Of a DNA stretch of 59,159 nt, positions 1 to 59,159 are shown one piece after another. A model generated the notes under the pieces. It did no database searches and was not told the origin of the DNA. It saw only the letters and a program-made list of their open reading frames with translations. Origin of the DNA: Verrucomicrobiales bacterium (lineage in GTDB: Bacteria > Verrucomicrobiota > Verrucomicrobiia > Verrucomicrobiales > DEV007); contig JAEUHH010000060.1 in the NCBI GenBank assembly GCA_016795505.1, positions 1 through 59,159 on the forward strand, written 5' to 3'. The position numbers were made by a program, and so were the translations under genes. Each line of letters begins with the position of its first letter. Within the stretch, counting starts at the first letter, position 1.

Positions 1-25
1 CGGGTCTGGTTTCCGATGAGGATAA

Positions 26-265
26 GGATGCCGGAGGCATCACAGCCATTAGCCGGTGGTTGAGCGAGGAACGAGCGATACCACCGGACCTGAGCAAAGG
101 ATTACGAGCATCCCGGAGGGATGCCAGCGAGTCCCCTTGCCTTCCATGACACCGCGCCCGCTGGCATCCCTCCGGGATGCTCGGTCTTTTCATATTTCCG
201 GTCCGGTGGTGTCGTCGCTGCGCTCCTCAACCACCGGCTAATGGCTTGGATGCCTGCGGCATCCC
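26..265. repeat. Long imperfect palindrome, copy 1 of a dispersed element
   Basis: Both ends carry GGATGCC(G/T)G(A/C)GGCATC-type palindromes. Inside, the left arm (TTAGCCGGTGGTTGAGCGAG, then ACCACCGGACC) is matched in reverse by the right arm (GGTCCGGTGGT, then CTCAACCACCGGCTAA). The centre has a second nested pair around CATCCCGGAGGGATGCC and GGCATCCCTCCGGGATG. A related copy lies at 53561-53790. The element could fold into one long hairpin. It encodes no plausible protein; the short open frames across it are by-products of the repeat. It looks like a non-autonomous REP/MITE-like element, an inference from structure and recurrence. Confidence 0.75.
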
Positions 266-377
266 TACTACCCGGCTCACTGCGACACAACAGCACCAAA
301 AAGTTCCGCCCGGACAACCGTGAGATCACGCCCCCGAAAAATCTGCCCGATCCGCTGCCCAGCCCACCGCCCAAAAG

Positions 378-414
378 AAAAAACCCGGCCGCGCGACAGG
401 CGCGCGGACCGGGT
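378..414 (-). terminator. Rho-independent terminator of the cytochrome c peroxidase gene
   Basis: Read on the minus strand, ACCCGG-CCGCGCG pairs with CGCGCGG-CCGGGT around a short loop, followed by six T residues. It sits about 80 bases past the minus-strand stop at 494. One bulged base interrupts the stem. Confidence 0.75.
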
Positions 415-442
415 CTGGTTTCCGATGAGACAGGGTCTGATC
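402..442. repeat. GATC-bracketed 22-bp-period repeat, locus 1
   Basis: One good 19-bp unit (GATGAGACAGGGTCTGATC, 424-442) is preceded after the 3-bp spacer TCC by a degenerate unit. The 20 bases at 410-429 are repeated exactly at positions 1-20. Confidence 0.75.
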
Positions 443-493
443 GGATGGAGGGATCACAGGGGAGCTGGAAAACGCTCCCGCCCGGCGCCCGGA

Positions 494-1513
494 TCAGGGC
501 TTCGGGGTGTCGGGACCGTCGGCGGGCAGTTCCGGCTTGGCGACGTAGTCGGTCGGGATCTCACCCTTCAGCGACTTGAGGAAGTCGATGATCTTGGCGG
601 TCTCCTCGTCGGTGAGGATGTGGCCCTGCTGGTGCTCGGCCATCTTTTTCACCATTTCGTCGAGCGACTTGATCGAGCCGTCGTGCAGGTAGGGACCGGT
701 CTCGGTGATGTTGCGCAGGCTGGGCACCTTGAAGAAGCCGGTCATGGCTTCCTTGCCCTCGAGACCGCCGAGGCCTTTGTCCTCGGTGGGCCAGGGTTTG
801 ACCAGGCCGAGCTTCTGGAACATGTGACCGCCGACGCCGGCACCCTGATGGCAGGTGACGCAGCCTTTGGAGATGAACAGATTCAGACCTTCCTTCTGGC
901 TGTCGGTCAGGGCCTTGTCATCGCCCTTGAGGAAGGCATCCCACGGCGCCGGGGTCAGCAGGCCGCGCTCGAAGGCGCCGATGGCATTGCCGACATTCTT
1001 GTAGGTGAGCGGGTTTTCCTCGCCGGGGAAGGCTTCCTTGAACAGGGAGACGTAGTCGGGGATGGATTTGAGCACGTTCAACACGTAAGCCTCGTCGGGC
1101 ATGCCCATCTCGATGGGATTGAGGACCGGTCCAATGGCCTGGGCCTCGACGTCGGCGGCGCGACCGTCCCAGAACTGGGCGATGTGCAGGGCGGCATTGT
1201 AGCTGGTGGGAGCGGAACGGCCGCCCTTCTGCTGGCCGATGCCGGTGGAGGTGGCGGCGCCGTCGTCACCGTAGCTGGCGAGGTCGTGGCAGGTGTTGCA
1301 GGAGACGGAGCGGTCCTTGGAGAGACGGGTATCGTAATAGAGCATCCGCCCAAGCTTGATCTTGGCGGGATTGGACGGATTGGCCGGGTTTTCGGCGCTT
1401 TCCGGCAGGGGCTGGAACATGCCGAGCATGGCCCGGTTGACTTGGACTTCCGCCTGCACGGTCCCGAGGGACGCGAGGGCGAGGAGCAGGGTGATTTGGG
1501 AGGTGAGCTTCAT
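494..1513 (-). CDS. Di-heme cytochrome c peroxidase (MauG/CcpA family)
   Basis: The 339-aa product has a signal peptide (about residues 1-21) and two c-type heme motifs, CNTCH at 72-76 and CVTCH at 218-222. The first lies in the usual context after LGRxLYYDTRLSKDRSVSC; the phrases QFWDGRA and FKVPSLRNI also match the family. Length fits bacterial cytochrome c peroxidases of the periplasm, which reduce hydrogen peroxide with electrons from small cytochromes. A MauG-type oxidative function cannot be excluded. The gene is last in a minus-strand run and is followed by a clear terminator. The gap to the amidohydrolase upstream is about 100 bases, so it may have its own promoter. Confidence 0.92.
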   Translation of the reverse strand: MKLTSQITLLLALASLGTVQAEVQVNRAMLGMFQPLPESAENPANPSNPAKIKLGRMLYYDTRLSKDRSVSCNTCHDLASYGDDGAATSTGIGQQKGGRSAPTSYNAALHIAQFWDGRAADVEAQAIGPVLNPIEMGMPDEAYVLNVLKSIPDYVSLFKEAFPGEENPLTYKNVGNAIGAFERGLLTPAPWDAFLKGDDKALTDSQKEGLNLFISKGCVTCHQGAGVGGHMFQKLGLVKPWPTEDKGLGGLEGKEAMTGFFKVPSLRNITETGPYLHDGSIKSLDEMVKKMAEHQQGHILTDEETAKIIDFLKSLKGEIPTDYVAKPELPADGPDTPKP

Positions 1514-1615
1514 GGTGCGCGTAAATAGCTGATCGTCGATACGTTTTCAAGAGCGGATTGGTCGCCTGCTCTTTCGCAAAAACGCCAGTCCGGGATCTCA
1601 GGTGGGCCGGAAAGG

Positions 1616-2551
1616 TCAGAAGAAGACTTTCTCCGCGGTGCCGCGGAGGATCCAGGCTTTGTCCATGTCGCTGAGTTCGGGGATGCGATCGCGGACGAGG
1701 GCGATGGATTCGCCGTAGGTGTGGCCTTTTTGCACCTGGTAGGGGCAGTCGGTGGCCCACATCAGCCGCTCGGGGCCGTAGGCGTCGCGGAGACGCAGGA
1801 TGAAGGGCGCGAGATCGGTGTAGGGCGCGGCTTTCTGCCCGAGGGCGTAGAAGGCGCTGGTCTTCACGTGGACGGTGGGATGGTCGGCGAGGCGCAGGAG
1901 TTGCTCGACCTCGCTCTCGGGGATCTGTCCGCTGGCGCCGATGCGGGCGAAGTGGTCGATGACCACGGGGGTCTCGGGAAAGGCCTGGCACATCCGCCCG
2001 ATGGCGGGCAGGGCCTCGGGATTGGCAAGGCAACACATGGCCTGACGGGTCTCGGCGCCGGTTTTCCACATGGTGCGGATGCCCTCGGAATCGATCCACG
2101 AGGCGGCATGGTCCTTGCCGGTGTGGAGGCGAAAGCCCCGCACGCCGCGGGCGCCGAGGGTCTGCATGGTCATGGGCACGTCGGGGCCGTCCTCGTCGAT
2201 GATCGCCACGCCGCTGAACACGCCGGGATGGGCGGCGATGGCGTCGAGCATGTAGGTATTGTCGTAGCGGTAGAAGCTCATCTGGATGAGCACGACGCGG
2301 GTGACGCCATGCGGCTGGGCCTCGGCGAGCAACTCCCCGGCGGTGAAGCTCGGCGGGCGCATGTCCTCGCGCTCGCGGCCGGCGGCCAGCGGATAGCGCT
2401 CCAGATCGGGCGTCCAGATGTGGACGTGGGCATCGATCCAGCCGCTGTCGACCGCCAGCGAGCGGGCGGGGGCGGCCAGCGAGGCGGCGGCAAGGCCACC
2501 GGCGGCAGTGAGGAAATCGCGACGGGAGGGATGGGAGCGGCGGGATGGCAT
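1616..2551 (-). CDS. Exported amidohydrolase-family metal hydrolase
   Basis: The 311-aa protein starts with a Tat-like signal (SRRDFLTAAGG, residues 9-19), followed by the metal-binding DAHVHIW motif (His42, His44) typical of the amidohydrolase_2 (PF04909) TIM-barrel family. Later landmarks are PVVIDHFARIG and MWATDCPY, where the Asp is the usual last metal ligand. Relatives include 2-pyrone-4,6-dicarboxylate and L-fuconolactone hydrolases, so a lactone substrate is plausible but unproven. It follows the M20 peptidase by only 15 bases, so the two are probably co-transcribed. Confidence 0.85.
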   Translation of the reverse strand: MPSRRSHPSRRDFLTAAGGLAAASLAAPARSLAVDSGWIDAHVHIWTPDLERYPLAAGREREDMRPPSFTAGELLAEAQPHGVTRVVLIQMSFYRYDNTYMLDAIAAHPGVFSGVAIIDEDGPDVPMTMQTLGARGVRGFRLHTGKDHAASWIDSEGIRTMWKTGAETRQAMCCLANPEALPAIGRMCQAFPETPVVIDHFARIGASGQIPESEVEQLLRLADHPTVHVKTSAFYALGQKAAPYTDLAPFILRLRDAYGPERLMWATDCPYQVQKGHTYGESIALVRDRIPELSDMDKAWILRGTAEKVFF

Positions 2552-2566
2552 GGGTGTCGGAAGGGA

Positions 2567-3709
2567 TTAGCCGTAGGAGGCGAGAAAGTGACGGTAAAAA
2601 TCGCGCGCCTGGAGGACTTGGTCGATTTCCACGTATTCGACGGCTCCATGCGCCAAATCGATGGAACCGGGGCCGAAAATGATGCTGGGAATGCGGGCGC
2701 GGGAGAGTTTCGTGCAGTCGCAGCCGAAGGGCACGCCGGCGGGCTCGGGATCGAGGCCCATCGCGGCGAGGACGCGCGAGGCCACGGTGACGACGGGGGC
2801 GTCGGCGGACGTTTCCATGGCTTCATCGGCCAGGTAGGGTGGCTCGACGACGATGGTCAGGTCCGGGTGGGTGGCGCGGACGGCGTCGAGCAGGCGATCG
2901 CAGGCCGCCAGCACGCCGTCGGCGGTTTCACCGGGCAGGAGGCGGCGGTCGATGGTGATGCGGCAGTGCTCGGGCACGAAATTCACCTGCGCGCCGCCCT
3001 CGATGAGCCCGATGCTGCAGGTGGCGCGCCCGACCAGCGGGTGCGACAGCGTGGCAAGCCGGGCATCGTCAGCGACGAGGGCCTCGATGACCGCCGCCAT
3101 GCCGACGATGGCATTGACGCCGAGATGGGGCTTTGAACTGTGGGCGGACCGTCCCCGCGTGGCGATGCGGTAGCGCAGCACGCCTTTGTTGGCCCGGATG
3201 AGGCGCAATTCGGTCGGTTCGGCCACGATGGCCGCCTCGGGGAGTGGTCCATCGGCCAGACAGTCGAGCAGACCGAGCACCCCACGAAAGGCGTGCTCCT
3301 CATCGATCACCGCGCCGAGGATGACCTCGCAGGGCGGCGTCTCCCCGGCCTCATGGAGCTCGCGGATCGCGTGCATCATGGCGGCAAGCCCGGCTTTGAC
3401 ATCGCAGGAGCCCCGGCCATAGAGCCGGCCGTCGCGGAGGGTCGGCTCGAAAGGCGGGATGGTCATGTCGGCCACCGACACGGTGTCCATGTGCGCCTCC
3501 AGCACGATCCGGCGGGCGGGATCGGCCCCCGGCAAGCGGACGAGGACATTCGGCCGGCCCGGTAGGACCTCGATCTGGCGGCACTCGATGCCGGCGCGCT
3601 CGAAAAAATCGCGCACATAGTCCGCCACGGCAGCCTCCCCGGGGCCGTGCCACTCGGGATTGATGCTGTCGAGGCGGACCAGGTCGGCCAGGGTGTCGAT
3701 GACGCTCAT
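2567..3709 (-). CDS. M20 family metallopeptidase (ArgE/DapE/carboxypeptidase G2 type)
   Basis: The 380-aa product carries the M20 metal site in order: EAHMDTVS, GRGSCDVKAG (bridging Asp) and GAVIDEEHAF (catalytic Glu), then the dimerisation domain with RGRSAHSSKPHLGVNA. I place the start at the ATG at 3709 (MSVIDTLADLV), which gives the usual N-terminus; the 46 residues open upstream are Arg/Pro-rich and look untranslated. No signal peptide, so likely cytoplasmic. The family cleaves N-acyl amino acids or dipeptides; the substrate is unknown. It is close to the amidohydrolase downstream (15 bases), suggesting a shared catabolic role. Confidence 0.9.
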   Translation of the reverse strand: MSVIDTLADLVRLDSINPEWHGPGEAAVADYVRDFFERAGIECRQIEVLPGRPNVLVRLPGADPARRIVLEAHMDTVSVADMTIPPFEPTLRDGRLYGRGSCDVKAGLAAMMHAIRELHEAGETPPCEVILGAVIDEEHAFRGVLGLLDCLADGPLPEAAIVAEPTELRLIRANKGVLRYRIATRGRSAHSSKPHLGVNAIVGMAAVIEALVADDARLATLSHPLVGRATCSIGLIEGGAQVNFVPEHCRITIDRRLLPGETADGVLAACDRLLDAVRATHPDLTIVVEPPYLADEAMETSADAPVVTVASRVLAAMGLDPEPAGVPFGCDCTKLSRARIPSIIFGPGSIDLAHGAVEYVEIDQVLQARDFYRHFLASYG

Positions 3710-3776
3710 CTCGGGACGGGTAGCACCGATGCCGGGAACGGCAAACGCTCGGGATCGCGCCTTTTCCGTCGCGCGA

Positions 3777-4880
3777 TCACGGCTCCTCGGCAGCAGTGGC
3801 GGCAAACCGGGCGGCCGCGTCCCCCACCCCGACCGGACGGCGCACACTCAACTCCCGGAGCCAGCCGGCCGATTTCCGGCGCGCCAGCGCCTCGGACTGC
3901 GCCACATGATCGGTCCCCCGGACTCGCTCGGCATACTGGAGACTGACCAGAAAGCCGTCGCGAACCACGAACCGCCACACATTCACCTCACTCAGCGCCA
4001 TCTCCGGCGCGTGAATGACAAAAGCCAGCGACGCCGACTCCTCCGGGCCGGAAACGGCCGAAATGACGCGTCCGCCAGCTCCCGCGGCCTGGTCCGAGAG
4101 CCGGTTTGCGTAGTCCCGCGGCGCCAGAAACTGCCGGTGGATGCGTTGCGCAAAAATGGCCTCCCATTCCTCCGCGGATTCCCCCACCGGATAGTATTCG
4201 CGCACCCGGACGCCTTCGCGGTCGCCCTCGGAGGCCAGTCGCAGCCGGCGACCGCCCATCTGGATGACATTCGCGGCATCAATCGCCTTCACCGGCGGCG
4301 GCAGGTTTTCGTTCGCCGGCTCCGCGACAGTCCGCTCGACCCGTCGGGCCTGCGCCGCCTCGCCGACCGGCCCAAAGAGCGGCGCTCCCGTCGTCGGGAC
4401 GACCGTCTCGGGACCGGAGACCCGCTGCGCGTCGGCATGCAGGCGTTTCGCCCGCTCGCGATCCCGCCGCACCGAGCCGGCGATGTCTCCGAGCATGCGA
4501 TAGGATTCGCCGACCAGTTCCGACTGCGCCGGATCGGGCTCCGCCAGCCGGATGGCGGCGGTCAATTGCCGTTCTGCCTCGGCAAAAGCCTCCGCCGCGC
4601 CGGCGACCTCGCCCCGGGCGGTAGCTGCGGCGCCTTCCTGGCAAAGCCATTCGCCGAATCGGTAGGCGCGCACGGGATTGCCTGGATCGAGCGCGACTGC
4701 TCGCTCGTGGGCCTCGCGCGTGCCGGCCACATCCCCCTGCTGCCAGCGCTCGGTCGCCTTCGCTTCCCATTGGTCGGCTCCGGCGGGATCGGGCAGAGGC
4801 TCCCCGGTCGCACCCAAAACAATCCCCGGCAGTGTCAGCAGGCACACCACCCATCCACAGCCCTGTCGAAGGTGAACCAC
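3777..4880 (-). CDS. Secreted protein with TPR-like N-terminal half, unknown function
   Basis: A 367-aa product beginning at a GTG at 4880, with a signal peptide (MVHLRQGCGWVVCLLTLPGIVLGA). Residues about 35-160 resemble tetratricopeptide helices (WQQGDVAGTREAHERAVALDPGNPVRAY, then a second helical block). The C-terminal half, from about residue 200, has mixed alpha/beta character and matches no family I recognise. An AT-rich segment with an inverted repeat lies just upstream. It precedes the M20 peptidase by 67 bases and could be in the same operon. Confidence 0.75.
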   Translation of the reverse strand: MVHLRQGCGWVVCLLTLPGIVLGATGEPLPDPAGADQWEAKATERWQQGDVAGTREAHERAVALDPGNPVRAYRFGEWLCQEGAAATARGEVAGAAEAFAEAERQLTAAIRLAEPDPAQSELVGESYRMLGDIAGSVRRDRERAKRLHADAQRVSGPETVVPTTGAPLFGPVGEAAQARRVERTVAEPANENLPPPVKAIDAANVIQMGGRRLRLASEGDREGVRVREYYPVGESAEEWEAIFAQRIHRQFLAPRDYANRLSDQAAGAGGRVISAVSGPEESASLAFVIHAPEMALSEVNVWRFVVRDGFLVSLQYAERVRGTDHVAQSEALARRKSAGWLRELSVRRPVGVGDAAARFAATAAEEP

Positions 4881-4888
4881 GGGAAGAA

Positions 4889-4935
4889 TCGTCTAATTAC
4901 AGCCGTAATTTATAATTTTTATAATTTCCAGTCAA
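4889..4935 (-). promoter_or_regulatory. AT-rich segment with inverted repeat AATTAC-AGCC-GTAATT
   Basis: A sharp AT-rich patch just upstream of the GTG at 4880. It holds a perfect 6-bp inverted repeat at 4895-4910 and the overlapping TATAATTTTTATAATT. Probably the promoter or operator of the minus-strand gene; no factor can be assigned. Confidence 0.45.
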
Positions 4936-4996
4936 CATTTTCCGCTTTCGGCCGCCAATCGGACCTTCGCCTCGCCTCCGCAAAGGCCGGCTTTTC

Positions 4997-5037
4997 GATG
5001 CAACAGGGTATGATCGGAGATGATACCCGGTTGGATC
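4997..5037. repeat. GATC-bracketed 22-bp-period repeat, locus 2
   Basis: Two 19-bp units, GATGCAACAGGGTATGATC (4997-5015) and, inverted, GATGATACCCGGTTGGATC (5019-5037), separated by GGA. Located in the intergenic region before the pectate lyase gene. Confidence 0.8.
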
Positions 5038-5151
5038 GGAAAACGACGCCCCTCCCCGATTCCGCCACTTTTTGCTTGCCAGGATTACATGTGTAAGATT
5101 TAGATCAAATCGCCCGGCTTTCCCGGCTAGAACCCCATCCTGCTCCGTCCC

Positions 5152-6672
5152 ATGCGCCTTCCTGTTGCCCTTTGCCTGTTCGTCGCCGCGAGTGCCCTCC
5201 ACGCGGCTCCACCGACCGCCGACGCGGTCAAAGCGGCTCTGGTCCGGGGCGTCACCTTCCAACACCGCGAAGTGGCGCGGCACGGCGGCTACGTTTACCG
5301 GCAAAGCGCCGACCTCTCGCTCCGCGAAGCCGAGGGCATTCCGGCACCCGACACGATCTGGATCCAGCCTCCGGGCACTCCGGCGGTGGGCGAGGCCTTC
5401 CTCGACGCCTACGAGGCCACCCGCGATCCCGCCTGCGCCCAGGCGGCTCTGGACGCGGCGCTCGCGCTGACCCGCACCCAGATGCACTCGGGTGGCTGGT
5501 ACTACAGCGGTCATTTTGGCGAGCAGGAACGGGCACCGTGGTTTCACCGGCTCGACCCTCAGGGACAGCCCCTGCCCGATCCGACTCCGACGGGCGACCG
5601 GGACCAACCGGCGGGCTGGCACCTCACCCGGGAGGCCAAGTACCGGGGGAAAAACGAGACCATCCTCGATGACAATGTGACCCAGGCGGCGCTGCATTTC
5701 CTGATCCGGATCGATCAGGCCCTGTCGGGTCGGAATGCCGAGATCCGGGGCGCGGTGGAGCATGGCCTGACCGCCCTGTTGAACGCCCAGTATCCCGGCG
5801 GCGGCTGGAGCGCCAGCTTTGACCGCTATCCGGCCCAGCCGGCGGATGCGGCGGCCTACCCGCCCATCAAAGCGTCCTACCCGGACGACTGGCCGCGCAC
5901 CTGGCCGAAGGACTTCCGCGGCTGCTACGTGACGAATGACGAGCTGATGACGCGCTGCGTGACGACCCTGATCCGGGCGCATCTGGCCTACGGCGCGACG
6001 GACCCACGCCCGATGGCGGCGCTGCGACGGGCGGGCGATTTCATCCTCGCCGCCCAGATGCCCGAGCCGCAGCCAGCCTGGGCGCAGCAGTATGATGAGG
6101 CGATGAAACCCTGCTGGAGCCGGGCTTTCGAACCGCCGGCCATCAGCACGCGCGAATCCGAAGGGCTGCTGCGCTCGCTGATCGAGATCGCCGCCCTGAC
6201 CGGTGACCGCCGCTATCTGGAACCGGTGCCGCGGGCGCTGGCCTACCTGAGAAAATGTGAATTGCCGGAGAAGAAACTACCCCGCTTCCTCGAACTCCGG
6301 ACCGACCGGCCGCTCTACTTCACCCGCGGCCCGGGCGGGAAGGGCTTCGAGATGACCTATGACGACTCGCGCCTGTCGAGCAACTACGGCTGGATCAATG
6401 ACTCGCACCTCGACGAGATCGAGGCCGACTTCCGGGCGGTGCTGGGGGGCGCTCCGCTCCGGGAAAAGCCGCCGGTGGAGCCCGGAGCACTGGCGGAGAC
6501 CGTGTCCGGCATCCTCGCGGCTCAGGACGACCGGGGAGCCTGGTCCACGGCCGGTGGCATCATGCGCGATGCCTCCGGTCGCAAAACGGAGCCCGTCGGC
6601 GGGGTCATCGAAAGCGCGACCTTCATCGCGAATGTCGCGGCGCTCTGCCAATTTTTGGAGACGGCGCCCTGA
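5152..6672 (+). CDS. Secreted pectate lyase, polysaccharide lyase family 10-like
   Basis: The 506-aa protein has a signal peptide (MRLPVALCLFVAASALHA) followed by an alpha/alpha-type fold. Family landmarks are DDNVTQAALHFL, GGGWSASFDRYP, the run PEPQPAWAQQYD, then SRAFEPPAISTRESEG, which match pectate lyase PL10 (PF09492, Pec_lyase). Such enzymes cleave polygalacturonate by beta-elimination with calcium. The C-terminal tail ending at GGVIESATFIANVAALCQFLE resembles a further alpha-hairpin. The gene is alone on its strand, with no uronate catabolic genes beside it. Family assignment is good; polygalacturonate as substrate is inferred from the family. Confidence 0.85.
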   Translation: MRLPVALCLFVAASALHAAPPTADAVKAALVRGVTFQHREVARHGGYVYRQSADLSLREAEGIPAPDTIWIQPPGTPAVGEAFLDAYEATRDPACAQAALDAALALTRTQMHSGGWYYSGHFGEQERAPWFHRLDPQGQPLPDPTPTGDRDQPAGWHLTREAKYRGKNETILDDNVTQAALHFLIRIDQALSGRNAEIRGAVEHGLTALLNAQYPGGGWSASFDRYPAQPADAAAYPPIKASYPDDWPRTWPKDFRGCYVTNDELMTRCVTTLIRAHLAYGATDPRPMAALRRAGDFILAAQMPEPQPAWAQQYDEAMKPCWSRAFEPPAISTRESEGLLRSLIEIAALTGDRRYLEPVPRALAYLRKCELPEKKLPRFLELRTDRPLYFTRGPGGKGFEMTYDDSRLSSNYGWINDSHLDEIEADFRAVLGGAPLREKPPVEPGALAETVSGILAAQDDRGAWSTAGGIMRDASGRKTEPVGGVIESATFIANVAALCQFLETAP

Positions 6673-6685
6673 TGACGGCGCCGGC

Positions 6686-7402
6686 TTACTTCTTCAGCAC
6701 GATCTGGTCGTCGCCGAATTCCATGGTGGTCATGGCATTGGCGGCTTCGTATTCGTCCTTGCAGGTCTCCTTGAGCCGCATGAAGGCCTCCATGATCGGC
6801 TTGAGCTGCTTGGTGCTCATCGAGAAGCTGCCGATGGAGCCGCCCCCCGCCTTCCAGATGGTCTTGTACTCGGCCTGCACCTGGTTGAAACGGCTGCTCA
6901 CTGTGAAGGGCAGACCGAAGACCGACCGGACGATGTAGATCTCGATGCTGTTCACTTCGAAGTCGAGATAGACGCCCTCGAATTTGACGAAACCACCCAG
7001 AATGCCGCCCTGCTTGCCTTTCACCCGCTGGCTGAGGTACTGGTTCACCTCGGCCTCCGTGTAGGTCAGCGTCTTGTCCGTGACCTTGGGATCGAGGGCG
7101 GCCTGGATCTCGGCCACCAGATTGCGCGGCTCGGAGGTGAGGAGTTCGGCCGGGTAGCCGTTGACCTTGGTCAGGTTGGCGTTGGGTTTCAGCACCAGGC
7201 CCATCATGACCATCAGACCGATGGCGACGATGAGCAGCAGCACGGACAAGGGGGTGAAAAACGGCTCGTCCGACACCGGCCGCGGTCGCCTCGCTCCACC
7301 GGCTGGCGGGCGCTTGTAACCGCGATCTGCGGGACCGGTGGGGCGCCGCCTCGGGGCGGCATGCCTGCGACGACGGGTGTCACCTCCGAGATGCGGTTTC
7401 AT
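6686..7402 (-). CDS. Single-pass membrane protein of unknown function
   Basis: A 238-aa frame with an Arg/Pro-rich N-terminus, one transmembrane helix (about residues 50-68, LSVLLLIVAIGLMVMMGLVL) and a roughly 165-aa soluble domain rich in beta strands. I do not recognise a family. The ATG at 7402 is one possible start; a GTG at 7276 (VSDEPFFTPLSV) would remove the low-complexity leader and may be the true one. It is convergent with the pectate lyase gene, with 13 bases between stops. Confidence 0.7.
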   Translation of the reverse strand: MKPHLGGDTRRRRHAAPRRRPTGPADRGYKRPPAGGARRPRPVSDEPFFTPLSVLLLIVAIGLMVMMGLVLKPNANLTKVNGYPAELLTSEPRNLVAEIQAALDPKVTDKTLTYTEAEVNQYLSQRVKGKQGGILGGFVKFEGVYLDFEVNSIEIYIVRSVFGLPFTVSSRFNQVQAEYKTIWKAGGGSIGSFSMSTKQLKPIMEAFMRLKETCKDEYEAANAMTTMEFGDDQIVLKK

Positions 7403-7470
7403 AGATGGTTGGGAAAGAGGGATAAAGGATGAGAGCCAGAATGAAGCGGGACGGAGCCCCGGCAGGGCGA

Positions 7471-7845
7471 TCAGGCCGCCGCGCCACCGGCTGGGGACGA
7501 CGAGCCGCCCCCTGAACCAGAAGAGGTCGAGCCTCCGCCCGAAGTGGAAGCCGAAGAGGAGCCGCCGCCGCCGGATGAATCACCGCCGCCGCCGCCGCCA
7601 CCTCCCCCGCCGCTGCTGCCACTGCCGGAGTCGGCTTTGGCCGCCTTTTTGTAGGAATCGCTCCGGTAGTCGGTCTGGTAAAAGCCGGAGCCTTTGAAGA
7701 TGATCCCGGCACCAGTGCCCAAAAGCCGACGCACATGACCGCCGCAGTCCGCCTGGGGACAATCGGTGAGGCGGTCATCTTTCATCGACTGGAACACCTC
7801 GAACTGGTGGCCGCATTTTTCGCACTTGTAGTCGTAAGTGGGCAT
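7471..7845 (-). CDS. FmdB-family zinc ribbon protein with long Gly/Ser tail
   Basis: The N-terminus MPTYDYKCEKCGHQFEVFQS is the classic FmdB/CxxC_CXXC_SSSS (PF09723) regulator-type zinc ribbon. A second pair of cysteines follows in DCPQADCGGHVRRLL, then the usual GIIFKGSGFYQTDYR. After residue about 70 the protein is almost pure Gly, Ser and Ala to residue 124, an unusually long tail. The start is the ATG at 7845; the larger frame open upstream lacks family similarity. Function in this family is poorly defined; a metal-binding regulatory or stress role is the usual guess. Confidence 0.88.
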   Translation of the reverse strand: MPTYDYKCEKCGHQFEVFQSMKDDRLTDCPQADCGGHVRRLLGTGAGIIFKGSGFYQTDYRSDSYKKAAKADSGSGSSGGGGGGGGGGDSSGGGGSSSASTSGGGSTSSGSGGGSSSPAGGAAA

Positions 7846-8079
7846 TCTGGGTAACGTCGATAGCAGGGTGAGTCCTCGAAAACCCCGCCGCGGAAGACGC
7901 AGACAACCCGGCAACCTGCCGGGCTGCCCCTTGAAGGCGGGGAAGATGCCAATATGGTGAGGGGACGCCATCGCATCAAATCGAATTTTGACCCGGCTCT
8001 GGCCCGGATCGGACTTTACGCCACGCCCAAACAGCGTAAGTTGGGTATTTTGGAAATCCTGACATTTAAGACACCAGAG

Positions 8080-8727
8080 ATGAAATCGTCCTCCCCGCAT
8101 TCCATTCTCGTCCTTCCCGCCCTGGCAGGCCTGGCCTTGTGCCTGTCGGCTTGTGGTCCGGAATCGGCCACCTATACCGGTCCCGGCTATCTTCCCGGTC
8201 TCCGTGGCGAGGGCAATGTTTACGGCCAGGGCCGGTCCGAAGAGGAGACCAGTCTGGTGATGAAAAAGGACAATGTCTCCTACTGGGACGGGGACAACGT
8301 GCCCGGCGCGCCGGCCATCACGATCGACCTTTCCCAGCAGCGGGCCTATTTCTACAAAGGCGGCAAACTCGTCGGAGTGGCGCAGATCTCCACGGGCACC
8401 GATGAAAACGCCACCCCCACCGGGAATTTCAAAATCACGCAAAAGAACGCCAACCACGAATCGAATCTCTACGGCGAATACAAGTACCCCGATGGCAGGA
8501 TCGCGAAAAAGGACGTCGACACCACCCGCGACAAGCAGCCGCCCGGCACCATCTTCGACGGCACGGACATGCCCTACTTCATGCGCTTCAATGGCGGCGT
8601 AGGCATGCACACGGGCTACCTGCCCGGCTTTGCCGCCTCCCACGGCTGCGTGCGCATGCCGCACAACATGGCGAAGAAGTTCTTCGAAAACGTCTCCGTC
8701 GGTACCCCGGTCCAGGTGGTGCCCTGA
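8080..8727 (+). CDS. L,D-transpeptidase (YkuD) lipoprotein
   Basis: A 215-aa lipoprotein: start at the ATG at 8080 gives MKSSSPHSILVLPALAGLA followed by the lipobox LSAC (Cys25). The YkuD catalytic domain spans about residues 70-212, beginning with PAITIDLSQQRAYFYKGG and ending in the active-site motif SHGCVRMP (His188, Cys190). Such enzymes form 3-3 cross-links in peptidoglycan or attach lipoproteins to it, outside the cytoplasmic membrane. All catalytic residues are present. The rhodanese gene follows after 35 bases. Confidence 0.9.
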   Translation: MKSSSPHSILVLPALAGLALCLSACGPESATYTGPGYLPGLRGEGNVYGQGRSEEETSLVMKKDNVSYWDGDNVPGAPAITIDLSQQRAYFYKGGKLVGVAQISTGTDENATPTGNFKITQKNANHESNLYGEYKYPDGRIAKKDVDTTRDKQPPGTIFDGTDMPYFMRFNGGVGMHTGYLPGFAASHGCVRMPHNMAKKFFENVSVGTPVQVVP

Positions 8728-8762
8728 TACACCGCCTGCTGTTTTTCTGCCCTCCCCCGACC

Positions 8763-9122
8763 ATGCTCCCGCCGGAAGACACCCACGAGATCGATGTCGA
8801 TACCGTCGCCGCCCTGCTCGGCGGGAGCGATGCGGCGACCATCCGGCTCATCGATTGTCGCGAGCCTGACGAGCATGCCCTGTGCCGCATCGAAGGCGCC
8901 GATTTGATACCCCTCTCCCGTTTTGCCGAGGAGTCGGCCCTTCGCCTGCCCGATCCTGCGGACGATGCCGCTCCGGCCCTGATCGTCTATTGCCACCACG
9001 GCATGCGCTCCCTGAATACCACTCGCTTCCTCCGACAGAAAGGCCATCGCCGGGTCTGGAGCCTGCGCGGCGGCATCGACGCCTGGTCGCAGGAGATCGA
9101 TCCCAGCGTGCCGCGCTACTGA
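8763..9122 (+). CDS. Single-domain rhodanese-like sulfurtransferase
   Basis: A 119-aa protein that is one rhodanese domain. The N-terminal IRLIDCREPDEHALCRIEGA and C-terminal VWSLRGGIDAWSQEIDP match the fold; the active loop is CHHGMRS, with Cys77 as the persulfide-carrying residue. It resembles GlpE/MoeB-tail type sulfurtransferases. No sulfur-metabolism genes are adjacent, so its partner is unknown. It may be co-transcribed with the L,D-transpeptidase upstream. Confidence 0.88.
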   Translation: MLPPEDTHEIDVDTVAALLGGSDAATIRLIDCREPDEHALCRIEGADLIPLSRFAEESALRLPDPADDAAPALIVYCHHGMRSLNTTRFLRQKGHRRVWSLRGGIDAWSQEIDPSVPRY

Positions 9123-9359
9123 AGCGGCTCTGATTGACAAAAATTCGCCCCTGCCCCCATCTGGCGGCCAGTTGGGTGCAGGGACCGTAGCGGCTCTGGT
9201 TGACCGCCGGCAGAGACGGACGCGTCCCCGATTTGGGCGCGCCTGATCGACTCCAGCGAGCCCGGCGGAACACGTAGCCCCAGCCGAATGCGAAAAAAGG
9301 GGAGAGTTTTTTGAAAAATAATATTGAATTTTAATTTAAATATATTATTTATTGTTTTT
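9123..9359 (+). promoter_or_regulatory. Intergenic region: short direct repeat and AT-rich promoter patch
   Basis: No gene. The phrase GCGGCTCTG(A/G)TTGAC occurs twice, near 9124 and 9190, about 66 bases apart. From about 9310 the sequence becomes almost pure A/T up to the ATG at 9360, in strong contrast to its surroundings, and probably holds the promoter of the coiled-coil gene. Confidence 0.45.
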
Positions 9360-9953
9360 ATGGAAAACCAACGCGATTTCTCCTCCACCACCGCCCTTGA
9401 TCCCGTCGTCCAGGAGCATCACTCCCTGAACACCGTCCGCGACCTCCTGTTCGGTTCGCAAGCCCGCGAGATCCACGAACGCATCAGCCAAGTCGAAGAG
9501 AAGTTCCACGCCTCCGCCCGGGAAATCGAAGAGCGTCTCAGCACCTCCCTGCGGGAAATGGAAAGCCGGATCACCGACCAGATCGGGCACCTCGATCAGG
9601 CACTGCGGTCGGAAATCGCCGCCGATCGCACCGAGCGCGAGCAGCGGGCCAGCGCGACCGGCGACGACGTGAAGACGCTGGGCGACCGGCTCGACGAACG
9701 CTTTGCGCAACTCACCTCCACCGTCGACCGCATCGAATCCGAAGGCCGCCTGCTCCTGTTCGAGCGCCTCAAATCGCTGAAAGACGAACTCGGCGAGACC
9801 AGCCGCACCTGGAACGACCGCCTCGACCGCGAACTGTCGACCCTGCGCGACGGCGCCGCCCCCCGCAGTGAGCTGGCCCGCCGCCTGATCGAGTTGGGCC
9901 AGGCCCTGCACCCGGCCGACGCCGACACCGCCCCTGCGCAGACCGAGGGCTGA
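9360..9953 (+). CDS. Soluble coiled-coil protein, partner of the next gene
   Basis: A 197-aa, highly charged protein beginning MENQRDFSSTTALDPVVQEH. Residues about 35-160 are continuous heptad-type coiled coil with repeated phrases such as IEERLSTSLREMESRI and LGDRLDERFAQLTSTVDRIESE; the C-terminus is Ala/Pro-rich. No signal peptide or membrane segment. The ATG at 9360 is preferred over an in-frame ATG 36 bases upstream, which would add a run of hydrophobic residues read from the AT-rich promoter patch. It lies 51 bases before the membrane protein gene and is probably co-transcribed. Function unknown. Confidence 0.75.
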   Translation: MENQRDFSSTTALDPVVQEHHSLNTVRDLLFGSQAREIHERISQVEEKFHASAREIEERLSTSLREMESRITDQIGHLDQALRSEIAADRTEREQRASATGDDVKTLGDRLDERFAQLTSTVDRIESEGRLLLFERLKSLKDELGETSRTWNDRLDRELSTLRDGAAPRSELARRLIELGQALHPADADTAPAQTEG

Positions 9954-10004
9954 TCGGCTCCCGCTCCGCTTTCCGCATCGTTCCTCCTCCCGCCATCTCT
10001 CTCC

Positions 10005-11162
10005 ATGGAAATGGAACACCCCTCCCCAACCCGCCCCGAAGCCAGCCTCCTGGATGCGGAATGGCAGCGTCTCCGCGACCTGATCGGCGGCGACGACCGG
10101 GAGCGCGTCCGCCAACTGACCGAGCGCCTCGCCCACCTCGAGACGCAGATCACCATCGAGCGCGAGCGGCACTCGCAATTGCGCCACCGACTGGCCAGGC
10201 TTCGTCCCGTTCTCACCGTCGGGGTCGCCGCCGCCGTCGTGTGGGCCGGCTTTGCCGCCTGGCAGCATCGCCGCCTCGCCCGCGTCGCCTCCGTGCTGGA
10301 GGAAATCCCCGGGCTCGTCATTTTGCAGCGCCACGCCGGCTCCGGCAGCCTGACCGGCCTGCGTGATTCGCTCGGCCCCGATCCCGAGAGCTTCCTCACC
10401 GAGCGCGGCTACGACCCCACCGATTTCCGGCTCCAATTCGCCCCCTACGCGTCCCAGCGCACCCAATGGGCCGAACAACGCGACCGCGACCGCGCCAAGC
10501 AGATCGATGGCATCCGCCAGGAGTTCGTCACCGTCGTGGGCGACCTCGATCAGGCCCGCGAGACCCAGCGGCGCCAGGACCTGGAGTCCCTCACCCGCGC
10601 CGTCTTCCGGCTCGCCTTTCCCGAGGCTGACGGTCTCGTCGAACTGGCTCTCGAAAACGACCGCTGGAAAGTCCGGGGCAACGTGGAAGAGCCCCTCCAC
10701 AAACGCATCGTAGCCGAGTGGCCACACCTGGGTCTGCCCGGCGACCTGGACACCAGCGACCTGCACATCGCCAGCCCCGAAGCGCTCTCCCGCCTGCAAC
10801 AGGACATCGAAGCCATCACCCTCGTTTACCTGTCCGGCACCGTCGAATGGTCCGACGAAGGCCAGCGACAGGCCGGGCGCCTTTCCCGGCTCATCCGCCA
10901 GCACGACGACCTGTCTGCCAAGTTGGGAAAGATCCCCTCCGCCATCGAAGTCCACTCCCTGCCCATGATGGGCGACACCGAAGCCAACGCCATCATCGAA
11001 AACGAGCGCATCGCCCACGCCCGTCGTCATCTCGCCGATTCTGCCGGACTCAGCAGTTTTCGTCTCCTGCCCGGGGTGCGGGACACCGTCTTTCAGGATG
11101 GCCGCGTCGGCGTCTACGTGCTCCTGAAACCCGCCAGCGACACCGTCACGCAGCAGCCGTGA
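10005..11162 (+). CDS. Membrane protein with coiled coil, BON-like and OmpA/MotB-like regions
   Basis: A 385-aa protein. Residues 1-70 are a charged coiled coil, about 70-87 a single transmembrane helix (LTVGVAAAVVWAGFAAW). Residues about 95-150 resemble a BON-like domain (EEIPGLVILQ, then GLRDSLGPDPESFLTERGYDP). The C-terminal 120 residues read like an OmpA/MotB C-terminal domain (VYLSGTVEWSDEGQRQAGRL, then NAIIENERIAHARRHLADSAGL and a final beta strand). The classical peptidoglycan-binding Asp/Arg pair is not evident, so the assignment is by pattern only. Topology suggests an inner-membrane protein reaching the periplasm, with its cytoplasmic coil possibly meeting the upstream protein. Confidence 0.7.
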   Translation: MEMEHPSPTRPEASLLDAEWQRLRDLIGGDDRERVRQLTERLAHLETQITIERERHSQLRHRLARLRPVLTVGVAAAVVWAGFAAWQHRRLARVASVLEEIPGLVILQRHAGSGSLTGLRDSLGPDPESFLTERGYDPTDFRLQFAPYASQRTQWAEQRDRDRAKQIDGIRQEFVTVVGDLDQARETQRRQDLESLTRAVFRLAFPEADGLVELALENDRWKVRGNVEEPLHKRIVAEWPHLGLPGDLDTSDLHIASPEALSRLQQDIEAITLVYLSGTVEWSDEGQRQAGRLSRLIRQHDDLSAKLGKIPSAIEVHSLPMMGDTEANAIIENERIAHARRHLADSAGLSSFRLLPGVRDTVFQDGRVGVYVLLKPASDTVTQQP

Positions 11163-11255
11163 GGGCGGGCCGGGCGGGCGTCTTTCGGCTTCTCGCTGTA
11201 CCCCGGAATGGGCTTTCAGGCGGATCGCTGCCGTCACACCTTCTGCATGGGCAGT

Positions 11256-12212
11256 TCACGACTCCAATTCCTGGCGAATCACTTGAGCGATCTTTGCGGC
11301 GACAACTTTAGCGATTTCTTCCGGGGGCAGGCTGGCATCATACCTCGCCGAACCGATCCCATCCAGATCGCTCAATCCCGGAATGCCGGCCCCAGGCAAC
11401 ACGAGCACCGCTCTCAATCCGCCGTGTTTGCCCAGAAACATGCCATGTTCGAGCAACACGTTGCCGATTGGCAAATCACCGTTCTCCCTCACTCGATCGA
11501 ATCGATCATGCGGAGAAATGACCGCCACACCGACGCGGTAATTGCGGACCACCGCCTCCAAGGATGCCAGATTGGAGGCGCCCGGCCTGAATTCCGGACT
11601 GACATTCCAAACGGTGGATGAGACTTGGTCGCCCAGTAGCCGGGAGATCTCACTGTCGATCAAGTTTGCCAAACCCAAGCCTTCAGTGGTGCTGGCGATG
11701 AAGACTTTCGCCGGGTTGCCCAAATGCACGGGCGGCATTCCCAACAATCGCAGATTATCGGCCGCCACCCGCCGGGCGGGGGCGATCGTGGCGAAGGCAC
11801 CCTCCGCCATTTCGATCGCAGGCACCCAGGGTTTTGAACGGATGAGATTCTGCAGAGCCAACTCAGTTGGGCAGCCATCTTGATTGTTCTCCGGGGCGGA
11901 AGCCATCATTCCGCGAAGCGGCTCGACCAACCCATTGCGGATCGTCCTCCCGATCTCGTTTACGCAATCAACCAGATTCCGAATCGCATCATCCGTCTCC
12001 TGACCTTTGTCGAACTCCAACTTGCCGTTTCTCAAATTGACCAGCGCGTTCGATATCGCACCAAACCGGCTGTAATGATCCTGAATGACCTCCCGTCGAT
12101 GCGATACCTCGCCAGACAGAGCCTGAACGCGAGAGCGCAGATCCTCGCGCACCAACCGGAAACACTCCAACAGGATCGAACGACAAACGAGCTGGCGGAT
12201 CTCCGTCTCCAC
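11256..12212 (-). CDS. TIR-like predicted NADase with helical N-terminal domain (candidate immune effector)
   Basis: A 318-aa protein from a GTG at 12212. Residues 1-160 are helical with no recognised family. Residues about 168-295 match the TIR-like, predicted nucleotide-binding family seen in CBASS/Pycsar-type effectors. Landmarks are KVFIASTTEGL (169-179), a Trp and a Phe before the LASLEAVV helix, VGVAVISPHD (227-236), and NVLLEHGMFLGKHG (251-264), where Glu255 is the expected catalytic Glu of the NVLFELGLF-type motif. It ends with the LSDLDGIGSARYD equivalent. The usual Arg-Asp before NV is replaced by Ile-Gly, a deviation. Family members cleave or bind NAD+. It follows the small helical gene by 24 bases; no CD-NTase or cyclase gene is visible nearby. 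Confidence 0.78.
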   Translation of the reverse strand: METEIRQLVCRSILLECFRLVREDLRSRVQALSGEVSHRREVIQDHYSRFGAISNALVNLRNGKLEFDKGQETDDAIRNLVDCVNEIGRTIRNGLVEPLRGMMASAPENNQDGCPTELALQNLIRSKPWVPAIEMAEGAFATIAPARRVAADNLRLLGMPPVHLGNPAKVFIASTTEGLGLANLIDSEISRLLGDQVSSTVWNVSPEFRPGASNLASLEAVVRNYRVGVAVISPHDRFDRVRENGDLPIGNVLLEHGMFLGKHGGLRAVLVLPGAGIPGLSDLDGIGSARYDASLPPEEIAKVVAAKIAQVIRQELES

Positions 12213-12236
12213 ACTCAGGTCTCGGGATCGAATGAT

Positions 12237-12659
12237 TCAGGCCACAGCCGCCAACTCTCGGTCGATCGCCTCGTCCAACAGCGGCAATACCGCCTCCGTC
12301 CCCTCGTCGAGCATCGTCCTGATAAAACCCGCCCGCTGGGCCAGCTTTTCACAATAGATCGAGAGGGGCGCCTTCGTTCCAGATGGTTGCGCCGAGATCA
12401 CTGCCCCCAGAGCATCAAACTGCTTCACCAGACTCCCGCCAATCTCCACCAACCGCTCGGGTGGAAAGCCGAAGGGAGCCGCCTCCGAAAAATAGGTGAG
12501 CCAAACTTGCTGACTGACAAAACAGGCCTGCTGCGCATTGCCTGCCGAGGGATCCCTCAGCGTCCGGTTCAGTTGCTCCCGCCACGTGTCCAGCAACTCG
12601 ACTAGCGACGCAGTTGCCTGGATCGGCACTAGTTCGGTTTCAGCGGAGGCAACGGGCAT
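12237..12659 (-). CDS. Small helical protein in operon with the TIR-like gene, unknown function
   Basis: A 140-aa, predicted all-helical protein (ATASLVELLDTWREQLNRTL, then LVEIGGSLVKQFDALGAVIS, then a C-terminal ELAAVA tail). No signal peptide, membrane helix or known motif. Its ATG at 12659 faces the divergent DeoR-like gene across a 148-base AT-rich region. GC content is visibly lower than in flanking genes. Its position directly upstream of the TIR-like gene suggests a partner, adaptor or inhibitor, but nothing in the sequence shows which. Confidence 0.75.
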   Translation of the reverse strand: MPVASAETELVPIQATASLVELLDTWREQLNRTLRDPSAGNAQQACFVSQQVWLTYFSEAAPFGFPPERLVEIGGSLVKQFDALGAVISAQPSGTKAPLSIYCEKLAQRAGFIRTMLDEGTEAVLPLLDEAIDRELAAVA

Positions 12660-12807
12660 GGCAAAAAATCAACGACGGTGGAAAACGTAGACGGTCGGGA
12701 ATCCTGCTGTCAACTTGGGGAAACATTTTCCATGACTATTTCCGCTTGTATTTTGCCCTAATTTTTGGTGTAAATCTGAGCGTAAATCCTCAGGAAGCCG
12801 TGAAATC
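12660..12807. promoter_or_regulatory. Divergent promoter region of the TIR/DeoR-like locus
   Basis: An AT-rich 148-base gap between divergent genes. It contains two direct copies of GTAAATC (12770-12776 and 12782-12788) with a 12-base period, a spacing that places both on nearly the same helix face. AGGAAG at 12792-12797 sits 10 bases before a TTG and may be a ribosome-binding site for the plus-strand gene. Confidence 0.45.
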
Positions 12808-13581
12808 TTGGCAAAATTGACCATCTCGCCAGAATCACCTCCTCCTTTGCCCTTTGGCTGCCAGATTTCAAGCATTCTCAACATCATGCCTGAAAACGAT
12901 ATGCCCGACCATCGCGCCGACCCGCGCGGTCCTTCTTTCCTCTCAAGATTTCGGGACACCGCGTCGCATCCTGAAAAAGAGGCACTGGCGCGCCTCGTAT
13001 CCAGCACCGCCTTCGACCCCGGCCAGCCGATCTTTGTCGCTTCCGGCACCACCACGTTCATCATTGCGAAGCATCTGTTGTCCGAAATCAGAGGCGCCCA
13101 GATTTGGACGAATTCAGCCCCCTTGCTTTACGCATTTCTGGAGATGCAGGATTCGGACCAATTGGCTCCCCACGTTCAACTGGGCGTCGTCCGGGGCGAG
13201 GTCAATCCGACCACTGGCATTGTTTCCTCGTCTCCGCTGGGCAAGTTGCCGACCCACACGCTTCTCTACGCCCCTCACGGACTCTCCAGCCGGGGCATCG
13301 TGGGACGCCGGGACATCCGCGACATCAAGGCGATCATCAGTGCCCACCGCGACATCGTGATGCCCCTGACTTGGGATAAAATTTTCCGCGAAGCACCCAA
13401 TGTCATCAAACACCTCGGTCACGCCGAGAAAGAAATCCAGCAGGGAAAGCGATCCTACCACATCCTGCTGCCACCCATCGAACCGGAATTGACGACCGTT
13501 CACGGCCCGATCAGGGAAAAGCTGACCTTTCTGGACAGCCTGCAAGCCGCCGGATTCAGGGTGACGTTTGGCAGCCGTTGA
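12808..13581 (+). CDS. Stand-alone DeoR C-terminal (DeoRC/ISOCOT-fold) sensor-like protein
   Basis: A 257-aa frame whose residues about 50-215 follow the ligand-binding domain of DeoR regulators: PIFVASGTTTFIIAKHL (GTTT at 80-83, the phosphate-binding loop), AQIWTNSAPL (TNS at 101-103), then GVVRGEVNPTTG, HGLSSRGI and HRDIVMPLTWDKIF in the places of the family's later loops. DeoR proteins carry an N-terminal helix-turn-helix; here the N-terminus is only about 50 residues and shows none, so it is a sensor or enzyme-like domain alone. Start is uncertain: TTG at 12808 has an AGGAAG upstream, ATG at 12886 is the alternative. It is divergent from the TIR-like operon. Confidence 0.72.
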   Translation: MAKLTISPESPPPLPFGCQISSILNIMPENDMPDHRADPRGPSFLSRFRDTASHPEKEALARLVSSTAFDPGQPIFVASGTTTFIIAKHLLSEIRGAQIWTNSAPLLYAFLEMQDSDQLAPHVQLGVVRGEVNPTTGIVSSSPLGKLPTHTLLYAPHGLSSRGIVGRRDIRDIKAIISAHRDIVMPLTWDKIFREAPNVIKHLGHAEKEIQQGKRSYHILLPPIEPELTTVHGPIREKLTFLDSLQAAGFRVTFGSR

Positions 13582-13663
13582 TCGTCCATCCGGGTGGATT
13601 CGTGTGGTGCGGGCGGCTTGCCATTTGCCCACCCCGACCGCATGCTCTGAATCTTCCCCCCCG

Positions 13664-14113
13664 ATGCACCGCCCGCCGCCCCATTCGGACCTGACGTCGG
13701 CTCCGCCGCCGCTACCGCGGCCCCGGACCTCCGCCGCGTTGCTGCCGCCGCTGATCGCCTGCGGCTTTGTCGCCGGGTTGCTCGGCGTGGCCCGGATCTA
13801 CGATTCCCTGCCCCTGCATCCCCCGCCCTGCGGCCTGCGACGGCTCACGGGCCTGCCCTGCCTCGGCTGTGGCGGCACCCGCGCCATGAAAGCCCTCGCC
13901 CAGGGCGACTGGCTCGCCGCGCTCGCCTTCAATCCCCTCGTCATCGCCGGAGTCGTGGGGGTCTTTTTGTGGCTCCTCGTCGCCGGACTGCGCCACACCG
14001 CCTTTCCCCAATCCCGCCCCTGGCCCCGACCGTCTTCGCGAGTGCTGGCGGTGGCCATCACGGCTCTGGTGCTCGCGAACTGGGCTTACCTCGTGGTCTG
14101 GCTGCCGGAGTAG
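13664..14113 (+). CDS. DUF2752 membrane protein
   Basis: A 149-aa protein with the DUF2752 signature: PPPCGLRRLTGLPCLGCGGTRA (Cys56, Cys66, Cys69 followed by GTRA), flanked by three hydrophobic helices (about 27-45, 87-108 and 124-145). The ATG at 13664 is preferred because a start further upstream would overlap the DeoR-like gene and adds no family sequence. Function of the family is unknown; the conserved cysteines suggest metal or redox chemistry at the membrane. Confidence 0.85.
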   Translation: MHRPPPHSDLTSAPPPLPRPRTSAALLPPLIACGFVAGLLGVARIYDSLPLHPPPCGLRRLTGLPCLGCGGTRAMKALAQGDWLAALAFNPLVIAGVVGVFLWLLVAGLRHTAFPQSRPWPRPSSRVLAVAITALVLANWAYLVVWLPE

Positions 14114-14168
14114 GCGCGGATTGACGGAAAACTCGGTTTCCCGAACGTTCACTGCCGCCCGGCTTTCC

Positions 14169-14209
14169 GATCAGACCCTGTTCGATCTCCGATCAGACCC
14201 TGTTGCATC
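14169..14209. repeat. GATC-bracketed 22-bp-period repeat, locus 3
   Basis: Two inverted-orientation units, GATCAGACCCTGTTCGATC (14169-14187) and GATCAGACCCTGTTGCATC (14191-14209), separated by TCC. Lies about 95 bases before the SDR gene. Confidence 0.8.
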
Positions 14210-14303
14210 GGAAACCGCGGCTCCCAATGTCCCGGCTTTTCCCTCGAATCCGCCACCGATTTTCCGTTGAATTCGACGGTTCCCGGCGGAAAACTGGCCC
14301 CAC

Positions 14304-15080
14304 ATGTCCACTCTCGCCGACAAAGTCGCCATCGTCACCGGAGCCGGCTCCGGCATCGGCCGCGCCATCGCGGAAACCTTCGCCGCCCACGGTGCGCGGG
14401 TGGCGGTGCTCGATTATGATGAATCGGCCGGCGCCGAGACGGCCGCCCTGATCCAGGCCGCCGGCGGGGTGGCGGCTTTCGAGCGCTGCGATGTGTCGAG
14501 CCAGGACTCGGTCCGGGCAGCGGTCCGCGACACGCTGGGCCGCCATGGACGCATCGACATCCTGGTGAACAATGCCGGGGTGGCTCACATCGGCACGGCA
14601 GCCAGCACGAGCGAGGCGGATTTCGACCGGGTCTTCGGGGTGAATGTGAAGGGCGTCTACAACTGCCTGCATGTGGTCATACCCCACCTGCTGGAGGCGG
14701 GCGGCGGGGTGATCCTGAACCTCTCCAGCGTCGCCGCCGTGACCGGTCTGCCCGACCGCTTCGCCTACTCGGCCAGCAAGGGCGCGGTGCACACGATGAC
14801 CTTCTCGGTGGCGACCGACTACATCGACCGCAACATCCGCTGCAACTGCCTGTGCCCGGCGCGCGTCCACACGCCTTTTGTCGATGGCTATCTGGCGCGG
14901 AACTATCCGGGCCAGGAGGCGGCGATGTTCGAAAAGCTGTCCAAGGCCCAGCCGATCGGGCGCATGGCCTCGCCGTCGGAGATCGCGGATCTGGCTCTTT
15001 ACCTGTGCAGCGATGCCGCGAGCTTCATCACCGGCACGGCCTGGCCGATCGACGGCGGCTACCTGAATGTGCGCAAATGA
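14304..15080 (+). CDS. Short-chain dehydrogenase/reductase (SDR), classical type
   Basis: A 258-aa NAD(P)-dependent oxidoreductase with all classical SDR landmarks: TGAGSGIG at 12-19, an acidic LDYD after strand 2 (favouring NAD+), NNAG at 89-92, catalytic Ser141/142 and YSASK (Tyr155, Lys159), then ITGTAWPIDGG at the C-terminus. Overall it resembles sugar or keto-acid dehydrogenases such as the 2-keto-3-deoxy-L-fuconate dehydrogenase group. The amidohydrolase at 1616-2551 resembles L-fuconolactonase, a loose hint of fucose-type catabolism, but the two are 12 kb apart. Confidence 0.9.
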   Translation: MSTLADKVAIVTGAGSGIGRAIAETFAAHGARVAVLDYDESAGAETAALIQAAGGVAAFERCDVSSQDSVRAAVRDTLGRHGRIDILVNNAGVAHIGTAASTSEADFDRVFGVNVKGVYNCLHVVIPHLLEAGGGVILNLSSVAAVTGLPDRFAYSASKGAVHTMTFSVATDYIDRNIRCNCLCPARVHTPFVDGYLARNYPGQEAAMFEKLSKAQPIGRMASPSEIADLALYLCSDAASFITGTAWPIDGGYLNVRK

Positions 15081-15160
15081 TCGTCCGCCCGTGCTTGCGC
15101 CTCGTATCATAGGGCGGTTTCCTTTTCTTTCTGCAATCCATCCAACCCAAAACACACACC

Positions 15161-15715
15161 ATGAAATCCCTGACTCGTCTCTTCGTCACCGCCCTGTTCT
15201 CGGGCACGCTCGCCACGGCCGGTTTCGCCGCCGATTCGGTCCACGACTTCAAGGTCAAGGACATCGACGGCAAGGAAGTCGATCTGTCGGCCTACAAGGG
15301 CAAGGCCCTGCTGATCGTGAATGTCGCCTCGAAGTGCGGCGCCACTCCGCAATATGAAAACCTCCAGGCGCTGCACAAGCAGTTCGCGGACAAGGGCCTG
15401 GTGGTGATGGGCTTCCCGGCCAACAACTACGGCGGCCAGGAGCCGGGCACGGAGGCCGAAATCAAGGAATTCTGCTCGACGAAGTATGACGTGGAGTTCC
15501 CGATGTTCGCCAAGGTGTCGGTGAAGGGCGACGACCAGGCCCCGCTGTTCAGCTACCTGACCACGGCGGAAAACCCGGACGGCACGGGCGACATCAAGTG
15601 GAACTTCGAGAAATTCCTCGTCAGCAAGGACGGCAAGCTGCTGCACCGCTTCGGCACCCGCACCAAGCCGGATGACGAAAAGGTGCTCGCCGCGATCGAA
15701 AAGGCGCTCAAGTAA
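15161..15715 (+). CDS. Exported glutathione peroxidase-family peroxidase
   Basis: A 184-aa product with a signal peptide (MKSLTRLFVTALFSGTLATAGFA). NVASKCGATPQY carries the peroxidatic Cys59; GGQEPG (Gln93) and IKWNFEKFLV (Trp, Asn) complete the catalytic tetrad. The usual FPCNQFGGQEPG is FPANNYGGQEPG here, so that Cys is Ala87, while the Cys in EIKEFCS (Cys105), the resolving position in thioredoxin-dependent relatives, is kept. It likely reduces peroxides in the periplasm with a thioredoxin-like donor. A strong terminator follows. Confidence 0.9.
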   Translation: MKSLTRLFVTALFSGTLATAGFAADSVHDFKVKDIDGKEVDLSAYKGKALLIVNVASKCGATPQYENLQALHKQFADKGLVVMGFPANNYGGQEPGTEAEIKEFCSTKYDVEFPMFAKVSVKGDDQAPLFSYLTTAENPDGTGDIKWNFEKFLVSKDGKLLHRFGTRTKPDDEKVLAAIEKALK

Positions 15716-15775
15716 GCCGCTTTCAGGCCGTCTTTGGTTCCAAAGGAGCCGGGCCGGATGTCCCTCTCAAAAGCC

Positions 15776-15807
15776 AGGCGCGGTCGGAAACGGCCGCGCC
15801 TTTTTTT
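15776..15807 (+). terminator. Rho-independent terminator of the glutathione peroxidase gene
   Basis: AGGCGCGG pairs perfectly with CCGCGCCT around TCGGAAACGG, followed by seven T residues. It lies 60 bases past the stop codon. Confidence 0.92.
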
Positions 15808-16040
15808 GATGCGCCGCGATGGGGCTGGGAGGCGATGCGACGGAGGGGCGCAGATGGCTTGGCGCGGCTCTGCGCAATGCCGGCTTTCCCGGCTTTCATC
15901 CCTGGAGCCGCCGGGGTTGGGATGGTTTTCCCGCCCTTTTCCCCGCTGCGGCGCCTGCCTCGTGGGGGCTGAGGATTCGTGCGTCGCCCGGAGTCAATCG
16001 GGCAAACGGGACCCTCGCGGCCGGGGCGGAGATTTCCCCC
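15808..16040. other. Gene-free stretch between two convergent terminators
   Basis: No coding sequence, recognised repeat or RNA seen. The open frames here have no signal or family features. Confidence 0.5.
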
Positions 16041-16087
16041 AAAAAGCGAACCGGCTGGCCGGATCTTGTCGATCCAACCAGCCGGTC
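16041..16087 (-). terminator. Rho-independent terminator of the small lipoprotein gene
   Basis: On the minus strand ACCGGCTGG..GGATC pairs with GATCC..CCAGCCGGT around a 5-base loop (16050-16086), followed by five T residues after a short spacer. About 80 bases past the minus-strand stop at 16165. Confidence 0.75.
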
Positions 16088-16164
16088 GTGTTGTCCGTTA
16101 CCGGACGGTGTCGCGGCGTCCGTTCCCTAAATTGCGCCGCGACGAGGGGAGATTGCTGTGGAAA

Positions 16165-16767
16165 TCAGTAGGGAATGCCGGGGCTGTCGTCGCCGACGGG
16201 GATGCCGCCGCCACCGTTGGGACCACCGTGATTGCCGCCGCCATCTTTGGGGCCGCCGTGGTGACCACCGCCGCCTTTTCCGCCGTTATTGGCGCTGGCA
16301 CCGGCGGAAGCTTCCGCGGAGGCGCCGGCCGAGGCTGCGGCGGAGACGTTGTTCACGACATTGGTGGTGGCACCCGCGGCCAGATCGCCTTCGATCTTAT
16401 AGCGGAAGCCGTCGTGGGACATCTTCTTGTAGGCCGAGGCGTAGTCCTGCATGGCATCGGCGTAGCGCATGGTGCCGACGCCTTCCATGACGCTGCCGGT
16501 GCCGAGAGCGACGCTGCCGACGGCGTGGGCCATCTTGGACACGTTGTCGATGTCGCTGTCGTGATAGACAGTCACATTCGCGGTCTCCATGAAGCCGGTC
16601 TTGTGGTTCTTGCCGTAGGTGATGACGGAGCCGGTGTTCCATCCTTGGATGGCGATATCCTGGAATTCCGTGTCACGGGACTCCGGGACGAGGTGTCCCA
16701 TGCGGGCGGTCGAGCAGCTCGCCAGGACCATCGCAATGGGCGCGCAGAGGATCAGTTTCTTGTTCAT
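16165..16767 (-). CDS. Lipoprotein with low-complexity Ala/Ser then Gly/His/Pro-rich tail
   Basis: A 200-aa product; the ATG at 16767 gives MNKKLILCAPIAMVLASC, a lipoprotein signal. The core (about 25-135) is soluble with no recognised family (phrases such as GWNTGSVITYGKNHKTGF). Residues about 140-165 are Ala/Ser/Glu repeats (SAGASAEASAGASA) and the last 40 are Gly/His/Pro-rich (GGGGHHGGPKDGGGNHGG), resembling a flexible or metal-binding tail. The frame open upstream of 16767 is not part of the gene. A terminator follows. Confidence 0.78.
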   Translation of the reverse strand: MNKKLILCAPIAMVLASCSTARMGHLVPESRDTEFQDIAIQGWNTGSVITYGKNHKTGFMETANVTVYHDSDIDNVSKMAHAVGSVALGTGSVMEGVGTMRYADAMQDYASAYKKMSHDGFRYKIEGDLAAGATTNVVNNVSAAASAGASAEASAGASANNGGKGGGGHHGGPKDGGGNHGGPNGGGGIPVGDDSPGIPY

Positions 16768-16873
16768 CGTGTGTTTCTGTCTGTTTGTTTTTGAGGTTTC
16801 TCTCACTGAATCGCCCTCATTTTTCGCGCCTTTCGGGCGGGGACGGGAGGGCTCGGGCTTCGGCTGACCGCAG

Positions 16874-17389
16874 TCAGCCTCCGATCCGATGGGTTTGCGG
16901 GTTGGGTTGGCCGTGGGCGGCGGCCCGGGGGCCGGTCGTGGTGCCCAACAGGCGGGACTGCGCAAAGGGTTCGGCTTTCGGCAGCATCGGCGCCGGGTAG
17001 CTGATCTGTGGGGTGGTGGTCGGCTCGGACTTTTTCTTCGGCCACCAGCCGAAGGCGACTTTCACCACAGAATCCACCAGGAAGGAATAAACCCGGCTGA
17101 TCCCGCGGGCGGGCGCTCCGACCGCCCGGGCGACCCGATACATCGGCTGCCGCTCACGGGTCTTGAAAACGACGATGTTCTGCGGCGGCACCGGAAATTC
17201 ACCGCGCATCTGGGCCGGTGTGAGGGGCTGGCCGGGAATGACGAAGAAATCCTTGCCTTCTTTGCCGAGCTTGAGTTCGCCCATGGCACTCCCCTGCAAC
17301 TCGGGCGCCACTTCACCAAACTTCATCGTTTGGCAACTGCAGAGCGCCACGCTCGCCAGAGGAATCAGAAATGACATTTGTTTCATCAT
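16874..17389 (-). CDS. Small lipoprotein, unknown function
   Basis: A 171-aa product with signal MMKQMSFLIPLASVALCSC (lipobox LCSC). The mature part contains KEGKDFFVIPGQPLTPAQMRG, FKTRERQPMYRVARAVGAPARG and a basic, then Pro-rich C-terminus. No family recognised. It lies upstream of the other small lipoprotein gene in the same orientation, 106 bases apart, so both may respond to the AT-rich promoter region behind it. Confidence 0.75.
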   Translation of the reverse strand: MMKQMSFLIPLASVALCSCQTMKFGEVAPELQGSAMGELKLGKEGKDFFVIPGQPLTPAQMRGEFPVPPQNIVVFKTRERQPMYRVARAVGAPARGISRVYSFLVDSVVKVAFGWWPKKKSEPTTTPQISYPAPMLPKAEPFAQSRLLGTTTGPRAAAHGQPNPQTHRIGG

Positions 17390-17508
17390 TGATTCCAATA
17401 ATAGCGATTTCTATAAATTTGTCCACAAATTTTTTAGAATCAATCATGATAATGTTTTTCATAATTAATATAATCGAGCCAAAACGAGACGCAGAACTCC
17501 CGTCCAAT
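17390..17508 (-). promoter_or_regulatory. AT-rich promoter region with perfect palindrome
   Basis: A strongly AT-rich block upstream of the minus-strand lipoprotein. It contains the perfect inverted repeat AAATTTGT-CC-ACAAATTT (17415-17432), an operator-like site, followed by further A/T-rich sequence that could hold -10/-35 elements. Confidence 0.5.
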
Positions 17509-17571
17509 TCACTGATTTTCAATACGTTGACGCAACATCAGCCCGCGAAGCGACGCCGGGCCGAGCCCGCG

Positions 17572-17606
17572 AAAAAAAATCGCGACACCCCCGGCTCCAG
17601 GCCGGG
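17572..17606 (-). terminator. Possible terminator after the DUF4230-like gene
   Basis: On the minus strand two hairpins (CAGGGGC/GCCCCTG at 17611-17628, CCCGGC/GCCGGG at 17590-17606) precede a run of eight T residues at 17572-17579. The 10-base spacer before the T run makes it weaker than the others here. Confidence 0.4.
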
Positions 17607-17639
17607 ATCTCAGGGGCAACGGCCCCTGAATGCGGAAAA

Positions 17640-18506
17640 TCAGGGCAAAACCGGCCCTTTTTCCGTCTCCTCCGCCGCCCAGCGGAGAGTCGCGGGGCGA
17701 TTCGAGAGGCTGTCGGTGCCTCCCGCTCCGATTTCCTCGGGAAAGACCACGACGATCTCCCGATAAGTTTGCCCGCTCCAGTGCTGGCCCGCGACGAGCC
17801 AGTTTTTCACGAATTTCGCGACCGCCAGCCGGCTTTCCTCCCGCACGCGGAGGGCCATCGCCGGATCTTTGGCCCGATCCTCCAGCCGGGCCGTCAGGCT
17901 GCGCTCCAACTCGACCAGATTTTCCTCGCCATCCCAGCGCGCCCAGCCGGACGCGGTCTTTTTCTGCATGCGCCCGGTATCGAAGGCCACCGGCAGACTG
18001 GGGCGGACGGGAGGCGCCACCACGATGACCCGGCCATCGTAGGCGGCCAGCTCCCACGGGCCATGGAGATCGATGTGGAACCGGTAGGTCGCCGGCACGC
18101 TGATCTCCGACACGGTGGTGCCAAACGGCACGACGCGGTCGAACCAGACGAGGTTGGTCTTTCGGGTGAAGGTCTCTTTTTCCTCGGCGGTGGCGACTTC
18201 GAGGATATTGCCCTCGGTGCCGCGGACCTGGAGGTCGGCATACTCGATAAAGGTCTGGGTGATCCGCTCCGGCTGGAAGGCCCCGGCGATGGCATCGACG
18301 GACTCGGCGACTTTTTCCACCACCGTCGTCGCGGCATCGATGGTCTTCTCTCCGGCCCGGAAAACGGCAAAGAAAACCGTCAAGCCCGCCGCTGTCAGGA
18401 TCGCCACGATCCACACCAACCGGGAGCCGGCAAACCACCCGGCTCCGCGCGGGGTGCTGGGACCGGGTGAGGACGGGAGATCGGCGGGAGACGGGGTATC
18501 CGGCAT
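17640..18506 (-). CDS. Membrane-anchored DUF4230-like protein
   Basis: A 288-aa product from the ATG at 18506: Pro/Ser-rich N-terminus, one transmembrane helix (about residues 27-48, SRLVWIVAILTAAGLTVFFAVF), then a soluble domain with NLVWFDRVVPFGTTVSEISVPATYRFHIDL and GRVIVVAPPVRPSLPVAFDTG. This order resembles DUF4230 proteins, an uncharacterised family of membrane-anchored bacterial proteins; the match is by pattern and moderate. The larger open frame upstream is Arg/Pro-rich and not used. It follows the DUF1501 gene by 35 bases and could be the tail of that transcript. Confidence 0.7.
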   Translation of the reverse strand: MPDTPSPADLPSSPGPSTPRGAGWFAGSRLVWIVAILTAAGLTVFFAVFRAGEKTIDAATTVVEKVAESVDAIAGAFQPERITQTFIEYADLQVRGTEGNILEVATAEEKETFTRKTNLVWFDRVVPFGTTVSEISVPATYRFHIDLHGPWELAAYDGRVIVVAPPVRPSLPVAFDTGRMQKKTASGWARWDGEENLVELERSLTARLEDRAKDPAMALRVREESRLAVAKFVKNWLVAGQHWSGQTYREIVVVFPEEIGAGGTDSLSNRPATLRWAAEETEKGPVLP

Positions 18507-18541
18507 GACGGATGGGATTCTACCCGAAAAGTCCCCCACCC

Positions 18542-19951
18542 TCACGCCAGAATTTCCCGCACCACCTCGCCATAGACATCGGTGAGCCGGAAGTCGCGGC
18601 CCTGATGCCTCCACGTGAGCTGCTCGTGGTCGAGGCCGAGCAGGTGCAGGATGGTGGCGTGGAGATCGTGCAGGTGGACTTTCCCCGAGACGGGACGGAA
18701 GCCAAATGCATCGGTCTCGCCGTGCATGAGCCCCCCTTTCACGCCGCCGCCGGCCATCCAGGCGCAGAAGCTCTCGGGTTGGTGCTCGCGGCCATGCTTT
18801 TCGATCGGCGCGGTGCCGCTGAGATCCTGGCTCCACGGGGTGCGGCCAAATTCGCCGCTCCAGACCACGAGCGTGTCCTCCAGCAGACCGCGCGACTGGA
18901 GATCACGAATCAGCCCCGCACACGGCAGGTCGGTCTCGGCGCAGGCTTTGGGCAATCCGCCGCGAATGTCGCCGTGGTGATCCCAGCCGCCCATGGTGAC
19001 CTGCACGAAGCGCACGCCCGCCTCACTGAGGCGACGCGCGAGGAGACAGGCGCGGCCATTCCGGTCGGTCGGCTTCTCGCCGATGCCATAGAGTTTTTTC
19101 GTGGCCTCGGTCTCCTTCGAGAGATCGACGAGGTCCGGCGTGGCCGCCTGCATGCGGAAGGCGGTCTCCAGACTGTGGATCATGCCCTCGAGCCGCGCAT
19201 CGCCGGGGTCGCGCTCGACGAGGCGGCGGTTCATGCGCTGGATGAAGTCGAAGCGACGTCGTTGAGAAGCAGCGTCGGTGGACGAATCGGTGAGGAAATC
19301 GATCGCCGGATCGCTTTCCTTCGCCGGCAGGACCACCGGCGTGCCCTGGTGCGCGGCGGGCAGGAAGGAGGCGGCGTAATTCCGCGTATCGATGCCGGGA
19401 TGGATCGTGAGGAAGCCCGGCAGGCTCTGGTTTTCCGTGCCGAGGCCGTAACTGATCCACGATCCGATCGAGGGACGCGCCTCGGCGATGGCGCCGGTGT
19501 GAATCTGGAGCGCGGCGGGACCGTGCTGATTATTGTCGGCATGCACGGCGCGCAGCAGGCAGAGCTCGTCGGCAATGGCAGCGGTGTGCGGGAGGAGATC
19601 GGAGATCGTAATCCCGGACTGCCCGCGCGGCCGCACCGGGATATCGGTGCCGAGGGCGAGGAGCTTTTCCGTGCTCTCGTGCCGGTGCTGCTCGGGCAGC
19701 GGGGCATCGACGGACTGGCCATGCTTCTGCTGGATGAGCGGCTTCGGATCGAAGAGATCCATCTGAGACGGACCGCCCGACATGAAGAGGAAGATGACGC
19801 GTTTGGCCCGCGGCTGGAGCATCGGGGCGCGCAGCGCGAGCGGATTCGAGGCGGCCTGGAGCAGTCCGTTCAAGGCGAGCGCTCCGAAGCCCGCGCTGGT
19901 GCGCTGGAGCCAGGCGCGGCGGGAGAAGGGAGCGTGGCGGAGGGTGGTCAT
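18542..19951 (-). CDS. DUF1501 secreted protein, paralog 1 (sulfatase-like fold)
   Basis: A 469-aa product with a Tat-type signal (FSRRAWLQRTSAGFGALALNGLL). Family landmarks: VIFLFMSGGPSQMDLFDPKP, RFVQVTMGGWDHHGDI, LVVWSGEFGRTPWSQ, GREHQPESFCAWMAGGGVKGG and LHDLHATILHLLGLDHEQLT. DUF1501 is related to alkaline phosphatase/sulfatase-superfamily proteins and nearly always pairs with a PSCyt/DUF1549-DUF1553 gene; the biochemical role is unknown. The start at 19951 lies 7 bases after the stop of the upstream cytochrome gene, so the pair is an operon. Confidence 0.92.
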   Translation of the reverse strand: MTTLRHAPFSRRAWLQRTSAGFGALALNGLLQAASNPLALRAPMLQPRAKRVIFLFMSGGPSQMDLFDPKPLIQQKHGQSVDAPLPEQHRHESTEKLLALGTDIPVRPRGQSGITISDLLPHTAAIADELCLLRAVHADNNQHGPAALQIHTGAIAEARPSIGSWISYGLGTENQSLPGFLTIHPGIDTRNYAASFLPAAHQGTPVVLPAKESDPAIDFLTDSSTDAASQRRRFDFIQRMNRRLVERDPGDARLEGMIHSLETAFRMQAATPDLVDLSKETEATKKLYGIGEKPTDRNGRACLLARRLSEAGVRFVQVTMGGWDHHGDIRGGLPKACAETDLPCAGLIRDLQSRGLLEDTLVVWSGEFGRTPWSQDLSGTAPIEKHGREHQPESFCAWMAGGGVKGGLMHGETDAFGFRPVSGKVHLHDLHATILHLLGLDHEQLTWRHQGRDFRLTDVYGEVVREILA

Positions 19952-19958
19952 CGTAAAT

Positions 19959-22454
19959 TCAGAATCGGAGCAGGAACTCGTTGGTCCCGAAAAGAGCCCG
20001 GGCCAGTTCGGTCCAGGCGGCGGTCTCGTCGCGACCGGTCCGCGCTTCGGCGAGAAAAGCGAGGGAGTCCTCCCGCTCGGCGTTGGTAACGGGACGGTTG
20101 AGGACCCGCAGCCAGAGGCGCGCGATGCGAGCCGCGTCGTCGCCGGTTGTGTCGAGGAGACTTTTTGCCAGATCCTCGCCCCGCTCGCGAATGAGATCGG
20201 CATTGAGCAGGTAGAGCGACTGGGTCGGCACGGTCGTCTCGTTGCGCTTCCCGGTGAGTTGGGCCGGCTGGGGAAAATCGAAGACATCGCGCAACCGCGC
20301 CGAGCCGGGCTGGGTGCCGGTGCGGACCACCGGCAGGTAAAGGGTGCGCTCGTAGACCTGCGAGGCGCGCTCGGTCTTGATGGCGAACTGGGGATGGTTG
20401 CTCTTTTCGGTAAGCGGCAGTCCGGAGATGTTTTCGGGAAACTCCAGCGGCAGACCCGGCCCGCCGACAGGCGCGGCGAGGCGGCCGCTCGCCACGAGCA
20501 TGGCGTCGCGGATCGACTCGGCATCGAGCCGCTGGCGGTTCATGCGCCAGAGGAGCTTGTTTTCGGGATCGACTGTATTTCTTCCAGCAGATTCAGGGAG
20601 GCCAGCAGATTGGGATGGATTGTTTCGGGAATCTGCTGGAGTTCCCTCGCTCGAAAGGCGATACGCCCTCGAGAGGGCGAGGGTGCGGATGAGTTTCTTC
20701 TGGGACCAGCCTTCCTTCATGAAGCGATGCGCGAGATGATCGAGCAGCTCGGGATGGCTCGGCGTGTCGCCACGGGTGCCGAAGTAATCGACGCTGCGGA
20801 CCAACCCCTCGCCAAAGAGCTTCTGCCAGACGCGGTTCACCGCCACGCGCGCGGTGAGCGGATTCCGCGCGTCGGCGATCCACTCGGCGAGTTGGAGTCG
20901 GCCACTCTGCCCGGCTGGAATCGGCGGTTGCGGCCCCCACATCGCGACACGGACAAGCCCCCGCGGCATCGTGTCGCCGAGAGCATAGGGATTGCCGCGG
21001 ATCGTCACCCGCATGTCGGCGGGCTGCCTGACATCGGCCACGGCGAGGGCCTGCGGCTTGCCGGGATGGAAATACTCGCCGTGGGAGATCCGCAGTTCGA
21101 GCGCGGTGATCTCCTTTTTCACTTCGTCGAGACGCTTCTTGCTTTCCTCGTCCGTTTTGCTGTCGAGGGCTTTCGATTCGGATTCCAGTCCGGCCTTTTC
21201 CTGCCGCCACGCCGTCAGGGTTTGTTCGTGCTTCGCAGCGAGAAGGCGGTCTTCCTCCAGTTCCGGCAGGGGTACTCGGTGAACGTTGCTCCAGATGCCG
21301 TGGCGAGTCTTGAAGGTGGTCTTGGTGCTGCGGAACATGCCGGCGACGGCGTAGTAATCCTGCTGGCCGATGGCGTCGAATTTGTGGTCGTGGCAGCGCA
21401 CGCAGCCGAGCGTCATGCCGAGGAAGACGGTGCCCACCTTGTTGACCTGGCCGTCGATGAAGTCGTGCTCCATCTTCAGCTTGTCGATTGCGTTGATGTC
21501 GACGTCGCCGAGGACGATGAAACCGGTCGCGATGAGTTGCTCGCGCCGTTGCTCCGGCGACGCGGCGGGCAGCAGGTCGCCCGCGAGTTGTTCGCGGACA
21601 AAACGGTCGTAGGGTTTGTCCGAATGATAGGACTCGACGAGGTAGTCGCGGTAGCGCCAGGCATGTTCGGCGAAAATTTTGCCCTCAGTACCGATCTGCT
21701 CGGCATAACCGACGAGATCGAGCCAGTGCCGCGCCCAGCGCTCGGCGTAGGCGCGCGAGGCGAGGAGCCGGTCGACGACGCGTTCGTGGGCCTGGGGCGA
21801 TCCATCGGCGAGAAAGGCTGCAATTTCCTCCTCCGTCGGCGGCAATCCGGTGAGGTCGAAGGTGACGCGGCGCAGCCAGGTGTGTGGGTCGGTTTCGGCG
21901 ACGGGCGCGAGTCCGGCGGCTTCGAGCTTCGCCAAAAGGAAGGCATCCACTTCGGTCATCGGCCAGGCCTGGTCCCGCACAACCGGCGGGGCACTGTCGC
22001 GCACCGGCTGGTAGGCCCAGTGTTTCCGGCCATCCTCGATGTCGATGCCCGGTTTCGCCACGATCGCGGCTGACTCGCGCGGGTCAGACGCGCCGCGGGC
22101 GACCCACTGCTCGAGGATGGCGATCTCGGCATCGGCCAGCTTCGCTTTCGGCGGCATCTCCATGTCAGGATTCGTGTAGCGCACCGCCTCGATGAGCCGG
22201 CTCGTTTCCACCGACCCCGGCACCACCGCCGGACCGCTGTCACCGCCCGCCTGCCAACCCGAGCGCGAGTCGAGCACGAGGCCGCCCTTGATCTTGCCGT
22301 TGTGAGAATGGCATTCGTAGCAGCGCTCGCGCAGGATCGGTTCGACCTTGTCGCGGAAAAAGGCGTCGTCGGCGGTTGCCTCCACGGTGAGGACGATTCC
22401 CACCACCATTCCCAGCAGGAATGAACGCGAGGTGCGGAGGCGGGACGGATTCAT
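19959..22454 (-). CDS. Planctomycete-type secreted cytochrome c, DUF1549-DUF1553
   Basis: An 831-aa secreted protein: signal (about 1-28), PSCyt1 heme motif CYECH at 45-49 with downstream MEMPPKAKL, a DUF1549 region (about 150-380) containing RRVTFDLTGLPPTEEEI, RWARHWLDLVGYAE and a second heme-type motif GCVRCHDHKFD near residue 350, then DUF1553 from about 540 (NPLTARVAVNRVWQKLFGEGLV to TNEFLLRF). The family is typical of Planctomycetes and Verrucomicrobia and is thought to move electrons or act on polymers outside the membrane. The ATG at 22454 is the best start. A short in-frame insertion with palindromic sequence sits near 20584-20639. Confidence 0.92.
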   Translation of the reverse strand: MNPSRLRTSRSFLLGMVVGIVLTVEATADDAFFRDKVEPILRERCYECHSHNGKIKGGLVLDSRSGWQAGGDSGPAVVPGSVETSRLIEAVRYTNPDMEMPPKAKLADAEIAILEQWVARGASDPRESAAIVAKPGIDIEDGRKHWAYQPVRDSAPPVVRDQAWPMTEVDAFLLAKLEAAGLAPVAETDPHTWLRRVTFDLTGLPPTEEEIAAFLADGSPQAHERVVDRLLASRAYAERWARHWLDLVGYAEQIGTEGKIFAEHAWRYRDYLVESYHSDKPYDRFVREQLAGDLLPAASPEQRREQLIATGFIVLGDVDINAIDKLKMEHDFIDGQVNKVGTVFLGMTLGCVRCHDHKFDAIGQQDYYAVAGMFRSTKTTFKTRHGIWSNVHRVPLPELEEDRLLAAKHEQTLTAWRQEKAGLESESKALDSKTDEESKKRLDEVKKEITALELRISHGEYFHPGKPQALAVADVRQPADMRVTIRGNPYALGDTMPRGLVRVAMWGPQPPIPAGQSGRLQLAEWIADARNPLTARVAVNRVWQKLFGEGLVRSVDYFGTRGDTPSHPELLDHLAHRFMKEGWSQKKLIRTLALSRAYRLSSEGTPADSRNNPSQSAGLPESAGRNTVDPENKLLWRMNRQRLDAESIRDAMLVASGRLAAPVGGPGLPLEFPENISGLPLTEKSNHPQFAIKTERASQVYERTLYLPVVRTGTQPGSARLRDVFDFPQPAQLTGKRNETTVPTQSLYLLNADLIRERGEDLAKSLLDTTGDDAARIARLWLRVLNRPVTNAEREDSLAFLAEARTGRDETAAWTELARALFGTNEFLLRF

Positions 22455-22590
22455 GATGGAGCGGGCACGCAATGGCTGAAGATGCCTTTCTGCCATCCGT
22501 GCGGCAAAGGCGCGGTTGCGTTGTTGGGGCTGATTCTGAGCCCAACCCTCACTCCGCCCAAATTACCGAATCGGCTGCGAAAATTCGTCC

Positions 22591-24027
22591 TCACGCCCCC
22601 ACGATCTCCCGTAGGGGCACCCCGCCGTCGGTAACCAATCGCGGGCGCTGGATCAGGTCCATGAACTCGTGACGGGGATCGATGCCCAACAGATGCAGAA
22701 TCGTCGCGGCCAGATCGGGTGGCCGCACGGGGCGGTCATCCGGGAAAGCACCAATTTTGTCGCTCGCCCCGATGACCTGGCCGTCAATGCCGGCACCGGC
22801 GAGAGCAACGGAAAACACGCTGCCCCAGTGATCTCGGCCACCGGACTTGTTGATCTTGGGCGTGCGGCCGAATTCACCCATCACGACGACGAGCGTCTCG
22901 TCGAGCAATCCGCTGGCGGTGAGATCGGCGAGGAGCGCATCAAAGGCCTGATCAAAACGCGGACAGAGGCGCTCGCGCAGGCTTTTTTCATTGTTCTGAT
23001 GGGTATCCCACATCGGGCTGCCGGTGGAATCGTCCGCCTCGCGCGACCAGTTGACCTGCACGAGCCGCACTCCGGCCTCGACGAGGCGACGAGCCATGAG
23101 CACGCTCTGTCCGAAGGCGCTTCGTCCGTAGCGATCCCGGGTCGTTTCCAACTCGCGTTCCAGATCGAGCGCGTCACGGCTCGCTTCGGAATGCAGCAGG
23201 TCATAGGCCCGCTGGTGCATGAGGTCGAATTCCGCGGCGGCGGGCGAGCCTTCGATGGCCTGGCGTTGCTGCTCGATCGTTTCGCGCAGGGCCATGCGAT
23301 CGCGCAAACGCAGCGGGCTCATGCCATCGGCAAAAGCGAGCCCCTCGATACGAACTTTCTCCGCCGCCGGATCGCATTTCAGCACCTGCGGCTGCCAGGT
23401 CGGCCCCATGAAGCCCGCCGTCTGGCAGGGCCAGTTGATGTTGCCGTTGTTGTAGATGAGGCCGGGCAGGATCACCGAGGAGAGCGGCGAGTCGGGGTTC
23501 GGATTCAGGGCTCCGACCGCCGCAGCGAGGCTGGGCCAGTCCTGCGCGCTGGGCGGGACATTCTCCGCCTTGCTCGGCGGCACGTAGCCCGAAAGCATGT
23601 AGGCCCCGCTGGTCGAGTGCGAGTGGATGTCCGTCGTCATCGAGCGGATCAACGCGACGCGGTGCATCTGCTTCGCCGTCCGCGGGAGGAGTTCACTGAC
23701 ATGCAGACCCGGCACGCTGCTGCGGATCGAGCCGATGGTACCGCGGACTTCGATGGGAGCATCCGGCTTCGGATCGAAGGTATCGTGCTGCGGCGGGCCG
23801 CCGCTGAGGAACAAAAGCACGCAGGATTTGGCCCGACCGAAGGATGAACCCTTTGCCGCCACGGCAGCGGCCGACTCCGCCCGAAACAAAGCCGGAAGGC
23901 TCACCCCGAGCGCACCAAGTCCACCCGCGCGCAGCCACTCCCGACGGGTCGGTGCCGCAAGGCGGGGATGCCGCCGACCGGCGCAGGCCTCGAGAGGCGG
24001 GTTCCTGTCTCTGGAGTCGAAGGTCAC
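22591..24027 (-). CDS. DUF1501 secreted protein, paralog 2
   Basis: A 478-aa product from a GTG at 24027, with a Tat-type motif (TRREWLRAGGLGALGVSL). Landmarks: [72 protein letters not shown] and DLAATILHLLGIDPRHEF. Sits between two DUF1549/DUF1553 genes on the same strand; probably works with the one encoded 144 bases upstream (24172-26379). Confidence 0.92.
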   Translation of the reverse strand: MTFDSRDRNPPLEACAGRRHPRLAAPTRREWLRAGGLGALGVSLPALFRAESAAAVAAKGSSFGRAKSCVLLFLSGGPPQHDTFDPKPDAPIEVRGTIGSIRSSVPGLHVSELLPRTAKQMHRVALIRSMTTDIHSHSTSGAYMLSGYVPPSKAENVPPSAQDWPSLAAAVGALNPNPDSPLSSVILPGLIYNNGNINWPCQTAGFMGPTWQPQVLKCDPAAEKVRIEGLAFADGMSPLRLRDRMALRETIEQQRQAIEGSPAAAEFDLMHQRAYDLLHSEASRDALDLERELETTRDRYGRSAFGQSVLMARRLVEAGVRLVQVNWSREADDSTGSPMWDTHQNNEKSLRERLCPRFDQAFDALLADLTASGLLDETLVVVMGEFGRTPKINKSGGRDHWGSVFSVALAGAGIDGQVIGASDKIGAFPDDRPVRPPDLAATILHLLGIDPRHEFMDLIQRPRLVTDGGVPLREIVGA

Positions 24028-24171
24028 GTTGGTGAGGTCGAGGCCGGTAAGGTATCAGAGAGAGATTCCCAGCAGGAGGGGCGGATTCGCGTGTCGCGCG
24101 AAGGTGTGCCGCCCCTTTTGCGCGTAGGGTTCGCCAGGAAAGCCTTCTTCCGAACTGCCGGAAATCGCGTC

Positions 24172-26379
24172 TCAATGATTGAACATGAACTCGGTGGAAT
24201 TCAGCAGGGCCCAGACGAGGTCTTCGTAGGGCTGGGTATTCGCAGGTGATTCGGGAATGAGCTTGAGAAATCCGGCGAGTTCCTCTCCGGTCGGCTTGCG
24301 GGCGAGACAGCGGATGAAAAGCTCCTCGATCGCGGTGGCGGGCGGAGTCTTGGCCTTGACGTATTCGGCGAGCGCGCCGTTGCACTGAAGCCGGGGCTGG
24401 ATGGTGTCGCCGACGGAGAGATGCAGGGCCTGAGAAACGGTGGGTGCTGACTTGGTCTCGGTGGAGGAGACGCTGCCGCGGGCGCTACGGCCGAAGCATT
24501 TGAAGACATCGTCGCCGAAATTCGGTCCCTCGGTGCCGCCGGAACTGCGCGGGTAGTAATCGATCGCGCGCGTGCCTTCCGGAAATCCACCGAGGCCGCG
24601 CGGCATGCCGGTGACGGAGACGACGCTGTCGACGAAGACATCGGCACGGAGGCGGCGGAGGTAGGCGCGCGAAAACTGGCGGGTGTCGCGGCGATTGGTG
24701 TCGTTTGGTGTCGAGCTGAGCTGGTAGGCGCGGGAGTTGCAGATGTCGCGCACGAGGGAACGGAGGTTGAACCCGGAATCGACGAGATGCGCGGCGAGGT
24801 CGGCGAGGAGCGGCTCGTTGACCGGCGGATTGGTGACGCGCACATCGTCCACGGGATGAATGATCCCCCGCCCCATGAGCTGGGCCCAGATGCGGTTGGC
24901 CAGATTGCGGCTGAAGAGTTCGTTCTCCGGCGACGTCAGCCATCGGGCGAGAGCGGCGCGCGGATCTCCGTCGTGTTCGACCGGCTCGACGGCGCCGAGG
25001 ACCTTGGGCTCCATGGCGCGGTCGTCCACGAGATGGCGGGCCGGCGGCCTGGTGGTGTCCCAGTAGATGCGCTGTTCCCGGGGCTCGGCGCCGGGCTTGC
25101 GGGAGAGGCCGGTGAAAAAGGAGACGAAGCCGTAGTAGTCGTCCATGTTCCACCGGTCGAAGGGATGGTTGTGGCATTCGGCGCACTGTAGCTGCACGCC
25201 GAGAAAGACCTGGGAGAAATCGGCGGCGAGCGGCTTGGGTTCGATGCGCGGCTTATGCACGAGCATGGTGTAGAGATTGACGGGACCGTTGGCGAGGTTG
25301 CTGCCGGAGGCCGTCACCATGTCGGCGACGAACTGGTCGAGCGGCCGGCCTTCGCGCATCTGGCGGCGGATCCATTCGTAGAAGGTGTCGGCGGCTTTGA
25401 TATGCGTGCCGACCGGGGCGTAGTTGCCGCCCATGACGCGGAGTTGCTCGGCCCAGAGTGAGGTCCAGAGGTCGGCGAAGGCGTCGTCGGCGAGCAGGAC
25501 GTCGATTTTCGCCGCGCGCTTGTCTTTGCTCGTGTCGGCCATGAAGGCGCGGTATTCCTCCGGTGTGGGCGGACGGGCGGCGAGGTCGAGGGTGACGCGG
25601 CGGAGGAAGGTCTCGTCGTCGCAGGGTTCCGAGGGGGCGATGCGGAGCTTCTGCAGGCGTTCGAAGAGGTGGCGGTCGATGTAGTTGTTCGCGACGGGAT
25701 CCGGCCAGACGAAGCGGTCGGCTTTCAGCACGGTGACGCTAGCTCCGATGGCGAAGCGGCTGTAGCGGGCGAACACGTGGGTGTCTCCCGCGGCATCGGC
25801 GGCGCCGACCCGGCCATTCTCGTCGATGGTGGCGACGGCGGGATTGTTCGAATGGTAGAGGGCGAGATGGGTGACGTCGCGCCTCGACCCGTCGCTCTGG
25901 TGGGCGAAGACGCGGAGCTGGGCGTGCTGTGTCCCGCCTTCGAAAACGAGCCGTTCCTCGGAAAGTTCGATCCCGGTGGTGTCGGGCACGTTTTCCCGGT
26001 CATCGGGCGCACCGGCGGCGATCCAGTCATGGAGGGTCCGGTAGTAGGGGCTGTCGATGGAGAAGATCTCGCCGCCGGTGTGGGGTACCTTCCCGAGGGA
26101 CTTCAGCAGAAGCAGGCTGCGCTCCGGCATGGCCGTGTTGATGCGGCGACCGGCGATGTCGTTGACGATGCGGTGGTAGTCGCCCGCCGGATCGTAGCCG
26201 AAGAGGGAGAGCATGAAACCGTCCTTGCCCTTGGCCGCGCCGTGACAGGTGCCGGCGTTGCAACCGGCGCGGAACAGGATCGGCATGACATCCTGTCGAA
26301 AGCTGGGGACGCTCTCGGCGAGTATCGTGGCCGGGAAGAGGAGCGCGAGGAGTAGAGTTAACCACTTCATGGTTTTCAT
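24172..26379 (-). CDS. Secreted DUF1549-DUF1553 protein with Ig-like domain and CX4CH motif
   Basis: A 735-aa secreted protein. After the signal comes SFRQDVMPILFRAGCNAGTCHGAAKG, where the Cys pair is four residues apart (CX4CH) instead of two, as in the Ig-containing branch of this family. A bacterial Ig-like (Big_2) domain follows (HLALYHSNNPAVATIDENGRV), then DUF1549 with the standard CAECH motif in LQCAECHNHPFDRWNMDDYYGF, and DUF1553 to the C-terminus (LLNSTEFMFNH). The ATG at 26379 (MKTMKW) is preferred; an upstream frame would be read through the repeat units at 26413-26453. Confidence 0.9.
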   Translation of the reverse strand: MKTMKWLTLLLALLFPATILAESVPSFRQDVMPILFRAGCNAGTCHGAAKGKDGFMLSLFGYDPAGDYHRIVNDIAGRRINTAMPERSLLLLKSLGKVPHTGGEIFSIDSPYYRTLHDWIAAGAPDDRENVPDTTGIELSEERLVFEGGTQHAQLRVFAHQSDGSRRDVTHLALYHSNNPAVATIDENGRVGAADAAGDTHVFARYSRFAIGASVTVLKADRFVWPDPVANNYIDRHLFERLQKLRIAPSEPCDDETFLRRVTLDLAARPPTPEEYRAFMADTSKDKRAAKIDVLLADDAFADLWTSLWAEQLRVMGGNYAPVGTHIKAADTFYEWIRRQMREGRPLDQFVADMVTASGSNLANGPVNLYTMLVHKPRIEPKPLAADFSQVFLGVQLQCAECHNHPFDRWNMDDYYGFVSFFTGLSRKPGAEPREQRIYWDTTRPPARHLVDDRAMEPKVLGAVEPVEHDGDPRAALARWLTSPENELFSRNLANRIWAQLMGRGIIHPVDDVRVTNPPVNEPLLADLAAHLVDSGFNLRSLVRDICNSRAYQLSSTPNDTNRRDTRQFSRAYLRRLRADVFVDSVVSVTGMPRGLGGFPEGTRAIDYYPRSSGGTEGPNFGDDVFKCFGRSARGSVSSTETKSAPTVSQALHLSVGDTIQPRLQCNGALAEYVKAKTPPATAIEELFIRCLARKPTGEELAGFLKLIPESPANTQPYEDLVWALLNSTEFMFNH

Positions 26380-26412
26380 TAATGAAAGTAAAAGGATCGT
26401 CCGATCATTTCC

Positions 26413-26453
26413 GATCAAACAGGGTCTGATCTCCGATCCAACAGGGTTTGATC
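26413..26453. repeat. GATC-bracketed 22-bp-period repeat, locus 4
   Basis: Two units, GATCAAACAGGGTCTGATC (26413-26431) and GATCCAACAGGGTTTGATC (26435-26453), separated by TCC. Lies between the PPC-domain gene and the DUF1549/DUF1553 gene. Confidence 0.85.
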
Positions 26454-26480
26454 GCAAAGCCAGGCGAGTTGGGTTTCATG

Positions 26481-28931
26481 TCAGAGCTTGGGATCGATGC
26501 GGAGATTGCCCTTGCCGGTGCGCTGCCGGATCTCCTGCCCGGCGGCTTGGACGGTGATCTCGCATTCGATGCCGGTGACGGGACCGAGGAGGGCCTCGTC
26601 GGTGGCCTCGATCTGGAAGACGACTTCCTTCGAGGCGGCGGTGATGCGGGGGAGCGGCTCGCGGACGCTGACGCCTTTGGGCAGGCCGAAGAGATTTACG
26701 ACAGCTTCGCCTTCGAAGGGGCTTTGGGGCGTCACGGACCAGCGATATTCGGCGCTCCCGCCGCGGCGAACGCTGGCGGGTTCGCTGTCGAGGGTGAGGA
26801 AGGGCTCGGCGATGGCAAGTGGGATCACCGGAGCGGCGACGCGGATTTCTCCGGTGCCAAGGTAGGCATTTGTTTCCCGAAGAGTGGTGGCGACGACGGA
26901 AAGAGGACCGGTGCCGAGTTGGGCCGAGGTCGTCGCGCTGATGCGCAGGACGGCCTCGCTGCGGTCGCCCGGGATCGTCTCCGCCGGGGGAAGAACGACT
27001 CCGGGAGGGGCGAAGTCGCTCTTGAACTCGACGGGCTCGTTGAATCCGGCGCTGCGGATGATCTTCACGGGGATCGCCAGCTCGCCGCCGCGCACGAGCG
27101 GGATGGCGGGCGCCTGCAACTCGATGCGGAACGGTGCGGGATCGGTGACCGCCATGATGAAGCGGTCCGTCTTCACCGCGCGCCAGGCGTCTCCGCCGGA
27201 GTGGTTGATGAAGGGCACCCACTGCATCGAGGCGGTCTCAATCTTCTGCTTGGGATCGGCCGACTGCACGTCGAGCGTGATGACGGCGCCACCGGGCCTG
27301 GCTTCCGGTCCGGCGATGAGTTCCACGGGCCAGACCGACGTGCCGGCGGGAATGCGCGTGCCGGACAGCGTGACGCCCGTGGGCAAGCCGCTCGCGACGA
27401 CTTCCATGTCCCCCTTGAACTGCGTGCCCTGACCGGTGGGCAGGCTGAGATTGAACGTCCAGCGGTTTCCCTGCGGCACGGCGAGGGCGGTGTAACGACC
27501 CGTCTCAGCCCAATCGAAGGCGGCACTGCGCAGGAGGGCAAAGACGGCGTCGGGTGGGGGCGCGATCTCGATGCGATAGACGCCGGTGGCGGCGCCGAAG
27601 CCGTTCGTGTCCCTCACTTCGATGAGATACTCGCCGTCGGACTTCGGTTCCCAGATGACGGAGGGATCAAAGACGTCCTTCATTCCGCCGCGGGAGCGGA
27701 TGTTGGGGCCGTGGATGTCCCGATCGGCGAGCATGGGATCGGCATCATCGGCGGTCACTTCCGCCGTGGTCTCGCCGACTTTGCGGATGCCGAGGGCCAC
27801 ATCCAGCGGCGAGCCGAGGGCCGATGCATAGACCCGCACCCGGAAACGATCGCCTTTTTTGACGGTCACGCGGAAGCGGTCCTGGTCGCCCGGCGCATCG
27901 AGGATGCCATTGATCGCGGCGGGAAGCTGCGGTACGGGCGTTTCGGCGGCCCGGGGGTCTTCGAGAACATTGGGAGCCCCGAATGAACGCAGGCGCAACG
28001 AGGACGGAGCTCCCCACGAATACTCGAAGTCGCCGGATTGGGCCGGCACGGCGACTTCGGCCGTTTTTTCGCCGAGGGCATCGCCGAGCAGGGTAACCGT
28101 CATCGTTTCGCCCGGCACGCCGCCGGCGGGAAAGATCGCGAGCGGCCGCTCGTAGGTGCCGATGTGCAGCGCATAGGCGACCTCGCGCGGCATGAAGACG
28201 GAGCGGCGGATCTCCACAAACACGTGGTCCGTGGTGTCGGCGGGCAATTTGACGGCAACGAGCGGGTCCTGCACGTGCAGTGGATTCTCGTCATTGCCGG
28301 CGATCTCGCGACCCGCGGCATTCAGGATCCGCAGAGCCGCGTCGAATTCGGAATCCCCGTAGTGGACATCGGCGAGGCGCACGCAATCCACCTCGACGGA
28401 GAGCCGCTCCCCGGCCTTCGCAGGCACGCGAAAGACATCGACATCGCCCTTGGCACTGGCGTCCAGCTTGCCACGGATGGTGACGCCGGTGGACACGGCC
28501 TGCGCGGTCGCCGGGGTGTCGTTGCGAGTCGCGCCGGCTTCCTCCTCATCGACCGTCGGAAAGGGGGTGACGTGGAAGGTGGCCAGCGAAGTGAGCTGGG
28601 TGGCGGTGCGCAGGCGGAAACGATGCTCTCCCGGGGGGCAGTCCGGCGCAATCTCGAAACGGCACTTCACCTCCTGCTCGATGCGTCCGCCGTGGGCGAG
28701 ACCGGTGCTGCGGGGTGCCTTGGTCATAGGCTCGATGGAAACCGCGCGGATACCGGGCCGGTCGAAGATGATCTCTTTGGGATCATCGAGATGGGCTCCC
28801 TGGATGGAAACCTCCACCGTCGTGCCGCGTTGGCCGATGCGAGGAGTGACTCGTTCGATGTGCTTCAGCATGGCGCCGAGCGGCGCGGTGAAGGCGGACA
28901 GAACGGCGGCGATGAGGAAGAGTCGCTTCAT
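26481..28931 (-). CDS. Secreted multi-domain protein with PPC-type domains
   Basis: An 816-aa secreted protein (signal MKRLFLIAAVLSAFTAPLGA). An N-terminal IPT/TIG-like domain (RVTPRIGQRGTTVEVSIQGAHL) precedes two pre-peptidase C-terminal (PPC)-like segments, near residues 135-240 (GKLDASAKGDVDVFRVPAKAG) and 310-440 (GILDAPGDQDRFRVTVKKGD), each with Asp-rich turns that may bind calcium. The rest is Ig-like beta sandwich. Proteins of this layout are commonly found beside DUF1501 and cytochrome genes in this phylum; they probably bind surface polymers or partner proteins. It starts 5 bases after the DUF1501 stop, so the two are in one operon. Confidence 0.85.
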   Translation of the reverse strand: MKRLFLIAAVLSAFTAPLGAMLKHIERVTPRIGQRGTTVEVSIQGAHLDDPKEIIFDRPGIRAVSIEPMTKAPRSTGLAHGGRIEQEVKCRFEIAPDCPPGEHRFRLRTATQLTSLATFHVTPFPTVDEEEAGATRNDTPATAQAVSTGVTIRGKLDASAKGDVDVFRVPAKAGERLSVEVDCVRLADVHYGDSEFDAALRILNAAGREIAGNDENPLHVQDPLVAVKLPADTTDHVFVEIRRSVFMPREVAYALHIGTYERPLAIFPAGGVPGETMTVTLLGDALGEKTAEVAVPAQSGDFEYSWGAPSSLRLRSFGAPNVLEDPRAAETPVPQLPAAINGILDAPGDQDRFRVTVKKGDRFRVRVYASALGSPLDVALGIRKVGETTAEVTADDADPMLADRDIHGPNIRSRGGMKDVFDPSVIWEPKSDGEYLIEVRDTNGFGAATGVYRIEIAPPPDAVFALLRSAAFDWAETGRYTALAVPQGNRWTFNLSLPTGQGTQFKGDMEVVASGLPTGVTLSGTRIPAGTSVWPVELIAGPEARPGGAVITLDVQSADPKQKIETASMQWVPFINHSGGDAWRAVKTDRFIMAVTDPAPFRIELQAPAIPLVRGGELAIPVKIIRSAGFNEPVEFKSDFAPPGVVLPPAETIPGDRSEAVLRISATTSAQLGTGPLSVVATTLRETNAYLGTGEIRVAAPVIPLAIAEPFLTLDSEPASVRRGGSAEYRWSVTPQSPFEGEAVVNLFGLPKGVSVREPLPRITAASKEVVFQIEATDEALLGPVTGIECEITVQAAGQEIRQRTGKGNLRIDPKL

Positions 28932-28936
28932 GACGC

Positions 28937-30316
28937 TCAGGCAAGGAGGGCGGGAGCGAGCTTTCCGTGGATGATCTCGATGGGCCGGGTGCCGAAGGCG
29001 AGCAATTCCTTGTCGGCGTCGATGCCGAGCTGGTGATAGATCGTGAACATGAGGTCTTCCAGCGGCAGGGCGTCCCGGGCGGGCTCGGCGCCGGTGGAGT
29101 CGCTCGCGCCGTAGACCTGGCCACGGGTGAATCCGCCGCCGGCGATGAGCATGGAATAACAGCGGGCGTGATGATCCCGACCGGAGTCCTTGTTGATCTT
29201 CGGCGTGCGGCCGAACTCACTCGTCACCCACACGATGGTGGTGTCCAAAAGTCCGCGCTGATCGAGATCGGTGATGAGACCGGCGATGCCGTGATCGAGC
29301 GGTGCCATCTGGTCGAGGGTGCTCTTTTTCACGTCCACATGGCAGTCCCACGAGCCGTAGGTCGTGGTGACAAAGCGCACCCCGGACTCGACGAGTTTGC
29401 GCGCGACGATGAGCTTCTCCGCGAGTCCCTTGGTGTGGAACTTTCCATCCGGCCCCTTCACGCCGCCGGTGACGTGGCTGCCGTAGAGCTGGAAGTCCGC
29501 CTCGCTCACGTCATCGAGCGTGAACGCGGCCTGCGCGCGCTCGCTGGTCAGCAGCGTGTAGGCCTGCTTGTAGAAGTCATCCATGGTGCCGAGCAGCTCG
29601 GGGTCCGACTCGAGGGCGCGCAGACGCTGCTCCACCATCCGGCGCGCCGTTTGGCGCTGGTCGAAGCGATCCAGGGACACATTTCCGGGAATGGAAAAAT
29701 CCCGCACCTTGTAGCCCTTGCTCGGGTCGGCATTCAATTCGAAGGGGCCGTAGGTGCTGCTGAGGAAGCCGGTGCCGCCGCCGAAGGCGTTCTTGGCCGG
29801 GATCGCCACGTAGGGCGGCAGTTCGCCGCGCTGGCCAAGTTCATGAGAAACAATCGAACCCATCTGCGGGTAATCGATCACCGCCGTGGGGTTGTATCCC
29901 GTGAAGAGATGATACGAGGCAATCCCATGATCCGGAATCCGGCCGACGACGCTGCGCAGCAGGGTGACCTTGTCCGCGATCTTCGCGGTCATGGGGAAGT
30001 TGTCGGAGAGGACGTCGCCCGTCTTCGACTTGATGACGCCCGAGGAGCCGCGGATGTCCACGGGCGCCTCCGGCTTGGGGTCGAAGGATTCCTGTTGCTG
30101 GAATCCGCCCGGCAGATGGATCTGGATCACGCTCTGGGCGCGGGCCTGGAGTTTTTTGCCCGAGGCCATCGTCATGCCCCCCTTGTCGGCGGCCTGGAGG
30201 CGGAAGAGATCGCCCATGGAAAGCCCGAGCGCCCCCAGCACCCCGGCCTGGATGGCCTGGCGACGGGGCATGGATCGGAAACCGGAACATCCTTGGAGAT
30301 GGGAGGAGGAGTGCAT
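28937..30316 (-). CDS. DUF1501 secreted protein, paralog 3
   Basis: A 459-aa product with a Tat-type signal ([23 protein letters not shown]). Landmarks: [72 protein letters not shown] and [18 protein letters not shown]. It is more divergent from the other paralogs in the window than they are from each other. It sits between the WD40 cytochrome and the PPC protein genes; an internal ATG at 30271 is an alternative start that brings the Tat motif to the N-terminus. Confidence 0.9.
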
Positions 30317-30378
30317 GTGAGAGTTGGCTTAGGAGTGATGAAAAGGAATTTTTGAGTGAATTGGGCGAAAAGTTGTCG

Positions 30379-31773
30379 TCAGTTTTTCGGCGTCGCGTTC
30401 ACCTCCCAGAAGTGGACCTGTCCGGCAGTATCGCCGCCGATGACGGTTTTTCCGTCGTGGGAGAGGGCCACGCTGAGCGGCTGCCCCCCGGTGATGTCGA
30501 AGGATTGGATCTCCTTGCCGCCGGCGTCCCAGAGGCGGATTTTCTGATCCCGGCCCGCGGTGCAGAGGCGGCCCTCGTGATCGAAACGCGCCGCGAGCAC
30601 GCCGTTGGCGATCTTGCCGTGGCTTCCCGGCGGGCGGACGGGAGGATGCGCGTCGGCTTTGGTGATCGCGGGCCATCCGTCCTTCACGTCCCACCAGATG
30701 ATGAGGCCGTCCTCGCCCACCGAGGCGAGCAGTTTCGAATCCGCGCGCCAATCGAGGGCCCGGACGGAGGCCTTGTGCTCGTTCAGGCTGAGCAGGGGCC
30801 GGCCGCTGGCCGCTTCCCAGAGATGCAGGCCGCCCGCGCGATCCGCCGTGGCCAGCGTCCTGCCATCCGGGCTGAAGGCGACCGCCATGATCCAGTCGGT
30901 GTGCTTTTCGATCTTGTAGCGCAGTTTGCCGGTGGCGGTGTCGTAGACCTTCACCAGCTTGCCGGTGCCACCGAGCGCGACGCTGGTTTGGTCCGCGCTC
31001 AGATCCGCGGCGAGCACCGCATCGACCTCGTCACCGACCGAGGTGAGGCGTTTGCCCGACTTCACGTCGAAGAGCACCACCTTGCCCAGTTCCACCGGTC
31101 TGCCTCCGGCGGCCATCAGCACCGCGCCGTCCCGGCTGAAGCGCAGCCAATGCGGCTCGCCCTCGGGGAAAGGGAGCAGCCCGGCGTCCTCCCGCGACTC
31201 GAGATTCACGAGACGCACATGATCCAGCCCCGCCACCGCGGCCAGCGGAGCCCACGGACTGGCGTCCAGCGACAACACCGGCAGCGGGCGTTTCATCGGC
31301 GGCAGTTTCAGCTCCGGCAGCGCGCCCGGCATGATCGGTTCCGTCGGTTTTGCGCCCGCGTTGGCGACGGGCTTGAAGCTCAGGTCCCGCTCCGCGACCA
31401 TCGAGGCACTGGCGGAGGTCTCGCGCAGACCCGAATCAATCCACTTCTGGATCAGCGCGATCTGCGCCTGGGGAATCATCGGTTTCTTCGGTGGCATCCG
31501 CGCATCGTCGTCGGGATCGGTGATCGATTGGAAAAGCAGGCTCTGGCTGGCGCGTCCCGCCACGACCACGGCGCCTCCGCTGCCGCCCTTCAACGCGCCG
31601 GCATGCGTTTGCAGGTTCAAGTCGGCCTTCTGCTCGTCGTCGCCATGGCATTTCAGGCAGTGTTCGCGGAAGATGGGCTTGATGTGCTCCTCGTAATTCA
31701 CCGACTCTTCGGCGACGGCAGTGACGCCCGTCGAAATGAGCGCGGTCAGCAGGATGCGGAGCGGTCGGAGCAT
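30379..31773 (-). CDS. Secreted c-type cytochrome fused to WD40 repeats
   Basis: A 464-aa secreted protein: signal (1-20), PSCyt1-type heme motif CLKCH at 39-43 with the MPPKKP segment after it, then a WD40 propeller (about 150-460) with blades such as [20 protein letters not shown] and [20 protein letters not shown] ending in WW or LW dipeptides. Cytochrome-WD40 fusions accompany DUF1501 genes in this phylum. The propeller probably provides protein-protein contact beside the heme domain. It is first of the cytochrome genes after the sigma/FecR-LamG pair. Confidence 0.9.
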
Positions 31774-31791
31774 GGGAAAACGATGGGCGGC

Positions 31792-33390
31792 TTAAAGTTT
31801 CGGCAGCGGCACCTTGAGCGGTGGATTTTCGCGCGACCAGAGCAGACTCGGTCGCCCGCTCTCGGTCAGCGCGGCCACTTCGTCGGCGGAGAGGGCGCGG
31901 TTCCAGATTGATAACTCGTCCACGAGGCCACGCAACGCACGGGATGAGGCATCCCGGAAGGCGTTTCCGGTGTTGAACCAGTTGCCGAGGCGGCAGTGTC
32001 CCGGCTGCAGGAGCAGATCGTTCTTTGCGAGACCGGATTCCAGCACCGGCAGACCGTTCACATAAATCACATGACGTCGCTCCGGCAATGAGAGCACGGA
32101 AACCACATGGACCCACTTGCCGAGCGGCACCGGATTCCCCACCCAGCGCTGGTGCGGCCGATCCACGCCCAGCAGGCCGCCACGCGGCAAGCCGAGGCGG
32201 TTCATCTGGAAATGGAGGCCGCCGGCTTCCGCGCCGTTCGAGTTCAGGATCGCCGTCATCTCGTGCTCGAAACGGTCCACCTTCAACCAGGCCGCCACGG
32301 TCAGCTCGGCATGCTCCCCGGGAATCTCGATCTCCACGTGATCGCTGTCCCGGTCGAACCACAGGGCCTGCTTGCCCGGCCATCGACCGGTGGCCCAGCG
32401 CGCTCCCGCGATGCGACCGTCGGGCACCCCGTATTCGCGGGCGGCGTTGACCAACTGGGATGAGTTTCCACCGCGTTCGAAGGGAAACCATGCGATCAGG
32501 CCCGGATCGGCCAGTTGCTCCTTCCTCCGGGCGGCCCAGCGCAGATGCCCGATGTCTCCCGGTGAGGGAAATCCGCCCACATCCATGTCCGAAACGTCCT
32601 CGACCCGGCCGTCGCGGAATCCCACCGAATCTCCTACAAACGCACTGCGCAGCAGCCGCCCGCCGGCATCCCCGCTCCGGAGATTCACCTGGCCGTCGAA
32701 GACATGCATCCGGCTCTCGCCCGTGGTGCCGTCCACGCTCAGGCCGAACTCCGTGCCCACGTCCTCATACGCCACCTCGTGCGTCACCACGGTGAAGCCA
32801 TGTGCCGTCGGCGGCACGATCGCCCGGACCCGGCCCGACGTCAGATCGGTGCGGAAGGCATCGCGGATTTCAAAGCGTGCCGGCCCCTCCACCACGAGGT
32901 CCGCGCCGTTCACATAGCGGAGATGCACGGTGCCGGACACGAGTTCATAGGCGCCGGGATCAAACCGGACTTCCCCCGGCTGACGCGGTTGCGCGAACAC
33001 CGCCCCGGCCTCATCGACCAGCATCGCCGTCACCCCGGCCGCGGACCCGGCGCCGTTCGGTGGCCCCGACGTTCCACCGGGCGCGCCCCGTGGAGTCCAC
33101 CAGGCCAGCAGCGCGACGAAACACGCCGCTGCCGCAATCGCCCACGGGATCCAGGCCGATCGAAACGCTACCGCTCCGGTTCGGGGAACCGGATTCGGGG
33201 GGAAGGTCACGTCGCTGTCCACCCTCGCCAGCGCCAACGCGCTCAAGCCTTCCTCCACCTCCGCCAGCGCCCGCAGCGCCGCCCTCAGATCCGCATCGGC
33301 CATGAGTCGCTCCTGCAGCACGCGGAACTCGTCCTCGGAGATCCGGCCATGCCGCCAGGCGTCGAGTCTTTCCAGGTCGACTGAATTCAT
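31792..33390 (-). CDS. FecR-LamG transmembrane protein, putative anti-sigma/sensor
   Basis: A 532-aa protein. The N-terminal 65 residues are helical and cytoplasmic (DLERLDAWRHGRISEDEFRVLQ), a transmembrane helix spans about 78-97 (AWIPWAIAAAACFVALLAWW), a FecR-type domain follows (DLVVEGPARFEIRDAFRTDLTSG, then HVFDGQVNLRSG), and a LamG/concanavalin-like domain fills residues about 315-500 (LIAWFPFERGGNSSQLVN to LVDELSIWNRALSADEV). The start overlaps the sigma-factor stop by 4 bases. The arrangement suggests an anti-sigma protein whose periplasmic LamG domain senses a polysaccharide or protein ligand. This is inference; no anti-sigma assay can be read from sequence. Confidence 0.9.
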   Translation of the reverse strand: MNSVDLERLDAWRHGRISEDEFRVLQERLMADADLRAALRALAEVEEGLSALALARVDSDVTFPPNPVPRTGAVAFRSAWIPWAIAAAACFVALLAWWTPRGAPGGTSGPPNGAGSAAGVTAMLVDEAGAVFAQPRQPGEVRFDPGAYELVSGTVHLRYVNGADLVVEGPARFEIRDAFRTDLTSGRVRAIVPPTAHGFTVVTHEVAYEDVGTEFGLSVDGTTGESRMHVFDGQVNLRSGDAGGRLLRSAFVGDSVGFRDGRVEDVSDMDVGGFPSPGDIGHLRWAARRKEQLADPGLIAWFPFERGGNSSQLVNAAREYGVPDGRIAGARWATGRWPGKQALWFDRDSDHVEIEIPGEHAELTVAAWLKVDRFEHEMTAILNSNGAEAGGLHFQMNRLGLPRGGLLGVDRPHQRWVGNPVPLGKWVHVVSVLSLPERRHVIYVNGLPVLESGLAKNDLLLQPGHCRLGNWFNTGNAFRDASSRALRGLVDELSIWNRALSADEVAALTESGRPSLLWSRENPPLKVPLPKL

Positions 33391-33923
33391 GGCCTCGCCC
33401 CTCCTTCCTCGTCGAGGCCCTGCTCGACGCAACGCTTCAGCTCCAGTCGCAGGCGGCGCAGCAATTGATAGAGGCTGTCCTCCGATTTTCCCAGCCGTTC
33501 CGCCACCGCCCGGGTCGTGCAGCCCGGCGAATACACGTGGAGCAACAGTTCCCGTCGCTCCTGCGGCAGCTTCTCGAGGCATCGTTCCAACAGCGACAAC
33601 CTCCGGCGGCGGATGGCGTCCTCGTCCTCGCTTTCGGTCAGGATTCGTTCCACGAGGGACTCGTCGAGCATCAGACGGTCCCGCGCCCGCGACCGGAGGA
33701 ACTTCAGCACTTCGTAACGGGCGATGACGCAGGCCCAGCGCCCGAAACCCTCGTGGTCCGTCAGCGAATCGAACTTCCGCCACGCCACGAGACTGACGGC
33801 CTGCATCACTTCGTCCACATCCTCCGCCCGATGAACGACCGCCCGGATGGCGGCACGCACCATCGGCTCATGCCGCAGCAGCAGCATGATGAAGGCCTCG
33901 TGGCTGTTCTGGGACTCTTCCAT
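33387..33923 (-). CDS. ECF sigma-70 factor (Rhodopirellula/Verrucomicrobium type)
   Basis: A 178-aa sigma factor with region 2 (EDVDEVMQAVSLVAWRKFDSL, then FGRWACVIARYEVLKFLRS) and region 4 (LEKLPQERRELLLHVY, then TTRAVAERLGKSEDSLYQLLRRL). Size and spacing fit an ECF-type factor. It is translationally coupled to the FecR-LamG gene by a 4-base ATGA overlap and is the first gene of the long minus-strand cytochrome series. It probably activates this series, and maybe the divergent DUF1592 pair. Confidence 0.92.
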   Translation of the reverse strand: MEESQNSHEAFIMLLLRHEPMVRAAIRAVVHRAEDVDEVMQAVSLVAWRKFDSLTDHEGFGRWACVIARYEVLKFLRSRARDRLMLDESLVERILTESEDEDAIRRRRLSLLERCLEKLPQERRELLLHVYSPGCTTRAVAERLGKSEDSLYQLLRRLRLELKRCVEQGLDEEGGARP

Positions 33924-34123
33924 TCGCTTGATGATTCCCTCTCAATCCAGAGTCTGACAGATTTTTTTCTGACAGCTCATCCCTCACCCAGTCGCCTTGC
34001 TCATGGATCAGAAAAACCCGTGGCAATCTCAGGCTGGCTGGCGCTTCCCCGACATCGCCGATCCTTGACCGGCAGGCGTGGCGGTTGCATCCTCCCCGAC
34101 TGCCCTTCCATTGCTCCGAGCTC
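33924..34123. promoter_or_regulatory. Divergent promoter region with CTGTCAGA direct repeats
   Basis: A 200-base gap between the sigma gene and the plus-strand DUF1592 gene. TCTGACAG occurs twice (33953-33960, 33968-33975), 15 bases apart, flanking a run of seven T residues. It sits 30-52 bases upstream of the sigma-factor start and may be a promoter or operator element. Confidence 0.5.
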
Positions 34124-36703
34124 ATGATTCGTTCGATCCCAGTCGTCCTCCTACTCGTCGGGCTGTGCTCGTTCACCGCCGCGGCGGATTTGCCGCTTTC
34201 ATTCGTGGAAAAGCACTGTCTGGAGTGCCACGACGACCTCACCACGGAGGGCGATTTCCGGGCGGATTTGCTGGGTAAAAGTCTCAGTGATGACGCGAGC
34301 CACAAAGCCTGGAGCCGGGTGCTGGCGCGGGTGCAAAGCGGTGAAATGCCGCCGCCGAAGAAAGAGGAGCGCCCTGGTGAGCCGGAGGTCAACGTAGCGC
34401 TCGTGGCACTGAAAACCGCGTTCCATGAAGAAGCGCTCGCCAAGCATCATGAGTCCGGCCGCGTGCGTCTGCGCCGCCTGAACCGCCTCGAATACGAAAA
34501 CACCGTCCGCGACCTGATCGGCATCGACACGGCGCTGAGGGATCTGTTGCCGGAGGACGACCTGCGCGATGGATTCAACAACCAAACCGCCGCGCTGAGC
34601 ATTTCGCCGGTTCACATCCAACAATACCTGGCGGCGGCGGATCGGGCGCTCGAGGCGGCGAGCGTTCGTCAGGCCCGGCCGGAGACCAAAACGCACCGAT
34701 TTGCCTTCAACCACGAGGCGGAAAAGCCCTGGTCCGCCTATGCCCACAACCGGCTCCAGTGCAATCTCCACGGTGAGAATCTTCACTTTTTCCTCGATAC
34801 CCACATCGAGGTGCCCGTCGCCCTGCGGCAGTTCGATGCGGTCACGCGGGAGACGCCGGGCCGGTATCGCATCCGCATCACGACGGAAGCGCGCGACACG
34901 ACCAATGGCGAAGATCTCATCTACAGTGTGTGGGTCGCCGCGGGCGGTAAGCGGAAGGAACTGCTCGGCCATTTCGACGCGCAGCATAACAAAGAAAGCA
35001 CCATCGAGCTGACCCGCGCCTTCGAACGCGGCGAAACGATCATCATTGCCCCCTACCGCATGGCCAAGGTCCGGATCGATGCCGGCTACAGCGTTTACCT
35101 TCCTGATAAGCAGGAGAAAATCCCCAAGGGCTGGCATTTCATCAACAATCCCAATCCGCCCATCGCCACCGTGGGACCGGCCATCGTGGTGAAGCCCGTG
35201 GAAGTCACCGGGCCGCTGATCGAAAGCTGGCCGCCGGCCGGCCACACCCTGCTCTATGGTGAGGCCTCCGAACTGGCCCCCGCCGCCGAGGTCGCCAAGG
35301 CCGCGCGCGTGCCCGATTCGATCCTGCGTCCGGTGCGGAACTATCGGCCACTCAAGGATACCCTCACCGTCCGACTGCCGGAGGACAAGGCCGAGACCGC
35401 CATCCGCGACACACTCACCCGCTTCGTCAGCCGCGCCTTCCGCCGTCCCGCGACCGCCGGGGAGGTGGATCTCTATCACGCCATCGCCCATGACCGTCTC
35501 GAACAAGGGGAATGCCTCGAAGTCGCCCTCAATGCCGCGCATCGCGCCGTGCTGTGCTCGCCGGACTTTCTCTTTCTCGTCGAGCAGGGGCCGAAGCTGA
35601 CCGGCCACGAGCTGGCCGCGCGTCTCTCCTATTTTCTCTGGCGTACCACGCCGGATGAAGGACTGCGCCAACTGGCAGACAACGGAACCCTGACCCAACC
35701 CGAGATCCTTCGGAAAGAAACGACCCGCCTGATCGCCTCGCCGCGCTTCGAGGCCTTCATCAGCGATCTCCTCGCCCAATGGCTCAACCTGCGCGAGATC
35801 GATGCCACCACGCCGGACCGAGATCTGTTCCCCGAGTATTTCGAGAGCATCCACGACGGCCGGCAGGACGTGCTGTTGCATGATTCGATCGTTCGGGAAA
35901 CCCGCGCCTATTTCCACGATCTTGTGAATCGCGATCTCGGGGCCGCCCTGCTCGTGACGGCACCGCACACCTGGCTCAATCAACGCCTCGCCGAGCACTA
36001 CGACCTGCCGCCGGTGAAAGGCGCCGCCCTGCAGCGGGTGGCGTTGCCGTCCGAGAGCGTGCGCGGCGGCCTGCTTACACAGGCGAGCATCCTGAAAGTC
36101 ACCGCCAACGGGGCGAACACCTCGCCGGTGCTGCGCGGCGCCTGGCTGCTGGAGAGGATCGTCGGCACGCCCGCGCCCCCGCCCCCGCCGAATGCCGGCT
36201 CGATCGAACCCGACACTCGCGGCGCGACGACCATCCGCGAGCAACTCGCCAAGCACCAGAGCGTCAAGTCCTGCGCGGCTTGTCATCAGAAGATCGATCC
36301 GCCTGGCTTTGTCCTCGAAGCCTTCGATCCCATCGGTCGATTTCGCGATTACTACCGCACTACCGAAACCGGTGAGAAGCTCAACGAGGCCCGCGCCTTC
36401 TTTGGCGCCCACTACGGGCACGTCAAATACCTCAAAGGTCCCGCCGTCGACACCCGGAGCGAGCTACCAAGTGGTGAGGAGATCGCCGACATCCGCGCCT
36501 ACAAGGCCGCCCTCGCCGCGCGGCCAGAACTCCTCGCCCGCAGCCTGGTCCGCAAGCTCGCCACCTTCGCCACCGGCGTGAGCGTCGAAGCCGGTGACGA
36601 ACTGGTCGTCGATGCCATTTTGAAAAAAGCCGAGTCGAGCGACTTTGGGGTGCGCACCCTGATCCACGAAGTCGTTCAGAGCGACCTGTTCACCCACAAA
36701 TAA
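34124..36703 (+). CDS. Secreted cytochrome of the DUF1587-DUF1592-DUF1588-DUF1585 type
   Basis: An 859-aa secreted protein: signal (1-20), heme motif CLECH at 32-36, MPPPKK segment, DUF1587 region (RVRLRRLNRLEYENTVRDLIG), a long beta-rich middle, DUF1592/DUF1595 (AALSYFLWRTTPDEGL-type, here ARLSYFLWRTTPDEGL), DUF1588 (SILKVTANGANTSPVLRGAWLLE), a second heme motif CAACH near residue 717 in KSCAACHQKIDPPGFVLEAFD, and DUF1585 at the C-terminus. Family members accompany DUF1552 proteins, as here. The ATG at 34124 gives the signal peptide; a TTG 39 bases earlier is less likely. Substrate unknown. Confidence 0.92.
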   Translation: MIRSIPVVLLLVGLCSFTAAADLPLSFVEKHCLECHDDLTTEGDFRADLLGKSLSDDASHKAWSRVLARVQSGEMPPPKKEERPGEPEVNVALVALKTAFHEEALAKHHESGRVRLRRLNRLEYENTVRDLIGIDTALRDLLPEDDLRDGFNNQTAALSISPVHIQQYLAAADRALEAASVRQARPETKTHRFAFNHEAEKPWSAYAHNRLQCNLHGENLHFFLDTHIEVPVALRQFDAVTRETPGRYRIRITTEARDTTNGEDLIYSVWVAAGGKRKELLGHFDAQHNKESTIELTRAFERGETIIIAPYRMAKVRIDAGYSVYLPDKQEKIPKGWHFINNPNPPIATVGPAIVVKPVEVTGPLIESWPPAGHTLLYGEASELAPAAEVAKAARVPDSILRPVRNYRPLKDTLTVRLPEDKAETAIRDTLTRFVSRAFRRPATAGEVDLYHAIAHDRLEQGECLEVALNAAHRAVLCSPDFLFLVEQGPKLTGHELAARLSYFLWRTTPDEGLRQLADNGTLTQPEILRKETTRLIASPRFEAFISDLLAQWLNLREIDATTPDRDLFPEYFESIHDGRQDVLLHDSIVRETRAYFHDLVNRDLGAALLVTAPHTWLNQRLAEHYDLPPVKGAALQRVALPSESVRGGLLTQASILKVTANGANTSPVLRGAWLLERIVGTPAPPPPPNAGSIEPDTRGATTIREQLAKHQSVKSCAACHQKIDPPGFVLEAFDPIGRFRDYYRTTETGEKLNEARAFFGAHYGHVKYLKGPAVDTRSELPSGEEIADIRAYKAALAARPELLARSLVRKLATFATGVSVEAGDELVVDAILKKAESSDFGVRTLIHEVVQSDLFTHK

Positions 36704-36710
36704 ACCGCCG

Positions 36711-38021
36711 ATGAAACCCCTCCCCCGCCGTCTCTTTCTGCGTAACTCCGGCATCGCGATTGGCCTGCCGATGCTCGAGTCCATGATGCCGTCGCGACTT
36801 CAAGCCGCCGCCGCGCCACCGCGCCGCATGGTCTGCATCGGCGTGCCCTTCGGCTTCGATCCCGCGGTCTTCGTTCCCGTGACCGCCGGTCGCGACTACG
36901 AGTTGCCCACTCACCTCAGCCATCTCGCGGCCTTCCGCGATGACTTCACGGTGATCACCGGCCTGAGCCATCCCAACACCGGCGGTGGCGGGCACAAGGC
37001 GGAGGCCGTCATGCTCACCGGGGCGCCTTATCCCGACTACTCCCACAACCTGAAGAACACCATCTCGGTGGACCAGGCCTTTGCCGCCGCGAACCGGGGA
37101 GAGACCCGCTACGAGAGCTTCGCCCTGACGACGCAAGGTCAGTCGCTGTCCGTCACCGCCAACGGCGTCGCCATTCCCGCCATTGGCCAGCCCTCGGCGG
37201 TGTTCAAGAAGCTCTTCCTCGCCGCCACCCCCGCCGAGATGGACGCCGAAATGCGCCGCATCGACGAGGGCCGCAGCATGCTCGATTTCGTCGGCGAGCG
37301 CGCCAAAAGCCTGAACCGCCAGATCAGCAGTGCCGACCGCCAGCGCGTCGAGGAATACTCCGAATCCGTCCGCGATGTGGAGCGACAGTTGCAGATGGCC
37401 CGCGAGTGGGTGAATCGCCCCAAGCCCAAGGCCATCGGGAGCGAACCGAAGGACATCGCCGACAACCAGCAGCAGAAGGCGAAGTTTCAGCTCATGATCG
37501 ACATGATCCATCTCGCCCTGGTCACCGACTCGACCCGCGCCGTGAGTCTGATGACCTTCGGCATGCACCACGACCTGTCCCATCACGGCAAGGAACCGAA
37601 GAAGCTCGCCGCCTGCCGTCAGGTCGAGGTGGAGTTGCTCCAGGCCTTCGCCGGCCTGCTTGGCAAACTCAAAAGCGCCCGCGAAGGCGGCTCCACTCTG
37701 CTCGATTCCACCATGGTCATGATGACCAGCAACCTGCGTGACGGCAACACCCACTGGACCTACAACCTGCCCGCCATCCTCGCTGGCGGCGGCTTTCGAC
37801 ACGGCCAGCACCTCGCCTTCAACCGTCCCTATCTGGACGAAGTGAAGCAGGAGATCGCGGCGAACGCCGAGGGGAAAAAGGCCAACCCCGAGAAGAAGAT
37901 CCCGCTGATGGGTCAGGATCAGCAACCGCTCTGCAACCTCTACACCTCCATGCTGCAAAAGGGCGGCGTCGAGATTGAGCGCTTCAGCACCGCAACCGGC
38001 CCGTTGGAGGGGCTGGCGTGA
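36711..38021 (+). CDS. DUF1552 secreted protein
   Basis: A 436-aa product with a Tat-type signal (PRRLFLRNSGIAIGLPMLESM). Conserved phrases are RMVCIGVPFGFDPAVFVP, FTVITGLSHPNTGGGGHKAE, SVDQAFA, VMMTSNLRDGNTHWTYNLPAILAGGGFRHGQH and NLYTSMLQKGG. DUF1552 is the usual partner of DUF1592-type cytochromes and is distantly like DUF1501. It starts 7 bases after the upstream stop, so the two genes form an operon. Function unknown. Confidence 0.92.
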   Translation: MKPLPRRLFLRNSGIAIGLPMLESMMPSRLQAAAAPPRRMVCIGVPFGFDPAVFVPVTAGRDYELPTHLSHLAAFRDDFTVITGLSHPNTGGGGHKAEAVMLTGAPYPDYSHNLKNTISVDQAFAAANRGETRYESFALTTQGQSLSVTANGVAIPAIGQPSAVFKKLFLAATPAEMDAEMRRIDEGRSMLDFVGERAKSLNRQISSADRQRVEEYSESVRDVERQLQMAREWVNRPKPKAIGSEPKDIADNQQQKAKFQLMIDMIHLALVTDSTRAVSLMTFGMHHDLSHHGKEPKKLAACRQVEVELLQAFAGLLGKLKSAREGGSTLLDSTMVMMTSNLRDGNTHWTYNLPAILAGGGFRHGQHLAFNRPYLDEVKQEIAANAEGKKANPEKKIPLMGQDQQPLCNLYTSMLQKGGVEIERFSTATGPLEGLA

Positions 38022-38043
38022 CCGGCGTTCGCTCCGAGATTCC

Positions 38044-38084
38044 GATCAAACAGGGTAGGATCGGAGATGAAACAGGGTTGCATC
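38044..38084. repeat. GATC-bracketed 22-bp-period repeat, locus 5
   Basis: Two units, GATCAAACAGGGTAGGATC (38044-38062) and GATGAAACAGGGTTGCATC (38066-38084), separated by GGA, just past the DUF1552 stop. Confidence 0.85.
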
Positions 38085-38113
38085 GGATCAATCCGTGATG
38101 GATTGCCGGGAAC

Positions 38114-38213
38114 TCAGGACAACACCGGTTTCACCACATGCCCATGGACATCCGTGAGCCGTCGATCCACTCCGTTTGTCCGCACCGAGAGCCGTTCGTG
38201 GTCGATGCCCAGT
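38114..38213 (-). pseudogene. 3' remnant of a DUF1501 gene
   Basis: Read on the minus strand it encodes [19 protein letters not shown], then [13 protein letters not shown] and a stop, identical in protein to the end of the DUF1501 gene at 43900-45333, with roughly 90% DNA identity. The match also continues about 20 bases beyond the stop. No upstream part of the gene is present. Homology stops just before the giant DUF6288-like gene. Confidence 0.8.
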
Positions 38214-38277
38214 ACTATCATTTTTTCGTCCTTTAAAAATTCGAGTCTGGGGCCGAACAAGCTTTCCAGCGGCAAAC

Positions 38278-41200
38278 TCAAGGCTGCGTGACTCGCAGGC
38301 GCATGAAGCGGCGGTTCGAATTGGTCAAGACCTGCGTATCACGGACTTGCAGCGTGGTGTGGGTATTTTGCAGGATCAGAGTCTCGGTGGTGTTCCAGTG
38401 GATGAGATCGCTGCTGACTTCGACGCTGTAGAGCACATCGGTGGCGTTCGGGTTTCTGGTGATCGTGAGGCGGAGATATTGGTCGCTGTCGAGATCGTTG
38501 ACGATGCGCTGGGCGAGCGGCGTGGCGACATTGGGATTCAGGCCCAGGGCATACTCCATGAGATTCTCCACTCCGTCGTTGTCGCCGTCAGGTGAGGGAC
38601 CGGAGACGTTTTGATTGGCGAGGTTCGCGGGCGTGAAGTGGTCCGCCCGCCATTCCTGCCACGGCGTGGGCGGGGTGGCGATGAGCGCGATGTCGGCATC
38701 GCTGAGCACGCGGTTGTAGAGGCGCACGTCGTCGATCGCGCCGCCGAACCACTCGCTACTGATGTGGGCGGCTCCGATGCGCCAGACGCCGGTCGGCGTG
38801 CTGAGCGAGGAACTGGCCAGGCTCTGCACACGGACACCGTTCACATAAAACTTCGCCCCATTGGCCTCTCCAGGCGTGAAACTGACCGCGACGTGCGTCC
38901 AGGTGCCGCCTGTGAACATGCCGGAGTTGGTGTCGTGATCCGAAACGCCAAAGGCGGTGAAGCGCAGGCGCGATCCACTCGTGCGGAAGGCCGCGGTGCT
39001 GCCGAAGCTGAAGATGGTGTCAACGCCGCTGGCATTCGTGGGATTGATCCACGCGGCGATGGTGAAGGCGGGCGGAATCGGCTTGCCCGGGGCCGTCACG
39101 GCCATCTGGCTGCTGCTGGCGATGGAAATGCCGCTGCCTGCCCTGCCCGGCGTCCAATTCGTGCCGCTGGTGAGCGTGGCATTATGTCCATTGCCCGTGC
39201 TGTCCGCGGCGGTGGTGCCGATGTTCTCATTGAAGCGCCACCACGCGAGCAGGCCATCCCACGGCGTGGCCACGGTGACGTTTACGGTGGCAGTGGAGGT
39301 CAAGTTCAGGCCGTTTCGCACGATGTAGGTGAAGCTGTCGCTCCCGACGAAGCCTGCATTCGACGTGTAGGTGATCTTGCGGCCGCTGAAGGTCACGCCG
39401 CCATTCGCGGGCTGCGTGACGGCACTGATGACCAGCGTGGCATTGCTGGCATCGAGATCATTCGCGAGCACATCCAGCGTCACGGGCGCGAGAGCTTCCG
39501 CGTTGATCGTATCCCCGACGGCAAAAGGCGGCGCGGTGGTGGCGTCCGGCACATTGCCGCCGGTGATGTGCTGCAAATTGCCTGGAGGAATGAGTCCCGT
39601 GCCATTGGTGGGCACGGAATCGCCTTCTTTCTGCCAGGTGAAGGCCGCGTGATCCCCACCGCCGGCTTCGGCATGCAGAAACTCGACGTAGTACCGCCTC
39701 CCCGCCTCGAGTGAGATCCACCCGGAGGGCGGGCGTGAGGACCAACTCATCTCGCCGGTGTAGCTGGTGATGCTGTGGATGAGCTGCTTGTGGCTCTCGT
39801 ACTCCGTCGGGCTCAAAAAGAGACGTGTCTGGTCATCGGCGGCGGCGAAGAAGCGATAGCGCCCACTCGTGCTCGGGATGAGCCAGCCGGTCCAGCGTTG
39901 ACCATAATCATCACCGAAACTGCTCGTGTGCGGTTCGGTCAAAACACTGCTGCTCGTCGAAAGCAGCGGATAGCTGGGATGCGCGAGCAGCGAATCAATG
40001 GTACCGCCGCTGACACCGGTGAAGACCTCCTGCCACAGCCCGCCATTCGTGACGACGCCGATGCCATTGATCGTGATTGTGGCCGCATTTGTCGTCAGCA
40101 CCGTGCTGCCATCGGTAAAGACGCAGTCCCAAGTGCCCGCAAGCCGTGCGCCGATGTTGTTCAACGTCAGCGTCGGCGTGGTCTGCGGCGACCCGAAGTT
40201 CGTGCCGTTCAAGCGCCACTGATAGAGTGCCAAATCGCTGCCGCGGGTGGTGAAGGTAAGACTCACATTGTCGCCGAGATTTGCCACCACTGGCTGCGGC
40301 TGCGTGAGGATGCTCGGCGTGGTCGCGACCGGCAGCTCACGTGCGATGTGGGGCGCTCCGATGACGGTGATGGTCGCATTGGACGGTGTGGTCCACGCGA
40401 TGGCGAGATGATCGCTGCCGGTTCCTTCCTTGTGCAAGGCCTGCAAATAATACTGCTGGCCCGCGGTGAGCGAAATCGCGGCGCTCTGCTGGCTGGAGTA
40501 TTTGTTCCACTGATACTGAGTCGTCGAGCCGCTCACGGATGCGATCTGCACTGCGCCAACCGCACCCGATCCACTGGCATTGAATCGCAGTGACGACGAT
40601 TCATTGGAGGCGATGTAGAAACGATAGGTCCCCGTCTCGGGTGCGACGATGGTCGTCGTGATCGTGGCACCATAGTTGTCGCCTGAATACGTTCCTTCCA
40701 ACGAGCTGAGCACGCTCGTCTGCGCGGGCGAGTTCGGATAGCTCGGCGCATTCGTCAAACCGGCCACGGTGGAACCGCTGATGCCGGTATAGACCCTGTA
40801 GTCCGCCTCACCAGCCGCGTAGCCTGCGGGCACGCTGGGCATGACCTCGATGTCGATGAGTTCGCTGGTGCTCAGACCACCGGCGCTCGCATCGAGCTTC
40901 AGACGATAAGTGCCGGCCCGGGGAAATGTCGCCGTCGTGCTCAAAGAAGCTGAGTTGGAAAAAATGCCGCTCGTCACCGGCCCGCTCACCACAGTCCACG
41001 CAGCGGTGATCTGCGCGGGATCGATTACTTCGCCGCTCGCATTCACCAAATCGACGGTGAAAACCTCCGAATTGCCTGTGATGCGGCGTTTCCGTGCGGC
41101 GGGTGTGGGCCACTCCAGCAGCGGCGTCTTAAACCGGGCAAAAACTCGGTTCGTGTCATACCCCGGCACATGCGGCAGGCCGCCGAGCGCCACGCTGCGT

Positions 41201-42846
41201 GGCAGGGCATTGTTCACCAGCACGACGAGCGACTCGTCCTGGTACGCATCGCCCCAGGGTCTGCCGCGGAAGTATTGCAAACTGCCATCCGGCTGGCGCA
41301 TGAAGTTCGCGTAGAACTTCCAGTTGTCCCAAAAGTAGCGCTGGTCGCGATCGCTGAACCACGGCATCACCAGCGCGGTGAAAAGACCACCACCCATGTT
41401 ATAGGCATGCGCGTTGAGATGCCGGTTGTGGGCCGCGATGATGTAGTTCGCGTGCAGATCCATCACCGCCTGATCCGCCGCTGGTGGCGAGGTGCTGCCA
41501 TGATACACCTTCATCCCAAGCAGCGTCGCCGGGGTGCGGCCGCCCGCGTCATACTCGGCGCCCGTCACACTCGCGTAGGCGACATACCCCGAGCTGCCCG
41601 TGGACCGCGTGAGGCAGTCCCACTGTATCCAAAACTTCTGATCCAGGGAGAAGTCGTAGTAAAAGGGATTGTTTGACCCGTCCGCGGTGATGATCTTCGT
41701 CAGCGGAGCGCTCGTCACATTGTCGATGTGCGGCAGCGAGCGGTTGTCCTGCGCCCCGCGCGGCAGGATGATCGTCGCGGGCAGCGCGGGCGAAATGTTG
41801 GAAGGCACCGTGTCACCTGGATTGAGCGTGTGGCCGAAGTAGTGGCCGTCTTTCGGGCGCTCTGTCATGTCGACTCCGGCGCGCTTGGCCATGGCCAAAC
41901 CATTGAAAAGATGAAGTCCGGCCATGTTGATGCCCACATACCACTGATGCGTGTAGTCCCCTGTCACACCACCATGCCCCGTCGCGCCGCGTGTGACTTC
42001 ATAAGAAAGGTTCGCTGTGCCGCCATTCGCCGGTTGCGCCCAGTTCTGAATCCGGTTTGCCATCATCACCGCCGCGCGTTGCAGCACCGTTTGATAAGTC
42101 GCCTGCTCGCCGGTCTTCGCCACATACTCGGAGAGAAACATCACCGCCTGCCCGAGCGACCAGTTCTCCAGCCCCGTGCCCACGTAGTTCGGATTCGCCG
42201 TGCCATCCAAGTATTTATCCTCCACCGGCGTAAGCTGGCTGTTGTTGATCAGGTTGATGGCCCAGTCGCGCAGCTTGTTCACCGACAGCCGATACGGCTT
42301 CGCACCCGTCGTATCATTCCAGTTCGGATGCCCGAGCAGCGACAGCCCCACAAAGCCCGTCGGATGCCCCAGATCGCCATCTGCGTCCGCCATCACGCGG
42401 GCGTGAAGCTGCGCGCAGGCATACTCGTACGTTGCCGCATACTTTGCGCTCGTCAGCGGATACACCGGGTCCAGCGCCCCCATCACCGGCAGATTCACGG
42501 TCACCGTGATGATGCCCGTGCCACTGCGCAGCACCTTCAGCGGCAGCACGCCGTCATTTGACTCCGCGTGCTCAATGGCATCCCCGAGCTGCCGCACCAC
42601 ACCTTCAAAATCACTGCCCAGCACGCCAAAATCCCGGCCGAAGGCCCCCAGAATGAAATCATTCACCTGCAAGCCAGCCGTCTTTCCCGGCGCGCCATTT
42701 GTCAGCTCCGATACACGCACAAAGCTCTCCCCCGTCCACAACCGCATCTTCCCCCCGATCGGCCCGAGAGGCCAAGAGAAGCCCGTTTCCTCCGCCGCAG
42801 GAAGCAGCGAGGTGAATAGGAAGAGAATGAGCAGAATGTGCTTCAT
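38278..42846 (-). CDS. Giant secreted DUF6288-like protein with PA14, Ig and LamG domains
   Basis: A 1522-aa secreted protein. After the signal (1-17): a PDZ-like domain (about 20-115, [22 protein letters not shown]); an alpha-barrel of six-hairpin glycosidase character (about 120-600, [19 protein letters not shown]), as in DUF6288; a PA14-like domain (about 677-825); an Ig-like domain (about 845-930); a second PA14-like domain (about 934-1080); a cadherin-like domain (about 1105-1190); LamG (about 1194-1385); and a C-terminal [19 protein letters not shown] module followed by a beta-rich tail ending [11 protein letters not shown]. It probably binds and acts on a polysaccharide outside the cell. 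The start overlaps the YdjY-domain gene stop by 4 bases. GC is visibly lower than in neighbours. Confidence 0.88.
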
Positions 42847-43589
42847 GGCTGGTTGGGAAACACCATCACAATGGTCACCTGAACCCCGTCAGGCGGCAAT
42901 TTGGCCGTTTGGGCAAAAAACACATCATCCCTCATCAGCGCACCCGCTGCGGGATGATTCACCAGAGCCGACGGATCATTCAGCAGCGCCACCAGCGAAC
43001 CCTCGCGCGATGCCGCAAAGCCTCCGTGGATGAAAACCGACCCATTGTAGTGCCACACGGCATCTAGCGAGCCATCCTTCACGCCGATCAGTTCATGCAG
43101 CGGCACTTTGGCCTCACCACCATGCTTGCGCCACGTGACCTCGATCTTGGGCGACTGACCGTCCCCATCCAGTAGCAAAGCCGCCACGTGCACATCCTGA
43201 ATCGCCGCCGCGGTCGAAAACAGCGCCTCATGTGTTTTGCCGGACTCATGCACGAGCGCGTATTCGAGCGCCCGCTCCTTTTCAGCCACCATGGCAGGAA
43301 ACGAGATCGTGCGCTTCCGCTTGTTCAGCCTCACCGACCCGATTTGCAGTTCATCCGGCCCCAGTTCACGAATGTAGCCCTGCGCCGCGCTTTTCAGCTC
43401 CTCGGCACTCGCCGGCCCTCCCGCTGGCGGAGCGCCTTGCGGCGTGAATTTTCCACTCGGAGCCACTTCTCCGCCTTCGACGGCCTTCTCGGTCTCTGGC
43501 GGCGTCGTGTCGCGTCGAAACCACGCAAACCCGCCCACGCACACAAGTGCGAGGGAAACAGGCCAGAACAGCTTGCGGCGGACGGACAT
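42843..43589 (-). CDS. YdjY-domain membrane-anchored protein
   Basis: A 248-aa product: one N-terminal hydrophobic helix (FWPVSLALVCVGGFAWF), a Pro/Gly-rich linker, then a YdjY-like domain (VRLNKRKRTISFPAMVAEKE, LEYALVHESGKTHEALFSTAAAIQDVHVAALLL, VHVAALLLDGDGQS-type segment). YdjY is a poorly characterised periplasmic family often near ferredoxin-type or cytochrome genes. Here it is coupled by ATGA to the giant downstream gene, so the two are probably made together. Confidence 0.82.
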   Translation of the reverse strand: MSVRRKLFWPVSLALVCVGGFAWFRRDTTPPETEKAVEGGEVAPSGKFTPQGAPPAGGPASAEELKSAAQGYIRELGPDELQIGSVRLNKRKRTISFPAMVAEKERALEYALVHESGKTHEALFSTAAAIQDVHVAALLLDGDGQSPKIEVTWRKHGGEAKVPLHELIGVKDGSLDAVWHYNGSVFIHGGFAASREGSLVALLNDPSALVNHPAAGALMRDDVFFAQTAKLPPDGVQVTIVMVFPNQP

Positions 43590-43643
43590 GATGGGGGGAA
43601 GCCGTCATTCTAACCGAAACGCGTTATTTGCGCCAGCTTTGTG

Positions 43644-43746
43644 TCACAGCCCCAGCACCTTGAGCCGTACGAAGCGTCTGCCGGTGCAGGTGAAGGTTTG
43701 GGTGATGTGGTAGCCAATTTCGGTGTTCCGGTTGCCGGTGTGGGTT
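43644..43746 (-). pseudogene. C-terminal remnant of a secreted protein gene
   Basis: On the minus strand one frame reads HTGNRNTEIGYHITQTFTC, then TGRRFVRLKVLGL and a stop at 43644-43646. This resembles the very end of large exported Verrucomicrobial proteins, including the [11 protein letters not shown] ending of the 1522-aa gene. No further part of the gene is present. Moderate confidence as it is short. Confidence 0.4.
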
Positions 43747-43774
43747 GCACAAGGATTCCACATCCAGTTCTAAG

Positions 43775-43830
43775 CCACGTGGGACTGGCATCCTGCCAGT
43801 CATCAACCGGCGAGACGGCGGTTCCACGTG
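43775..43830. repeat. Palindromic intergenic repeat (ACTGGCA-TCC-TGCCAGT)
   Basis: A perfect 7-bp inverted repeat at 43784-43800 lies within a larger unit bounded by CCACGTG-like ends (CCACGTGG and TTCCACGTG). No coding content. It looks like one of the dispersed palindromic repeats common in this phylum. Confidence 0.55.
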
Positions 43831-43899
43831 CCAAACACAAGTCTTGCCCCCGTGCCCTTCGGGTATGGTCGGAACCATCCGCAATCAATTGCCGTGAAA

Positions 43900-45333
43900 T
43901 CAGGAAAGCACCGGCTTCACCACATGCCCGTGCACATCGGTCAGCCGTCGATCGACGCCGTTCGTCCGCACCGAGAGCCGTTCGTGGTCGATGCCGAGCA
44001 AATGCAGAATCGTCGCGTGGAGATCGTAGCCGGTGGTGATGTCCTCGGCGGCCTGATAGCCGATCTCGTCGCTGACGCCGTGGGTGATGCCGGGCTTGAT
44101 GCCCGCGCCCCAGAGCCAGCTCACAAAACTGCCGCAGTTGTGATCGCGACCGAGCGAACCCTGGGAGAACGGCGTGCGGCCGAATTCAGTCGTCCACACC
44201 ACGAGCGTGTCCTCGGCGAGGCCCCGCTGGCGCAGATCCTGGAGCAGGGCGGCAATGGGGCGATCCACGCTCGCGGCCATCGGTGGGAGTTGCGTGGGGA
44301 TGTTGCTATGGTTGTCCCAGTTGTTCACCGCGCCCTCAGGACCGCTCCAGACCTGCACAAAGCGCACCCCGCGCTCGATCAGACGCGTGGCGAGGAGACA
44401 ACGCTTCGCAAAGTCGGCGGTAGCCTTGTCCGGACTGTCGAGGCCGTAGGCCGTGCGGGCGGACTCGGGCTCGCGCATCACATCGAAGGCTTCCGGGGCG
44501 CTCATCTGCATCTTCGCGGCGAGTTCGTATCCGGCGACGCGGGCGGCGAGGCGTGAGTCGCCGGGATGCTGCGCGACATGGGCGCGGTTCAGTTGATTCA
44601 GCAGCGCGAGCCCGTCGGCATCGGCGCCGCGGGTGGCATGGGCGAATGATTCCGAGGCGAAAAGATCAGGAATCGGCTGCGGGCTGTCGGCTTTGATCAC
44701 GGTGCCCTGATGCACGGCGGGCAAAAAGCCGGCGGTGAAGCAGCCGCGGCCATTGTAGGGCAGGCCACGGGCATCCGGCAGCACGATGAAGCCGGGCAAG
44801 TTGTCGCTGAGATTGCCCAGGGCATACGAGATCCACGCGCCCATGCAGGGAAAGCCGGGCAGGAGGAAGCCGTTGTTCATGAGGTAGGCGTTTTGGCCGT
44901 GGACATTCGACCGTCCCGTCATGGCCTGGAGGAAAGCCATCTCGTCGACGAACTTCGCCTGCTCCGGAAAAACGCTGCTGACCCACTTGCCGCACTGGCC
45001 GTGCTGCTGGAACTCGAAGGGGCTCTTCATGAGCGCGCCCTGCATCCCCGTCGCGCCCTCGATCTTGGTTTTGGAGCCGAGATTCTGACCGTGGAGCTTT
45101 GTTAGATCGGGCTTGTAGTCCCAGGTGTCCATGGGACTGACGCCGCCATTCATGAAGAGCTGGATGACGCGCTTGACCTTCGCGGGATGATGGATGCCGC
45201 CGTTGAGTTCGGGTCGCGGCCGGGGCGCGTCCGCCGCCGCATCGCGGACCAGCAGATGCGTCAGGGCGAGACCGGTGAAGCCGCCGCCGACGCTGGAGAG
45301 GAAATCGCGGCGCAGGATGGGATGCGGGTTCAT
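43900..45333 (-). CDS. DUF1501 secreted protein, paralog 4
   Basis: A 477-aa product with a Tat-type signal (LRRDFLSSVGGGFTGLALTHLL). Landmarks: VIQLFMNGGVSPMDTWDYKPDL, FVQVWSGPEGAVNNWDNHSNI, LVVWTTEFGRTPFSQG, LGRDHNCGSFVSWLWGAGIKPG and [16 protein letters not shown]. It pairs with the 976-aa cytochrome gene, with the GHL15-like gene between them. Its 3' end is duplicated at 38114-38213. Confidence 0.92.
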   Translation of the reverse strand: MNPHPILRRDFLSSVGGGFTGLALTHLLVRDAAADAPRPRPELNGGIHHPAKVKRVIQLFMNGGVSPMDTWDYKPDLTKLHGQNLGSKTKIEGATGMQGALMKSPFEFQQHGQCGKWVSSVFPEQAKFVDEMAFLQAMTGRSNVHGQNAYLMNNGFLLPGFPCMGAWISYALGNLSDNLPGFIVLPDARGLPYNGRGCFTAGFLPAVHQGTVIKADSPQPIPDLFASESFAHATRGADADGLALLNQLNRAHVAQHPGDSRLAARVAGYELAAKMQMSAPEAFDVMREPESARTAYGLDSPDKATADFAKRCLLATRLIERGVRFVQVWSGPEGAVNNWDNHSNIPTQLPPMAASVDRPIAALLQDLRQRGLAEDTLVVWTTEFGRTPFSQGSLGRDHNCGSFVSWLWGAGIKPGITHGVSDEIGYQAAEDITTGYDLHATILHLLGIDHERLSVRTNGVDRRLTDVHGHVVKPVLS

Positions 45334-45359
45334 GACAGTGGAGGGGTTCGGTCAGCGGT

Positions 45360-47168
45360 TCAGGGGTGAAGGAGGATCGCGGCTTCTCCGTTTTTCAGGT
45401 CCACCGAGCCGATGGCGGCTGCCGTGGTGCCGTCGGGAAGGAGGGGCTTCATCGGGGAGGGAAGGTTCAATCGGATTCCCGACGGTCCGGCGAAATCCTC
45501 TCCCTCCGGCGGCCGGACAATGACGAGACCTTTCGCGAACTCGCGGACAAAAACCGGAGTGACCTTGGCGGGGACCCCTTCGGTGAGGCGGATGTCGTCG
45601 ATCCAAGCGGTGCCGAGCGCCTCGCTGACGCGGAAGTTGATGCGGCCTTCGGCATCGTCCGCGGTGGTGAAGGACATCTCGTGCCGGGTCCAGTCCGTGG
45701 TGCCCGAGACGGTGAGCATGTCCACGGGCGAGGTGACGGCCCCGGTGAAGTCGTAGGGATACACCTGGGCTCCGAGACCGGATCGCACCGCCTCCGTCTT
45801 GATCCAGGCACTCAGGGTGTAGGTCGTGCGCGGCTTGAGGACGAGATCCTGGCGATGGATGCGGATGGGCTTGGGATCCTCGCTTTCCAGTCGGGCACTG
45901 GCCGCGCCCTCTTGTTTCACGGCGGAGTCGAGGGTGATGCCTTCCGCGACGCGCCACCCGTCGAGGGAGTCGAGCGAGCCGTTCTGGAGCAGGTTCGGTC
46001 CGGTGGGATTTCCCGACCGTGCCTCCGTATCCCACAACCGGTATTCGCCCGACGGCTCCCCGAGATCGACACGGATGGCATCGAACCACAGGTCCGTGAC
46101 CCGGGTGTAGGGATGCAGGCCGAACCCGAAATATGTTCCGTCTCCGTGGGCCATGAGATACGAGGCGAGGCCGTAGATCCGGTCGCGGTCGCGATCGATA
46201 CCCGGAAGTTTCGCGCCGAAAGGAACCAGGGCCGGATCGTTGACCGGATTGTATTGCAGGAGTTGCACGTGACCGCTGCGATCCTGCCGGCGGGCGCGGT
46301 CGATGCGCCGCCGCCACTCGTGCGCCGGGGTGGCGAGGTGGAGCCAGTTCTCGAGCTGGAAGCCGTCCACCACGAGGGGGGCGGCCTGCCAGCCGTTCGC
46401 GATGAGGAGTTTGTCACGCTGCCGCGCCTTGACCTTGGCGAAGAGGGCCTGCAGGTCTCGCGCCCAGCGGTCCGCCTCCTTGCCGACCCGGGGATATTCC
46501 ACCACGGCAGCGGCGCGTCCCGGGCCGGGCACCTCGTCTGGAACCGTATCGAAGAAGATCCCGTCCCAACCCGCCGCAACGGCCGGGGCATGCCGCTCGG
46601 CGATGAAGTCCTGATAGCCGGGAAAACCGACGTTCATCACGAAATCATCCACCGGCGGTCCCCAGTAGTAGATCGGCACCCGTGCCTCCCGGCGGGTTCT
46701 CGCGCCAGCCTTGGGATTGACCCGGGCCGCGAACTCCGCCTCGCTGACCCGGCCGTCGGCGTCGGGATCGTTACTGGCATCCCAACCGGGAACGGTGCGG
46801 GTTTCTTTCGGGTTCGCTGCCTCCTCCGCGCCGACATGGAGGGTCACCGGGGTGTCGGTCGCGAAATGGAGGAAGCAATCCTCGTAGTCGAGGCGTTTCT
46901 CGCGGCACCACGCTTGCAGGGCTTGCGCCTGATCCGACGGCTCAAGCAGGGTGCAGACGAGGGCGTATTGGATCGCAACATGGGAAGCCCGGGCCTGCTT
47001 CGCCTGAAGTCGGAAACCGAGGTCGATCCGCTCCGCGATCCAGGCCGCGTCTCCGCCGAAATTCATGAAGGTGCGCACCGTGGGGAGCCGTTTGGTCCGT
47101 TCCGCCGCCGAAGCGGGTGTCGCGATCAAGGCGAGGATGGCGGCGGGGAGAAGGAAGACGGGTTTCAT
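45360..47168 (-). CDS. Secreted GHL15-like hydrolase with EF-hand loop and CBM-like domain
   Basis: A 602-aa secreted protein (signal to about residue 22). The TIM-barrel-type N-terminal part resembles the putative glycoside-hydrolase-like family 15 (RTFMNFGGDAAWIAERIDL, then WDGIFFDTVPDEVP near 201-212, and LIANGWQAAPLVVDGFQLENW). A perfect EF-hand calcium loop, DPDADGRVSEAEF (134-146), is inserted early in the barrel. From about residue 385 a CBM-like beta sandwich follows (LLQNGSLDSLDGWRVAEG, LSAWIKTEAVRSG, AWIDDIRLTEG). Likely acts on a polysaccharide; catalytic residues are not certain. It lies 27 bases upstream of the DUF1501 gene, in the same operon. Confidence 0.8.
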   Translation of the reverse strand: MKPVFLLPAAILALIATPASAAERTKRLPTVRTFMNFGGDAAWIAERIDLGFRLQAKQARASHVAIQYALVCTLLEPSDQAQALQAWCREKRLDYEDCFLHFATDTPVTLHVGAEEAANPKETRTVPGWDASNDPDADGRVSEAEFAARVNPKAGARTRREARVPIYYWGPPVDDFVMNVGFPGYQDFIAERHAPAVAAGWDGIFFDTVPDEVPGPGRAAAVVEYPRVGKEADRWARDLQALFAKVKARQRDKLLIANGWQAAPLVVDGFQLENWLHLATPAHEWRRRIDRARRQDRSGHVQLLQYNPVNDPALVPFGAKLPGIDRDRDRIYGLASYLMAHGDGTYFGFGLHPYTRVTDLWFDAIRVDLGEPSGEYRLWDTEARSGNPTGPNLLQNGSLDSLDGWRVAEGITLDSAVKQEGAASARLESEDPKPIRIHRQDLVLKPRTTYTLSAWIKTEAVRSGLGAQVYPYDFTGAVTSPVDMLTVSGTTDWTRHEMSFTTADDAEGRINFRVSEALGTAWIDDIRLTEGVPAKVTPVFVREFAKGLVIVRPPEGEDFAGPSGIRLNLPSPMKPLLPDGTTAAAIGSVDLKNGEAAILLHP

Positions 47169-47335
47169 GTCTGAGTTGCGGGGTTCGTTGTCTTGGCAGA
47201 CCCGGTCAGGTGGTCGAGGGTCCTGCGGTTCCCTGCCCGCAGCCTCACGTCCTCGACGAGAGGATTCGTCCGGATGGCGGTGTGGTTGGTGAAACGCAAT
47301 TGCATGATATCGGGGTGGATCGAGGAAAGGATGAT

Positions 47336-50266
47336 TCAGTTGACAAACAGGAACTCGTTTCCATTGAACAACACCCGGCAGAGCGCGGCGAGACCATTCT
47401 TTTGGGCGAAGGCGGCGAAGCCGGCCCTCTCTTCCGTGGTCGGTTCGCGGAGGAGGATGCGGCGCACGGCTTCCTCGGGCAAGGTGATCTGCTTTCCCAG
47501 TTCGCCGCTGAAGTGGAGCACAAACCGGTTGTTGTAGAGCGCCAGCGATTGCAGCGCCGAGGCCGAGAAACCGCGCGTCGGGGCGAGCATGCCGAGGTCG
47601 GGGAAGTCGAGCGTTTCCATGAAGGGATCGGGCACGCCGCGCCAGACGAAGCGGTAGATGCTGCGGCGGTGTTTCGGCAGCGAGCCCCAGTCATAGGCCT
47701 CGTAGTTCAAGGTGGGCGTGAGCTGCACGGGCGGTCCGGTGACGAATTGCCGCACGCTCGGACCGCCCGTCGCCGGGTCGAGCCGGTCGGAGGCGGCGAG
47801 CACGAAGTCGCGATAGCTGTCCGCGTCGAGCCGCAGGCGGTTCATGCGCCAGAGGAGGCGGTTGTCGCCATCGAGCCTGGCCGCATCGTCGCGATGATCG
47901 CTGTTTTGCCGGTAAGCGGCGCTGGTGACGATGAGGCGATGGAGATGCTTCAGCGAGCCACCGTGGTCCCGCAGTTCGCAGGCGAGCCAGTCGAGCAACT
48001 CGGGATGCGAGGGCGTGCCGCCCATACGGCCGAAGTCATTCGGGGTGTCGCAGATCCCGCGACCGAAGTGGTAATGCCAGACTCGGTTCGCGATGCTGCG
48101 CCAGGACAGCGGATTCCTTTCATCAGCGAGCCAATCGGCCAAAGCAGCGCGGCGCGCGGCTTCGTCGCCCGCGGCATGTGCGTCGTCAAACCGGGCCGGC
48201 AGCGCGTGGATCGCGCTCAAGGCACCGCTCCCGGCCTCCTTCATCGGCTTGTCGAACTCGCCGCGCTTCAGGACCTGCACGGTCTTCGGTTTTGCAACCG
48301 TGGTCGGCGTGCCTTTGCCTACGGCGAGCAGCACGTCAGCCTTCGGCGCCGCGGCATAGACCCGCGCGGGCTCGGGCAGCTTGGCCAACTGCGCGGTTGC
48401 CACGAAACGCAGGGCATGGGCCGCGAGCGCGATCCGTTGGGCTTCGCTGCGTTGATCGGCCGGCAAACCCAGGGCCTCCTGCGCCGGCAGGTGCATGGCG
48501 GCGGCGCGGGCGGCGGGTTCATCCGTCGCGGAGAGTTTGAAAAGGCCGATGAGATGCGATTTCCCCGAGAGCTGCTTCAACGTGAGCGTGAGTTTCGCGC
48601 CCGGTTTCATCGTGACGGGTTCGGCGAGCTCAAAGACGGCATGGTGCGACTCGCCCACCGCCGGATGAATGCCCCATCCGGTCGCCGCGTTGCCATCGAT
48701 CGCCATCGCCGAGGTCCAGCCCTGCTGGTCGAAATCCGCCGTGGCGCGGGAAAACTTCAGCTTCACCGGCTGCGCGGCGCTGGAATCAAAAACCTGCGCC
48801 TCGATCTCGCTGAGGGTGAGATTGCCATTGTCCTGGCGTCCCGGCCCTTTCATCGGCAGGGACGCATCGGCCAGCACATCGAGCCTCAGGGCAGTGATTT
48901 TCCCGAGCGGCACGCTGCCGGTGACGACATAGGTGTCCTTGTCAGGCTTGGCTCCAGAGGAAAGAATCGCCTCCCCGTTGCGTTTCAAGACGGACCCCTC
49001 GGTGCTGACAAAACTCTCGTAGGCAAGCGCTCTCCACTTCACCGGCGCGCCCTGCGTTTTTTCCCATTCGGCGACGAGAGCCGCGTTTTCCGGAACGAGG
49101 AGCACCGTCTTGTCCTTCGCCTCGGCGGCGGTGAGCAGCGATTGCCAGCGCTTCCGGGCCTGCCCGACCGTCTTGTCCTCGTCGAAAGGAATATCGCCCT
49201 CGATCAGTCCCGCGAAGACCGCCTGCAGCGCGTAGTAGTCGTCCTGCGAGATGGGATCGAACTTGTGCGCGTGGCAGCGGGCGCAATTCGCCGTGGTGCT
49301 GGCGAAGGCGCCCATCGTCTGCGTCACGAGATCGTCGCGGTCGAGGTAGTCAAAGTTCGTCGGTGCGGTTTGATACGCGCTGTGATCGAAGACACCCGCG
49401 CCGAGAAAGCCGAGCGCCGGGATGAGTTGTGGTTCGTCAGGGAACAGAACATCCGCCGCGAGCTGCTCCCGGACGAAGCGCGGCCAGGGTTTGTCCTCGT
49501 TCAGCGCGGTGATGACATAATCCCGGTAACGCCACGCCTGATCCCGCGGCAGATCGTGGCCACAGCCATGCGTCTCGGCAAAATGGATCGTGTCGAGCCA
49601 GTGCCGCGCCCAGCGCTCGCCATAACGCGGCGATGACAGCAGGCGGTCCACGAGTTTCTCATACGCCTTCGGGTCCGCATCCTTCACAAACGCCTCCACC
49701 TCCGCAAAGGTCGGCGGCAGGCCGTGCAGATCGAAGGACAAACGCCGGATCAAGGTGCGACGATCCGCCTCGGGCGACGGCGTCAATTTCCGCTCCGCGA
49801 GACGCGCCCGGATAAAGCGATCCACCGGATGCGTCACCCCGTCGATCACCGGCAACGGCGGCGCCACCAGCGGCTTCAGCGACCACCAGTCCAGATCGTT
49901 GGGCTGCTCCTCGGTCACGCGCGGATCGGGCGCCCCGCGCTTCACCCATTCCTCCAGCAGGGCGATCTCCGCGGCAGGCAGCTTTTCCTTCGGCGGCATC
50001 TGGTGCTCCTCGTCGGTCCAGCGCACCATGCGGATGAGCAGGCTCTCCTCCGGCTTGCCCGGCACCACCGCCGGCCCGAGATCGCCGCCCTGTTCCCAGC
50101 CCGAGCGGGAATCCAGCGTCAGCCCGCCCTTCATCTTCGTCTCGTGCGAATGGCACTCGAAGCAGCGCTGCTTCAGCAGGGGCTCGACCTTCGTGGCGAA
50201 AAATTCATCGCCGCGGCCCGTGGACAGGCCTGCGAGCGAGCACAGGAAGAAAACGAGCCGTCTCAT
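47336..50266 (-). CDS. Planctomycete-type secreted cytochrome c, DUF1549-DUF1553 (976 aa)
   Basis: A 976-aa secreted protein: signal (1-19), PSCyt1 motif CFECH at 35-39 followed by MKGGLTLDSRSGW and QMPPKEKL, DUF1549 with RRLSFDLHGLPPTFAEVEAF, RWARHWLDTIHFAETHG and a second motif NCARCHAHKFDPISQDDYYA, a roughly 250-aa beta-rich insert (about 460-720), then DUF1553 (NPLSWRSIANRVWHYHFGRGI to NGNEFLFVN). The insert makes it longer than the 831-aa paralog. Start at the ATG at 50266 overlaps the IclR stop by 4 bases, so regulator and cytochrome are coupled. Confidence 0.92.
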   Translation of the reverse strand: MRRLVFFLCSLAGLSTGRGDEFFATKVEPLLKQRCFECHSHETKMKGGLTLDSRSGWEQGGDLGPAVVPGKPEESLLIRMVRWTDEEHQMPPKEKLPAAEIALLEEWVKRGAPDPRVTEEQPNDLDWWSLKPLVAPPLPVIDGVTHPVDRFIRARLAERKLTPSPEADRRTLIRRLSFDLHGLPPTFAEVEAFVKDADPKAYEKLVDRLLSSPRYGERWARHWLDTIHFAETHGCGHDLPRDQAWRYRDYVITALNEDKPWPRFVREQLAADVLFPDEPQLIPALGFLGAGVFDHSAYQTAPTNFDYLDRDDLVTQTMGAFASTTANCARCHAHKFDPISQDDYYALQAVFAGLIEGDIPFDEDKTVGQARKRWQSLLTAAEAKDKTVLLVPENAALVAEWEKTQGAPVKWRALAYESFVSTEGSVLKRNGEAILSSGAKPDKDTYVVTGSVPLGKITALRLDVLADASLPMKGPGRQDNGNLTLSEIEAQVFDSSAAQPVKLKFSRATADFDQQGWTSAMAIDGNAATGWGIHPAVGESHHAVFELAEPVTMKPGAKLTLTLKQLSGKSHLIGLFKLSATDEPAARAAAMHLPAQEALGLPADQRSEAQRIALAAHALRFVATAQLAKLPEPARVYAAAPKADVLLAVGKGTPTTVAKPKTVQVLKRGEFDKPMKEAGSGALSAIHALPARFDDAHAAGDEAARRAALADWLADERNPLSWRSIANRVWHYHFGRGICDTPNDFGRMGGTPSHPELLDWLACELRDHGGSLKHLHRLIVTSAAYRQNSDHRDDAARLDGDNRLLWRMNRLRLDADSYRDFVLAASDRLDPATGGPSVRQFVTGPPVQLTPTLNYEAYDWGSLPKHRRSIYRFVWRGVPDPFMETLDFPDLGMLAPTRGFSASALQSLALYNNRFVLHFSGELGKQITLPEEAVRRILLREPTTEERAGFAAFAQKNGLAALCRVLFNGNEFLFVN

Positions 50267-51084
50267 CCCCGCAGCCTCCTTTCTATTTCGCGCGCCGTTT
50301 GCATCACTTCCACCGCCACGCTGGCGAAACGTTCCCGAGGCATGCGCACGGCCACAGCCGAGGCCCACACGACGGAGAGGAGGTGATTCGGTTGGTCAAA
50401 CACCGGCGCCGCCACGCAGTGGATGCCCTCGTCCGCCTCTGCCCAGTCGGTCGCATAGCCCTGTGCCACCACCGCCTCGCACTCCTCGCGCAGCGCGCCG
50501 CGCTCCGTGATGGTCCGGTCCGTGTAACGATCCAGCGAAAGCCGCCGGATTGTCGTCTCGCGCGATTTCGGGTGCTGAAAAGCCAGCAGCACCTTGCCCG
50601 GCGCGTTGTTGTGAAGGCGGAAGCGCAGCCCGATCTCCACGCAGATCCGCACCGCCTGCGTGCTCTCCACCTGTTCGATGACGACGCCCTCGTCCCCGAT
50701 GGGAATGCCGAGCTGCACCGTCTCGCCGACCGTGTCCCGCAGCCGGCGCATCGGCTCCAAAGCGCACCCCACCAGACTGGCCCGTCCCACCCGCGGATAT
50801 CCCAGACGCAGCAGTTTCCCCGTCAGTCGGACCGTCAGGCTCGCCTCGTCCCGCTCCACGTAGCCACGGGCCGTCAGCGTCTGCACCAGCCGCGAAGTCG
50901 AGTTCTTCGGGCTGCCGATGATGCGGCTGATCTCTGCCAACGACAACCCCTCGGGCCGCGCATCGAGCGCCTCCAGGATCGCCAGACCACGATCCAACGC
51001 GGGAGCCTCGACGGCAACGCCGGCCGCATCAGCATTCTTGGAACGCCTCGGTGCCGTATTTGGTACGGGTTCTACAGGTGACAC
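50263..51084 (-). CDS. IclR-family transcriptional regulator
   Basis: A 273-aa regulator from a GTG at 51084: winged helix (about residues 28-90, LDRGLAILEALDARPEGLSLAEISRI, then NSTSRLVQTLTARGYVERD) and an IclR effector domain (VQLGIPIGDEGVVIEQVE, FRLHNNAPGKVLLAFQ, GYATDWAEADEGIHCVAAPVFD). Family members respond to small aromatic or sugar-derived acids. Its 4-base overlap with the cytochrome gene indicates it is the first gene of the operon and probably controls it and itself. A triple GATC-type repeat lies just upstream. Confidence 0.92.
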   Translation of the reverse strand: MSPVEPVPNTAPRRSKNADAAGVAVEAPALDRGLAILEALDARPEGLSLAEISRIIGSPKNSTSRLVQTLTARGYVERDEASLTVRLTGKLLRLGYPRVGRASLVGCALEPMRRLRDTVGETVQLGIPIGDEGVVIEQVESTQAVRICVEIGLRFRLHNNAPGKVLLAFQHPKSRETTIRRLSLDRYTDRTITERGALREECEAVVAQGYATDWAEADEGIHCVAAPVFDQPNHLLSVVWASAVAVRMPRERFASVAVEVMQTAREIERRLRG

Positions 51085-51154
51085 GAACCCTTATCGCCGA
51101 GCCCGGATCAAAATCAAGCCAGCCCCTGCCACGCGATGACGCCGCCCGCTCCCC

Positions 51155-51217
51155 GATCCGACCGGGTCTCCTCTCCGAGGCAACCGGGTATCATCGGCGA
51201 TGCTACCCTGTTTGATC
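51155..51217. repeat. GATC-bracketed 22-bp-period repeat, locus 6 (three units)
   Basis: Three units at 51155-51173, 51177-51195 and 51199-51217, separated by TCC and GGC; the third is inverted (GATGCTACCCTGTTTGATC). Located between the IclR and deoxyhypusine-synthase-like genes. It is the only three-unit array in the window. Confidence 0.85.
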
Positions 51218-51265
51218 AGAAAGCCGGGCCAGTTCTCCCTCCCCCACCCCGCGGCGTCGCCAGCT

Positions 51266-52240
<975 letters not shown>

Positions 52241-52348
52241 GATGGCGACAGTAGGAAGCGGATGGGGGAAAGTAAAAGGTAAAAAGTGAAAAGTGAAAAG
52301 TCCGGGACCGGACGACGGAGGCCCCGCCGCGCCGGCAGAAGCCCCGCC

Positions 52349-52403
52349 CCTGGGAGCGCCGGCATCTCTGCCGGCATCTCTGCCGGCATCTCTGCCGGCG
52401 GCG
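52349..52403. repeat. Tandem GCCGGCATCTCT repeat joined to CCCTGGGAGCGCCGGC element
   Basis: Three exact 12-bp copies (52358-52393) plus a partial copy, preceded by CCCTGGGAGCGCCGGC. An inverted, single-copy version is at 56561-56590. Confidence 0.75.
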
Positions 52404-52634
52404 TTGCAATCGGGGAGCCACGGAGCCGTATCCGAACGGCGTGATTCGTTGATTTCCGGGAATGAGTCCAACAATGCCCTTTTGAGCCAAACTGGCCAGC
52501 GCAGTGACCGATTTCGCTTTTTATCGCCTCAATTGGACATCGACCGCGCCGGGATTGATTGCAGATTGCCACTGGCCGTCGGAGCCGTGAACCACCCAAT
52601 CAAACGAAACACGACCGTTCGGACGCTTCGAAAA

Positions 52635-52719
52635 AAGTAGTTTGGGCTTTAGCCCAAGCGCTATCCCTGCCCACCGGACCCGGACCGGCGCCCCTTTTGG
52701 GCTGAAGCCCAAGCTACTT
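52635..52719. repeat. REP-like inverted pair, TTGGGCT...AGCCCAA
   Basis: AAGTAGTTTGGGCTTTAGCC (from 52635) and its near-complement ending in AAGCTACTT (52697-52719) form inverted arms about 23 bases long, each itself palindromic around GGGCTNNAGCCC. Typical of REP/BIME-type intergenic elements. Confidence 0.75.
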
Positions 52720-52868
52720 TACTTCTAGCCAAGCCAGTCGCGCGCCGCTGCCGAAAATATGGGCACTGGTCATTGGAAGATGGAGGACTGCATGAATGAA
52801 AGGCATGAACGCGACTGTTTTCGAGTCGCGACGTGCAGTTTCGCTCCTGAGCCCACAATCTGAAACAG

Positions 52869-52890
52869 CGGACAGGAGTGTCCGCGCTCC
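52869..52890. repeat. Short palindrome CGGAC-AGGAGT-GTCCG
   Basis: A perfect 5-bp inverted repeat with 6-base loop followed by CGCTCC; part of the repeat island. Confidence 0.45.
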
Positions 52891-53137
52891 GCCAGTAGCA
52901 TTACCCATGAAAAGAGGCCAAAACCTGTGGCCGGAAATGGTTACTCAAAAATGGCTGACGGGCGCCGGCGGGTTGCCGGGATGCCTCAAGCCCGATACCG
53001 ACCGGGCACTGCCAAAGAGCGAGCATGGTGGGGATGCTGACGGGTAGTGCCGGAGGAAGCAAGCCTATTTTTTCCGGGTAGCGAAAAAAATCGGGGCGGA
53101 CTGCCGAGGGGGAGTGTTTCCCGTCGCGTCGGAACCT

Positions 53138-53215
53138 CAAGGAGCGGGGCCGCCCCCGGCCCCGAACGACCGTCCCGTGCGCCTGCGACGGGGCCGGGGG
53201 CGGCCCCGCTCCTTG
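53138..53215. repeat. Very GC-rich perfect 27-bp inverted repeat
   Basis: CAAGGAGCGGGGCCGC begins the left arm and GCGGCCCCGCTCCTTG ends the right arm; the arms match over about 27 bases and flank a 24-base loop. It would form an extremely stable hairpin. Confidence 0.85.
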
Positions 53216-53270
53216 GTGGAGGCACTGCCTCACCGTCGTCTAAAACGGTGCCGCATGGGGTCTGGTTTCC

Positions 53271-53289
53271 GATCAAAGAGGGTTGGATC
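53271..53289. repeat. GATC-bracketed repeat, locus 7 (one unit)
   Basis: GATCAAAGAGGGTTGGATC, preceded by TCC and a degenerate unit containing GGGTCTGGTTTCC, the same phrase as in locus 1. Confidence 0.7.
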
Positions 53290-53353
53290 GGAGAGGGAAG
53301 AGTGTCACCACGGAGGCACGGAGAGCACGGAGGCCGGAATCTTGGGCCGTGCG

Positions 53354-53381
53354 GGTTCCCGGCAGGGAACGAAGCCATGAG
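53354..53381. repeat. 28-base repeat, copy 1 (second at 53533-53560)
   Basis: The phrase contains the palindrome GTTCCCGGCAGGGAAC, then one variable base and AAGCCATGAG. The two copies are direct repeats about 180 bases apart, differing at one position. Confidence 0.75.
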
Positions 53382-53560
53382 AGCAAATGAAATTGATCCG
53401 TAGCCGCGCTCGCCAGAGCGTGGACCAGAGCATCGGGCCAACTTCTGGCGAAGTCGGCTGCGTTTTCTGTTTCAACGCTCTAGCCGGGCCATCTGATCCG
53501 GTGCTATCCACACTACACCGATCACGGACGGGGGTTCCCGGCAGGGAACCAAGCCATGAG

Positions 53561-53790
53561 CCGGGGGTTGAGCGAGGCACGAGCGACGCCCCCGGAACCC
53601 CGTCCCTCCGATCCGCCCGATCCCGGAGGGATCGCAGCCGAGTCCACGGTCCGCCGACGCCCTCACCGGGGCCACTGGAGGCTGGCACCCCGGCCGGGGT
53701 GTCCGATCGGCGAATGATACCCATCCGGTGGTGTCGCTCGTGCCTCGCTCGACCACCGGCTACCGGCTGCGATGCCTCCGGCATCCCGAG
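53561..53790. repeat. Long imperfect palindrome, copy 2
   Basis: Shares TTGAGCGAGG(C/A)ACGAGCGA, CCCGGAGGGAT, GGTGGTGTCG and the terminal GATGCC(T/G)CCGGCATCC with the element at 26-265, again as an inverted layout. More diverged in its centre. Confidence 0.7.
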
Positions 53791-53981
53791 ACCGACCTCA
53801 CCGTCCCAGCTTCGCGCGGATCTCGCCGACGAGGCGGCGGCTGACGCGGTCGTCGTTTTGCCACGTGACGGCGGTGGGATCGGATGCGGCGAGCGTTTCA
53901 GAGACCGCGGAGGCTCGATCCGGAGGCGTAGAGCCGGGAAATCCTCCGTGTCCTCCGCGCCTCCGTGGTGAAATCAATTCC

Positions 53982-56477
53982 TCACTCCCCGTCCCCACCG
54001 CCGAAAACCTCCGCCAATTTCTCATGCAGTTGCGCCGACTGCGAATCCAGATGCATCCCGCGCTGTTTCATGCCCTCCAGCACGGTGAAACAGGCGCGCA
54101 GGGCCGCAACAGCCGCCGCAGAGTCGCCGTTTTCCTGGGCTACGGAGAAGAGCTTGAAGTGCGACATCGCCAGATCGCGCTGCCACTCCGCGTTGGCGGG
54201 GTCGCTGGCGGCGAGGCGCTCGGCGATGGCGAGGCTCTCGGTGTAGCGCCGCGACGCGCCGGCCCCATCGCCCTGGGCGACGGCGAGATCGCCCAGCTTG
54301 TTGAGCGACACCGACAGATCGCGTTGCCACGCGGCGTTGGCGGAGTCGCTGGCGGCGAGGCGCTCGAGAATCGCGTGGCACTCGGTGTAGCGCCGCACCG
54401 CGCCGGGCAGATCGCCCTGAGCGACGGTGAGATCGCCGAGAAGCCTGAGTAATACCGAAAGATCATGCTGCGAATCAGCATTAGAAGGATCAGAAGAAGT
54501 GATTTCCAAGAGTATCGTATGCGCTTCAGATGAACGCCTTTCTGCGCTGGGGAAATCATTCTGGAATAAAGCTATTTCAGCGAGTAAAATATGCGCAGCA
54601 GCAAGATCCCTCCGCCAAATTAAATTATCAGGATCTTCCGAGATACGTCGAGAAGCAATTCTCAGACACTCAAAATAACGCTCTTCAGCGTAGGGAATGT
54701 TTCCCTCCTTAAATGCTGCGTCTCCCAGGACTTTCAATGCCATGGAATATTCTCGCAGTAAAATCGTATTTTCGGGAACCGCCGCAGTCAAACGGTTCAT
54801 AATTGTTAAACTATGCAAGAATTTCTCTTCCGCTTCCTCTGCATTCCCTTGAGCCAAGGCTACTTCGCCAAGTTTAGAAAGGGCAACAGAGAGGTCGTGT
54901 TGCCAATTGACATTTGTTTCATCAGTCTCTGCTAAAAAATTACAGATAGCGAAACTTTCTGAAAATCGTTCCTTTGCAAGGAGTAAGTCACCATGAGCAA
55001 GGGCAATTTCCCCCAATTTTTCTAGCGAAATGGACAAATCCCGTTGCCATTCGAGATTCTCGGGAACAGTGGTAGCGAGGGTCTCGGAAATCTTGAAGCT
55101 GTTCACAAAATGTTTCTCCGCTACGTCACGAGATCCACGGTTGAATGCGATTTGACCAAGCCTACCATACGAAACTGATAAGAGACGTTGATACCACAGA
55201 TTTTCTGGAAACGCTATTACCAGTTTCATCGCGAGTTGATGATTTTCCTCAGCATCAGCCAAAGCTGTAGCCAGTGTGTCGTAGCTTTCCGCATAGATAG
55301 TTCGGTCGTAAAGAAAGTAGGCATAGGAGAATAACGCCTCGGGCCACTCAGGCTCCAACTCGATCAACTCGCGGTAGGCGGCGCGGGCTTCGTCGTTCAG
55401 GCCTTTGGTTCGTTGAATGCCGGCGGCTTGCAGGAGCGGCTCCAGTTTCGTGCGAATGCGCTGGCGCTCGGCCCCGCGGACGGCGCGGACTTCGGCGAGC
55501 ACATCGGCCCGCTGGGTCTCGATGTAGGCGAGGGCGGCATCGACGCCGTCGGTCTCGAGGATGCGGGTCATCTCCAGCAATACGGGGCTGGACTCGCTGT
55601 CGGCGCTCAGCTCGGCGAGGCGATTGGCGAGGTCGTCGATGCGGGCGAGCCGGGACTGGTGCTCGGACTGGGCGGCCTCGGTGAGGCGCTGTCTCTCGGT
55701 CCAGCGGGTCTCTTTAGCGGCGGCGGCGAGGTCGTCCTGAAGGGTGCGCTCGGAGGCTTCCGCCAGCCGCGCCCGCAGGGCGGGGGCATCCATCCGCTGC
55801 GCGGCGATGAGGGTGTCCTGCCGGTGATTCACCCACCACAGCCCGCCGCCGATCAGACACAGGGCGAGCAGCAGAATGGCGAAGGCTTTGATGCCGATGC
55901 GGCGGTTGGCGATGACCTCCCGCCGCACGGCGGCCTGCTCGCGGCGGATGGCGAGCACTTGCTCCTGCAAGGCGAGGATGCGCGCCTGGAGGCTGTCCGC
56001 GGTGGCGGGGCGATCGTAAAGGAAGGGGCTGTCGATGAGCCGGGCGCGGTGCTCGCGCTGGAGGGCGACCTTTTCCTCCGGCTCGGGGTCAGCGCCGGTG
56101 TCGTAGGGGAAGTCGTCGGGACAGACGAAGGTATAGACGCGGAAGCCCTCGTCGCCGCGCTCGTCGTGGAGGCGGCAGCCGATCTCATACTCCATCTGGG
56201 TGTAGCTGCGGCGCGGGGTGCCGGGCGGCAGCGTGGCGGGATCGGGCTCGGCGCCATAGCGCAGACCGGCGATGTGGATGAGGGCCTGGCAGCCGGTGAT
56301 CTTGTCCTCCAGCATGCCGGAGACGGTGCGCCAGTCGGGCTCGAAATTGGTCTGCTCGACGGGATGGCAATTGATGGTGAGCAGGGCCTCTTTGACGATC
56401 TGGCGAACGCTCTTCAGGTCTCCGGAGGTGGCGGAGATGAAGACTTTCGGCGGGGATGAGTCGGTCGCGGGGTCCAT
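53982..56477 (-). CDS. DUF4062-transmembrane-TPR protein with internal low-GC block
   Basis: An 831-aa protein from the ATG at 56477. Residues about 11-105 match DUF4062, a TIR-like fold (KVFISATSGDLKSVRQIVKE, then ALIHIAGLRYG and SYTQMEYEIG). A transmembrane helix spans about 195-216, a charged coiled coil about 225-330, and TPR repeats about 360-805 with a 48-residue period (WQRDLSVSLNKLGDLAVAQGD and relatives). Codons for residues roughly 366-686 (nt 54430-55380) are clearly AT-richer than both flanks, while the last repeats are near-identical at DNA level (144-base period). It probably links a TIR-like or sensor domain to protein-protein contacts; it could be a signalling or defence protein. 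Confidence 0.85.
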   Translation of the reverse strand: MDPATDSSPPKVFISATSGDLKSVRQIVKEALLTINCHPVEQTNFEPDWRTVSGMLEDKITGCQALIHIAGLRYGAEPDPATLPPGTPRRSYTQMEYEIGCRLHDERGDEGFRVYTFVCPDDFPYDTGADPEPEEKVALQREHRARLIDSPFLYDRPATADSLQARILALQEQVLAIRREQAAVRREVIANRRIGIKAFAILLLALCLIGGGLWWVNHRQDTLIAAQRMDAPALRARLAEASERTLQDDLAAAAKETRWTERQRLTEAAQSEHQSRLARIDDLANRLAELSADSESSPVLLEMTRILETDGVDAALAYIETQRADVLAEVRAVRGAERQRIRTKLEPLLQAAGIQRTKGLNDEARAAYRELIELEPEWPEALFSYAYFLYDRTIYAESYDTLATALADAEENHQLAMKLVIAFPENLWYQRLLSVSYGRLGQIAFNRGSRDVAEKHFVNSFKISETLATTVPENLEWQRDLSISLEKLGEIALAHGDLLLAKERFSESFAICNFLAETDETNVNWQHDLSVALSKLGEVALAQGNAEEAEEKFLHSLTIMNRLTAAVPENTILLREYSMALKVLGDAAFKEGNIPYAEERYFECLRIASRRISEDPDNLIWRRDLAAAHILLAEIALFQNDFPSAERRSSEAHTILLEITSSDPSNADSQHDLSVLLRLLGDLTVAQGDLPGAVRRYTECHAILERLAASDSANAAWQRDLSVSLNKLGDLAVAQGDGAGASRRYTESLAIAERLAASDPANAEWQRDLAMSHFKLFSVAQENGDSAAAVAALRACFTVLEGMKQRGMHLDSQSAQLHEKLAEVFGGGDGE

Positions 56478-56560
56478 GGAGTGCCCAGCATGATGCGCCC
56501 GCGCCCGTCCTTTGTCCAGCACGGACGGGAAGGCGCCATCATCATCAGTCACAAACACTC

Positions 56561-56590
56561 CGCCGGCAGGGATGCCGGCGCTCCCAGGGA
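56561..56590. repeat. CGCCGGCAGGGATGCCGGCG palindrome plus CTCCCAGGG
   Basis: Inverted relative of the element at 52349-52403. Lies between the SpeA and DUF4062-TPR genes. Confidence 0.65.
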
Positions 56591-56633
56591 AATCGGGGGA
56601 GCGTAGCCGATCCCGAGTCCCCCACCCCGCGGC

Positions 56634-58631
56634 TCAGCTCTCGAAATACGTGTACCCGCTCATCCCCTCGCGGTAGGCCTCCAGCGCCTTTCGCCGCTGG
56701 ACGGCGGTGATGCGGCCTTCCTGGATGGCGGTCTCGGCGAGTTCGCGGAACTGGTCGATCAACTTCTTGGGGTCGTGCTCGACGTAGGCCAGCACGTCGG
56801 CGACGGAATCGCCCTCGACTTCGCGGGAGAAGCGCACCCGGCCATTGACGACGTCGACGCTGACGGCGTGGGTGTCGCCGAAGAGGTTGTGCAAGTCGCT
56901 GAGGGTCTCCTGATAGGCGCCGACGAGGAAGATGCCGAGGTAGTAGCTGCGGTCGGGCTCGGTCTCATGGACGGGCAGGGCCTCCATGACCTCGGAGCTG
57001 GACACGTACTTTTTGATCATGCCGTCGCAGTCGCAGGTGACGTCGTGGATGACGCCCTGGCGGGTGGGTCGCTCGGCGAGGCGGTGCAGGGGCATGACGG
57101 GGAAGGCGCAGTCGATGGCCCAGGAGTCGGCGAGGGACTGGAAGATGCTGAAATTCCCATAGTACTGGTCGGCAAGGAGGCCCGAGAGGTCGCGCAGCTC
57201 CTCGGGGACGTAGCGGAGCTTCTGGGTCTCGGCGGCGATCTCGGTCATGGCGCGCCAGTAGCACTGCTCGCAGGCGGCGCGCTCGCGCAGGCCGATGTCG
57301 CCGGTGAGGAAATTCTCGTGCAGCTCCTCTCGGTAGCGGTTGGCCTTGCCGAAGGACTCGAGGAGGTTGTCGGCATTGATGCCGTTGGCGACTTCGGCGA
57401 GGGCGACGAGGGCCTCGGTGGAGTCGTCGGCGACGCGGAGTTCGTCGCGGTTCTCGAAGCGGTTCACATCGAGGATCTCCAGGGCGAGCATGGAGTAGTG
57501 GGCGACCATGGCGCGGCCGGACTCGGTGACGAGGGTGGGATGGGGCACGCCGCTCTCGTCGAGCACCCATTTCACGGCATCGACGAGGCTGTGGCAGTAT
57601 TCCTCGATGGAGTAGTTGGCACTGGTGGAGCGGGTGGAGCGGGAGCCGTCGTAGTCGACGGCGAGGCCGCCGCCGAGATTGAGCAGGCCCATGGGGGCGC
57701 CTTCTTTGACCAATCCGGCGTAGATGCGGGCGGTCTCCTCGATGGAGCGGCGGATGATGGTGAGGTCGGGGATCTGGGAGCCTTGGTGGCAGTGGAGCAT
57801 CTGGAGCCAGCCGAGGCGGCCGCGCTCGCGGAGGCGCTCGACGGTCTCGACGAGCTGGGCGAGATTCAGGCCGAAGGGGCTTTTTTCGCCGCCGGATTTG
57901 GCCCATTTGCCGGCACCTTCGGCGGAGAGTTTGACCCGCACGCCGATGACGGGCTCGACGCCGAGGGCGGCGGAGCGCTTTTCGATGATGCCCAGCTCGT
58001 GCGGCATCTCGAGCACCATGATGACGCGCAGGCCCATGAGCTGGCCGTAGAGGGCGAGGTCGATGAATTCCTCGTCCTTGTAGCCGTTGCAGACGAGCAG
58101 GGCGTCGGGGTCTTTCAGGTAGGCGAGCGCGGCCATGAGCTCGGGCTTGCTGCCGACCTCGAAGCCGTAGTGGAAACGGCGCCCGTAGGCGGCCACCTCC
58201 TCGGCGACCTGCTGCTGCTGGTTCACCTTGATGGGAAACACGCCGCGATACATGCCGCCGTACTCCAGATCGCTGATGGCTTTGGCAAAGCCGTGATAGA
58301 GCTCCTCGATGCGCCGCTCGAGGATGCGGGGAAAGCGCAGCAGCAGCGGCGGACGGATGCCGCGGGCGTCCAGCTCGTCGAGCAGCTTCGGCACGCTGAC
58401 GGAGTGCGGCGAGCCGGTGGCGCGGTCGGTCAGGTCCACGACCACGTCGCCGCGGCGGGAGATGGAGTAGTAGCCGGCGCCCCAGTGATTGATGCCGTAG
58501 GTCTCGGCGGCGTCCTCGATCGACCAGGTCTCCTCGGCGGCGGCCGGGTCGGCTTTCTTCGCATTCGACTGCGGCTTGCGGGAACGGACCGCCGGCGTGC
58601 GGGCGGGAGCGGGGGTGCGGCGCTGGCTCAT
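56634..58631 (-). CDS. speA: Biosynthetic arginine decarboxylase
   Basis: A 665-aa PLP enzyme of fold type III converting arginine to agmatine, the first step of one polyamine route. GVFPIKVNQQQQVAEEV carries the Schiff-base Lys135; HCHQGSQIPD, NLGGGLAVDYDGS and VTESGRAMVAHYS bind cofactor and substrate; CDCDGMIKKYV is the conserved C-terminal active-site loop. Length and order match the SpeA family (about 630-660 aa). The N-terminal 30 residues are basic and disordered. Possible partner: the deoxyhypusine-synthase-like gene at 51266. No agmatinase or agmatine deiminase gene is visible in the window. Confidence 0.95.
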   Translation of the reverse strand: MSQRRTPAPARTPAVRSRKPQSNAKKADPAAAEETWSIEDAAETYGINHWGAGYYSISRRGDVVVDLTDRATGSPHSVSVPKLLDELDARGIRPPLLLRFPRILERRIEELYHGFAKAISDLEYGGMYRGVFPIKVNQQQQVAEEVAAYGRRFHYGFEVGSKPELMAALAYLKDPDALLVCNGYKDEEFIDLALYGQLMGLRVIMVLEMPHELGIIEKRSAALGVEPVIGVRVKLSAEGAGKWAKSGGEKSPFGLNLAQLVETVERLRERGRLGWLQMLHCHQGSQIPDLTIIRRSIEETARIYAGLVKEGAPMGLLNLGGGLAVDYDGSRSTRSTSANYSIEEYCHSLVDAVKWVLDESGVPHPTLVTESGRAMVAHYSMLALEILDVNRFENRDELRVADDSTEALVALAEVANGINADNLLESFGKANRYREELHENFLTGDIGLRERAACEQCYWRAMTEIAAETQKLRYVPEELRDLSGLLADQYYGNFSIFQSLADSWAIDCAFPVMPLHRLAERPTRQGVIHDVTCDCDGMIKKYVSSSEVMEALPVHETEPDRSYYLGIFLVGAYQETLSDLHNLFGDTHAVSVDVVNGRVRFSREVEGDSVADVLAYVEHDPKKLIDQFRELAETAIQEGRITAVQRRKALEAYREGMSGYTYFES

Positions 58632-58799
58632 GGAGGTGGGACGGGAGAAAGGGACGTGGGAAAAAGGTCAGGCGAGACGGTGATGCGGACGCTCGATGAT
58701 CCGGCCATGGAGGACCGGGGACGATACCGCGGGCCACAGTGTCCACATTCCGGCCTCCCCCGCAAGTTGCCTCTGGGGAAATCCGAGACATATTCCTCC

Positions 58800-59159
58800 A
58801 TGGCTATTATCCATCCCTTCAGACGTTCACTGGCATTCTGCCTCACCGCCACCGTCATCGCCGCCCAGGTCGGCTGCGATCGATCCGCCGCTCCGACGCC
58901 TCCGGCTGCTCCGGAAGCAAAATCGGAAGCTCCCGCCACGCCCGCTCCCGCTCCGGCAAAATCTGAAGCACCTGCTTCCGCTCCGGCTCCCGCCAAAGCA
59001 CCCGAAGCCGCTCCGGCCACGCCTGCTCCGGCCACGCCTGCTCCGGCCACGCCTGCTCCGGCCACGCCTGCTCCGGCCACGCCTGCTCCGGCCACGCCTG
59101 CTCCGGCCACGCCTGCTCCGGCCACGCCTGCTCCGGCCACGCCTGCTCCGGCCTCGCCT
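58800..59159 (+). CDS. Start of a Pro/Ala-rich exported protein (runs off window)
   Basis: From the ATG at 58800 the frame stays open to the window end (120 codons). The first 26 residues form a signal-like segment (MAIIHPFRRSLAFCLTATVI, then AAQVGC); the -3 residue before the Cys is Gln, so lipoprotein processing is uncertain. The rest is Ala/Pro-rich with (A)KSEAPA phrases then a run of PATPA pentapeptides encoded by 15-bp DNA repeats. Such linkers usually space an exported domain from the membrane or wall. The functional domain lies beyond the window. Transcribed divergently from speA across about 170 bases. Confidence 0.7.
   Translation, partial: MAIIHPFRRSLAFCLTATVIAAQVGCDRSAAPTPPAAPEAKSEAPATPAPAPAKSEAPASAPAPAKAPEAAPATPAPATPAPATPAPATPAPATPAPATPAPATPAPATPAPATPAPASP
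59010..59159 (+). repeat. Ten 15-bp tandem repeats (GCTCCGGCCACGCCT)
   Basis: Ten consecutive units, in frame, encode Ala-Pro-Ala-Thr-Pro each; only the last differs (GCCTCGCCT). The array reaches the window edge and may continue. Near-perfect identity suggests recent expansion and variable copy number. Confidence 0.95.

What the first reader, a model, noticed from the sequence alone, without database searches (positions are those of the whole stretch)
54430..55380. Low-GC block inside the DUF4062-TPR gene
About 950 bases encoding TPR repeats have clearly lower GC than the 5' and 3' parts of the same frame, which stay open. The 3' repeats are near-identical at 144-base period while the central ones are diverged. 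This suggests that a foreign TPR segment was swapped in, as in variable-repeat recognition proteins.
Basis: seen in the sequence. Interest (0 to 1): 0.56.

Follow-up and report, generated by a model that had tools for sequence, protein, structure and literature searches.

The report
Patchwork sensor in a bacterial NADase-type gene
A bacterial gene that looks like a membrane-bound immune receptor is stitched together from at least three sources, with a foreign-looking piece in its sensor part joined in frame to an ending shared with another receptor gene of the same genome, so it may show repeat-sensor exchange in a bacterium.

Summary
The low-GC block is real. It runs from window 54441 to 55334 (GC 0.44, GC3 0.39) inside one open frame whose two ends are at 0.69. 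It is the strongest within-gene contrast of 182 ORFs sampled from this genome. The gene (831 aa from ATG 56477, minus strand) encodes a DUF4062 domain, recently reported to be a TIR-like NADase, then a probable transmembrane helix, a linker and eight 48-residue TPR units. Units 1-5 are low-GC, unit 6 is a hybrid, units 7-8 are GC-rich. Where GC changes inside unit 6, strong DNA similarity begins to a second receptor locus of this genome (TIR, P-loop, TPR) and continues about 1.4 kb, past the stop codon. A decayed C-terminus of another type lies 62 bp behind the stop. The 120 bp before the start codon are shared too. Two congeners lack the gene: its neighbours adjoin directly there. So it is an accessory chimera. 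'Foreign segment swapped in' is partly right: the segment is foreign-like, but the exchange that can be documented is at the 3' end. No donor was found. Function (NAD+ depletion upon sensing through the TPRs) is inferred.

The parts
53982..56477 (-). DUF4062-TM-linker-TPR gene (831 aa from ATG 56477; the listed GTG frame starts at 56558)
   Evidence: Open frame; Pfam DUF4062 and TPR; homology to the C56 locus upstream ends at this ATG
55938..56477 (-). Head: DUF4062, predicted TIR/NDT-like fold, conserved Glu at residue 96
   Evidence: Pfam 47.8 bits, cut-off 24.7; E96 invariant in 15 of 15 sequences; model pLDDT 91.6; best PDB matches are TIR domains, Z 12.3
55335..55937 (-). Probable transmembrane helix and linker, GC-rich
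   Evidence: Hydrophobic stretch read by eye, long helix in model; linker similar to G662 and G506 at 34-37%
54441..55334 (-). Low-GC block: end of linker, TPR units 1-5 and first third of unit 6
   Evidence: Change points; GC3 0.39; codon score
54345..54488 (-). Hybrid TPR unit 6, breakpoint at about 54441
   Evidence: Matches to C56 units 3-7 of 12 bases up to the breakpoint except one step at 8-10 of 12, then mostly 9-12 of 12 with two weaker steps
53982..54440 (-). GC-rich 3' part: rest of unit 6, units 7-8 and C-terminal tail, shared with C56
   Evidence: 87% DNA identity over 459 bp to C56:11487-11945
53004..53981 (-). Shared non-coding 3' flank, partly made of interspersed repeats
   Evidence: 96.4% identity to C56 in the first 582 bp, 89% in the rest; partial copies elsewhere
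53801..53920 (-). Fossil of another TPR-gene C-terminus, 62 bp behind the stop codon
   Evidence: tblastn with four relatives' C-termini: E 7e-10 to 1.5e-8, 4 of 4 queries
56473..56594 (-). 5' leader shared with the C56 locus, ending at the start codon
   Evidence: 87% identity over 124 columns
52241..56633 (.). Accessory insertion between dhs-like gene and speA
   Evidence: In G002 and G003 these genes are 6 and 17 bp apart

Best explanation
This is an accessory, chimeric receptor gene. Shown: (1) gene and flanks are a 4.4-kb insertion between speA and a dhs-like gene that adjoin in two congeners; (2) the 5' leader up to the start codon, and the last 459 bp of the gene with its 3' flank, are shared with another accessory receptor locus of the genome, while the head and central array are not; (3) the central array is low-GC and keeps the exact 48-residue register across a breakpoint inside TPR unit 6; (4) a decayed C-terminus of another type lies behind the present stop. 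Inferred: recombination within the repeat array between a low-GC array from a horizontally moving TPR-receptor gene and the array of the C56-type locus replaced the 3' end (or, less likely, the middle), keeping frame because the units are exactly 144 bp and homologous; the decayed C-terminus is the former end. Also inferred: the protein works like other DUF4062 proteins. The N-terminal TIR-like domain cleaves NAD+ when the C-terminal TPR solenoid binds a trigger, perhaps a phage protein; the hybrid array would give an old effector a new recognition surface.
For: Composition and codon use. The GC change point (54445, interval 54422-54457) and the onset of C56 homology (about 54440) agree within the interval. 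Units are 48 aa each with no indels. Shared leader, tail and flank. Empty site in 2 of 2 congeners where the speA neighbourhood could be read (a third could not be judged). C56 is itself an insertion (5.8 kb against about 0.25 kb in G002). Fossil C-terminus at both loci. Nearest relatives differ by segment: head G027 64%, linker G662 37%, tail C56 80%; G027 carries a different, 42-residue TPR array. A whole 48-residue-TPR gene of the same composition as the block (GC 0.448, GC3 0.395) sits in GC 0.63-0.65 surroundings in G504, same order. TIR-like fold and conserved Glu. Continuous solenoid over the breakpoint, pLDDT about 88-97 there. DUF4062 as NADase in antiphage defence: PMC13174449, preprint.
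Against: No donor: the best match outside the genome by E-value is 36% identical. The direction of exchange is not fixed. The 5' edge has no paralog to confirm it; it rests on composition alone. The tail coding part is more diverged from C56 (88.9%, 8 synonymous and 12 nonsynonymous codon differences in 72) than the flank (96.4%), so a single recent transfer does not explain both. No PADLOC family matches this protein, and the immediate neighbours are housekeeping genes. The assembly is a draft of 120 contigs, perhaps a metagenome bin.
Confidence: 0.72

Rival explanations
1. The low-GC array is resident in this receptor type and simply escaped the GC-raising process: the near-identical GC-rich units were homogenised and amplified with the C56 locus, and the old units kept a low GC under relaxed codon selection.
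For: Linker and block match the same relatives G662 and G506 across the 5' edge, so they may have travelled together; L223 has a mild dip over the array.
Against: GC3 falls from 0.87 to 0.40, far outside other genes of the genome; in the two relatives with the same linker the array GC3 is about 0.69-0.80; the linker upstream is GC-rich with a sharp edge (interval 55331-55340).
Confidence: 0.12
2. Assembly chimera: a contaminant low-GC TPR gene was joined into the host contig.
For: Draft genome in 120 contigs; a repeat array is a place where assemblers fail.
Against: Two joins, both in frame, one in non-repetitive sequence; only about 12 bases are shared at the 3' breakpoint; estimated contamination 0.52%.
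Confidence: 0.06
3. A C56-type gene was duplicated and its head and middle were replaced by one foreign DUF4062-TPR segment.
For: Both the leader and the 3' end are C56-like, as expected of a duplicate with a replaced interior.
Against: Head and linker have host-like GC3 (about 0.9) and the block has not, so the interior is not of one composition; the head's best relative has another array type.
Confidence: 0.2

Closest known systems
DUF4062 TIR-like NADases / Swarozyc antiphage system (PMC13174449, preprint; abstract, Results part 1 and passages read)
   Same: DUF4062 head, conserved Glu, TIR-like fold, effector joined to a C-terminal recognition part, patchy accessory distribution
   Different: Swarozyc has a helix-turn-helix/winged auxiliary domain that binds the phage portal; here a probable membrane helix, a linker and a TPR solenoid
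Fungal NLRs with WD, ANK and TPR repeats (PMC4986451, passages read)
   Same: Effector plus repeat sensor; repeat exchange within and between genes is reported there
   Different: No NTPase in the window protein; the exchange here joins diverged units of different composition, not near-identical ones; no population data
Sharing of C-terminal sensor regions among loci with different N-terminal domains in Thiohalocapsa (PMC10907252, passages read)
   Same: C-terminal region duplicated and joined to distinct N-terminal domains
   Different: There the sensor is a C-type lectin with diversity-generating retroelements; I did not search for such retroelements here
Multicellular-bacteria conflict systems with TPR effectors and STAND NTPases (PMC7159879, passages read)
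   Same: Modular architectures with TPR superstructures, also in Verrucomicrobia
   Different: The passages read describe domain shuffling between systems, not a breakpoint inside a TPR unit

Membership tests
DUF4062 TIR-like NADase family | DUF4062 domain over Pfam cut-off | tested here: met
   47.8 bits against 24.7
DUF4062 TIR-like NADase family | TIR-like fold | tested here: met
   Model pLDDT 91.6; 7xoz and 7s2z TIR domains Z 12.3, rmsd 4.1 and 3.7 over 135 and 147 residues
DUF4062 TIR-like NADase family | Conserved catalytic Glu | tested here: met
   E96 invariant in 15 of 15; equivalence to E97 of KpSwz is inferred, KpSwz was not aligned
DUF4062 TIR-like NADase family | NAD+ hydrolysis | not testable with these tools
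   Needs an enzyme assay
Swarozyc antiphage system | C-terminal helix-turn-helix/winged portal-binding domain | tested here: not met
   C-terminus is a TPR solenoid
Swarozyc antiphage system | Location in a defence island | tested here: inconclusive
   Neighbours are speA and a dhs-like gene; PADLOC was run on this protein and the C56 paralog only: 0 families for this protein
STAND/NLR-type receptor | Central NTPase | tested here: not met
   No NTPase family in the 858-aa frame; the C56 paralog has a TIR domain by Pfam and a P-loop read by eye
Repeat-diversifying receptors as in fungal NLRs | High internal repeat identity (over 85% across 100 aa) | tested here: not met
   Units 1-5 are 23-46% identical to each other; in C56 units 1-6 are 73-90%
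Repeat-diversifying receptors as in fungal NLRs | Repeat exchange between paralogs | tested here: inconclusive
   Shared tail and breakpoint with C56; direction and timing open
Repeat-diversifying receptors as in fungal NLRs | Repeat-number polymorphism among strains | not testable with these tools
   One genome per species is held; two congeners lack the gene

The most novel reading that the evidence does not exclude
These bacteria keep receptor 'exchange sites': accessory loci with a constant leader and a constant 3' end, between which effector heads (DUF4062, TIR-STAND) and repeat-sensor arrays are replaced by recombination in TPR register, displaced C-termini being left behind as fossils. 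That would be a bacterial route to new receptor specificities by array exchange, without a dedicated enzyme.
Probability: 0.22. Interest if true: 0.75.

Novelty: new variant of a known kind. Interest (0 to 1): 0.52.

Why it matters
How bacterial immune-type receptors gain new specificities is open. This locus records a series of events: a shared leader, a breakpoint inside a TPR unit, a composition-marked foreign-like array and a fossil of what was probably a former C-terminus. It makes array exchange between a TIR-like NADase and a TIR-STAND-like receptor directly testable.

Tried and rejected
Donor search for the block: second scan of genome contigs, viral contigs and phages found none; plasmids gave 6 records at 25-34% identity; 32 of 387 phylum genomes and 129 of 386 order genomes match, own genome counted in both; best outside it 36% over residues 6-280 (G662). 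The whole protein in genome contigs: none. PDB by sequence for the head: none. Rfam on 52200-56700: none.

A second mosaic was suspected in L195 (gain 51.3) and rejected: the low-GC3 part is an over-extended wrong frame before the TIR start. In one search only the window gene among 51 ORFs of at least 500 aa kept a strong contrast; some of those ORFs are neighbours or doubtful frames, as are some of the 182.

A 9-bp inverted repeat at the two block edges (pair I11) was tested: 304 of 20000 random zone pairs have one as long, so it is given no weight. A dedicated mobile element bounded by the 28-bp REP-like inverted pair was considered and not kept: that sequence recurs in most of the 26 places listed, often as close pairs, and its 15-base core is absent from the C56 stretch L007. 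Positive selection on the tail was considered from 12 nonsynonymous against 8 synonymous codon differences and dropped, because synonymous divergence also exceeds that of the flank. Foldseek for the TPR model gave ordinary TPR superhelices. Literature on this precise kind of event: the searches listed no title or abstract start that describes it; most subscription papers are not held.

Full report
OBSERVATION. The gene lies on the minus strand; the mechanical frame is 53982-56558 (858 aa), but homology of the upstream region to a second locus ends at ATG 56477, which gives 831 aa and is the likely start. A three-segment likelihood fit finds the low-GC block at 54441-55334 with GC 0.441 between parts at 0.685 and 0.688; the edges are sharp (55331-55340 and 54422-54457). 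In 459 kb of this genome (the window plus 20 stretches of 20 kb that I chose from 19 contigs) the gene ranks first of 182 ORFs for GC3 contrast, and the only 900-bp windows at or below GC 0.46 are in this block. Codon use departs from that of three host genes only in the block. The 'near-identical 144-base repeats' are only about two units within this gene.

ANATOMY. Residues are counted in the 858-aa frame unless said otherwise. Pfam finds DUF4062 (38-125) and TPR. Eight units of exactly 48 residues fill 451-834. GC3 per unit is 0.44, 0.35, 0.42, 0.40, 0.33, 0.69, 0.92, 0.83. Unit 6 is a hybrid: its first 48 bases fit the C56 units poorly (3-7 of 12 in three steps, 8-10 of 12 in one), and from 54440 on most 12-base steps fit at 9-12 of 12, with weaker steps at 54392 and 54380. 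Units 1-5 are 42-56% identical in DNA to the C56 units 1-6, about as far as from each other; unit 7 is 85-94% identical to C56 units 1-6 and unit 8 is 93% identical to C56 unit 7. The predicted solenoid is continuous across the breakpoint (mean pLDDT 89.1).

THE SECOND LOCUS. Contig C56 carries a 1117-aa gene (L007 2593-5946) with TIR and TPR domains by Pfam and a P-loop read by eye, all GC-rich. It shares three things with the window gene: about 120 bp of leader ending at the start codon (87%), the last 459 bp of the gene (87%), and about 1 kb of 3' flank (96.4% over the first 582 bp, 89% beyond). Head and central array are not shared at the DNA level. Within the 3' flank, 62 bp behind the stop codon, both loci hold a decayed C-terminus of the type that ends the 48-residue-TPR genes in G506, G538, G471 and G454 (window 53801-53920 and L007 6010-6126; 4 of 4 queries, E 7e-10 to 1.5e-8 in the window). 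I read this as the former end of the array.

ACCESSORY STATUS. In congeners G002 and G003, speA and the dhs-like gene are 6 and 17 bp apart; in the window 4.4 kb lies between them. (The names speA and dhs rest on my reading of the sequences.) G001 gave only a 159-bp match to speA and could not be judged. The C56 locus is an insertion as well: L007 2491-8297 against about 0.25 kb in G002; in G003 and G001 only the upstream side could be compared. A whole-protein search matched 31 of 57 relatives, own genome included, but no full-length ortholog.

SEGMENTS HAVE DIFFERENT RELATIVES. Against 15 fetched loci, the head is nearest to G027 (64%) and G018:C15 (55%), the linker to G662 (37%) and G506 (34%), the tail to C56 (80%). 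G027 joins the same head to a 42-residue NPHP3-like TPR array. The block is aligned over its full length by G506 and G662 (34-36%), whose genes have the same linker; the C56 units reach 42%, probably because they are close to the family consensus. So linker and block may have a common history, while the linker has host-like GC and the block has not. This is why I do not claim that the block was the incoming piece.

WHERE A LOW-GC ARRAY COULD COME FROM. In G504 (same order) a complete 48-residue-TPR gene has GC 0.448 and GC3 0.395, almost equal to the block (0.441, 0.393), between flanks of GC 0.63-0.65. Its identity to the block is only 35%, so it is not the donor, but it shows a low-GC gene of this family in GC-rich surroundings within the order. 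No close relative of the block was found.

FUNCTION. The head model is a TIR/NDT-like fold (Foldseek; VIA-align Z 12.3 to two TIR structures). E96 (ATG numbering) is invariant in 15 of 15 aligned heads and sits near the start of the helix after the third strand. A 2026 preprint (PMC13174449; abstract, Results part 1 and passages read) reports that DUF4062 proteins are TIR-like NADases, that one acts as an antiphage system (Swarozyc) through a conserved Glu, E97, and that its C-terminal part binds the phage portal. By analogy I infer a TPR-sensed, membrane-anchored NADase. It is not a member of Swarozyc in the strict sense, since the C-terminal domain differs. Activity, trigger and membrane location are untested.

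MECHANISM AND DOUBTS. The simplest history is recombination inside the TPR array between a low-GC array and a C56-type array, bringing or keeping the C56-type end, with an older end left behind the stop. The unit length of 144 bp makes such joins keep frame and register. Two facts resist a single recent event: the shared coding tail (88.9% over 72 codons) is more diverged than the shared flank (96.4%), with synonymous changes raised too, and the 5' edge of the block has no paralog evidence. Repeated exchange would explain both; so would unsampled copies. I therefore hold the chimera claim strongly, the direction weakly.

NOVELTY. Repeat exchange among receptor genes is described for fungal NLRs (PMC4986451, passages), and C-terminal sensor sharing with different N-termini for Thiohalocapsa (PMC10907252, passages). 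What seems new is an in-register join of arrays of different composition inside one TPR unit of a bacterial TIR-like NADase gene, with a shared leader, a shared end and a fossil end. I rate it a new variant of a known kind.

Noticed in passing
window 53801-53920; L007 6010-6126: Decayed C-terminus of another TPR-gene type behind the stop codon at both receptor loci.
   Followed up: yes
window 52348-52375 and 56562-56589: A 28-bp REP-like sequence stands in inverted orientation near both ends of the insertion; most of 26 places listed hold a copy.
   Followed up: partly
window 54442-54450 and 55346-55354: A perfect 9-bp inverted repeat lies at both edges of the block; about 1.5% of random zone pairs have one.
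   Followed up: yes
L179 (own genome C89): Two further DUF4062 genes of about 1400 aa; one ends in a long series of very similar WD-type repeats (read by eye).
   Followed up: no
L229 (G504:C222): Low-GC 48-residue-TPR gene in GC-rich surroundings, ending in what looks like a response-regulator domain (read by eye).
   Followed up: partly
L195 (G230:C16): Two receptor genes close together, both with 51-residue TPR arrays and very similar tails: perhaps the same kind of array sharing.
   Followed up: partly
L222 (G662:C96): Same linker and array, but the DUF4062 head seems to lack its middle, catalytic Glu included.
   Followed up: no
window 59010-59159: Ten copies of a 15-bp repeat at 99% run to the contig end; the frame reads PAPAT-like repeats.
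   Followed up: no
L115 5044-5973: A transposase-like ORF directly behind the G027 relative (name recalled, not searched).
   Followed up: no
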